In this document: positions 1-30,678 of the stretch, one piece after another | Position numbering within the stretch: position 1 is the stretch's first letter | Layout of the letters: the number at the start of each line of letters is the position of its first letter | DNA from: a virus | DNA: 30,678 nucleotides | Direction: 5' to 3' (one strand) | IMG/VR virus record: IMGVR_UViG_3300040801_004430 | Span: 1 to 30,678 of that record | Translations under genes and position numbers: made by a program | Notes under the pieces: generated by a model | The model's database searches: none | The model's input: the letters and a program-made list of their open reading frames with translations, nothing else | Told to the model about the DNA's origin: nothing

Positions 1-1964
1 AACAGACTCTTCTCGAGGATGTCCCGCGTCTTGAACGCGATGCGGTCGGGGTTGGCGTCGGTCTTGATCTCCTGGGCGATCGTCACCTCGACCCGGGGGC
101 GAGTCTTGTTGAGCGTACCCTGGTCCTTCTTCTTCTTTGCTTCTGCGTCCTCTTCTTCTCGCCGCCTGCGTTCGGCCGCCTGCATCATCGCGCGGCGGAT
201 TTGCTGGTCTCGTGCTTCAAGCTCGGTCTCGATGGCCGCGCCAAAGACATCACCCGGACTCATGAGTGTGCGCCAGTCTCGGTTCTGGACCGCCATCATG
301 AGCTGACCAATTCCGACACCGATCCCCTTGAAGACGGCGACCATGAAGCTGAATGCCGCCACGAGGCGCTCGACAGCCTTCACAGCGAGCCCGAAGACTC
401 CCACCACGCCGGTGCCGAGCCAGTCCACGAAGTCCTTCACTGCTTGAACGAAACCGCCGCCCTGCCCGAACTGAGCGGCGACGACGTCGAGCATCGTTTG
501 CAGCTCTTTCCATGATGTCTTGAGGAAGATCGTCGCCTCGTTCGCGTTGTCCTTCAGGACGCGGAATGTGCCAGCGACCATCGCCACGACGACCGTCAGC
601 GGGAGTATGACACCGAAGAGCGTGCTCAGCCCTCCCGCGAGTCCTTTCAATAGAACGCCGGGCGCCGCCTTCAAACCTCCCATCAGCATCCCGGGAGCCG
701 CTCGAGCTCCGCCAGCAATCGCCCCGAAACCACCGCGAATTCCGCGGGCGGCCCGAGCCGCTCTCGTTGTACCTCGCGTTCCGAGCGCGGCGTCGAACGT
801 ACCGCCGAAGAGCAGTTCGCCTGGAAGTCCGGCGAGCATCGACGGAAGTCCCTTCGCAAACGCTCCGGCCTGTACCGCTCTCGCTCGACCGGAGGCGACG
901 TTTCGCCCAATGTACCCGCCGACTCCGCGTCCGACGCCCCCCGGCCCAAACGCTCCGGCCAACGCAAGTCCCGCCTTTCGCGCGATGATGATGCTCAACA
1001 TCGCCGCGACGCCTTCGAGGTTGTTGGCCACCAGCTTCACCGCTGCGGCCGCGAGTTTGAAGCCCTTGGTCAACTTCTCGCCAACGGTGCGTGCGAACTC
1101 TTCGATCTCGGTGTGGTTGTCTTCGACCCATTTGAGCAGGTCGCGCATTTCACCCTTCAAAAACTCGAAGAGCGGCTCGGCGCCGGTCAGGAGCGTGTTG
1201 TTGAACACTTCCTGAATGGATGCCCAAAGTCCGGTGAACGTATTCGCGAATGCCTTGTTGGCATCATCGAGATCTCCCAACGAACGGTTCAACGCTTCGA
1301 AGAACCTTCTAGGGTCTGACTTCGCCACATCGTTTATGGCCTTCGTCATGTCGGCTGCGCCGGTCACCCCAAGTTGCTCCGCAAGCGGGTTTTTCAGGAC
1401 GTTGAAGAGGGCAAGGTCGGTCCCGCTTCTTCCCTGCATCATCTGAAGAAGCTGGTCCTGAGTGAGCTGAACATTGCCTCCCATCTGTGAAAAAGCAGCC
1501 CCAAGTCCGCGGGTCGCAAACTCGACGATCTCTTTGTCAGACGGTGCGACCTGAGCTAGCGCCGGTGAGGTAGTTCGAACGATTGACGCTAGGTCTCGAG
1601 ACTCACCAGGCGATGTGATTGCGGCTTTTCGGAACTGCTGCATCAGTCCCGTTGCGCGCTGCATATTCGACTCAAAAGAGCCAAGCCCCTGCAATTGAAA
1701 CGCGCTGGCGATCGAGATCTTCGTGTTCTCGAGCTCTTTGTTCAGTTCCAGCGCACGGCGAGCCATCAGCCCCAGGCCGAGCGCAGCCGCACCCGTCGCC
1801 GCACGCCCGAGAAAGCTGAAGAGGCCGCGAAACCTGGACTTCAGCCGCTCGGTCCGCTCCGCCAGCTTGTCCGTTCTGTTCTGGAGTCTCGAAAGACGAG
1901 CTTCGGCACGTGACGAGTCCGTCTCGTATCGCGTGACGACGCGGTAGACTCTTGAAAGTGCCAT
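1..1964 (-). CDS. Tail tape measure protein (partial, runs off the left edge)
   Basis: An open frame begins at the ATG at 1964-1962 and continues without a stop for at least 654 codons to the window edge. The start has GAGGA seven bases upstream and lies just after the stop of the frameshifted chaperone (1968). The N-terminus is a charged, probably coiled-coil segment rich in R, E and L. A Gly/Ala-rich middle with several hydrophobic stretches follows (for example LPLTVVVAMVAG and VVGVFGLAVKAV), then another charged helical part with EAKKKKDQ. This mix of coiled coil and hydrophobic segments is typical of tape measure proteins, which set tail length and help DNA pass into the cell. Position right after a G/GT-like chaperone, as in lambda G-T-H, supports the call. 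The C-terminus and any lytic domain are outside the window. Confidence 0.85.
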   Translation of the reverse strand, partial: MALSRVYRVVTRYETDSSRAEARLSRLQNRTDKLAERTERLKSRFRGLFSFLGRAATGAAALGLGLMARRALELNKELENTKISIASAFQLQGLGSFESNMQRATGLMQQFRKAAITSPGESRDLASIVRTTSPALAQVAPSDKEIVEFATRGLGAAFSQMGGNVQLTQDQLLQMMQGRSGTDLALFNVLKNPLAEQLGVTGAADMTKAINDVAKSDPRRFFEALNRSLGDLDDANKAFANTFTGLWASIQEVFNNTLLTGAEPLFEFLKGEMRDLLKWVEDNHTEIEEFARTVGEKLTKGFKLAAAAVKLVANNLEGVAAMLSIIIARKAGLALAGAFGPGGVGRGVGGYIGRNVASGRARAVQAGAFAKGLPSMLAGLPGELLFGGTFDAALGTRGTTRAARAARGIRGGFGAIAGGARAAPGMLMGGLKAAPGVLLKGLAGGLSTLFGVILPLTVVVAMVAGTFRVLKDNANEATIFLKTSWKELQTMLDVVAAQFGQGGGFVQAVKDFVDWLGTGVVGVFGLAVKAVERLVAAFSFMVAVFKGIGVGIGQLMMAVQNRDWRTLMSPGDVFGAAIETELEARDQQIRRAMMQAAERRRREEEDAEAKKKKDQGTLNKTRPRVEVTIAQEIKTDANPDRIAFKTRDILEKSL

Positions 1965-1967
1965 CGT

Positions 1968-2240
1968 TCAGTCCTCGAGCGACTCAGCTTCGAGATCGAT
2001 GAGCCGCATCAGTGCTTCATATCGTTCCATCACCAGCGGTACCGGCCAGGACTCTACGATGTCCCATGACTGACGACCGTGGCGACACATCGTCGCGACC
2101 ACCAGCTCCAGATCGTCCAGCCGTCGTGCTTCGCGTTCCGGGTCGAGCTTCAGAAGTCGGGGGAGTCCTCGACCGAGCTCGACCGGATCGTCTTCGTCGA
2201 GCTCGTCCTCGACTTCGTACGGACCGAGTCCAAAAAACCC
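1968..2240 (-). CDS. Tail assembly chaperone, -1 frame extension (GT-like fusion part)
   Basis: In the -1 frame relative to the chaperone, an open stretch runs from a TGA at about 2243 to a TGA at 1970-1968, four bases before the tape measure start. It encodes about 90 residues with a convincing protein-like composition: an acidic stretch (YEVEDELDEDDPVEL), then a helical C-terminus containing WDIVESWPVP and YEALMRLIDLEAE. It has no good start of its own. A -1 slip at GGGTTTT (2240-2234) would fuse it to the upstream 112 codons, giving a protein of about 202 residues, the counterpart of lambda gpGT. Both products are normally needed in a fixed ratio for tail assembly. The fusion is inferred from the slippery site and the open frame. 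Confidence 0.7.
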   Translation of the reverse strand, partial: GFFGLGPYEVEDELDEDDPVELGRGLPRLLKLDPEREARRLDDLELVVATMCRHGRQSWDIVESWPVPLVMERYEALMRLIDLEAESLED

Positions 2241-2572
2241 TCAACCCTGGATTGTTGCGGCGTCTGCCAGGTGTCGAACAGCTCGGTCAGCATGTAGAGC
2301 TGATGAGCGTCGAGGTACTCCTCAAGCTTCGAGCCTCGAAGATCGCCGTAGTTGACCGACTCGTCACCGATCTGACGCACGCATAGCCGGACCAGATTCT
2401 CCTGCGACTCCTTCATCGCGATCATCGGGTCCTTCTTGGCGGCCTTCGAGATGTTCTGGAGGGCCTGTCGCTCTCGCTTGAGCGTCGGGTATACACCCGA
2501 CACATAGACGGGTTCGTCGCTCGGGTCCTCGGGAGGAAACTCACCTTCCCAGTAGTCTTCTTCGCTGCTCAT
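2150..2572 (-). CDS. Tail assembly chaperone, zero-frame product (lambda gpG-like)
   Basis: This frame gives a 140-residue protein, close to the length of lambda gpG. I place the start at the ATG at 2572 because AAGGAG lies six bases upstream; a GTG directly before it (2575) is too close to that site. The protein is acidic at the N-terminus and helical, with no membrane segment. The last 28 or so residues, after codon GGT at 2239, are Ser/Arg-rich and low in complexity, as expected for readthrough beyond a frameshift site. Tail chaperones bind the tape measure protein during tail assembly. The call rests mainly on place (between tube and tape measure), size and the slippery sequence, not on recognised family residues. 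Confidence 0.72.
   Translation of the reverse strand: MSSEEDYWEGEFPPEDPSDEPVYVSGVYPTLKRERQALQNISKAAKKDPMIAMKESQENLVRLCVRQIGDESVNYGDLRGSKLEEYLDAHQLYMLTELFDTWQTPQQSRVEGFLDSVRTKSRTSSTKTIRSSSVEDSPDF
2231..2240 (-). promoter_or_regulatory. Programmed -1 ribosomal frameshift slippery site
   Basis: The minus strand reads GGGTTTTTTG. In the zero frame the codons are GAG GGT TTT TTG, so GGGTTTT fits the X XXY YYZ pattern, and the overlapping TTTTTTG fits it as well. Slipping one base back gives GGG TTT TTT GGA, which opens the frame that runs to 1968. Confidence 0.75.
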
Positions 2573-2589
2573 CACTTGCTCCTTGAGTT

Positions 2590-3021
2590 TCAGACTTCGA
2601 GCCGCTCACGCAGCTCGGATTCCCAGTTGTAGCGTTTCGTGACCGGGTCCCGCCGACCGCCCACCGACTTCTCGGGCGTGAAGACGGCGTTCGGGTAGAT
2701 GTACGTTCTCGACTCCTGCGTTCGGGGAATGAACGACGTGTCGATGATGTCGATCTTCGTGATCGGCTGACCGTCGACGTGGTTGGCGATGAGTAGGTCT
2801 TCGAGATCGTCGAGACCAAACCCCTCGACCTCGAACTCGCAGTCGCCCTCGTAGCCGCGAGGTCCGTCCGAGTCGACCGGCTCGACACGCGAACCCAGCC
2901 GCTGCGTCCGCTCGGTCTCCATGACCATGCGGGCGTTGAAGTTCGTCGGTGCGACCGTGGCGACGAGCTCCCCGTCCGAGAAGAACTCGATTCGTACATC
3001 CTGTCCGCGTTGCTTTCCCAT
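2590..3021 (-). CDS. Tail tube-like protein
   Basis: A 143-residue protein with an AGGA ribosome site before its ATG. It lies directly downstream of the tail sheath gene and upstream of the chaperone, where contractile phages encode the inner tail tube. The sequence is rich in beta-strand-like segments (VRIEFFSDGELVATV, CEFEVEGFGL, ITKIDIIDTSFIP), which suits a tube protein. I do not recognise family-defining residues, so the call rests on order, size and strand content. It would polymerise as the inner tube around the tape measure and be enclosed by the sheath. Confidence 0.65.
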   Translation of the reverse strand: MGKQRGQDVRIEFFSDGELVATVAPTNFNARMVMETERTQRLGSRVEPVDSDGPRGYEGDCEFEVEGFGLDDLEDLLIANHVDGQPITKIDIIDTSFIPRTQESRTYIYPNAVFTPEKSVGGRRDPVTKRYNWESELRERLEV

Positions 3022-3032
3022 TTCCTATCCTC

Positions 3033-4469
3033 TCAGGCTTCTTCGATGGTGACGTTCTCGCCGACCTGGACGTGCGCGATGAGGTAGCGCATCTCGCCCC
3101 ACAGCTTCACCTTCACGAGGTACTCGACGCTCGACGCGTCAGCGGCGGACTCGTTCACCGAATACGCCTCGATCATCTGCGAGTCCGGGACGTCATCGGT
3201 TCCTTTCATAAGCTCAAGGCGCTGGTTCTGTGCCCGAAGAGCAGCTCGACGATGCGCGGGTATCGGGGCCTTATTTCGGAACGGCTGCAGCGCCGAAGCG
3301 ACGTTCGTGTTGACGAAGTCCGTCATCCTTCGGCGAATGAACGAAGTCTTGCCCGAGGCCGGGTCCGACGTGATCGCCATGTGGAAGCGGAACCCGCCGG
3401 TATCGCGACGCTCGAGCATGTTCATGCCCGCTGCGTCGGCGGCGATCCAGTATTCGCGCGAGAGCTCGACGCCGGCGGGGAGCCCGTCGATCGCGAGAAG
3501 ATACTCGGACCAGCGGTCCTCGGCGAAAGACAGGTTCGGCGGGGTGTTGACGTACACCGAAGCCGCAAACGCCGACAGGTCGACGGTGTACTGCGTGCCA
3601 TTGATGGTCTGGAGCACGCGGTGCCCAAAGAGGGCGAGGCGGTCGTCAGCGACAGCGGCCGCGGCGGTCTCGTTGGAGTCGAAGTCGTCGGAGACGGCCG
3701 GCTGGGCGAACGCGTGCCCGCGCTTGACCGCGACCGCATCACGGATAGCGGTCAGCCAGGCAGCACTCGTGAATTCGGCGGCAAGCCAGACGCCCCCGTC
3801 GCTTCCGCTTCGAAGAACACGCAGTCCTTGAGCGGACACGTCCGAACCGGTCCAGTTTAGGTCGACGAGCGTGCCGTTGTCGCCACCGGTAAGCGCGACG
3901 AAGTCGGCATCGGACTCGGGGTTATTGCCTCCGTCGCCGTGAAGCGCGAATGTCACCCACTCCGACTCGATACTCGACATGCCGCCAGCGTCGAACGAGA
4001 TGCCCTCGAAGGTCTCGACCTTCGTTCCCCACTTCACTTCGACGTCGAACGTCGAGGCGTCGACCTTGGTGTGCTTGATCTCGATCTGGTTGCCCGCCGC
4101 CGACTTATACTTCGCCGTGACCGTGTACGCATTCGTCGGCACCGTATCTTCGAGTACTCGAGAAGCAGCTGCAGCATCGTCCGCCTCGACACGTACGAGC
4201 TCGAGCACTCCCCACCGTTTGCCAGTGAGTGCGCGGTAGCCGCCGTAGGAATCGAGGTCGTTCGCCTGGCCGAAGAGCTGCTCGAGGTCCGACGGCGAGC
4301 GCACTTCGATGAGCGTGTCGGCGGGCCCCCAGGGGAACTGGCCGACTATGTGTGCCGTTCGCTGAACACCACTGAACCGCGGTGCGGCCGGCTGGTCCTG
4401 CTCGTCGATGACGACGGCATCCGTGAGACGCCACTCGGTGGGGTTGTTGCTGTAGAGAACAGAACTCAT
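3033..4469 (-). CDS. Contractile tail sheath protein
   Basis: A 478-residue protein with GAGGT before its ATG. The N-terminal part (about residues 28-100) has the sheath-like order GVQRTAHIVGQFPWGP, then a DLEQLFGQ segment and YRALTGKRWG, in which a phage sheath typically sets out its first domain with small-residue turns and an LxxLFG-type helix. The C-terminal part contains FIRRRMTDFVNTNVA and a terminal beta-rich segment ending VQVGENVTIEE, like the sheath C-terminal domain that links subunits. A sheath defines the phage as a myovirus: it contracts on host contact and drives the tube through the envelope. The tube gene follows only 11 bases downstream. Confidence 0.85.
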   Translation of the reverse strand: MSSVLYSNNPTEWRLTDAVVIDEQDQPAAPRFSGVQRTAHIVGQFPWGPADTLIEVRSPSDLEQLFGQANDLDSYGGYRALTGKRWGVLELVRVEADDAAAASRVLEDTVPTNAYTVTAKYKSAAGNQIEIKHTKVDASTFDVEVKWGTKVETFEGISFDAGGMSSIESEWVTFALHGDGGNNPESDADFVALTGGDNGTLVDLNWTGSDVSAQGLRVLRSGSDGGVWLAAEFTSAAWLTAIRDAVAVKRGHAFAQPAVSDDFDSNETAAAAVADDRLALFGHRVLQTINGTQYTVDLSAFAASVYVNTPPNLSFAEDRWSEYLLAIDGLPAGVELSREYWIAADAAGMNMLERRDTGGFRFHMAITSDPASGKTSFIRRRMTDFVNTNVASALQPFRNKAPIPAHRRAALRAQNQRLELMKGTDDVPDSQMIEAYSVNESAADASSVEYLVKVKLWGEMRYLIAHVQVGENVTIEEA

Positions 4470-4476
4470 GTCTACC

Positions 4477-5058
4477 TCAAACGTTTACGTCAGCGCCGAC
4501 CTCAAGGCCGGTCGCCGCGAATTCAGCCTTGGAATATCGAACCTTGGTCAACATCGGGACCTCCGCATCGATCGAGTACTCGACCCTGAAGTAGCCGTTC
4601 GGCTCCGAGCCGGAATCGCTGCGGTTTTCGTCGACGACATCCACCCGAACAAGCGCATCATGGTGCGGTATCGTGAGAACGAGTCCCGGCGGTGGCGGCT
4701 CATCGATCGAGTCATCCGCAACCGTCGGCCAGAAATGCTTCCGCACGAACGGCTCGAGCTCGGCCCGCTCCGTCTTTGACTTCGTCCACAAGTCGAGCTG
4801 CATCGGCAGCTGTTGCCGAGCACGCACGAAGAAGACGTCGACCGTATCGGCGTCGACCTCATCGACCCGGTAAACGCCGTGGTCCTTGGTCCACTCGGCG
4901 CGCTGGGCAGATACAGCAATCGCTGGCAATGCGAAGTCGGCGTTCGCGGGCCAACCTTTGTGGAACGTGACGCCGGCGAGATCCGGATCAGCTCGCAACG
5001 CTTCGACAATCGCGTGAACAGTCGCATCGATGGGGTTGAGATCATCCATTGCCCCCAT
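4477..5058 (-). CDS. Tail terminator/completion-like protein
   Basis: A 193-residue protein between a gp10-like neck gene and the sheath. The first 25 residues form a helix (DATVHAIVEALRADPDL), and the rest is beta-rich with alternating polar and hydrophobic segments (DTVDVFFVRARQQLP, YFRVEYSIDAEVPM), an arrangement common in tail terminator proteins that cap the tail and join it to the neck. Identification is by position and general make-up only. Two starts are possible: ATG at 5058 or ATG at 5049, the latter preceded by GGGGG and overlapping the upstream stop. The gene is translationally coupled to the preceding one either way. Confidence 0.5.
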   Translation of the reverse strand: MGAMDDLNPIDATVHAIVEALRADPDLAGVTFHKGWPANADFALPAIAVSAQRAEWTKDHGVYRVDEVDADTVDVFFVRARQQLPMQLDLWTKSKTERAELEPFVRKHFWPTVADDSIDEPPPPGLVLTIPHHDALVRVDVVDENRSDSGSEPNGYFRVEYSIDAEVPMLTKVRYSKAEFAATGLEVGADVNV

Positions 5059-5554
5059 CCAGCTTTCGGAGCATCCGCTCGGTTTCCTGGTCGAGCAGCT
5101 CGGCGAGTTCGTCGAGGTTGTTCTTCACCATCCAGTGCGCTTCGGTGCCCTCATCTTCGATCTTCTGAACGACAGCCATGGCGAGCGCCATCGTGTTGCG
5201 AGGGACATCATCGAGACTCTCGAACGAGCGGCGCGATCCACCATCGTTGTTGAGATCGAGGCCGAACTTCCGGACAACCCATTCGAGGATCGGCCGAAGC
5301 GGCGGTCGGTGCGGCCGCGAGCCTGCCTCGAGGATGCCCGCGTACGGAACGTCATTGAACAATTCGGCACCATCGGGAGTCCGCTGAACTTGCCAACCGG
5401 CTCGGGCGACTCCTTCGTCGACCGGCGTATCTTCGGCGACGACGCGAACACCACGAAGAGCAGCCCGGAACGCGCCCTGGCGCCCGGCTGCCTCGATCTC
5501 TTCCTGCAGCGCGCGAAACTTGGCGCCGAGCTGACTGGCTTCGACGGTTCTCAT
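5042..5554 (-). CDS. HK97 gp10-like head-tail/neck protein
   Basis: A 170-residue protein. The N-terminal helix leads into a segment with VAEDTPVDEGVARAGWQV, then NDVPYAGILEAGSRPHRPP. The pattern of a TPVxxGxxRxxW stretch followed by xxYAxxxExGxxxH is what I know from HK97 gp10/minor tail component-like proteins of phage necks. These proteins complete the head or tail interface. The gene ends inside the start of the following gene and overlaps the one before it by one base (5554), so the neck genes form a tightly packed unit. Confidence 0.65.
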   Translation of the reverse strand: MRTVEASQLGAKFRALQEEIEAAGRQGAFRAALRGVRVVAEDTPVDEGVARAGWQVQRTPDGAELFNDVPYAGILEAGSRPHRPPLRPILEWVVRKFGLDLNNDGGSRRSFESLDDVPRNTMALAMAVVQKIEDEGTEAHWMVKNNLDELAELLDQETERMLRKLDGGNG

Positions 5555-5979
5555 CAGTCCGACTGCCTCCTCAGTACTGCGGAGTAGAAGTCGGCGACAG
5601 CATCCATCTCGGGCACCTGAACGGACTCTACGTCGTACGCCTCACCGTTCCATAGCACGCGGTCACCAATTCGGAGGACCTGCCCTTCCGTCTCGTCATG
5701 CAGCCAGGCCGCGGTCACGTCGCCTGACTCGAACTGACCAGCTGCGGTGTGCCGCGCGTCGTAGTCGACCGGCGCAACGAGCGCGCGAAAGTCGAAGACC
5801 TCCTCGGCCGAACCGACTATCTCTCCGACTTCATTCTCGGTGCCGCCGGTTCGACGAACACGCGAAAGGTTCGGTTCGTCGGGAAGCATGCCTTCGACGG
5901 CACCGAGCAGAACGCCGCCGGGGTCGCCGCTTCCAAGGACTTCGCGGATGAGTGTCAGGTCGTAGGGACTCTCACTCAT
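5554..5979 (-). CDS. Head-closure/neck protein of unknown family
   Basis: A 141-residue acidic protein whose ATG overlaps the stop of the preceding gene (ATGA at 5979-5976). The C-terminal half is beta-rich, with VLRIGDRVLWNGEAYDVESVQVPEM, resembling the small SH3-like barrels of head-closure proteins. Its place between a small connector-like gene and a gp10-like gene fits a head-tail joining role. I do not recognise a specific family, so the function is inferred from order and shape only. Confidence 0.45.
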   Translation of the reverse strand: MSESPYDLTLIREVLGSGDPGGVLLGAVEGMLPDEPNLSRVRRTGGTENEVGEIVGSAEEVFDFRALVAPVDYDARHTAAGQFESGDVTAAWLHDETEGQVLRIGDRVLWNGEAYDVESVQVPEMDAVADFYSAVLRRQSD

Positions 5980-6218
5980 TCGACCCTCATCTTCGGCCCC
6001 TGAAGGGTCGACTCGCCGCGCTCGTAGGCACGGGCCTCCCGCAATCGCTGATGCCAGCGATCACGTTCCGACTGAAGGTCTTTGATCCGGCCCATGAAGT
6101 GAGCCGAAAACCCTTTCACCGACTGCGAAGCCGGAGCGCGGCGAATCTTGCGGATCTCGGCATCGATTTGCCTGATCTCCGCTTCACACTCCGCTTCGGT
6201 GTAGATGGGCTCGTCCAT
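5976..6218 (-). CDS. Small helical protein, possibly a head-tail joining (gpW-like) protein
   Basis: An 80-residue protein with GAGGAAC just before its ATG. It is almost wholly helical, with two charged helices (YTEAECEAEIRQIDAEIRKI and GRIKDLQSERDRWHQRLREA) separated by a short SQSVKG turn. Small two-helix proteins of this kind sit at the head-tail junction in many phages. There are no motifs to prove the role. It is the last protein gene before the tRNA gene in the direction of reading and starts the neck block. Confidence 0.45.
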   Translation of the reverse strand: MDEPIYTEAECEAEIRQIDAEIRKIRRAPASQSVKGFSAHFMGRIKDLQSERDRWHQRLREARAYERGESTLQGPKMRVE

Positions 6219-6235
6219 GAGTTCCTCTAAAAGTA

Positions 6236-6293
6236 GCAGCTCCAGAGTTGGTGAGCTTTGGGTACGTTGGCGCCAAAAGTTCCCCGGAGCTGC
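6236..6293. repeat. Eight-base inverted repeat between the tRNA gene and the neck genes
   Basis: GCAGCTCC (6236-6243) is repeated in inverted form as GGAGCTGC (6286-6293), with 42 bases between. It lies directly after the 3' end of the tRNA in the direction of transcription and ends 18 bases before the next start codon. It could help release the tRNA 3' end or act in mRNA processing; no U-tract follows, so it is not a standard terminator. Confidence 0.4.
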
Positions 6294-6296
6294 AAA

Positions 6297-6370
<74 letters not shown>

Positions 6371-6464
6371 TCTCGTCCCGTTGACCTTTGGGCTCGGCTC
6401 ATCCGTTCACGACGACACGGGACCACATCGCAGCTTCGAGAAGGCTTCACTGCCCTTTTGGTAT

Positions 6465-6959
6465 TCACGGGTGCCTGTTCGGTTTCTCCGAGTAGCGGGG
6501 ATCGGTGTTCCAGCGGTATCCACGAGACACGAGCGAACGAGCCTGCTCGAGCGTGACCGGCGAGTGAATGTAGCGCGCGACGATCTCGGGCTTCGGCGAC
6601 GCGATGACGTCGCCGTTGTAGAGTTCGGGCTCGGTCGGGTGACATCGGATCTGGATGATGTGCTCCTCGTCGATCGGACCTGATGGATTCGCAACTTCCG
6701 GATTCGAGTCTCCGCGTTCGGGCTGCACGGGCGCGTCGGACACATCGCCCGAATCGGTCTCGATCAACGAGACTCCGAGCTTCGATTCGATCCGTGCCGC
6801 GACCTCGTGGAGCTCGTCTTCGCTGAGCTCGAGGAGCGCATTGGATACCGACTCCCGAAGTCCCTCAAGCGAGATGCCTCGCACCTCGTGGTCAACGTAC
6901 TCCTCGAGGAGATAGCCGACCTCACGAAGCTGCTTCATGTCCAGGTCTTCGAATTCCAT
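6465..6959 (-). CDS. Unknown protein downstream of the major capsid gene
   Basis: I choose the ATG at 6959, which overlaps the capsid stop as TGATG; an upstream GTG at 6974 lies inside the capsid gene. The product has 164 residues. The first half is acidic and helical (DLDMKQLREVGYLLEEY, LEGLRESVSNALLEL). The second half has a Pro-rich linker and a segment with EEHIIQIRCHPTEPELYNGDVI. Such a protein right after the capsid gene could be a head accessory or connector protein. I do not recognise a family. Confidence 0.6.
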   Translation of the reverse strand: MEFEDLDMKQLREVGYLLEEYVDHEVRGISLEGLRESVSNALLELSEDELHEVAARIESKLGVSLIETDSGDVSDAPVQPERGDSNPEVANPSGPIDEEHIIQIRCHPTEPELYNGDVIASPKPEIVARYIHSPVTLEQARSLVSRGYRWNTDPRYSEKPNRHP

Positions 6960-7990
6960 CACCACATCTTCCACTTCTGGACGATCCCTTTACGGCTGAC
7001 GCCCGGAATCATGTTGTCGTAGAGGCGAACCGCCATCGTGAACGGGTCCTCACTCGGAATGAATGAGTCGTAGGACGGTCCGGCCGGGTTGTTCCGGTTG
7101 AGGATGTTCGCGGCGCGGTGGATCTTCATCGGCATCCCTCCGCCGCGCTGGTCTTGCAGCACGGTCATGATGGCGTAGCCGTTGTCGACGGCCGCCTTTT
7201 GGCCACCGGTGAGAAGCGGGTAGCGGTCGTGAATGACGACCCAGGTAATACCGTTGAACTCGAACATGCTGAACGAGGGCCCGGACGGGTCGGGGTCGGA
7301 AGGCTGCTGCGGCGTCAGGCCTGCCTGGACCTTGTCATGCGACTTGAACGTTGCCGACGTCGGGCCGTTGATGAACGCGAGTGTCGGCTGCTGACCAGTG
7401 GCCGCGTAGAACTCGTCCTTCATGATGTCGGTTTCGTAGTACGGATCCGCCCCCGCGTCGTTCAGCGCAGTTCCGGGGTTCGTGAGATCGAGGATCTCCT
7501 CGGCGTACGAAATGGAGATCACTTTGTCTCCATCGTCGTAGGTGAACTGCTTGTCGTTCACCATGGCGGCGATGGCCCAGAACTGCAGGTTCTCCCGGCG
7601 TCCCTCGAGGTCGTCGGTTGCTTCGACAAGCCCTTCCTGGCTGACCTCGTAGTCACGGGCGCCGTCGCCGGTGCGACGAAGGTTGTCCTCGTCCTCGGTC
7701 GCCTTGAACTCGTAGGCGTTCTTGACGTGGAACGGAGCGACGAGCTTCTTCTCGGTCTTCATCCCTCGAACGAGCACCGAGGAGTCGGAGAAGCCCGTGA
7801 TGTTCGCGAAGCGCTCGCGCTGCTGGATGAGAATCGGCACCTCGATCAGCTCGCCGTCATGGGCCTGCGCCTCGACGTACTGCATCATCGGCTTTCGCCG
7901 CGGCTCGCGCTCGTCGATGACACCCTGAAGCACATCAGCGGTGACCTCTTCGGGCCGATAGAATTCTTTGAGCTCTTGTTTCTTCGCCAT
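6959..7990 (-). CDS. Major capsid protein (lambda gpE-like family)
   Basis: A 343-residue protein with AGGA and GAGGAA before the ATG. The N-terminal segment has FYRPEEVTADVLQGVIDE, followed by PILIQQRERFANITGF, and then VAPFHVKNAYEFKATED, the order seen in gpE-type coat proteins of the HK97 fold, in which the P-domain strands follow a short N-arm. The C-terminal half has VNDKQFTYDDGDKVISISY, ATGQQPTLAFINGPT and a terminal VRLYDNMIPGVSRKG. Length matches the family's usual 330-350 residues. It sits directly downstream of the decoration gene (8048-8851), as in lambda (D then E). It would form the icosahedral shell. Confidence 0.8.
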   Translation of the reverse strand: MAKKQELKEFYRPEEVTADVLQGVIDEREPRRKPMMQYVEAQAHDGELIEVPILIQQRERFANITGFSDSSVLVRGMKTEKKLVAPFHVKNAYEFKATEDEDNLRRTGDGARDYEVSQEGLVEATDDLEGRRENLQFWAIAAMVNDKQFTYDDGDKVISISYAEEILDLTNPGTALNDAGADPYYETDIMKDEFYAATGQQPTLAFINGPTSATFKSHDKVQAGLTPQQPSDPDPSGPSFSMFEFNGITWVVIHDRYPLLTGGQKAAVDNGYAIMTVLQDQRGGGMPMKIHRAANILNRNNPAGPSYDSFIPSEDPFTMAVRLYDNMIPGVSRKGIVQKWKMW

Positions 7991-8047
7991 TTCCTCTTCC
8001 TGAGGCTCAGGGCATCAGTGCCCGGTCACTTGATTCGCTGCTTCGGT

Positions 8048-8851
8048 TCAGTACTGCCGAGGGTCAAAGATGATGAGTCCTGCGAGCTCGGCTCGGGCCG
8101 TGGCGGTCAGGCCACGAACGTTCTTCTCGCGCACGCGACCGTGACCTCGCGTGGGAACGAGAACGTTGTCGGGCGTGAAGGTGTAATCCTGAGTGTCGAC
8201 CGTCTTGGTCGTGATGATGTAGCCGGCGTCGCGGTTGGAGACTACAAGGTCGCCAGCATCCACCGCGATGTCGCCGTCGACGGTGATCGTCCCCGCTCCG
8301 GTATCGACGGCCGTCACCGACAGCCCGGTATCCGAGCCGATGCTGACTGTATCGCCGACTTCGAAGCGACCAGGGTTGTCGACCTCGACAGTCGTCGGGC
8401 CACCACCACCGGGCGCCGACGCCGTCGTGCTAACCAGGTCGAATGAGCGCGTTCGGTCCGCCTCGATGGTGTCACCCTCGCTGAGCGTGAGCGCAGCACC
8501 GTCGACGGTGATGGTGTCGTTCGCGTAGTCAACTACCGTGATCTGACGGAAGCCCTCGCCCTCGATCTCGACGTAGTCGCCGACCAGGAACTGAAGCACG
8601 TCCGAAACTGGAATGACGTTCGCCGATGTCACCGCCGAAGCCGCCGCGTCGGCAGCGATCGGATAGTGGAGGCCGTCGGCCTTCCACTTCGCGATGACCG
8701 TTCCGGCCGGCACCTGCACGAAGTTGTTTCCGGACACGTTGGTGGTCGCCAGCGACTTCGAATGAATGTCGTCGGCGCCGTGACCGGTCAGGAAGACTTC
8801 TTCGACGAGCTCCCGCTGTCCGATTCGCTGATACATCACGTGATCGCGCAT
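8048..8851 (-). CDS. Head decoration protein with an inserted two-repeat beta domain
   Basis: A 267-residue protein with GGAG seven bases before its ATG. The N-terminus carries VFLTGHGADDIHSKSLATTN and VPAGTVIAKW, the usual opening of bacteriophage lambda D-like decoration proteins. The C-terminus has a GLTATARAELAGLIIFD stretch, which also suits that family. Between them (about residues 85-210) lies an extra part with two related units: VGDYVEIEGEGF...DTITVDGAAL and VGDTVSIGSDTG...GTITVDGDIA, with a Gly/Pro-rich linker between. Typical decoration proteins have 110-140 residues, so the insert doubles the length. It would sit on the outside of the capsid and stabilise it. Confidence 0.75.
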   Translation of the reverse strand: MRDHVMYQRIGQRELVEEVFLTGHGADDIHSKSLATTNVSGNNFVQVPAGTVIAKWKADGLHYPIAADAAASAVTSANVIPVSDVLQFLVGDYVEIEGEGFRQITVVDYANDTITVDGAALTLSEGDTIEADRTRSFDLVSTTASAPGGGGPTTVEVDNPGRFEVGDTVSIGSDTGLSVTAVDTGAGTITVDGDIAVDAGDLVVSNRDAGYIITTKTVDTQDYTFTPDNVLVPTRGHGRVREKNVRGLTATARAELAGLIIFDPRQY

Positions 8852-8869
8852 TTCTTCTCTCCGTGTGGT

Positions 8870-9538
8870 TTACAGCCGCGTGGCGTTCTTCTTGTTTCGG
8901 ACGCTCCGCGCGATCGCCTGGCCGAGCTCGCGCTCAGTCTCGATCTCGTCCCCATCGTCATCGGGGAGGTTCCGGTCCGACGGCTTGTTGGTGCCAGTCG
9001 AAGTCGCAGAGGTCGATTTGGTTTTGGTGGTTGTGTGAGCTTGGAACAGCTCCGGGGCCGCTTCCTGCACGGCTTTGACGGCACTCTCGACACCGACTGG
9101 CTCGCCGCTTTCATCCAACTGGATGTCTTCCCAGTTGATGAGACGGGCGATCAGCGACTGCCGTGGTCCGGCGCCGAGCTCGGCCGCCTTTCGCTGCACG
9201 GCCTGCTCTTTGATGAGCCGCTGATTTCGCTGCGACTGCTGCTGGGCGCGTTCCTCGGCTTCTTGGAGGCGCTTCTTGACCTTCTCGAGCTCGGATAGCT
9301 CGGCCTCTTCGCGCTCACGCTCCTTCTTCCGGAGCTCCTCGAGTTCCTTCTGGGCGCGTTCGAGCTCGAGCTTCAACGCGGAGTCGTCCGTTGACGGCGC
9401 AGATGGCGTCGGAGTCGGAGTCGGTTCGTTCGGCGGGTTGTCAGTGGGTCCCGGATTGGGATCGGGGTCGGTCGTCTGCGAAGGGTTGTTCGCGGACGTC
9501 GTCGGATCCGTCTTAGAAGGATCTTTCTTTTCAGACAT
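8870..9538 (-). CDS. Capsid scaffold-like protein
   Basis: A 222-residue, highly charged protein. Residues 1-50 are a disordered Pro/Thr/Asn/Asp-rich tail, residues 55-115 form a long coiled coil (many E, K, R, L and Q, as in EELRKKEREREEAEL), and a helical segment with GPRQSLIARLINWEDIQLDESG follows. This coiled coil plus short globular part just before decoration and capsid genes is typical of internal scaffold proteins (GP20/DUF4355-like). Such a protein guides capsid assembly and leaves or is cut out before DNA packaging. No clear ribosome site precedes the ATG; the closest gene upstream is the candidate immunity gene 74 bases away. Confidence 0.65.
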   Translation of the reverse strand: MSEKKDPSKTDPTTSANNPSQTTDPDPNPGPTDNPPNEPTPTPTPSAPSTDDSALKLELERAQKELEELRKKEREREEAELSELEKVKKRLQEAEERAQQQSQRNQRLIKEQAVQRKAAELGAGPRQSLIARLINWEDIQLDESGEPVGVESAVKAVQEAAPELFQAHTTTKTKSTSATSTGTNKPSDRNLPDDDGDEIETERELGQAIARSVRNKKNATRL

Positions 9539-9612
9539 GGAGCAAAACCGTCTTGCCCCAAAGCATCACCGTGATTGACGCTAGAGGAAAGGTTCCGAGG
9601 CGTCAAACGGGT

Positions 9613-9921
9613 TTATCTCGCTTCTGTAACAGCTCGATCCATGAGGTTTCGCGCAACTGTGAGAACTTGGTCTTTATCAAGGCCACTCTGTGCGGCCCCT
9701 TCAGGAGCACCAACCGAAACAATGATGTCGAACTTATCTTGGCTCGGTATGACTCGGAACCAATAGCCGGACAGGACGTTAAGTCCATTACGGCGATCGA
9801 TCCATTCGGCAGCGGACAACCTCTCATCGGTGATCTCAACCTCGAATCCGATCGCCGAGATCTCCTCGCCGAGATCAGTCAAGGATTGTGAAGACTTGGA
9901 ATGATGCGGCTCCCCAGGCAT
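9613..9921 (-). CDS. Small unknown protein, candidate immunity protein for the MuF-peptidase
   Basis: The ATG at 9921 lies inside the end of the MuF-peptidase gene with GAGGAG about ten bases upstream, and gives a 102-residue product; a TTG at the MuF stop would give about 89 residues. The protein is acidic at the start (DLGEEISAIGFEVEITDERL) and has a strand-rich centre (YWFRVIPSQDKFDIIVSV) followed by a C-terminal helix (DQVLTVARNLMDRAV), a common layout of small immunity proteins. I do not recognise a family. Overlap with a gene that ends in a peptidase domain is the reason for proposing it as its immunity partner. It could instead be an unrelated head gene. Confidence 0.55.
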   Translation of the reverse strand: MPGEPHHSKSSQSLTDLGEEISAIGFEVEITDERLSAAEWIDRRNGLNVLSGYWFRVIPSQDKFDIIVSVGAPEGAAQSGLDKDQVLTVARNLMDRAVTEAR

Positions 9922-11218
9922 TGATGAAACGCTCCTCGTCGATGGCTGCAAAAAGTCCGCCGTCCGAACCCGGGCCAGATGTGCCCCAGGGGTCGCGCAA
10001 TTCTACCATTCCGTCGGAACGAATACCATCCATGACGACCCAGTGTGAGCCCTGCAGCACCGCTGTAGGACCAATATTCGACACGAGTCGAAGCGCAGCC
10101 TGGACATCATCAAACGCCAGATCAATCGAACCTGCGAGTAGCTTTCCGCCTCGCAAGCCCAAGGACTCAGCCGCACGTCTAAGCGCCAACGCATCGGTCC
10201 GGCCGTCAGGAAGGCCGAACCCACGAAGACGTGACTCCTCGACTTGTTCCCCACGGTCCATCAGCAACTGACGCACGCACGCCGGCCCGCATGAGTTCGG
10301 CTCCTCTTGAACGACGACGTCTTCAGATTCCCGCCATTCATCGTATACCTTGCGCGGGTCAGATCCCGTCCCTTCGGACGATCCGCCAACACTCGGTGAG
10401 GGCAATCGGCTTCCCTCAGGCTCGAGCCACGGAATCTCCTTCTCCCTGTCGTTCGGCCGACCTGGCGGGTGAAGGTAGCGCCGGCCGTCGCCATCCTCGA
10501 ACATCTCCTCGAGCTCGCGCACCTGGCCGTGGACTGGGTAACTGTCCTGATCGGTTCGCGCGTCGAACGTCACGATCGCCGACTTCTTCAGGTCGTCGAC
10601 GCCCTCTTCATCACGCGCCCTCATCAGCGAGGCGTTGTGGGCTCGGTTGTAGGCCCCCAGTGTTTCGGTCCGAACGATACGTCTGGCCGCCCATCGCTCG
10701 CCGTCGATGGCTCGCTGCACCGCGGCGGTCGCCGTCGCCCGGTCGCCGCGGGTGGTGAGCATCATTGCGACCTCGGCGCGGACGCGGCGTTCGATCCGAG
10801 GCCCCCACCTGGCAAGACTCGCGGGTACGCGCCGAATGATGGAGTCGTCCGCGGCCTCGGCAATAGCCGCCAGATTCAACGGCCGCGCCTCGTAGCCGTA
10901 ATGGGCCATCCACTCGTTGATCTCTTCGACCGTGTGGCCGGGAGCGAGGCTGTACATCTCTCGAATGCTCGCCTCGAGTACCGCTTCGAGCTTCTCACTC
11001 GTCAGTCGCTGGGTGAGATCGGCCAGGAAGGCGACGATACGGAGTTGTTGTGCGCGAAACCTCTCCGGGTCCAGTCGATCGAGCTCGGCCGTGACTTCGT
11101 CGAGTGCGAGCGAAAGCTGCCGTTCCACCGCGCGCCGAGCCTTCTTGTCGAGCGCGAGAAGCTGTCGATGATGGTTCCGGGCGAGCCGAAGGATGTCGGG
11201 CGGGATCTGGGGCACCAC
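9875..11218 (-). CDS. MuF head protein fused to a C39/papain-like cysteine peptidase domain
   Basis: A 447-residue two-part protein starting with GTG at 11218. Residues about 95-280 form a phage Mu gpF-like domain, marked by RRIVRTETLGAYNRAHN and later HPPGRPNDREKEIPWL. MuF proteins are minor head proteins next to the portal and are injected or packaged with the head. Residues about 295-447 form a cysteine peptidase-like domain of C39/papain type: NSCGPACVRQLL with Cys310, SHWVVMDGI with His392 and LRDPWG with Asp409, in the family's usual order. MuF-toxin fusions are known polymorphic toxins of temperate phages. The peptidase could be a toxin delivered on infection or a head-maturation enzyme, since no other prohead protease is in the window. 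It overlaps the next gene, which may encode immunity. Confidence 0.82.
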   Translation of the reverse strand: MVPQIPPDILRLARNHHRQLLALDKKARRAVERQLSLALDEVTAELDRLDPERFRAQQLRIVAFLADLTQRLTSEKLEAVLEASIREMYSLAPGHTVEEINEWMAHYGYEARPLNLAAIAEAADDSIIRRVPASLARWGPRIERRVRAEVAMMLTTRGDRATATAAVQRAIDGERWAARRIVRTETLGAYNRAHNASLMRARDEEGVDDLKKSAIVTFDARTDQDSYPVHGQVRELEEMFEDGDGRRYLHPPGRPNDREKEIPWLEPEGSRLPSPSVGGSSEGTGSDPRKVYDEWRESEDVVVQEEPNSCGPACVRQLLMDRGEQVEESRLRGFGLPDGRTDALALRRAAESLGLRGGKLLAGSIDLAFDDVQAALRLVSNIGPTAVLQGSHWVVMDGIRSDGMVELRDPWGTSGPGSDGGLFAAIDEERFINAWGAASFQVFTILD

Positions 11219-11223
11219 CTACC

Positions 11224-12699
11224 TCACAACAGGCCGTCGAGTCCGCCACCGGTTGGAGTCGGGGTTGCTGTTGCCGTCCCTCCCTGCCCGGCCTCGCCGG
11301 CGAGCTCCTCGAGGTAGGCGTCGACGTCGTCGATATTGAAGTAGGCCGCGAGCATCGAGACCGCAGTCTTCCGGGTGATGAACCCCTGGTCGAACGCGAG
11401 CTGAACCGCGGTGAGCATCTGGACGACATCGTCGGGCGTCCACTCCACCACGTCGGGCCAGGTCGCCGTCACGTCGAATTCGCCGACGTCGAGGGCGCGA
11501 AGCATCTTCGAGAGCAGTCTTCCGATGCCCTTTTCGAACTGCGGCCGCACGTCCTGAATGAGAGCGACCATCGGGGCGAGCATGAGCTTCAACGCGGTCC
11601 CCGAGAGCGTCCCCGACCACGACTGCGGGTCATGGATCACGACCCGCGCGACCTCATGAAGCGATCGACGGATGCGGTCGACGTACTCGAACCCGACCTG
11701 TTGTCCGGCTCCGTTCAACTCGAGGAGTTCCACGCCGGCCGTGGCGTTCTTCGACGGACTCGACGTGATCGACCAGGTGTGTTGCGACCCCGTCTTGAGC
11801 GCCTCCTTGTTCATGTTGTCGACGTCGGTGAAAACGACCTTGGGCTCGCCGTTGTAGCGAATGGCGCGCCCCATCTGACTCAGCGTGTAGTTCACCTCGT
11901 CCTCGAGTTCGAACTCGGGCTCGTCGAGTAGCGGTGGACCGTCGATGTCGTTGGTGACCTCGAGTAATTTGATCCACTCCACCGGCACGAAGCCGAGCTC
12001 GTGTTCGACCGTGGCCTCTTCATCTTCGACCCACTCGAGCGCAGCCATCGCGTCCGCGTCGAGCACGTCGATCTCGGATATGTCAATCGGTACGAACTCG
12101 ACGGTGCGGTTCAGTTCCCACCTTCGTCGGTGCCAAAACTCCTTCGACTCACCCGAGAGCGGGTCTGTCTGGAAGCTTCGCCAGTACTCGTCGAGCTCGA
12201 GCAGGTCGTCGAAGTCGATGTTGTTCTCAATGGCTCGCGCGCGGTCGTGTCGCCCGAACGTCGGGTGAGCATCCGAGAGCCGCAGAACTTCGACATCGAG
12301 TCGACCGCCTTCAAAGACGTGAAAGGCGAGTCCCACGGTTCCGTTCAGACACGCGAGACGCCCGAGCTCGTTGTACTGACCTCCGAGTCCGGAACTTCGT
12401 ATCGCCTCCTGGAGCGCTGCATTGATCTGTTCGGTGTCTGGCGCCTGTTCGCCTTCTTCTGTGTCGGGTGCCTCGACCTTCCATGTTGGCGCGCGACCCT
12501 CGCCGAACAGGTAGGCCGTCACCGTGTCGACCGTCTGCTTCGTCAGCCGGACGCGCACGGAAGGCTTCTTCTCGCGAAGCTGCAGCTCCTCTTCGGAGTC
12601 CCACGGTTCGAGGTGCTCGTACTGCTTGCCCCAGTAGTACTTCGAAGCGCGGTCGAACGTCTTCGACCGATCGGACTGTCCAATTGCCTGCATCACCAT
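11224..12699 (-). CDS. Portal protein
   Basis: The ATG at 12699 has GGGAG six bases upstream, so I prefer it to the longer GTG start at 12741, which has no ribosome site. The product has 491 residues, usual for SPP1 gp6-like portals. It starts with RSKTFDRASKYYWGKQYEHLEPWD, then KQTVDTVTAYLFGEG, both usual in the wing of portal proteins; a long helical region (SLHEVARVVIHDPQSWSGTLSGTALKL, split here by position) follows, and the C-terminus ends with a helix and an acidic/Gly-rich tail. Portals form the dodecameric vertex ring through which DNA enters and leaves. Terminase upstream and MuF downstream confirm it. Confidence 0.85.
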   Translation of the reverse strand: MVMQAIGQSDRSKTFDRASKYYWGKQYEHLEPWDSEEELQLREKKPSVRVRLTKQTVDTVTAYLFGEGRAPTWKVEAPDTEEGEQAPDTEQINAALQEAIRSSGLGGQYNELGRLACLNGTVGLAFHVFEGGRLDVEVLRLSDAHPTFGRHDRARAIENNIDFDDLLELDEYWRSFQTDPLSGESKEFWHRRRWELNRTVEFVPIDISEIDVLDADAMAALEWVEDEEATVEHELGFVPVEWIKLLEVTNDIDGPPLLDEPEFELEDEVNYTLSQMGRAIRYNGEPKVVFTDVDNMNKEALKTGSQHTWSITSSPSKNATAGVELLELNGAGQQVGFEYVDRIRRSLHEVARVVIHDPQSWSGTLSGTALKLMLAPMVALIQDVRPQFEKGIGRLLSKMLRALDVGEFDVTATWPDVVEWTPDDVVQMLTAVQLAFDQGFITRKTAVSMLAAYFNIDDVDAYLEELAGEAGQGGTATATPTPTGGGLDGLL

Positions 12700-12745
12700 G
12701 AGACTCTCCCTGAGTCGGCGAACGCCGTCTGACTCGAGCACGGGT

Positions 12746-12949
12746 TCAAGTCAGCGCGGCGCGAACCGCACAGTCCTTCGCTTCCAGAAGCTTCCGCAGG
12801 CACGCGGTCAGCTCCGGCGACTCCGGCAAATCATCGGCGAGTTCGTGAGCCGTCTCACAGAAAGGCTTCGAAACTCGAGCGAGATGCTCGGGAAGGTGAT
12901 CGTAGGTGAAGTACTTCAGGAGATGAGCGATCGATGGGTGTCTGTCCAT
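12746..12949 (-). CDS. Acb2/Tad1-like small protein (possible anti-CBASS nucleotide sponge)
   Basis: A 67-residue protein whose ATG has AGGAG six bases upstream. It is two helices after an aromatic lead: YFTYDHLP, then HLARVSKPFCETAHEL, then LPESPELTACLRKLL and EAKDCAVRAAL. This matches my memory of the widespread small phage proteins annotated with the Acb2/Tad1 hairpin domain (FTY..P, then cP.s.e..AL..L..A). Acb2 binds cyclic oligonucleotides and so blocks CBASS and similar defences. The gene lies between terminase and portal genes, a usual place for such a small early-late protein. The family call comes from memory of the pattern and was not confirmed by a search. Confidence 0.6.
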   Translation of the reverse strand: MDRHPSIAHLLKYFTYDHLPEHLARVSKPFCETAHELADDLPESPELTACLRKLLEAKDCAVRAALT

Positions 12950-12958
12950 TTCGGACTC

Positions 12959-14458
12959 CTATGCCGCGTGGGCGAAGATGGAGGGGAACGACGCGCGCAA
13001 CCTGTCGACCTGTCTCCGGAGTGCTGTTCCCTGCGTGGCCTCGGTGTAGAGCGCGTAGCGAAGGGCATCGACCGTGTGGTCGTTCTCCTTGACCGGTTTC
13101 CCGTTTTTCCCCCATGCATACCCAGAAAGCTCGGTTCGAAGATTCTCACACGACCTTTCGATGTACAACCCGGGACGTGCGCCGCCGTTCGGGTTTGCCT
13201 CCGGAACGACCGGCTTTAGAAGCGACGCGACGAAGTCGATTCCGGGCGCTACGGCGTTGTCCGCACCGAGCACTCGAAGGTCGTAGTTCTGGCAGGTCGC
13301 GATGTCGCCGGGTTCGCTCGGGTCGGCCCACCAGTGCGTGACGCCCTTTCGCCCTTCCCGTTTGAGTCGGTTGACCCAGCAGTCCGCGTTCGAGTTCGCC
13401 GGCGGCGGTGGAACAGTGAGGCCCCGGGCGTAGTCCTCCTTGAACACGAAGACGTTCCCAAAGCGGTCGGTACCGACGCATATCTGAGTGCCCGGGTTCG
13501 CATGTCCCCAGTCGACGCCGCCCCACTTGCTGACAAGCGGCGGGATGGCTTCGACGATGTGAGTATGGTCGTCGAGGAACTCTTCGAAGACCTTGCCCTC
13601 GAACGCATGGAACGACGCCATGTAGTTGCGAAGGAAGATGGGGCGCGGGAGCTCGCGGCGCGCTTTGCGGACCTCTTCGACCAGGTGCGGGAGAGATGTG
13701 TTGTCGGCCGTCGTGAAGTGAACGCCGTAGTAGTCCTCATCTCGGTCGGACCCACTGCCGTGCTGCGTCTTCTGCCAGACCTCGTGATAAAACCAGTTCT
13801 TACCCATTGGGGTCGATGAGAAGATGGCCCAGCCCTGCTTGTCGGAGAGCGCCGGCCGAATGGAGTCCTTCCAAGTTTCCGGCTTTTGCCGCGCAGACTC
13901 GTCGTCCCACTCGCCGTCGAGGCCATCACCGACGAGCCGCTCCGGTCGGTCGCCTGAACGAAACTCGATGCGAACGCCGCCGGCGAGCCACAGTCGGGAC
14001 TTGTTGCGCTGGTATCGAAGAACCAGGGGGGAGTCGACGCCGCCGATAGCCTCGAATATCTCGCGCCGTTGCAGGTTCCCCAGGGCGTAGGTCGGCGATG
14101 TGCACCAATACTGACAGAACCCCTTCGCTTCGTCGTCGAGTACTCGAGGACGATTCCATTTCTCGCCGGTCTTCTTCTTTGCCTCGACGTCTCGGTAGAC
14201 ACGCCGGAGAAACTCCCGACCACACCCATACGTCTTCCCGCCTCGCCGGCCGGCGACGACCGCTACGAACCGGGTGTCGATGTGGTCGTGGAGCTCGCGC
14301 TGCTTCTGGTGGGGTTGGTACTCGGCGAGGTATTCGGACTCGAACCGCTCGAGTGTCGGCGACTCGAAGCCCGTCCGGTCGTCGACGCGCGAGACGAAAG
14401 GGGAACACCTGGCCATGTCTTCGACGACCAGGTTGGAGAGTTTGGAGGCTCGGGCCAT
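12959..14458 (-). CDS. Terminase large subunit
   Basis: A 499-residue protein with an N-terminal ATPase and C-terminal nuclease. The Walker A motif AGRRGGKT lies at residues 69-76, preceded by HQKQRELHDHIDTRFVAVV, which supplies the adenine-side Q motif. The DGEWDDESA stretch at about 180 matches the acidic motif II position. The nuclease part begins at about 320 with GGVDWGHANPGTQICVG, whose Asp is the first metal-binding residue, and continues with NTVDALRYALY near the C-terminus, which supplies another. It packages DNA into the procapsid. Its ATG overlaps the preceding stop (TGATG), so translation is coupled. Confidence 0.93.
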   Translation of the reverse strand: MARASKLSNLVVEDMARCSPFVSRVDDRTGFESPTLERFESEYLAEYQPHQKQRELHDHIDTRFVAVVAGRRGGKTYGCGREFLRRVYRDVEAKKKTGEKWNRPRVLDDEAKGFCQYWCTSPTYALGNLQRREIFEAIGGVDSPLVLRYQRNKSRLWLAGGVRIEFRSGDRPERLVGDGLDGEWDDESARQKPETWKDSIRPALSDKQGWAIFSSTPMGKNWFYHEVWQKTQHGSGSDRDEDYYGVHFTTADNTSLPHLVEEVRKARRELPRPIFLRNYMASFHAFEGKVFEEFLDDHTHIVEAIPPLVSKWGGVDWGHANPGTQICVGTDRFGNVFVFKEDYARGLTVPPPPANSNADCWVNRLKREGRKGVTHWWADPSEPGDIATCQNYDLRVLGADNAVAPGIDFVASLLKPVVPEANPNGGARPGLYIERSCENLRTELSGYAWGKNGKPVKENDHTVDALRYALYTEATQGTALRRQVDRLRASFPSIFAHAA

Positions 14459-14736
14459 CAGTCTTCAGATGGCGGATAGGCCGTTACGTATTCGCCTTGT
14501 CGGCGCCGTTGAAGACCAGTTCCGCGAACAACTGTGCCATCTCTTCGTAGAGCAAACCTGACCGCACCTCCCTTTTTCCCCTGCTGGAGATCATTCAGTT
14601 GCTCACTGAGCGTGCTGTTTGCTCTTGGGGCAATGAAGATGGCGGTGGGTTCTCCCTCCCGAACGCGGACTTCCTCAGTCAATTGGTCACTAAAGTCTTC
14701 CCCTGCCAGTTCGAAGTATGCAGATCGATAGTTCAT
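14458..14736 (-). CDS. Small unknown protein between the terminase genes
   Basis: The ATG at 14736 has GGGAG six bases upstream; the TTG at 14748 is less likely. The product has 92 residues. It starts NYRSAYFELAGEDFSDQLTEEV, has a strand-like VREGEPTAIFIAPRAN, a helix with LSEQLNDLQQG, and a strand-like end. I recognise no family. The gene is coupled to the large terminase by a one-base overlap. The ribosome site lies in one arm of an inverted repeat (see the hairpin at 14738-14764). Confidence 0.55.
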   Translation of the reverse strand: MNYRSAYFELAGEDFSDQLTEEVRVREGEPTAIFIAPRANSTLSEQLNDLQQGKKGGAVRFALRRDGTVVRGTGLQRRRQGEYVTAYPPSED

Positions 14737-14737
14737 A

Positions 14738-14764
14738 GCGTCTCCCAAGTGATGTGTGAGACGC
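14738..14764. repeat. Inverted repeat that may hide a ribosome binding site
   Basis: GCGTCTC (14738-14744) and GAGACGC (14758-14764) form a seven-base inverted repeat with a 13-base loop. On the minus strand the 3' arm includes most of GGGAGACGC, the ribosome site of the ATG at 14736. Folding would mask the start of that small gene and perhaps the coupled large terminase. Confidence 0.5.
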
Positions 14765-14797
14765 CTTTATCATCGTCTTTCGCCATGCCAGCAAGCA

Positions 14798-15355
14798 TCA
14801 CAGCGCCTCCTGCTGAATGAGCACCGTGACGACCCGCTCAATACCAAGCGCCTCCTTCTCCATCGCGGACGCTGACTCCATGAGCTCGGTGATGACCTTG
14901 ACGTGCTTCCACAGGTCGGCCGCGTCGATGTCCTTGGCCTCGAGCTCGTCAATCTTCGACAGAATGAGCGTGAGCATCTTCCTGGCGCCTTCGCTCGCAT
15001 CGGCCGCCCACTTCAGTTGTCGGGTCCGGAATTCCTGCAGGCGCTCGACGTAGTCATCCTCCGCCGTCTCACGGGCCTTTGCGTCGAGGTAGGCGTCGTA
15101 GGCGGTGGCGCGAGCTTCCCAGTCGTTCTTCGAGCTCCACGCGCAGAAGTAGCCCGGAGGCCGGGGCAGGCTCCCCGGTTTCTCACCCTTTTCTCTCCGG
15201 TCCTTCCCGTCCCGTTGACGCACGTACTCGGCGTGTGCAGCCGGCAGAGAGCGTGTCTGGGCTGGAAGGTCGCGGTAGGCAACGAAGCCTGCGAAGGCCT
15301 TGTCGGTCTCGCCAGGCTGGCGGTCCCAGGGCTGTTTCGGTTGGTCGTGTTCCAC
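14798..15355 (-). CDS. Terminase small subunit
   Basis: A 185-residue protein starting with GTG at 15355. The beginning PWDRQPGETDKAFAGFVAYRD and the following stretch with AWSSKNDWEARATAYDAYLD fit the pattern of small terminase-like DNA-binding proteins I know, with the W..R...YD...... order after an HTH-like segment. Then comes a long helix with ARKMLTLILSKIDELEA, the usual oligomerisation part. Small terminase binds the packaging site and presents it to the large subunit. It is the first gene of the leftward late operon, so the long inverted repeat region just upstream could contain the packaging site. Confidence 0.75.
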   Translation of the reverse strand: MEHDQPKQPWDRQPGETDKAFAGFVAYRDLPAQTRSLPAAHAEYVRQRDGKDRREKGEKPGSLPRPPGYFCAWSSKNDWEARATAYDAYLDAKARETAEDDYVERLQEFRTRQLKWAADASEGARKMLTLILSKIDELEAKDIDAADLWKHVKVITELMESASAMEKEALGIERVVTVLIQQEAL

Positions 15356-15361
15356 TGTTCA

Positions 15362-15377
15362 GGCCTGCTTTCAGGCC
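15362..15377. repeat. Hairpin in the leader of the small terminase gene
   Basis: GGCCTG-CTTT-CAGGCC is a perfect six-base stem with a four-base loop, lying 6 bases upstream of the small terminase start on the minus strand. It could affect translation of the first late gene. It is too weak and lacks the U-tract of a terminator. Confidence 0.4.
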
Positions 15378-15393
15378 CAAAGCTCACACGCCG

Positions 15394-15422
15394 AGGATAG
15401 CGGTGACGTGGGGAGACGTCGA
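15394..15422 (-). promoter_or_regulatory. Possible leftward late promoter
   Basis: On the minus strand TCGACG (15422-15417) is separated by 17 bases from TATCCT (15399-15394), each with four of six matches to the sigma-70 consensus. It points to the small terminase gene with a leader of about 30 bases. No other candidate is better in the region. Confidence 0.35.
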
Positions 15423-15474
15423 GTTGGACGTTCCGAGGCTCGCGAAGCTGGCGAAGTGTGACATCAATGCCACA

Positions 15475-15748
15475 CGGATCGGATGGATCGGGTCGCATTT
15501 CCAACCCGATCTGTCGCAAGTCCAGTGTTCATGCGGGTCGGATCGGATGGATCGGATGGATCGGGTATTTGCCTATCTCTCTCGCCACTCACCTACCTAC
15601 CCCTGCGATTTCGCCGTTTTTCGTGGGGTAGGTACCCTTTGCCTCTTTCAATTATAGGGGATAACCCGATCCATCCGATCCGAGGCGCATGAACACTGGG
15701 GATAAAGCGATCCGTGGACCCGATCCGTACCCGATCCATCCGATCCGT
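15475..15748. repeat. Nested, nearly symmetrical inverted-repeat region (origin, packaging or operator candidate)
   Basis: The 463 bases between the small terminase and lipoprotein starts contain no gene. The motif CGGATCGGATGGATCGGGT occurs twice on the plus strand (15475-15493 and, with one extra nine-base unit, 15538-15566) and twice on the minus strand (15664-15683 and 15729-15748). The inner pair is flanked by CCAGTGTTCATGCG (15522-15535) and its perfect complement (15686-15699). At the centre lies ACCTACCCC/GGGGTAGGT (15595-15603 and 15625-15633), a nine-base stem. All the pairs are centred within about 5 bases of 15611. This is a repeat-rich control element, perhaps an iteron origin, a packaging site or a cluster of operators. 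An AT-richer stretch (CAATTATAGGGGATA) lies just right of the central stem. Confidence 0.85.
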
Positions 15749-15774
15749 CCCGCGCCGGTAGAATTCCTGAGCGT

Positions 15775-15803
15775 GGTGTGAGAACCTCTTCGAAACTCAC
15801 ACC
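15775..15803. repeat. Inverted repeat upstream of the lipoprotein gene
   Basis: GGTGTGAG (15775-15782) and CTCACACC (15796-15803) make a perfect eight-base inverted repeat with a 13-base loop, ending 15 bases before the lipoprotein start. It could be an operator or a leader hairpin. A shorter related GTGTG/CACAC repeat is at 15456-15475. Confidence 0.5.
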
Positions 15804-15818
15804 CAGAACGGGGGACCA

Positions 15819-16946
15819 ATGACAAGTAGACTGACGTTTCTGTTCGCATTCCTTTGCTTCGCTGCCTGTTCCAGCGAAGAATCGAAGATCGCAGCTAAGG
15901 CGGAGAAGCTATGCGAAGCCGATCAGCTGGACCGACTCAACCTTGAGATGTTTGAGGATGGTGTCTATCAGGACCTGGTGCGCGCTGAAGACATTGCCTT
16001 CGCAAAGGATGCCGAAAAGGCGCTGGAAGGAAACGCGTTTGCCGAGCTTGCGGCCATCGCCGTCCCATACCAGAAACTAAAGAACGAGCACGCTGAGTGC
16101 GAAGTACAGGTGGCCATTGCAAACGGTGAAGCCACGGCTTCCGTTCGAAGGACGGCGCCGAAACCAGCTCTAAAGGACGAGCTCGAACTCATCGGTTCGC
16201 TCGCGGCTTCGCCGATAGAAGAGGTGCACGCGAAAGCGAAGAGGCTTCTCCAGGATGCGCCCAGGGAAACGGAGAGCTACGAAATTCGCTTTGAGCGCAC
16301 CGAAGGTAAATGGCTCGCAAACCTCGGACTTCCCGAATCCCAAGAGACAAAAGAGCGCTTTACTGAATACATGAAGAAAGTCCGAGATCTCATCCGCGCG
16401 GGCGACTACCGGTCCGCTGACGAAGTGCTGAAGAAGGCGGAGTTGCTGGACACAGACAACGAGAGCGTTCAGTCACTCCGAACCGAGCTCGACAAAGAGC
16501 TTAATCAGTTGGTTGCGGGAAACTGGCGCCTCGACGAGAACAAGGACGAAATGGACGACACACTGCGCACCGTTGTGTCACTTCCCGCGGTCATCGAGGG
16601 CGAGCCGGGAGTGTTCACGCCCAAGCCAATTTTGATCGCTCGATGTGACGACGGCCGCCTCGACCTGTTCCTTGCAATGGACGAATACTTGGGGCTACGT
16701 GGTGTCAAGACCCGAGTTCGTTTCGGCAAAGCGCCAGCTGAATTTGTGGGCGTTGGCCTGTCGGAAAACGGAAAGTCCGTGTTCTTCGACGAACCTTGGG
16801 TGCTCGTAAATCAGATAATCAAGAAGGAAGGCGAGCCACTGCGTTTCGAGGTCCAGAGCCGACTCGGTGACAGGCAATCATCGTTCGATACCGATGGGGC
16901 GAAGCTCGCACTCGCCAAAGTCATCACGCCGTGTACCGACAAGTAG
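15819..16946 (+). CDS. Lipoprotein with a C-terminal VasI/TagO-like domain (moron)
   Basis: A 375-residue protein with GGGGGA just before its ATG. Residues 1-17 form a lipoprotein signal (short charged start, hydrophobic core, lipobox FAAC with Cys17, then SSEE), so the mature protein is predicted to be anchored in a membrane, probably the outer one as Ser follows the Cys. The middle (about residues 25-220) is helical and charged. Residues about 230-372 (NWRLDENKDEMDDTLRTVVSL, later KPILIARCDDGRLDLFLAM and FFDEPWVLVNQII) resemble the VasI/TagO family, small proteins known next to type VI secretion genes. The gene is opposite to both neighbours and appears AT-richer. It is a likely lysogenic-conversion or exclusion gene. 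Confidence 0.75.
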   Translation: MTSRLTFLFAFLCFAACSSEESKIAAKAEKLCEADQLDRLNLEMFEDGVYQDLVRAEDIAFAKDAEKALEGNAFAELAAIAVPYQKLKNEHAECEVQVAIANGEATASVRRTAPKPALKDELELIGSLAASPIEEVHAKAKRLLQDAPRETESYEIRFERTEGKWLANLGLPESQETKERFTEYMKKVRDLIRAGDYRSADEVLKKAELLDTDNESVQSLRTELDKELNQLVAGNWRLDENKDEMDDTLRTVVSLPAVIEGEPGVFTPKPILIARCDDGRLDLFLAMDEYLGLRGVKTRVRFGKAPAEFVGVGLSENGKSVFFDEPWVLVNQIIKKEGEPLRFEVQSRLGDRQSSFDTDGAKLALAKVITPCTDK

Positions 16947-16947
16947 G

Positions 16948-19119
16948 TCAAAACGGATACCGCCCCTGCTCCTCCGGATTCCACGCACAGATCGTAGAGT
17001 CGACGGCGTTTCGCCCCTCCCATCGCAAGCCCCGTCCGTAGTGCCCGCCGTCGTATTTTGAGGCCTGGCCGGCGAATGACGGCTGCACGAGCAGCGGTTT
17101 GAAGCGCGACCAGAACCTCCTCGAGGAAAGTCGCGACTCCATCCAATGGGTGCGGAACGCATCGACCAGGGCACCGGTCGGGATGATGGTGTGCGCATCG
17201 GAAGGTTCGTCGAACCCGCCCTTCTCGAGCAAGTCGTGCACGACGGCAAGCGCGTCGGCTGCTTCGTCGGCTTCGACATCGACACCACCCCGGCGCGACC
17301 GGATGAGCTCGACGAGCTCGTTTCCGTTTTCGAACCGAGCGAGGATGGCGCGCTCCCACGACTGAAAGCGTGTGGTGGACTCGAGATCGACCACAGCCTC
17401 GCCCTGTAGGAAGGCGAGCACATCGCCGACGAGTGCTTCGTGATGCGACTCAAGGAAGTCTTCGACCTCTTCGATAAACGCGACGTCGTGGCGACGCGGC
17501 CCGATCTTGATGGGGACGGCCCGGTCGGCGAGGTCGGTCGAGAGCTCGGGGGTGTTCGCCGAGATACACCAGGTGAACGAGTTCGGGATAGTCGCCTCAC
17601 CGGTGTACATCTGTTTGCCGCTAATGGTCGGGAGCGTGATGGTCGACTCGAGCGCCTGGCTATCCATCCGGCCCTTGAGGTTGTCGATGAAGATGACGCG
17701 CTTGGCCTGACCGGGTGTCAGAAGCCGGGCGACGAACTGCCCCCAGTCCTCGTCCTTTCGCAGGTTGAAAAACCCTCCCCAAACCTTCGCTATCGCTTCG
17801 ACAGTCGACGTCTTTCCGACGCCCCGGCCGTGGTCCGACATGACGATGAACGCTGGCCTGCGACCGAACCCGCCGCCCCAGCCGGGAGTTACGAGCATGG
17901 CTTGGATAAGCTGTCGGTCTGCCGGCGTGTCAGGGTTGAACAGGTCGACGAACGCCTCGAGCGTCGAGCCGTCGCCGGGTGTCACCTCGCAGGTGTAGTG
18001 AATGCGCGCCGACGGCGGGTGATGCGGAAGCGTTTCGATCTGGTCGTAGCGTCCGGTCGACTGCTGCGCGAGAGCTGCGGCGAGCTCGCCGTAGTTCACG
18101 CTCCTGACCTGGTCCCCATCTTTGTAGACCTGCCCGTCGCGCCATGAGACGTCGCAGGTTGTCTGGAGCCAGGCGGACAGGTCTGTGACGGCCGGCAGAT
18201 AGTCGACCGGGGACTCGCCGTTGAACACGCCGTAGTCACGCCCCGGGACGAAGAGTTGCCCGCGAACAAGCCGCGGCCAGAAGCCCGTCGCTTTGTGGAC
18301 CCGATCGACGATCGTCGTGAGTTCGACGTGTCGGTAGACGGTCTTCGAACGGCCGTCGTCGGCGACCTCGTAGGCGACCGAGTAGTTCCGGATCCCGGCG
18401 CGCTGTTTTCGCTCGCGTATCTGCGCAACCCGGAACTTGCGGCGCTCTTTGACGAGTGACTTGAAGTCGTTGAGGTTCGCAGGGCTGTCTTTGATCGCGG
18501 CCTGCAACCGGGCGAACGCGGCCGGGTCGTGCGTCTGGAGCATCGCGGCGGCTTCGAGGGCGTCTTCCTGGAAGGGTCGGCCGACGTCTTCGTGAACGGC
18601 GTCGGCGATGGCGTCGGCGAGCTTTCGGGCAGCGGCTAACTCGCGTTCGCGAGCGATCTCCTTGGTGACCTCTTCGTCCAGTTCGTCGGTTGCGCGAACG
18701 CCGAGATCGAAGATGAGTTCCTTTGTCCGCTCTTCGCCGACGTCGTCGAGAAGACGGACCAGACCGTATCGGCTGCGGCCGGTGACGTCGGCCGCATCGA
18801 GGTACTCCGACCAGTCGCGTACCTGAACGTTGTAGCCTGCAGCTCGCCGGCGGGCGGCGAATGCATCCGCTTCGGAGTACTCGTCGCGATGGTGCGGAAC
18901 GATGACCCAGTAGCGCGAGTCGCGCGGCAACGGCTCATCGGGCCACTCGGTGTCGAGTCCGAACGCGGCGGGGATGCCGAGTTCGTTCAGGACGAACGCG
19001 TCGGTGTAGCTCGAGCAAAGCCAGACGGTGTCGCCGTCGAGGTTTCCACCCCAGCCGGCAAAACCCGACGATGCCGCGGCCTGTCGGACGACGTCGTCGA
19101 TACCTCTCGGTTGACTCAC
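16948..19119 (-). CDS. Primase-helicase with a superfamily 3 (D5-like) ATPase domain
   Basis: A 723-residue protein. The N-terminus (about residues 20-120) has FAGWGGNLDGDTVWLC, FVLNELGIPAAFGLDTEW and RYWVIVPHHRDEYSEADAF, a TOPRIM-like layout. The C-terminal half holds the helicase: Walker A GRGVGKTS near residue 432, Walker B RVIFIDNLK near 470, and a sensor/motif C segment TWCISANTPELSTDLADRAVPI (position about 510-530). Such proteins unwind DNA at the origin and prime it. It ends one base from the lipoprotein gene, which runs toward it. It starts with a four-base overlap with the next gene (ATGA), so the leftward early operon is translationally coupled. The origin itself may be in the inverted-repeat region nearby. 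Confidence 0.82.
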   Translation of the reverse strand: MSQPRGIDDVVRQAAASSGFAGWGGNLDGDTVWLCSSYTDAFVLNELGIPAAFGLDTEWPDEPLPRDSRYWVIVPHHRDEYSEADAFAARRRAAGYNVQVRDWSEYLDAADVTGRSRYGLVRLLDDVGEERTKELIFDLGVRATDELDEEVTKEIARERELAAARKLADAIADAVHEDVGRPFQEDALEAAAMLQTHDPAAFARLQAAIKDSPANLNDFKSLVKERRKFRVAQIRERKQRAGIRNYSVAYEVADDGRSKTVYRHVELTTIVDRVHKATGFWPRLVRGQLFVPGRDYGVFNGESPVDYLPAVTDLSAWLQTTCDVSWRDGQVYKDGDQVRSVNYGELAAALAQQSTGRYDQIETLPHHPPSARIHYTCEVTPGDGSTLEAFVDLFNPDTPADRQLIQAMLVTPGWGGGFGRRPAFIVMSDHGRGVGKTSTVEAIAKVWGGFFNLRKDEDWGQFVARLLTPGQAKRVIFIDNLKGRMDSQALESTITLPTISGKQMYTGEATIPNSFTWCISANTPELSTDLADRAVPIKIGPRRHDVAFIEEVEDFLESHHEALVGDVLAFLQGEAVVDLESTTRFQSWERAILARFENGNELVELIRSRRGGVDVEADEAADALAVVHDLLEKGGFDEPSDAHTIIPTGALVDAFRTHWMESRLSSRRFWSRFKPLLVQPSFAGQASKYDGGHYGRGLRWEGRNAVDSTICAWNPEEQGRYPF

Positions 19120-19337
19120 GAGTCGCTCCCGTCACACTTCGGGCACAGATCGACTCTCTTCGGGCCGTCCGACGTTCGGACGAGCGCCACGGTGTTGCGA
19201 TGCGAGCTGCACATTGGCGCGTCGCACGTCCCGTCTTCTGTCTCGCCGTCGCAAAGCGCTACGACGGCATGCGAACCGCACACGACACAGCGTCTCATGT
19301 TGCAGGCACTGCAATAGATCCGAAATTGCTTACCCAT
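19116..19337 (-). CDS. Small zinc-finger-like protein
   Basis: A 73-residue protein with nine cysteines in four groups: YCSACNMRRCVVCG, CDGETEDGTCDAP, MCSSHRN and LCPKCDGS. These could bind two or three zinc ions. Its stop overlaps the primase-helicase start, and its own ATG lies inside the end of the gene before it. A cysteine-rich protein here may help DNA binding in replication; no family is recognised. Confidence 0.65.
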   Translation of the reverse strand: MGKQFRIYCSACNMRRCVVCGSHAVVALCDGETEDGTCDAPMCSSHRNTVALVRTSDGPKRVDLCPKCDGSDS

Positions 19338-19701
19338 GCCGCCCTCCTTCCATCACAATCGCGATGGGGCCCTCTCGAAGAGGGCATGCCGGGTCGCTCA
19401 TGCCTTCCGTGAGCTGAGTTGGCCGATAGATGCGGGCCGGACCGTTCGGCGCGAGACAATACCGGCGAGTCGGAACGACGCTGGAGTCGTCGAAGAACGG
19501 ACAGTCTAGGCATCCCGTGACCTTCCGCTTGCTGCCCCATTCGGCTTCGGTGCGCTCCTCAGCGATCTGAGCACGCTTTTGGAGACGCGCGTTCTCTTGC
19601 CGAAGGTCGAGCATCTCCTCCACGAGTCGTCGCCACCGCTTCTCCAACGCAACAATTCGGCTGGTTTCCGCGTGACGCTTCTGATCGATATCAGTCTCCA
19701 T
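19330..19701 (-). CDS. Coiled-coil protein with a cysteine cluster
   Basis: A 123-residue protein. Residues 15-60 are a coiled coil (IVALEKRWRRLVEEMLDL and neighbours). The second half has CLDCPFFDDS, then RRYCLAPNG and later DPACPLREGP, four cysteines that could bind one metal ion. The gene overlaps the methyltransferase end by 11 bases and the next gene start by eight. Its function is unknown; it may help the replication or methylation genes beside it. Confidence 0.6.
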   Translation of the reverse strand: METDIDQKRHAETSRIVALEKRWRRLVEEMLDLRQENARLQKRAQIAEERTEAEWGSKRKVTGCLDCPFFDDSSVVPTRRYCLAPNGPARIYRPTQLTEGMSDPACPLREGPIAIVMEGGRHG

Positions 19702-21244
19702 GGTTCACCCCCTGCAGGCGCTGCTCAGCTGCCACGAAAAAGACGTCGTCGACTTCGATCCCGGTGAACTTCCGGTCGAGCTCGATCGCAGCATGTCCGG
19801 TCGAGCCCACGCCCATGAATCCGTCGAAGACGAGGTCACCGGGACGGCTCGAGACTTCGATCAGATGGCGGAGTACTCGAAGCGGCTTCTGGGTCGGATG
19901 AAGCGTGTTGCCCTTGGAGTCGACGAGACGTTCGGCGCCGCCGCAGATGGGCGCTTCGATGTGGTTGTGCATCTCGTTCTCGCCGAGCCAGTTGAAGGTG
20001 TGCCCCTCGCCCTTGGTGAGGAAGAGAATGTACTCGACGCTCGACTTGAAGGTGGTCTTGACGACCTGCGTTCCCGGGTTGGTCTTGTGCCAGGGAATGG
20101 TGATTCGGACGTCGAAGCCGACGACCTCGAGGATGTCGCCAAGGTGCGAGAGGTAGCGGTCGGCGACGAAGACGTACGCGCTGCCGCCCGGGCGGAGGAT
20201 GCGGAAGAGCTCGGCACCGAACGCGGCACAGAACTTGAGGAAGTCGGCGTGCTCGAACTTGTCCCACTCCCCGAAGTCCTGGCTGATGTCGCTTCGACCC
20301 TCGAGTGAGAACACCCGCTCGTTCGCGATGTTGTAAGGGGGGTCCGTTACGATGAGGTCAACGGACTCCGCGCCAACCGAGGGTACCTGGTCGAAGAAGT
20401 CGCCGTGCAGGAGCGTGACCGAATTCTTCTTCGCCCACTTATCGCGCACGTGACCGATGAGCTTTGCGACCGCCTCGGAGTCGGCGTCGTGCTTGTCGTA
20501 GATACCGCGGTCGATCGGGTCGATGGCCTCGCGAACGAGGTCTTCGTGGATGTCTCCGAGTTGCTGGCGGACGTGGTCCTCGAGGGCGTTGCGGTGCGCG
20601 TATGCCTTCGCGCGCGACTTGAACTTGCCCTTCGTGATGACGCCGTCGGCGAGCTCGGTGACGAGCTCAAGTTGTTGCCTGGACGTGAGCGTGACGATGT
20701 CGCGTAAGAGACGTTCGGTGAATGGTACCGCGGTACCATTCGTTGGTACCGAGCAATCAGCCGGTACCAACGCGTTTTCTCGGCACGTGGTACCAATTAC
20801 CTCCCACGCCTCCGAATCGAGCTTCTGAAGCGCCGCGTACTGCTTCACATAGCTCCGACTCCACCCCATCTCATCCGCCACCTCCTGTTGCGTAGCGTCC
20901 TCGAGTTTCCGCCACACGGTCTCTGCGTAGTCGACGAAGGTCTGGGGGAGCGCGTCGCGGTCAGCCTCGTTGGACTCGAAGGCGGCGCGATCGAGCGACT
21001 CCGGCTCGAAAATGTACATCGGCGCGGCTCCGGCGCCCTCGGTCTGCAGCGCCTCGAAACGGTGGTTACCGTCCCAGAGCACGCCGTCGGGCGTGACACA
21101 CAGCGGTCGCTGCGCCTTGTAGCCCTTCTCTCGAATGCTCTCGCGAAGCCGCTCGACAAACGACTCGTTCAGTGGGCGTACGCGGTGAAAGTCCGTGACG
21201 AAGCTCAGCGGCTTCGTCTCGAAGTGTCCGTTGGGTGATGGCAT
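19691..21244 (-). CDS. ParB-like domain fused to a beta-class DNA methyltransferase
   Basis: I choose the ATG at 21244, which has GAGAG six bases upstream, giving 517 residues; a longer frame to 21319 overlaps the next gene. Residues about 8-160 are ParB/Srx-like: FVERLRESIREKGY, PLCVTPDGVLWDGNHRFEAL (GNHR box), then an HTH with QQEVADEMGWSRSYVKQY. Residues about 290-500 are the methyltransferase, with motif IV DPPY at 301-304 before motif I FDGFMGVGSTG at about 470, which sets it in the beta class, plus HPTQKP between. It would methylate adenine N6 or cytosine N4 and could read its own site via the ParB part. The DNA between the two domains holds five GGTACC sites (see separate entry). Confidence 0.85.
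   Translation of the reverse strand: MPSPNGHFETKPLSFVTDFHRVRPLNESFVERLRESIREKGYKAQRPLCVTPDGVLWDGNHRFEALQTEGAGAAPMYIFEPESLDRAAFESNEADRDALPQTFVDYAETVWRKLEDATQQEVADEMGWSRSYVKQYAALQKLDSEAWEVIGTTCRENALVPADCSVPTNGTAVPFTERLLRDIVTLTSRQQLELVTELADGVITKGKFKSRAKAYAHRNALEDHVRQQLGDIHEDLVREAIDPIDRGIYDKHDADSEAVAKLIGHVRDKWAKKNSVTLLHGDFFDQVPSVGAESVDLIVTDPPYNIANERVFSLEGRSDISQDFGEWDKFEHADFLKFCAAFGAELFRILRPGGSAYVFVADRYLSHLGDILEVVGFDVRITIPWHKTNPGTQVVKTTFKSSVEYILFLTKGEGHTFNWLGENEMHNHIEAPICGGAERLVDSKGNTLHPTQKPLRVLRHLIEVSSRPGDLVFDGFMGVGSTGHAAIELDRKFTGIEVDDVFFVAAEQRLQGVNHGD
20721..20796. repeat. Cluster of five GGTACC sites in palindromic pairs inside the methyltransferase gene
   Basis: GGTACC lies at 20724, 20732, 20745, 20763 and 20789, five times in 71 bases. 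The first two make a perfect 20-base palindrome AATGGTACCGCGGTACCATT (20721-20740). The next two are inverted copies CGTTGGTACC (20741-20750) and GGTACCAACG (20763-20772) with 12 bases between. The fifth is GTGGTACCAATT. This falls in the linker between ParB-like and methyltransferase domains. It may be a binding site for the protein itself, a parS-like site or a methylation target. Confidence 0.8.
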
Positions 21245-21263
21245 CGGTCTCTCGCGGGGAATG

Positions 21264-21515
21264 TCATTTCCGACCACCGAAACGAACGACCTTAGTGATT
21301 CGCGAGGGCAGGATCGCAACCAACTCCTCGCTCTTCGCGAGTCGTACAGTCCAAAGCCCTGCAGCGAACCGGATCAGTTCCCCTTCGTGTCGCCTTCTGC
21401 CGAACATGAAGAGCACACGATCGCCGACCTCGAAGGGGCGCCCGTGAACTTTTCGATGAAACCGCTCGGCCTCATGGCCGGCGAACGTCAGCAGTCTGGC
21501 GATGGGGGAACGCAT
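21264..21515 (-). CDS. Small basic protein, first gene of the leftward early operon
   Basis: The ATG at 21515 has GGAGA about six bases upstream and gives 83 residues. The protein is basic, with a helix (ARLLTFAGHEAERFHRKV) and a beta-rich rest: FEVGDRVLFMFGRRRHEGEL, LWTVRLAKSEELVAILPSRI. The VGDRVL..... stretch and size suggest an SH3-like fold, as in some small nucleic-acid-binding proteins, but no family is recognised. The promoter region shared with the XRE1 gene lies just upstream. Confidence 0.6.
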   Translation of the reverse strand: MRSPIARLLTFAGHEAERFHRKVHGRPFEVGDRVLFMFGRRRHEGELIRFAAGLWTVRLAKSEELVAILPSRITKVVRFGGRK

Positions 21516-21542
21516 CAAGGTCTCCGCTTCCGTGGAGACGCC

Positions 21543-21571
21543 AAACTAACGATAGTATCGATACCCGTCAA
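21543..21571 (-). promoter_or_regulatory. Leftward early promoter with a repressor operator in the spacer
   Basis: On the minus strand TTGACG (21571-21566) is followed by 17 bases and TAGTTT (21548-21543). The 11-base palindrome CGATAGTATCG (21550-21560) lies in the spacer, five bases after the -35 box and one base before the -10 box. The same design is at 24928-24956. It would drive the small protein, methyltransferase and primase-helicase genes. Confidence 0.65.
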
Positions 21572-21591
21572 CGGGCTATAACGGATAAAAC

Positions 21592-21619
21592 TTGATGCTG
21601 TCCGATATAGTCCGATAAT
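21592..21619 (+). promoter_or_regulatory. Promoter of the XRE1 gene
   Basis: TTGATG (21592-21597) and GATAAT (21614-21619) are 16 bases apart. GTCCGATA is repeated at 21600-21607 and 21610-21617, ten bases apart, one helical turn, over the spacer and the -10 box, and may bind a regulator. Transcription would start near 21626, which favours the ATG at 21643 as start. Confidence 0.55.
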
Positions 21620-21642
21620 GACGCGAACCAATGGGGAAACGT

Positions 21643-22134
21643 ATGATCGGCAAAAGACTCAAGGAACTTCGAAAATTGGCGGGACTGACCCAATCCGACG
21701 TCGCAACACGGATGGGTTACGATAGTGTCGGACCACTATCGAAGTGGGAGACTGAACGAGATCCGATACCCGAAGATCGCATGAAGGATCTCGCCGAAGC
21801 TCTCGGTATCACAGAGCGAGAGCTTCGATTCTCTCTGATGGCTGGAGAGGAGCTCAAGCAACCCGTGAAGTTGTGGACCATCGCCGCCTGGCGCGACCAG
21901 GTCGCCGAGGCCGAGCTTGAGGAGGGCGTCCGGTTCCTGCTCTTGTGTCTTCCTGTCTTCGCCGACGAGGAGACACGGGTCGTCGCGATCACGAAGGAAG
22001 ACTTCGCGAATCGGCTACACCTGGATATTGAGAGGGTCGACCGGGACTGGCCGAAGATGCTGGAGTCGGGCTTTGTTGAGCGGTTGGGGAGCCCGGGTGT
22101 GAGTGATCAGGTATTCAAGCTGGTCAATCGATGA
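21643..22134 (+). CDS. XRE-family transcriptional regulator 1
   Basis: I choose the second ATG, at 21643, with GGGGA five bases upstream; the first one at 21631 would leave almost no leader. The product has 163 residues. Residues 1-65 are a XRE-type helix-turn-helix: LKELRKLAGLTQSDVATRMG, then GPLSKWETERDPIPEDRMKDLAEALGI. The C-terminal part (about 75-163) has a long hydrophobic-acidic helix (AEAELEEGVRFLLLCLPVF) and a winged-helix-like end (TKEDFANRLHLDIERVDRDWPKMLESGFVERL). It lacks any LexA-like protease part. It is the best candidate for binding the CGATAGTATCG operators. Its own coding DNA contains a further inverted repeat of the same half site. Confidence 0.85.
   Translation: MIGKRLKELRKLAGLTQSDVATRMGYDSVGPLSKWETERDPIPEDRMKDLAEALGITERELRFSLMAGEELKQPVKLWTIAAWRDQVAEAELEEGVRFLLLCLPVFADEETRVVAITKEDFANRLHLDIERVDRDWPKMLESGFVERLGSPGVSDQVFKLVNR
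21720..21741. promoter_or_regulatory. Operator-like inverted repeat inside the XRE1 gene
   Basis: CGATAGTG (21720-21727) and CACTATCG (21734-21741) are perfect inverted copies with a six-base spacer. The half site CGATAGT matches the operators at 21550 and 24939. The repeat is in the HTH-coding part of the regulator gene and could serve autoregulation. Confidence 0.5.
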
Positions 22135-22624
22135 TGTTGTCCCCGAAGTCGTTGCCGTCGCTGGTAATGCGCTTCATTTGCCGATCCTGTCCGAGGACTA
22201 ACGCATCAAACGATTGCAGGATGTAGACTATGCATAGCAGTCCTGCGGACCCGGAATGGATCACGACTCCTAATGACCAGTACTCCAACGGAGCCTGCAA
22301 CGCTTTGAAGAGAAGTACGACTCCAATCGCAAATACCTCAAAAGCCGAAATCAGAGTGGCGATCAGAGCCGTGTCCCGCCCTACCTTCGCTTCATTTGAC
22401 GGCAACCTTGCGTCCGCGAGAAAGGAGTCCAGCTTCCCGATACCGAAAAAAAGAAGAGCGGCGCAGCCAAAGAAAATCGTCAGCCAAACGCCAAAACCCC
22501 AAACAAACACGTGCTCAAGGTCAGGCATCTCCATCCGTTTCCAAACCAGCAGATAAACGAGCGGAGGCAGCATCAGTGTACCGAGGAAAAGACGAACCGC
22601 TCTATTTCGTAGGGGGATCTTCAT
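22124..22624 (-). CDS. Four-helix membrane protein (second gene of the accessory cassette)
   Basis: A 166-residue protein with four predicted membrane helices: about 11-28 (LFLGTLMLPPLVYLLVW), 40-62 (FVWGFGVWLTIFFGCAALLFF), 88-107 (LIATLISAFEVFAIGVVLLF) and 118-138 (LGVVIHSGSAGLLCIVYIL). The C-terminal tail is cytoplasmic-looking and acidic. Its ATG overlaps the stop of the 335-residue partner (ATGA), so both are made together. The DNA is visibly AT-richer than the neighbours. It overlaps the end of XRE1 by 11 bases, tail to tail. It may be the membrane effector of a phage-defence or exclusion pair; no family was recognised. Confidence 0.7.
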   Translation of the reverse strand: MKIPLRNRAVRLFLGTLMLPPLVYLLVWKRMEMPDLEHVFVWGFGVWLTIFFGCAALLFFGIGKLDSFLADARLPSNEAKVGRDTALIATLISAFEVFAIGVVLLFKALQAPLEYWSLGVVIHSGSAGLLCIVYILQSFDALVLGQDRQMKRITSDGNDFGDNIID

Positions 22625-23628
22625 TTCCAGTCTGGAACCTCACAGCTCTTCAGCTTGTCCAGTAATGCAGATGGGTCGTACATCCCATTCGCCATCTTCG
22701 TGATACTTAGATCTGGCTGAAACGTTTGCAGAGAAGAATGGAGCCAGGCCACTTTCTGGGTTTCACCAGCGAAAACAACCCCTATTGAGTTGTAGTAGTT
22801 GTTCTCCATTTCCGCGACCTCTTCTAACAACTGCTCTAGCTCGTCCTCATTCGGCGTGAAGTCCAAGTGAAAACGGAACTTGCGTTCCATTAATTTCTCG
22901 TCTGGAAACATCAGGGTATCAGAATTGGTCACCCATCTCAGTAGCGTGGAGTAGAGAGCTTTCGTTTCCGCTCGCTCTCGCTCAACTCGTTGTTTCACCA
23001 CAATGCGGCGAATCTGCGACCTACTTGAGATGATCTCCTCGACGTGATGAGGCGTCCTGCTTGGTCGGCTCGAGAACCTCGCCAAGACAGCAGATGGCTC
23101 GGATTCGCTCGATTCTTTGTAGACCGTCTCGTACTCGTTCTCTGAAAGCTTCCGCTGGAAGCAGTGGCGCGGATTGAAGACCTCTAAGAACTTCGCGAAG
23201 ACCGTTTGTAGGTTTTCGTGCCCAATCAATCCCCCATTCGGGTAAACGGCCGCAAATCGCCGAGTCGAGGGGAGAACCCAGAAGTATGTTGGGTGACCAG
23301 GCACAAAATTGTCGCCGAGTGAATTTCGCGCGACCGAGTCCACCTTTCCAGCTGAAGCCGTCAGGTCCAATGAAAGCGATTCAGGTTCGGCTCCGGTTGG
23401 GTTCCATAAGACGATCATGTACTCGCCAGCGCTCTCTTCAATGGCGACTATGAACGCTGAATCTTCGGACACTCGTGTATTCTGAAACGTACGGTTCGGC
23501 CGGTGAAACCACTCGTGGAGACCTTCGACTGTTTCGTAAAACTCGCCAAACTCGTGGTTCAAACCCCGCCCGAGCGAGTAGTACCCGCAACGTTCTACAT
23601 CGTAAAAGCGAACATTGAATTCAGTCAC
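22621..23628 (-). CDS. Unknown soluble protein (first gene of the accessory cassette)
   Basis: A 335-residue protein starting with GTG at 23628 after GGAGGGG. Its first part is rich in beta strands and aromatics: FNVRFYDVERCGYYSLGRG, then GLHEWFHRPNRTF, and YMIVLWNPTG, with PTYFWVLPSTRRFAAVYPN at about 115-135. The second part has RRIVVKQRVERERAETKAL and a long acidic helix. I recall related proteins in gammaproteobacterial genomes with the same YFWF(I/L)PS...FA pattern but no assigned function. The coupled membrane protein, location between the two regulators and AT-rich bias indicate a mobile accessory cassette, possibly defence. A direct role cannot be stated. Confidence 0.6.
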   Translation of the reverse strand: MTEFNVRFYDVERCGYYSLGRGLNHEFGEFYETVEGLHEWFHRPNRTFQNTRVSEDSAFIVAIEESAGEYMIVLWNPTGAEPESLSLDLTASAGKVDSVARNSLGDNFVPGHPTYFWVLPSTRRFAAVYPNGGLIGHENLQTVFAKFLEVFNPRHCFQRKLSENEYETVYKESSESEPSAVLARFSSRPSRTPHHVEEIISSRSQIRRIVVKQRVERERAETKALYSTLLRWVTNSDTLMFPDEKLMERKFRFHLDFTPNEDELEQLLEEVAEMENNYYNSIGVVFAGETQKVAWLHSSLQTFQPDLSITKMANGMYDPSALLDKLKSCEVPDWK

Positions 23629-23702
23629 AGCGCCCCTCCGTTATTGATTCACGGCAATCTACAGGCAGGTTCAGGGTCGGGCAAGGTCACAGCCTCAAGC
23701 AT

Positions 23703-24326
23703 TCAGAGCAGCCCGTTCCGCTCCAACATCCTCAGGTAGTACCGCGCCATCTCCGGACTCACGTCGTAGACCTCGCTGACGTACTCGGGGTTCAACGAGT
23801 CGAGGTCCCGAAGAATTCTCCTCGGCATCATGACGAACCCCGCCCAGGCCCACGCCTGCCACTCGGGGTCACGGTACGCTTCGATGTCCGAGCGTCGATA
23901 GGTGGTCAGCCCGATCGCATTGCGGGAGGTGAACGCTTCGTGGAGCTGGTCGGCGTGAAGGATCGCGTGACCGAGCTCGTGCGCGATCGTTGCTCGAGCG
24001 CGATGTGTGAGGAAGGCGGGTTCGTAAACGGCGTGCCATTGTTCCTCGAGCACGAGGATCTCGATCTCGGGGTAGTCGTCGAAACGGGTCACGGCCTCGC
24101 ACTCACCGAGCTCGTCGGCCGATGCCGGCGAGATCGTCACATCGTAGTCCGGCAGATACCGAATGAGCCCTTTGATGTCGAGCGGCTCCGGACGGCGCAG
24201 CATGTCTGGCTGCCACTCCTCGAGAAAACGCTCGGCGCTTCGCTCCAGGTCCCACAGCGACTTCGGCTCAACTCGCGGGACCATCTCACGTGTCATGACT
24301 CGGCTTTCGATCATCTTCGGCATCAT
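23703..24326 (-). CDS. ImmA/IrrE-type metallopeptidase
   Basis: A 207-residue protein whose ATG overlaps the XRE2 stop (ATGA). The active site HELGH is at residues 116-120, in the context ARATIAHELGHAILHADQ, with a further acidic residue (about E150) in the helix YRRSDIEAYRDPEWQAWAWA as third ligand; FVMMPRR follows. This is the ImmA/IrrE family pattern. Such enzymes cleave a paired XRE repressor (ImmR in ICEBs1) and so trigger prophage induction. Its partner is the XRE2 gene next to it, with which it would be cotranscribed. Confidence 0.88.
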   Translation of the reverse strand: MMPKMIESRVMTREMVPRVEPKSLWDLERSAERFLEEWQPDMLRRPEPLDIKGLIRYLPDYDVTISPASADELGECEAVTRFDDYPEIEILVLEEQWHAVYEPAFLTHRARATIAHELGHAILHADQLHEAFTSRNAIGLTTYRRSDIEAYRDPEWQAWAWAGFVMMPRRILRDLDSLNPEYVSEVYDVSPEMARYYLRMLERNGLL

Positions 24327-24670
24327 CCCCTCCCGGACAACAACTCAATAAGGCGGTTCATCTTCTCGTCCGTGAGAGTTGTGGTCGTCATTCTGCGGGC
24401 AAGCTCGAGCGCAAGGCCGGCGTCGGCGCCGTCGTCGATATCAAGCTCCATCGTCTCGTCGAGCTCGGCGCGCGTCTCCATCTCATCGAGGTCGAGGCAG
24501 TCGATCGCCTCGCTGATCACCTTCCAGTGCGAACGATCGAGCCGTTTCTTGCCGCGCTCGACCTGAGACAGAAACACGTCTGACAGGCCCACCTGGTCGG
24601 CCAGCGACCGCAACGAGAGCCCTTCTTCTTTTCGACAGGCGCGCAAATAGCGCCCGAGGTGCGTCTTCAT
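24323..24670 (-). CDS. XRE-family transcriptional regulator 2, partner of the ImmA-like peptidase
   Basis: I choose the ATG at 24670, with GGAGG six bases upstream, giving 115 residues; the frame to 24724 runs through the operator. Residues 1-60 are the HTH: LGRYLRACRKEEGLSLRSLA, DQVGLSDVFLSQVERGKKRL, then a helix with WKVISEAIDCLDL. The remainder is acidic, helical and ends LIELLSGRG, the usual make-up of ImmR-like repressors with a C-terminal oligomerisation/cleavage part. It is likely autoregulated through the CTGAA-N6-TTCAG operator between its promoter boxes. ImmA-type cleavage would switch it off. Confidence 0.88.
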   Translation of the reverse strand: MKTHLGRYLRACRKEEGLSLRSLADQVGLSDVFLSQVERGKKRLDRSHWKVISEAIDCLDLDEMETRAELDETMELDIDDGADAGLALELARRMTTTTLTDEKMNRLIELLSGRG

Positions 24671-24695
24671 GGCGACCTCCGTTTGAACGGATCGC

Positions 24696-24724
24696 AAGGT
24701 ACTGAACAATTTTTCAGCAGTCAA
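24696..24724 (-). promoter_or_regulatory. XRE2-ImmA promoter with an operator in the spacer
   Basis: On the minus strand TTGACT (24724-24719) and TACCTT (24701-24696) are 17 bases apart. The palindrome CTGAACAATTTTTCAG (24702-24717), CTGAA-N6-TTCAG, fills the spacer. Binding there would block the promoter, so XRE2 most likely represses itself. Confidence 0.65.
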
Positions 24725-24727
24725 CCC

Positions 24728-24771
24728 TTGCGAACCGAAATTGGTTCGCGTAACACTGAAAACCTGTTCAG
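24728..24771 (+). promoter_or_regulatory. Possible rightward early promoter with two inverted repeats
   Basis: TTGCGA (24728-24733) and TAACAC (24751-24756) are 17 bases apart, each a modest match. GCGAACC/GGTTCGC (24730-24736 and 24743-24749) lies across the -35 box and spacer, and CTGAAAACCTGTTCAG (24756-24771), the second CTGAA-N6-TTCAG copy, starts at the -10 end. XRE2 bound there could repress the 24799 gene. Which protein binds the first repeat is unknown. Confidence 0.5.
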
Positions 24772-24798
24772 CAACTAGCGCGAGACAAGGGGAGCGCG

Positions 24799-25041
24799 AT
24801 GAAGACGAAGTCAGAATGGTTCACCGAGATCGTGCGAAGCGATCAGATCTCGGAAGACGAGAAGCGGGCGATCGCCCTGCTCTACCGCCGCATAAGTCGT
24901 TTGGGGTCCGACCTCGTCGGTTTTCGCTTGACCGATGACGATAGTATCGTTACTTATCGTTACATCGACATCGAGGAAGGTGATGACAGACACAGAAAGC
25001 AGACCCGAAACGAGATGGCTGACCATTCAGGAGGCGGCTGA
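24799..25041 (+). CDS. Small unknown protein, first gene of the rightward early operon
   Basis: An 80-residue protein with GGGGAG before its ATG. It begins TKSEWFTEIVRSDQISEDEKRAI, then has a helix (ALLYRRISRLGSDLVGFRL), and a strand-like TYRYIDIEEG; the last 20 residues are polar and probably only the result of overlap. The 59-base overlap with the next gene, and the promoter and operator at 24928-24956 inside it, are unusual. No family is recognised. Confidence 0.55.
   Translation: MKTKSEWFTEIVRSDQISEDEKRAIALLYRRISRLGSDLVGFRLTDDDSIVTYRYIDIEEGDDRHRKQTRNEMADHSGGG
24928..24956 (+). promoter_or_regulatory. Rightward promoter with the same operator as the leftward early promoter
   Basis: TTGACC (24928-24933, five of six) is followed by 17 bases and a weak -10 TACTTA (24951-24956). 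CGATAGTATCG (24939-24949) lies five bases after the -35 box and one base before the -10 box, exactly as at 21543-21571. It would drive the excisionase-like and recombination genes. It lies inside the 24799 gene. Confidence 0.65.
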
Positions 25042-25213
25042 GTATCTCGGCCTATCACCGGACTACCTGTACCGGCGCCGAAAGGCAGGAAAGCCCCCGG
25101 TCTGGTCTCACATCCCCGATTCCAAGGTGATTCGATACGACATCGCTGACCTCGACGCCTTCATGGAGCAGCACAAGCAAGATGCTGCGACTCAAGAAGC
25201 GCCGGCCGCATAA
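24983..25213 (+). CDS. Excisionase-like HTH protein
   Basis: The ATG at 24983 has GAGGAAGG just upstream and gives 76 residues; the frame also extends back to 24935 but without a ribosome site. The protein has the single-domain helix-turn-helix order WLTIQEAAEYLGLSPDYLYR, then RRKAGKPPVW, SKVIRYDIADLDAFMEQ, the HTH_17/MerR-like DNA-binding pattern of phage excisionases and small regulators. It lies right after the operator-controlled promoter. No integrase is in the window, so its role as excisionase is not proven; it could be an early transcription factor. Confidence 0.75.
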   Translation: MTDTESRPETRWLTIQEAAEYLGLSPDYLYRRRKAGKPPVWSHIPDSKVIRYDIADLDAFMEQHKQDAATQEAPAA

Positions 25214-25274
25214 AAAATGCGCCTCCCGAGCTGCCACTCGAAAGGCGCGAACCAACCACGGAGACCTATCCACC

Positions 25275-25790
25275 ATGGCTGACTCGCAGATCGTAAACAT
25301 CGTCTCGCCAGAACACAACTGTCCCTCGTGCGGCGGAGAGCGCTGCGTCACCCCGGCGGCCGTCCATCTGGACAGCTCCGTCGTCGAGGTGACGCAGCCC
25401 GTCCACCCGTGCCCCGAGTGCACGGACGGAGCCGGTCCACGAAAGCCGCTCGAAGTCCGGCTCGACGACGGGTCATTCATCATCGAGGTGGCGAAGGGTC
25501 TGGCGACGGTGAGTCAGCCAGACGGCGAGCTCCTTCTCGCCCTTCGTCCAGTCGCTCGCGACGGCTGGACCGACGACGAGATCATCGGCCAGGCGTTCGA
25601 CCTCGGTTGGAAGTTCGGCGTCATCAAACCGGTGAGCGACGAACGGCGGCTTGCGAGCGGGCAGCTCGAGAAACTGGCGAACGCGCTCGCGCTCGCCGTC
25701 GACGATCAGCTCGACCGAGCAGACGGTGATCGCGCCGTCAAACTCGCATCCGCCCTCAACCTCATTCGACTCGCACAGAAGCGGCTTTGA
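25275..25790 (+). CDS. Zinc-ribbon-containing protein of unknown function
   Basis: I choose the ATG at 25275 (GGAGA upstream); an upstream extension to 25182 overlaps the previous gene. The product has 171 residues. Two CxxC pairs, NCPSCGGERC and HPCPECTDG, lie within the first 60 residues and could bind one zinc ion. The rest has a beta-rich centre (GSFIIEVAKGLATVSQ) and a C-terminal helical part (GQLEKLANALALAVDDQ, AVKLASALNLIRLAQ). Its stop overlaps the start of the ERF gene (TTGA). A role in the recombination module is inferred from position only. Confidence 0.6.
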   Translation: MADSQIVNIVSPEHNCPSCGGERCVTPAAVHLDSSVVEVTQPVHPCPECTDGAGPRKPLEVRLDDGSFIIEVAKGLATVSQPDGELLLALRPVARDGWTDDEIIGQAFDLGWKFGVIKPVSDERRLASGQLEKLANALALAVDDQLDRADGDRAVKLASALNLIRLAQKRL

Positions 25791-26554
25791 GCCGCACGTC
25801 GACACCACTTGGGCACGCCGAAGACGGCGAGCTCGTCACACGGACCTACGCACTTACGGACGGCAGCATGGACAAAGGAAGTCTCGCCAGAAAGATCTCG
25901 GAGGTCACGGCCGCGGTGAAGCATCCGCCGCAGTCGGGCTTCCACAAGTTCAATAAGTTTCACTACAGCACGCGCGACGACATCTTCGGGGTCATCCGGG
26001 GTGAGCTCGCGCAACGGAAAGTCGCGGTACTCCCGTCGATCCTGTCGGTCCGCCACGAGGACACGGGGCGTACGACCAAGAGCGGGAACCCCATCTCGCG
26101 GATCGTAGTGCGCGTGTCGGTCGCCCTGGTCGACTCGGAGTCCGGAGAGGAGTTCGAGCAGACGTGGGAAGGCGAGTCGCACACCGACGACGACAAGGGC
26201 GTGCAGCAGGCGGTCACGCAGGCACTCAGGTTCTGGGCGACGAACACCTTCATGTTGCTCGACGGTTCCGACGAGCAGCTCCACGGCAACGCCGGCACCC
26301 AGAACGAAACGGTTCATCGTCAGTCGGCGGACAGCCCCGCCGACACCATCAAGGCTCGACTGAAGCGACTCGGCTTCAGTGACCAGCAGCAGAACGGCTT
26401 CCTTCAGTTCATCGCGACGACCGAAAACGTCGGCTCGATCGCAGACGTCCATCCTGGCCGACTCCAGATGTGGGCGAGCCGCATGAACGCATCCCCCGAT
26501 AACGAGGCCCGAGACAAGGTCCTCAACGTCCTCAACGAACAGGAGGCAGCATGA
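25787..26554 (+). CDS. ERF-family single-strand annealing protein
   Basis: From the TTG at 25787, overlapping the upstream stop, the product has 255 residues; an ATG at 25869 gives 228 and starts closer to the conserved part, so either start is possible. The core has [39 protein letters not shown], then [20 protein letters not shown] and [20 protein letters not shown], the order of ERF proteins (short start helix, F.Y....D....I, later T.A.RY...N.F.L). ERF anneals complementary single strands in phage recombination, working with an exonuclease and SSB, which are the next genes. The C-terminus ends in a helical tail. Confidence 0.82.
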
Positions 26555-26970
26555 ACAGGGTCATTCTTATCGGAAACCTCGGAGCCGACCCTGAACTTCG
26601 CTACACGCAGGGCGGATCGGCTGTTTGCAACTTCTCGATCGCGACGAACGAGAAGTGGAAGGACGGCAACGGCCAGCTCCAGGAGCACACAGAATGGTCC
26701 AAGATCGTCGTCTGGGGAAAGCAGGGCGAGAACTGCGAGAAGTACCTGTCGAAGGGTCGTCAGGTCGCCGTCGAAGGAAAGCTCCGCACGAACAAGTGGA
26801 CCGACAACGACGGCAACGAGCGTTGGTCGACCGAGATCATCGCTCAAAACGTCCAGTTTCTCTCCGGCGGCGACGGTGTGCCGGCCGGTGGTGGTGGGCG
26901 TCAGCGCCGAACGCCGCCGGCTCAGGAGAACTTCGACCAGTCGTTCAACGACGACGACATACCGTTCTAG
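26551..26970 (+). CDS. ssb: Single-stranded DNA-binding protein
   Basis: A 139-residue protein, ATG overlapping the ERF stop (ATGA). Residues 1-105 form the OB fold, with [51 protein letters not shown] and [12 protein letters not shown] in the usual order. A Gly-rich linker follows, and the end is DDDIPF, the acidic tip by which SSB recruits partner enzymes. It coats single-stranded DNA in replication and recombination. Strong match to bacterial SSB over its full length. Confidence 0.95.
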
Positions 26971-27081
26971 CCGTGGCTGCCAAGGGTGCTCGAGGGGTGG
27001 GTTCGCTGTGCTGAGAGATGGACGAGCACTTCAAAAACGTGGGTGAGCACAGACCGTGGTCCCGGGTGGACGGGACACTCT

Positions 27082-27169
27082 GGCGAGACTGAACGGCCGA
27101 GCGAAGGATGGCGCTCGGAGTAGGTCGGCAAGCTGCCAGCTTGCGCAGGTTCGAGTCCTGCTCTCGCCA
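27082..27169 (+). tRNA. tRNA-like element 1 (acceptor stem and T arm, body not canonical)
   Basis: The 3' part is a clear T arm GCAGG-TTCGAGT-CCTGC (27145-27161), followed by TCTCGCC, which pairs perfectly with GGCGAGA at 27082-27088; the discriminator is A. The whole is 88 bases. A stem GCAAG-CTGCCAG-CTTGC (27128-27144) could be an anticodon arm with T33 and anticodon GCC (Gly), but then no variable loop is left, and the D-side segment is 39 bases long with a stem CCGAGCG/CGCTCGG. It is therefore either an unusual tRNA or a tRNA-like RNA. CCA is not encoded. Confidence 0.5.
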
Positions 27170-27248
27170 CTTCCCCGAAGGCACTCCCCCCGGCCTTCAA
27201 AACACGGACGTAGGGTACCCGTCGCGGCCACTGCGAGAGTGTGGCGTC

Positions 27249-27315
27249 TGGCAGCGATCGGTCTACGGCGACCACTCCCCCTCCAGCCGTATCGGGTTCG
27301 ACTCCCGAGCTGCCA
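27249..27315 (+). tRNA. tRNA-like element 2 (acceptor stem and T arm, shortened body)
   Basis: The T arm TCGGG-TTCGACT-CCCGA (27292-27308) is followed by GCTGCCA, perfectly complementary to TGGCAGC at 27249-27255. The inner part is only 36 bases and holds GGTC-TACGGC-GACC and the longer TACGGC/GCCGTA stem rather than D and anticodon arms. A start at 27241 (GTGGC) would give the usual 76 bases but a poorer acceptor stem. No anticodon can be assigned. It lies 75 bases before the exonuclease gene start. Confidence 0.45.
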
Positions 27316-27326
27316 CTTGCCGCGCT

Positions 27327-27342
27327 GGCCCAAGGATGGGCC
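27327..27342. repeat. Hairpin before the exonuclease gene
   Basis: GGCCCA-AGGA-TGGGCC is a perfect six-base stem with a four-base loop, between tRNA-like element 2 and the exonuclease start. The region 26971-27390 has no protein gene; its first 110 bases (26971-27081) show only short dyads and no clear promoter. Confidence 0.4.
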
Positions 27343-27390
27343 CAACGCCGGGCGACCGGGGCGCGGCACTTCACACACGAGGAGGTCACG

Positions 27391-29655
27391 GTGGTCGATG
27401 TGCCATGGACAACGATGGAAGAGCTCCGAGAGAGCGAGGGACTTGCCGCGGCCAGGTTCGTGAAGGCCTGGCGGTCCGGCGAGTTGCTTCGCGGTAAGCG
27501 CGTCGAGATGCAGCAAGTCGACGGGCAGCGCTACTGGAGGATGGTCAACCCCAACGCCGATGCTGAGCCCGCTGAGGAAGTCAGTAGCCAGGAACGCGGG
27601 ATCGTCATTACCGAAGAGACCGACGTCGTCGAAGAGGAGTTGGATTTGGTTCCGACCGCTCAGCCCGAAGAGACCGACGTCGTCGAAGAAGTTTCGGAGC
27701 TTGCACCCGCCGAACCTGATGAACCCGAAGAAACCGAAGCCGCCGAGGGGGAGCCGGAACTTGAGCCCGGAGCCCCGCGCCTCGAGGACTCGAAGATACA
27801 CGGGCGAACTGTAAACGGACTGGTTGCGGCCGGGCTCGAGACATCCGCTGACGTCGTCGCGTTTATCGACGACGCGGCCGACGCGGATGCTGCAGTCGAA
27901 AGGCTGACGGAGATCGACGGCGTTGGCCAGAAAGGAGCAGCCGACGTCATTGCCTGGGTCCAGTTTGTTGAGGACTGGACAGGTGCAGGAGCCGATCCCG
28001 AGACCTTCGGCGCATTGGAAGTGGGCGACGAGTTTCTCGCCACGTCCTCTGGTAAACGCTTCCTGAAGGTCGAGCCGTCGCGTCGCGAGAATGGCACCCC
28101 GTACAACGCGCTTCGTTGCTTCGAATTCGACGGCGACGAGCGGACGTTCTTCGCTGCCGACAGCCAGATCGACGCCATCCCCGGCGGCGACATCCACTGC
28201 CCCGAATGTGGCGGTTGGTTCGACCGCGCTCCATTTGACGCCTACGAGGCCGGATCAGTCGCGGTCTGCGAGGCCGATGGAGATCCGGATCGCGGCGACT
28301 GTGGCGTCAGGTTCTGTATTAGCGGTTTCTTGGACGGCGAGTGGGTCGTCGTCGGCATGGTCGAGACCGAGATTGTCGAAGAGGCAGTTAAACACGCGAT
28401 CGATGCGAACGAAGTGGAGTCGCTCGAAGAGGAGTCGCTCGAAGAGGAGTCGCTCGAAGTGGAGTCGCTCGAAGAGGAGCCGCTCGAAGTGGAGTCGCTC
28501 GAAGAGGAGGAAGACAGCGCCGACGACCTGTCAGACATCGACTTCACTTTCGCCGACGTCGGCAATGAGGATGAGCCCGACACCGAAAGTAGCCAGGTCG
28601 AGCCGCTCGAAGAACCCACGGCCGAGCCGTTCAGCCTCGATGCATTCTGGGGCGAGCCGGACGCGGAGCTCGTCCCGGAACACGAACGCCTTCACCCTGC
28701 CCTTTCGGCTTGTAGGCCCGCGTCCATCATTCCGGAAGCACCAGACTCCGACGAGTGGTTGCGTCTTCGTGCCCACGGCGTCGGCTCATCAGACGCTGGC
28801 GCCATACTCGGTGTTTCGCCGCACGCGAGCGCACTCGACATCTGGAAGACGAAGGTCGGCGAAGACGCTGACTCCAAACCATGGCTCGAGCCGTACTCAG
28901 ACTTCGGAACGTGGTTCGAACCCTTCCTGCTCGACTACTGCGAGCTTACGTCCGGCCGCGCGATTACCGCCGGCGACGACCTCGGAACGCTGCGCTCGGT
29001 CATCTGGCCGAGGGCTCAGGCAAACCTCGACGGGCTCGACGACTTGGGAGTCATCGAGGAACTGAAGACATCGAGCGAAATATGGGACGAAGTGCCGCCG
29101 GCATACGTCGCCCAGGCGCAACACCAGATGTACGTCACGGGCTGCGATGAGGCTCGAGTACGACAGTTCATCTGCCCGGTCGACCGGCCGGCGGTAATGA
29201 AGCTGCTCGAGCGCGGCGTATCCGAGCAGCTCGTCGCCGAATGGCTCTTCGATGTCGGCGAGGTCGTAACCTGGGTCGTCGAACGTGACGACGACTACAT
29301 CGCGCGCCTGGTCGAGCTCGAGCAACAGTTTTGGGCATGCGTCGAGGCGGGCGTCGAGCCGATCGAGAACGACCCTGACGGCGAGATCGACCTTACCGAC
29401 GATCCGAAGGTGTTCGCGGCGATGAAGGAGTTCGCCGCCCTGAAGACCTCGGTCGCTGTCTACAAACCGGAAATGAAAGCGGTCGAGCGCGCAAAGAAGA
29501 AGGCGCGCAAGGAGATCGAGCGCGCCGTCTCACTCCTGAAAGAAAAGCCCAAGCGGGTCGTCGTCGGCGACCACAAAGCAACGCTCGTCGAGCGCTACGA
29601 CAACCAGTACTGGAACCTGTACCCGGGGGAGGAACATGACCGCATCATCTTCTGA
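27391..29655 (+). CDS. YqaJ-type viral recombinase/exonuclease with extra N-terminal domains
   Basis: I choose the GTG at 27391 because GGAGG lies five bases upstream; the frame extends back through the tRNA-like elements. The product has 754 residues. Order: an N-terminal 50-residue unit (WTTMEELRESEGLAAARFV), an acidic linker, a helix-hairpin-helix-like part (about 135-190, with LTEIDGVGQKGAADVIAWV), a zinc-ribbon-like part (HCPECGG at about 269, later CGVRFC), six copies of a five-residue repeat (341-370), and the YqaJ nuclease at about 450-700. The catalytic residues are visible: GVGSSDAGAILG, the Asp in ANLDGL (Asp547) and EELK (Glu557, Lys559). It resects DNA ends so that ERF can anneal strands. 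Confidence 0.85.
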   Translation: MVDVPWTTMEELRESEGLAAARFVKAWRSGELLRGKRVEMQQVDGQRYWRMVNPNADAEPAEEVSSQERGIVITEETDVVEEELDLVPTAQPEETDVVEEVSELAPAEPDEPEETEAAEGEPELEPGAPRLEDSKIHGRTVNGLVAAGLETSADVVAFIDDAADADAAVERLTEIDGVGQKGAADVIAWVQFVEDWTGAGADPETFGALEVGDEFLATSSGKRFLKVEPSRRENGTPYNALRCFEFDGDERTFFAADSQIDAIPGGDIHCPECGGWFDRAPFDAYEAGSVAVCEADGDPDRGDCGVRFCISGFLDGEWVVVGMVETEIVEEAVKHAIDANEVESLEEESLEEESLEVESLEEEPLEVESLEEEEDSADDLSDIDFTFADVGNEDEPDTESSQVEPLEEPTAEPFSLDAFWGEPDAELVPEHERLHPALSACRPASIIPEAPDSDEWLRLRAHGVGSSDAGAILGVSPHASALDIWKTKVGEDADSKPWLEPYSDFGTWFEPFLLDYCELTSGRAITAGDDLGTLRSVIWPRAQANLDGLDDLGVIEELKTSSEIWDEVPPAYVAQAQHQMYVTGCDEARVRQFICPVDRPAVMKLLERGVSEQLVAEWLFDVGEVVTWVVERDDDYIARLVELEQQFWACVEAGVEPIENDPDGEIDLTDDPKVFAAMKEFAALKTSVAVYKPEMKAVERAKKKARKEIERAVSLLKEKPKRVVVGDHKATLVERYDNQYWNLYPGEEHDRIIF
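28411..28515 (+). repeat. Fifteen-base tandem repeat inside the exonuclease gene
   Basis: Six full copies of GAAGWGGAGYCGCTC (28411-28500) and a seventh, diverged one. They code for EVESL or EEESL units in an acidic linker. Copies differ at few positions (GTG or GAG, TCG or CCG), so they are recent and likely vary in number between relatives. Confidence 0.9.
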
Positions 29656-30637
29656 AATTCCGTTCGAGCCCGCGCCCGACGAGAAGAGTGGACCGCCGAT
29701 CGTGACCGTGGCCGACGTCGCCGCGCACGATGGCAGACTCGTCTTCGTCAAAGCCGCCGTTGCGGCAGCCGAGATCGGCACCGCTTCAAACGGCAGCGCG
29801 TTCGCTAAGCTCGAGCTCGTCGACCGAACCGGAACAATTGGCGCGAAGAAGTGGGACACGCCCGAACTCCCATTCGAGGCCGGCGACGTCATCGGGGTGA
29901 AGGCGAGGGTCGATTCTTGGAAGGGAACGGCGCAACTCGTCATCGAGTCGATGCGCGTGCTCGAGGAAGACCCGAGCGACTTCGTTCGCGCCTCGCACTT
30001 CAGCCAGGACGAACTCGACGAATACCTCGACGCGACGCTGCAGCTCATCGGCGGTGAGTGCGGCGAGGTCGTGCGTTCCATCTTCGAGGACACATCGATC
30101 CGCGCGAAGTTCCTGCAGGCACCCGCGGCGCAGCGGAACCACCACGCCTACGAACGCGGGCTGGCCGAACACGTCGTATCGATGGCGAAGCTCGCGGACA
30201 AAGTCGTTGAGCACTACGCGACGATGTACCAGCACCTCGACGTGTCGATCGACCGCGACCTGGTCGTCGCCGGCGTGCTGCTGCATGACCTCGGCAAGGC
30301 CCTCGAGTTCGAACGCGACGGGGTCGCCTGGACGACGAACCTCGACGCCGAGCTGATCCGGCACATTCCGCAGTGCGCGACCATGATCCACGACGCGTGC
30401 ATGGCGACTCTTGCCTCCGACGATACGCGACGTCGATTGCTCCACGTTGTGCTCGCCCACCACGGCCGACTCGAGTACGGCTCGCCGGTTGTTCCGAAAC
30501 TCATCGAAGCCCAGCTCGTCCACCTCATCGACATGATGGACTCGCGATTTGCGATGTTCGTCGAGGCGCTCTCCGGAATGGAACCCGGCGACGTCTCCGA
30601 ATGGGTGCGTCCGCTCGGCGGGAGGGTCGTGCGATGA
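29636..30637 (+). CDS. OB-fold/HD-domain nuclease (YhaM-like 3'-5' exoribonuclease family)
   Basis: A 333-residue protein with GGGGGAGGAAC before its ATG, overlapping the exonuclease stop by 20 bases. Residues about 20-110 are an OB fold (VADVAAHDGRLVFVKAAV, AKLELVDRTGTIGAKKWD, VIGVKARVDSWKGTAQLVI). Residues about 155-320 are an HD domain: HAYERGLAEHVVSMAKLAD, LLHDLGK with His217-Asp218, HHGRLEYG and LVHLIDMMDSR. That is the YhaM order. YhaM-type enzymes remove nucleotides from the 3' end of RNA and DNA. It belongs to the recombination operon, so a role in trimming ends or clearing host RNA is inferred. The next gene starts within its stop (ATGA). Confidence 0.82.
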   Translation: MTASSSEIPFEPAPDEKSGPPIVTVADVAAHDGRLVFVKAAVAAAEIGTASNGSAFAKLELVDRTGTIGAKKWDTPELPFEAGDVIGVKARVDSWKGTAQLVIESMRVLEEDPSDFVRASHFSQDELDEYLDATLQLIGGECGEVVRSIFEDTSIRAKFLQAPAAQRNHHAYERGLAEHVVSMAKLADKVVEHYATMYQHLDVSIDRDLVVAGVLLHDLGKALEFERDGVAWTTNLDAELIRHIPQCATMIHDACMATLASDDTRRRLLHVVLAHHGRLEYGSPVVPKLIEAQLVHLIDMMDSRFAMFVEALSGMEPGDVSEWVRPLGGRVVR

Positions 30638-30678
30638 AGGAGCCGATCACCATTTTTAAGGGCGGTCGAGAGTGGCTC
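30634..30678 (+). CDS. Start of a further gene (partial, runs off the right edge)
   Basis: An ATG at 30634 overlaps the stop of the preceding gene (ATGA) and the frame MKEPITIFKGGREWL stays open to the edge. The same coupled arrangement joins the other genes of this operon, so it is probably real. Too little is visible to say what it is. Confidence 0.55.
   Translation, partial: MKEPITIFKGGREWL

Follow-up and report, generated by a model that had tools for sequence, protein, structure and literature searches.

An inverted array of repeated boxes between the small terminase and lipoprotein genes of a tailed phage as a candidate bidirectional transcription-control region

The question raised by this locus is what role a large nested palindrome, placed centrally in the 463 bp of non-coding DNA that separate two divergent genes, may play in the phage that carries it. 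The window analyzed, a stretch of 30,678 nucleotides, is a virus record without end repeats (IMG/VR record IMGVR_UViG_3300040801_004430) and represents a tailed, sheath-bearing phage with 61% G+C. To the left of the gap lies the gene of the terminase small subunit (14798-15355, minus strand; phrog_6299, E 3.4e-14), in keeping with the non-coding location beside the small terminase given in an earlier note on this DNA that was made from the sequence alone. This gene heads a leftward head/tail operon encoding the small and large terminase, portal, a Mu-F-like/C39 protein, scaffold, major capsid, head completion, neck and sheath proteins. The Mu-F-like head morphogenesis protein (9875-11218, minus strand) contains a match to a C39-type peptidase domain (E 2.2e-6), and a complete tRNA with a CAT anticodon (6297-6370, minus strand) separates the head-completion gene from the capsid gene within this operon. 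To the right of the gap is a lone rightward gene encoding a putative lipoprotein (15819-16946, plus strand), with a signal peptide and a FAAC lipobox identified by eye and a phrog_1848 C-terminal domain. An 8-bp perfect inverted repeat (GGTGTGAG / CTCACACC, 15775-15803, plus strand) located just 5' of the ribosome-binding site of the lipoprotein gene is a possible translational control element.

Beyond the lipoprotein gene, the window encodes a leftward 723-aa protein and a CcrM-like methyltransferase, and further along are two HTH regulators, an M78 protease and a rightward Erf-SSB-YqaJ recombination module. The rightward module opens with a small HTH_17 / excisionase-like protein (24935-25213, plus strand), which is consistent with a temperate phage. 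The repressor-like HTH genes, at 21631 and 24323, do not flank the array. Operator-like repeats CTGAACA..TTTCAGCA and CTGAAAACCTGTTCAGCA (24703-24773) lie beside the second of these genes (24323-24724), and CGATAGTATCG is common to the control regions at 21.5 kb and 24.9 kb (21549-21559 and 24939-24949). In a tRNA-like element upstream of a RecE-like gene (27082-27169, plus strand), the acceptor and T arms are good and the variable arm forms a 7-bp hairpin; a normal D arm is lacking, the Rfam tRNA score of 20.2 is below the cut-off and ARAGORN made no call. The gene of the 804-aa RecE-like protein itself contains a 15-bp tandem repeat of 6.7 copies (28410-28509, plus strand).

The nested palindrome spans 15474-15748 (275 bases) and comprises three pairs of arms with centers at 15611, 15610.5 and 15614, which agrees with the common center near 15611, within about five bases, reported in the earlier note. 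The two 20-nt outer arms (15474-15493 and 15729-15748) are 100% complementary. Those of the inner pair (15522-15555 and 15666-15699) have a length of 34 nt and are 94% complementary, and both contain an identical 14-mer, CCAGTGTTCATGCG (15522-15535, plus strand; 15686-15699, minus strand), previously noticed as a 14-base inverted flank. The central stem had also been seen, as one of nine bases; its length was found to be 10 bp, with TACCTACCCC (15594-15603, plus strand) pairing with GGGGTAGGTA (15625-15634, minus strand).

The outer arms are themselves iterons, the left one being ACGGATCGGATGGATCGGGT with two 9-bp units (15474-15493, plus strand) and the right one its complement (15729-15748, minus strand). 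Inner iterons are located at 15538-15566 (plus strand) and 15664-15683 (minus strand). The earlier count was of four iteron copies, two per strand; exact copies of the 19-mer number three (one on the plus strand and two on the minus strand), and the left inner iteron is inexact. The latter contains three 9-bp units in a run (15539-15566), amounting to two overlapping one-mismatch iteron copies, against two units in the right inner iteron, and the extra nine-base unit described for one inner arm was thus correctly recognized.

The array consists of two half-modules inverted to each other about the center. From outer to inner, each consists of a 20-nt iteron, a 28/29-nt spacer, the 14-mer, 2 nt, the inner iteron, a 27/29-nt spacer and the 10-mer. 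The outer iterons, 14-mers and 10-mers are identical between the halves, as are the inner iterons except for the extra left unit, and the distance from outer to inner iteron is 64 bp on the left and 65 bp on the right, or approximately six helical turns. The outer spacers, near-equal in length, are unrelated in sequence (p = 0.37), and the right one (15700-15728, minus strand) holds two further partial GGATCGG units. That the boxes and their spacing have been kept and the intervening sequence has not points to selection on protein-binding sites; a recent inverted copy is disfavored, because such a copy would have retained the spacers as well.

This symmetry is far beyond chance, as had been argued on inspection. 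Against the 65 arm bases that share one center in the array, no more than 21 did so in 40 Markov-simulated windows and no more than 32 in approximately 130 other fetched loci, among which no comparable nested palindrome was found. Folding, which the earlier note had proposed as a check, gave z = -9.3 for the array as single-stranded DNA, with 0 of 100 shuffles equally good. No match to a structured RNA family was detected at the array.

Searches were also made for copies and relatives of the array. The 19-mer gave no match in IMG/VR and 14 isolated single copies across unrelated phyla in GTDB genomes, and the earlier note's own refuting condition, an ordinary intergenic repeat scattered in host genomes, was not borne out. 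A 16-mer was found in 34 stretches of IMG/VR, with one exact match in each except for a tandem run in one of them (L036), and none of these stretches had the array; several showed near-copies whose spacing is a multiple of 9, which would fit a putative coding repeat of Gly-Ser-Asp. A blastn comparison of the gap against phages and plasmids returned nothing better than E 0.4. No close relative was found in viral contigs with the large terminase, capsid, portal, sheath and lipoprotein, using short exact peptides, which can miss relatives. The terminase profile search gave 80 loci, all with 23-36% identity, and among approximately 1,275 genomes of four phyla plus 14 others the best terminase match (31-37%) was in a genome placed, by the title of a locus of the same phylum, in the Acidobacteriota, with no other genes in common within the surrounding 18 kb. 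No syntenic relative was present in the collections searched.

A possible function is suggested by promoter-like signals within the array. The sole TATAAT of the window, counting both strands, is found on the minus strand at 15656-15651, 7 nt past the right inner iteron, and it is the top -10 hexamer among approximately 61,000 positions on both strands according to an approximate E. coli matrix, which may not be that of the host. The mirror position on the left, 7 nt after the left inner iteron, is occupied by TATCTC (15574-15579, plus strand). The motif GGGT-N7-TAT occurs twice in the window, both times at the inner iterons, and the chance that a TATAAT would fall within +/-2 nt of one or the other is, as a rough post hoc figure, 0.0016. 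The gap, although it makes up 1.5% of the sequence, holds three of the window's 14 best -10 hexamers, again by the E. coli matrix. No good -35 hexamer was found at the inner sites, where the -35 place is taken by the iteron (about -38 to -20 in the case of the right inner iteron), and a standard sigma-70 promoter scan of the gap detected none at 9 of 12. At the sequence level the two candidate -10 boxes, of which the left is weak, lie on opposite strands and face each other, with inferred starts at approximately 15586 (rightward, toward the lipoprotein gene) and 15644 (leftward, toward the small terminase and late genes), some 58 bp from each other. The central 10-mers, near the start of both inferred transcripts (the left copy would be at about +9 to +18 of the rightward one), can pair into one common hairpin.

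It is suspected that the array represents a bidirectional transcription-control region, in which paired, inward-facing and regulator-dependent candidate promoters serve the late operon and the lipoprotein gene, and this reading is given a probability of roughly 0.52. Each half would form one inward composite promoter composed of the distal iteron, the 14-mer, the proximal iteron at the -35 place and the -10 box 7 nt further on. A putative DNA-binding protein, probably encoded by the phage, would bind the 9-bp direct-repeat iterons and, once bound, would either bring RNA polymerase to both promoters or keep it off them, with an activator seeming likelier than a repressor. The leftward promoter would drive the small terminase gene and the late operon and the weaker rightward promoter the lipoprotein gene; each transcript would cross the opposing promoter and its boxes and would begin with the same hairpin, predicted for the leader of either. 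Head-on promoters with starts approximately 58 bp apart would be expected to interfere with each other. A more detailed version is put forward tentatively, with the odds against it: that the two identical composite promoters are head-on, that the late operon and the lipoprotein, which possibly acts in exclusion, are balanced against each other by a single putative regulator that recognizes 9-bp direct-repeat sites and has its distal sites six turns upstream, and that the unequal number of boxes (three versus two) tunes the two sides.

The earlier note had listed four roles without ranking them, namely a replication origin, a packaging site, a protein-binding array and the remains of a mobile element. 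The protein-binding array fits best and is made specific here as a promoter/operator region, the other three being less supported. It should also be noted that certain features count against the inward arrangement. It implies long leaders of approximately 290 and 230 nt, the rightward candidate -10 TATCTC is poor, and promoter-like sites are also present outside the array and closer to both genes.

These outer sites form the basis of the strongest alternative, in which the same regulator is bound by the array but the working promoters are the outward edge sites, with the array as a shared upstream operator or enhancer acting via looping or repression. The candidate leftward site, TCGACG-N17-TATCCT, lies near the small terminase start (15394-15399, minus strand) and ranks 17 in the window, while the candidate rightward -10, TAGAAT, lies just outside the right outer iteron (15759-15764, plus strand) and is among the seven best -10 hexamers. 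Both are high-ranking and would give short leaders to the two genes, and the array is symmetric between them. However, outward promoters would leave unexplained the unique TATAAT and the mirrored TAT at a fixed distance inside the array, and the outer flanks show no significant similarity to each other (p = 0.42). This arrangement is regarded as unlikely, albeit the least so of the alternatives.

A lower probability still is attached to a packaging initiation site (pac or cos), where the small terminase would bind iterons that precede its own gene, an arrangement found in several phages. Its main support is that the iteron repeats adjoin the small terminase gene. The pac site of phage P1 has GATC-bearing hexamers, of which the array is reminiscent, with 12 GATC sites in 280 bp and some in every iteron, and the phage encodes a DNA methyltransferase. 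However, packaging is directional, whereas the array is almost perfectly symmetric, and the contig passes through it unbroken. Nor is GATC depleted elsewhere (188 observed versus 208 expected), and the target of the methyltransferase may be another sequence.

More doubtful again is a replication origin. The iterons, the dyad and a short AT-rich segment (15640-15663) would suit one, and the cumulative GC skew has its minimum near the array, at 15229. Despite this minimum, genes on the same strand keep their third-codon skew from one side of the array to the other (permutation p = 0.44), which speaks against the origin suggested in the earlier note. In addition, no replication initiator was detected among the scanned genes of the window, several of which are without a family match on a contig that is possibly incomplete, and the recombination genes (Erf, SSB and YqaJ exonuclease) are 10 kb distant. 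A miniature inverted-repeat element (MITE) or other transposon remnant is very improbable, for although the 20-bp perfect terminal repeats and the inner repeats resemble ends with several transposase sites, there is no target-site duplication (the flanks outside 15474-15748 are CCAC and CCCG), no second copy of the array was found in any collection searched and the placement is central between divergent genes.

For the inward-facing promoter pair, the kind of switch is already known, its sequence and mirrored layout being new. P2-like phages have opposed lytic and lysogenic promoters at a distance of 40-60 bp, with direct-repeat operators (PMC7498355). At the sequence level the array resembles the pR/pL switch of coliphage 186, with its Apl and CI operators, in having opposed candidate promoters at such a distance, repeats suited to direct-repeat-binding proteins and an expectation of interference (PMC7498355). 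In contrast to 186, where the Apl operators sit between the promoters with repeats every 10-11 bp, the 9-bp boxes of the array are upstream of each -10. The array is also mirror-symmetric and would control a late operon and a lipoprotein gene instead of lysis and lysogeny; it is flanked by the small terminase and lipoprotein genes rather than an immunity repressor, and there are no shared operators between its candidate promoters. It departs from the 186 switch in gene content and operator position.

In phi29, p4 acts from a compact region with several sites to make up for the poor -35 of the late promoter A3 (PMC3100819). The p4-controlled A2c/A2b/A3 region is similar to the proposed control region in being compact, with four binding sites and one regulator offsetting a poor late -35 (PMC3100819), but the p4 sites are A-tract inverted repeats and the gene order differs; the scan of families showed no p4 or p6 relative. 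Phage 21 Q has as its binding site a direct repeat next to the late -10 (PMC6606751), and this QBE resembles the candidate late promoter of the array in that a direct-repeat site adjoins the -10 and the initial transcribed region holds a further feature (PMC6606751). It differs in having 6-bp repeats between -35 and -10, whereas those of the array are 9 bp and lie over the -35 position, nor did the window show a Q relative. The gtaT promoter of the Caulobacter gene transfer agent is activated by GafY/IHF, a distal site offsetting its degenerate -35 (PMC11150451). An activator, a distal site (about -120), a degenerate -35 and a head/tail gene cluster are the points of likeness to the proposed promoters (PMC11150451), while gtaT is a single promoter with no inverted array and a different site sequence, and no GafY relative was detected among the families scanned. 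Membership in the 186, Q, p4 or GafY systems is not claimed, as none has the sequence or mirror symmetry of the array.

As for the regulator, the two HTH regulators of the window adjoin other operator-like repeats, which suggests, without proof, that a third protein binds the array. If the inward-facing promoter reading is right, the likely on-switch of the late genes has been located in a phage without a close known relative, and the late operon and the lipoprotein gene would compete via mirrored promoters. The array would also serve as a defined DNA bait in the search for a regulator not apparent from the sequence alone.

Follow-up and report, generated by a model that had tools for sequence, protein, structure and literature searches.

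The window analysed here, a virus record of 30,678 bases taken as a whole, carries on its minus strand a gene with a predicted ParB fold, a ParB-type HTH and an N6/N4 DNA methyltransferase domain (Table 1). To its left and on the same strand lie the terminase small and large subunit, portal and tail-sheath genes, and to its right, running rightward, lie a repressor-like gene and genes for an Erf-type annealing protein, a single-strand binding protein and a YqaJ-type exonuclease. Two ORFs with no clear family were found between the methyltransferase and terminase genes, at 15819–16946 (375 aa, with a sub-threshold PRTRC_E match) and at 16948–19119 (723 aa). Elsewhere in the window, we found a minus-strand tRNA-Met (CAT) gene located among late genes (6297–6370), a 15-bp coding tandem repeat of 6.7 copies in an 804-aa exonuclease-like ORF (28410–28509) and, in a non-coding gap beside the terminase small-subunit gene (15474–15750), five units of ∼20 bp (ACGGATCGGATGGATCGGGT), three facing one way and two the other, which form a candidate packaging, cos or origin site.

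The catalytic domain is predicted to be of the N6/N4 DNA methyltransferase type from its PF01555 match, a family found in 7/7 relatives scanned, and from the DPPY motif (TDPPYNIA) in the translation of the window methyltransferase. An hmmsearch with a 16-row profile matched Spo0J (1vz0, E 9.4e-11), Noc (7nfu, 5.4e-7) and KorB (8qa8, 0.0021). The AlphaFold2 model built on the 16-row alignment (mean pLDDT 87.7) matched the structures of KorB (8qa9, Z 12.8, rmsd 4.4, 192 residues) and Noc (7nfu, Z 11.5, rmsd 6.2, 189 residues) and the DNA-bound structures of Spo0J-parS (4umk, Z 10.5, rmsd 3.3, 99 residues) and Noc-NBS (Z 9.9, rmsd 3.1, 102 residues), and the modelled ParB fold is confident. The pLDDT fell below 50 for three or more consecutive residues only at 163–171, the heart of the site-bearing loop, which is predicted to be disordered. 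The first-pass annotation had placed the repeats in a linker between the ParB-like and methyltransferase domains; the loop is in fact part of the ParB DNA-binding domain, where it separates the HTH from the FTE.LLR helix. The protein showed no C-terminal ParB dimer domain. The usual form of ParB box II is GERR, and because it reads GxHR here, CTP use and clamp sliding are uncertain. According to one study of such folds, sequence is not a reliable guide to their nucleotide specificity (PMC12704722).

Table 1. Predicted features of the ParB-methyltransferase gene and its half-sites, in window positions
Feature	Position	Strand	Remarks
Gene with ParB fold, ParB-type HTH and N6/N4 DNA methyltransferase	19691..21244	-	ATG at 21244; TTG at 21319 as alternative start, giving 542 aa
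N-terminal ParB/sulfiredoxin-like NTP-binding fold	20957..21229	-	model residues 6-96; box II G[NR]HR
Recognition helix SRSYVKQYA	20834..20860	-	Arg173-, Lys177- and Gln178-equivalents
Site-bearing loop AWEVIGTTCRENALVPADCSVPTNGTAVP	20723..20809	-	includes model residues 163-171
Putative half-site 1, TGGTACC	20789..20795	-	gene strand
Putative half-site 2, TGGTACC	20763..20769	-	gene strand; type B position
Putative half-site 3, TGGTACC	20744..20750	+	plus strand
Putative half-site 4, TGGTACC	20732..20738	-	gene strand; half of 16-bp parS-like palindrome
Putative half-site 5, TGGTACC	20723..20729	+	with half-site 4 forms TGGTACCGCGGTACCA (20723-20738)
Arg201-equivalent codon in FTE[R]LLR	20711..20713	-	residue paired with base 7 = C
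N6_N4 methyltransferase domain	19733..20362	-	PF01555, E 2.3e-40

GGTACC occurs at 20724, 20732, 20745, 20763 and 20789, and our recount bore out the five copies within 71 bp (20724–20794) of the minus-strand gene from which the first-pass annotation had started. The five comprise two inverted pairs and one single copy. The inverted repeats proved slightly better than the 20-base palindrome and spaced repeat originally claimed, the 20724/20732 pair forming a perfect 22-bp palindrome (20720–20741) and the 20745/20763 pair having perfect 11-bp arms with a 10 nt spacer. The window contains 10 GGTACC in total, those outside the cluster being at 2038, 13469, 15631, 20382 and 27214, while dinucleotide-preserving shuffles averaged 2.50 and 0/100 attained 10. 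The 7-mer TGGTACC was a better unit, with 5 copies in the loop and 0 elsewhere in the window (0.9 expected from a Markov model).

We then asked what relatives carry at this place. The counts refer to 20 distinct relatives with an intact loop, including the window, of which 16 formed the training set and 4 the test set; L029 is a Hoeflea MAG, L030 is Thiocystis violacea, L082–L088 derive from genomes and the remainder are IMG/VR contigs. The first full-length relatives (L002, L003 and L004, 38–49% identity) had the same loop length and no five GGTACC, each carrying a repeated motif of its own; L016 gave the fifth motif, and by then the repeated-motif idea had been formed. Such a motif was subsequently found in all further distinct intact loops (L025, L029, L030, L038, L066, L067, L069, L070, L072, L073 and L078) and likewise in L082, L084, L085 and L088, making 20/20 with the window. 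We excluded duplicates (L068, equal to L067, and L079, equal to L078), repeat fetches (L017–L019, L021–L024, L033–L037, L039, L040, L055–L058, L063–L065, L071, L074–L077, L081 and L083), truncated entries without the loop (L026 and L080), ParB-like proteins outside the family (L027, L028, L031 and L032) and chromosomal ParB-like proteins (L041–L052). Methyltransferase-only matches (L005–L015 and L059–L061) had an unmatched N-terminal part and their loops are outside the count, and the remnants L086 and L087 were kept apart from the counts.

An archaeal plasmid methyltransferase was among the search matches. With parts of the window, L016, L018, L025, L066 and L078 as queries, tblastn against phages and plasmids returned no family member, and loosely related ParB-like proteins of Leptospira phages had no such loop by eye. 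Profiles A3/A7 gave 1/210 in the order of G002 (plus nine weak ParB matches), 1/397 in the order of G001, 1/369 in the class of G002, 1/385 in the class of G001 and 0/394 in the family of G1353, all positives being genomes already known, and profile A8 gave 6/239 positives across the phylum of G001, five of them new; the profiles and samples behind these tallies differ, and hence they are not frequencies.

Each loop was scored by setting its best 7-mer at five non-overlapping positions, on whichever strand, and summing the matches (maximum 35). All 20 loops scored 32–35. Synonymous-codon shuffles that kept the codon use of the gene attained the observed score in 0/150 cases for 19/20 loops and in 1/150 for L016, and no other window of the same gene attained it among the 33–179 tested per gene. 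The window loop itself reached 35/35, where shuffles averaged 29.7 with 0/150 reaching 35 and 0/118 other stretches of the gene did so; a score of 35 was also seen at window positions 15661 and 28405–28432, both unrelated repeats.

The places of the half-sites were as regular as their score. Counted from where the Ala codon of an Ala-Trp pair begins (Cys-Trp in L038), the half-sites start at offsets 14 (+), 35 (-), 59 (-), 71 (+) and 80 (-). In six relatives (the window, L029, L066, L067, L069 and L073), the second lies at 40 (+) rather than 35 (-); copy 2 is thus found in two orientations (types A and B), a point against the explanation that we prefer below. In loops of other length, the offsets move by whole codons, except that the fourth site of L004 is off by one base. 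Copies 4 and 5 point towards each other, separated by two bases in 15/16 training relatives and by three in L004, making 16 bp (17 bp in L004), and the halves of this palindrome are imperfect in some relatives, e.g. L003 and L078.

The half-site sequence varies by relative (TGGTACC, TGTCGGG, TGTCGCA, TGGCACA, ATCCGCA and others), with a consensus over the first 16 relatives of T (13/16), G (14/16), three variable bases, C (15/16) and a variable base, i.e. mostly T-G-N-N-N-C-N. Within one relative, the copies agree at 96–100% for bases 2–7 and at 89% for base 1, and the flanking bases vary. The parS half-site is TGTTTCAC, and the half-site found here has the same frame. Judged by these comparisons, GGTACC as such is not the key; the point is a relative-specific half-site at fixed places. 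The first-pass annotation would have given up its reading if relatives had the linker but lacked the GGTACC pairs, and taken to the letter this is what we saw, since in no other relative is GGTACC the five-copy motif. In every one of them, however, a different motif occupies these positions and fits the HTH of that relative, and the result therefore favours the idea of a binding site. Its suggestion of a DNA site under selection in a protein stretch free to vary is likewise supported.

Outside the loop, motif copies were at chance in the available DNA of the 16 relatives (14 versus 17.0 expected; none in the window), most loci covering 4.5–8.7 kb, which leaves room for distant copies in the relatives. 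No extra motif copies were found at the promoter in the available DNA of the relatives and the window, and no further palindromes or promoter operators elsewhere were above chance in the available DNA. Because outside copies were at chance, the gene is predicted to be the sole docking place in the DNA examined.

We next compared the half-sites with the residues expected to read them, numbered as Caulobacter ParB 173, 177, 178 and 201 by the G-x-S-R helix spacing and the x-L-L-R after the loop (PMC7383237). In that study of ParB and Noc, guanine at position 1 goes with R173 and adenine there with Q173, cytosine at position 6 goes with R201, and the residue is G201 where position 6 is adenine; S172, N178 and R204 likewise contact DNA (PMC7383237). 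Published positions 1 and 6 correspond to bases 2 and 7 of the half-site here. In the training relatives, R/K173 went with G at base 2 (14/14) and S173 with T; K/R177 with G at base 3, A/G/Q177 with T and S/N177 with C; D178 with G at base 5 and N/Q178 with A, together with single cases of K178 with A, R178 with C and G178 with G; and R201 with C at base 7 (4/4), G201 with A (6/6) and N/T/F201 with G. The four residues each predict their base in 16/16 training relatives, where residues with a single example fit trivially, by construction. Permutation gave p-values of 0.00005 for 177, 0.00015 for 178, 0.00005 for 201 and 0.009 for 173.

A scan of 1057 residue-base pairs in 14 non-redundant relatives ranked 178 with base 5 second, 177 with base 3 third and 201 with base 7 fifth; the top pair joined base 5 to a column of the N-terminal part, so relatedness is not fully controlled, and the fourth involved base 6, which varies in a single relative. 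Motif distance was correlated with distance in the recognition helix (Mantel r 0.47, p 0.0004; r 0.50 once N-terminal distance was removed) but with neither the N-terminal domain (r -0.02) nor the 60 residues past the loop (r 0.02). Three pairs of relatives with similar helices that differ in residue 201, L066/L069 (G/F), L070/L072 (G/R) and L029/L067 (G/N), differ in their half-sites only at base 7, as the rules would have it, and do so in all five copies.

The rules were fixed in writing before the six new profile A8 matches were read, of which the four with an intact loop were used. In this test set (L082, L084, L085 and L088), the sites were at the same offsets and 12/13 predicted bases were correct, three residues being without a rule, whereas random draws of training bases averaged 5.3/13 and reached at least 12 with P 1.5e-5. 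Residue 201 was correct in 4/4 test relatives. The single miss was L088, where Lys177 predicted G and T was seen, and the remnant L086, read by eye, likewise had Lys177 with T at base 3, a second miss of the same kind. Both are without Arg173, so our guess is that Lys177 may contact base 2 instead. The predicted code thus contains the pairings Arg201-C, Gly201-A and Arg173-G, as published, and Asp178-G, Asn/Gln178-A and Lys/Arg177-G, seen here.

Reader and site also appear to move together. Among L066, L067, L069, L070 and L072, nucleotide identity was mostly 72–98% per 60 bases and less at the far 5' end, and pairs with different motifs dropped to ∼42–65% in the second half of the HTH and the loop; the pairs L066/L069 and L070/L072 each have a common helix. 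The best reading of these alignments is that the HTH and its sites would behave as a swappable specificity cassette. The methyltransferase regions of L066 and L070/L072 are 92% identical and go with the motifs TGGCACA and ATCCGC[AC], respectively. Conversely, L029 and L073 (gene ends 5407 and 5431) have the ParB-HTH-loop module on a different methyltransferase, 65% identical to each other and 24–27% to the others (L066 and the window), i.e. a domain swap with the same site layout. As far as sequence comparison tells, it is not the methyltransferase domain that sets the motif.

Some neighbouring observations concern incomplete or additional genes. At ∼1400–1590 of the remnant L087, two loops lie in tandem with the motifs TGGCGCA and TGTGACG (scores 35 and 31) and the HTH is missing, which looks like a recombination product of two cassettes, a swap caught half done. 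The remnant L086 has four degenerate sites (24/28). In L078, a second, different methyltransferase gene with a ParB N-terminal part lies directly downstream (5999–7591) and has no site cluster.

We consider it highly probable that each of the five GGTACC copies is a half-site in a parS-like site for the ParB-type domain of the protein that the same gene encodes, and the parS-like site that the first-pass annotation had offered for the ParB part agrees with the evidence. The protein would very likely bind its own gene, taking the half-sites as ParB takes parS, with copies 4 and 5 as the full palindrome and the other three strengthening or shaping the complex. The published ParB uses a 16-bp palindrome, and the three extra half-sites need explaining, which is a point against this explanation. 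For the step after binding, we favour loading in cis and rank autoregulation second. Tentatively, the protein, with its N-terminal nucleotide-binding clamp fold, would load at its own gene and spread along the DNA, so that the fused methyltransferase would accumulate in cis on the phage genome and mark self rather than host DNA. Held with more reserve is the complete proposal of a self-marking device, in which a clamp would load solely at a centromere-like site in its own coding sequence, slide outward and methylate in cis, the HTH and sites being exchanged as a portable cassette against cross-talk. A site inside the gene would keep reader and site inseparable in recombination, as with phage lambda O. 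Phage ParB-methyltransferases have been proposed to direct modification to particular sites in the virus genome (PMC6536676), and the fusions have been described as common in phages with a role only guessed at, an anti-defence role also being suggested (PMC12704722).

Autoregulation would have the protein block transcription from its intragenic sites and keep the methyltransferase low, with no role of the sites in targeting methylation. The position of the sites ∼450–520 bp inside the gene would suit such a block, KorB, the best structural match, is a repressor and, with outside copies at chance (14 versus 17.0 expected), the gene is the only enriched target seen. We nonetheless judge autoregulation unlikely, as the usual place would be promoter operators, none of which were found in the available DNA, and the nucleotide-binding clamp fold would be left unexplained.

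Two further functions appear improbable to a similar degree. The cluster, once bound, might start replication or mark the start of packaging as a lambda O-like module: the O gene of lambda contains ori, to which the O protein binds through its N-terminal half (PMC4488673), L066, L069, L072 and L029 have a helicase gene immediately downstream, an O/DnaD-like protein was found in L017, and terminase genes are downstream in the window and L019. However, this context is inconstant, with replication genes in some relatives and terminase in others, and a fused methyltransferase would be unexpected in an initiator. Alternatively, an orphan ParB-parS pair might serve prophage maintenance or exclude relatives of the same specificity, and the diversification would then reflect incompatibility groups. 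This reading accords with a true ParB fold with parS-like sites and with near-identical genes whose specificity cassettes are swapped, but no ParA was found among the proteins scanned (part of the ORFs, on partial contigs) and, in the accessible part of PMC12704722, only the DUF3850 fusion among all fusions detected was consistently beside parA.

A conserved mRNA hairpin or attenuator is very improbable: the inverted repeats fold strongly as modelled RNA, but the pairing copies vary by relative (1:2+3:4, 1:2+4:5, 1:5+3:4, 1:3+4:5 or 2:3+4:5, with 16/16 training loops folded), which disfavours such a hairpin, and base identity tracks protein residues, which pairing alone does not require. Hardly any credence is left for GGTACC, the KpnI site and a palindrome of restriction-site type, as the target of the methyltransferase itself, an option that the first-pass annotation had also entertained and in which the clustering would serve self-control, because the 92%-identical methyltransferase domains carry different motifs, different methyltransferases share one layout and the motifs of the other relatives are mostly non-palindromic.

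The protein of the window can be compared with several known systems. KorB is the best structural match of the window model (8qa9, Z 12.8 over 192 residues); it is a plasmid repressor and partition protein with another operator and no methyltransferase. Lambda O binds direct 19-bp iterons in replication initiation, has no methyltransferase and is unrelated to the protein of the window. Bacillus subtilis spo0J contains a parS site, and our literature search for parS inside parB found no supporting passage. A search that left most subscription papers outside its reach likewise gave no account of ParB-methyltransferase sites within their own gene. Like the present protein, lambda O is a DNA-binding protein with sites inside its own gene, according to the accessible part of PMC4488673, and because of this precedent a site within its own gene is not wholly unprecedented.

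Phage ParB-methyltransferase fusions (the ParB-TLS locus; ParB-CTPase fold and N6_N4 MTase) have the same domain order and phage home, and the accessible parts of the papers on them describe no binding site, specificity code or embedded site (PMC6536676, PMC12704722). The ParB-TLS locus has the ParB-methyltransferase gene next to the terminase genes; here, terminase genes lie downstream of the gene in the window and L019, and its neighbours in L029, L066, L069 and L072 are replication genes. Each fusion would gain a predicted cognate DNA site and a readable code, with more than a dozen specificities, and its function becomes directly testable.

With chromosomal ParB-parS and Noc-NBS, the present system has in common the fold, the HTH, the 16-bp palindrome layout and the residue-base pairs at 173 and 201. 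It differs from them in that the half-site changes in nearly every relative, that five half-sites are clustered, that an inserted loop in the gene of the reader itself contains the sites, and that a methyltransferase follows at the C-terminus. One coding stretch would do two jobs, a disordered loop housing the sites of its own domain such that reader and site travel and evolve together, and these natural matched reader-site pairs would widen the ParB specificity code, so far covering two bases, to four or more.
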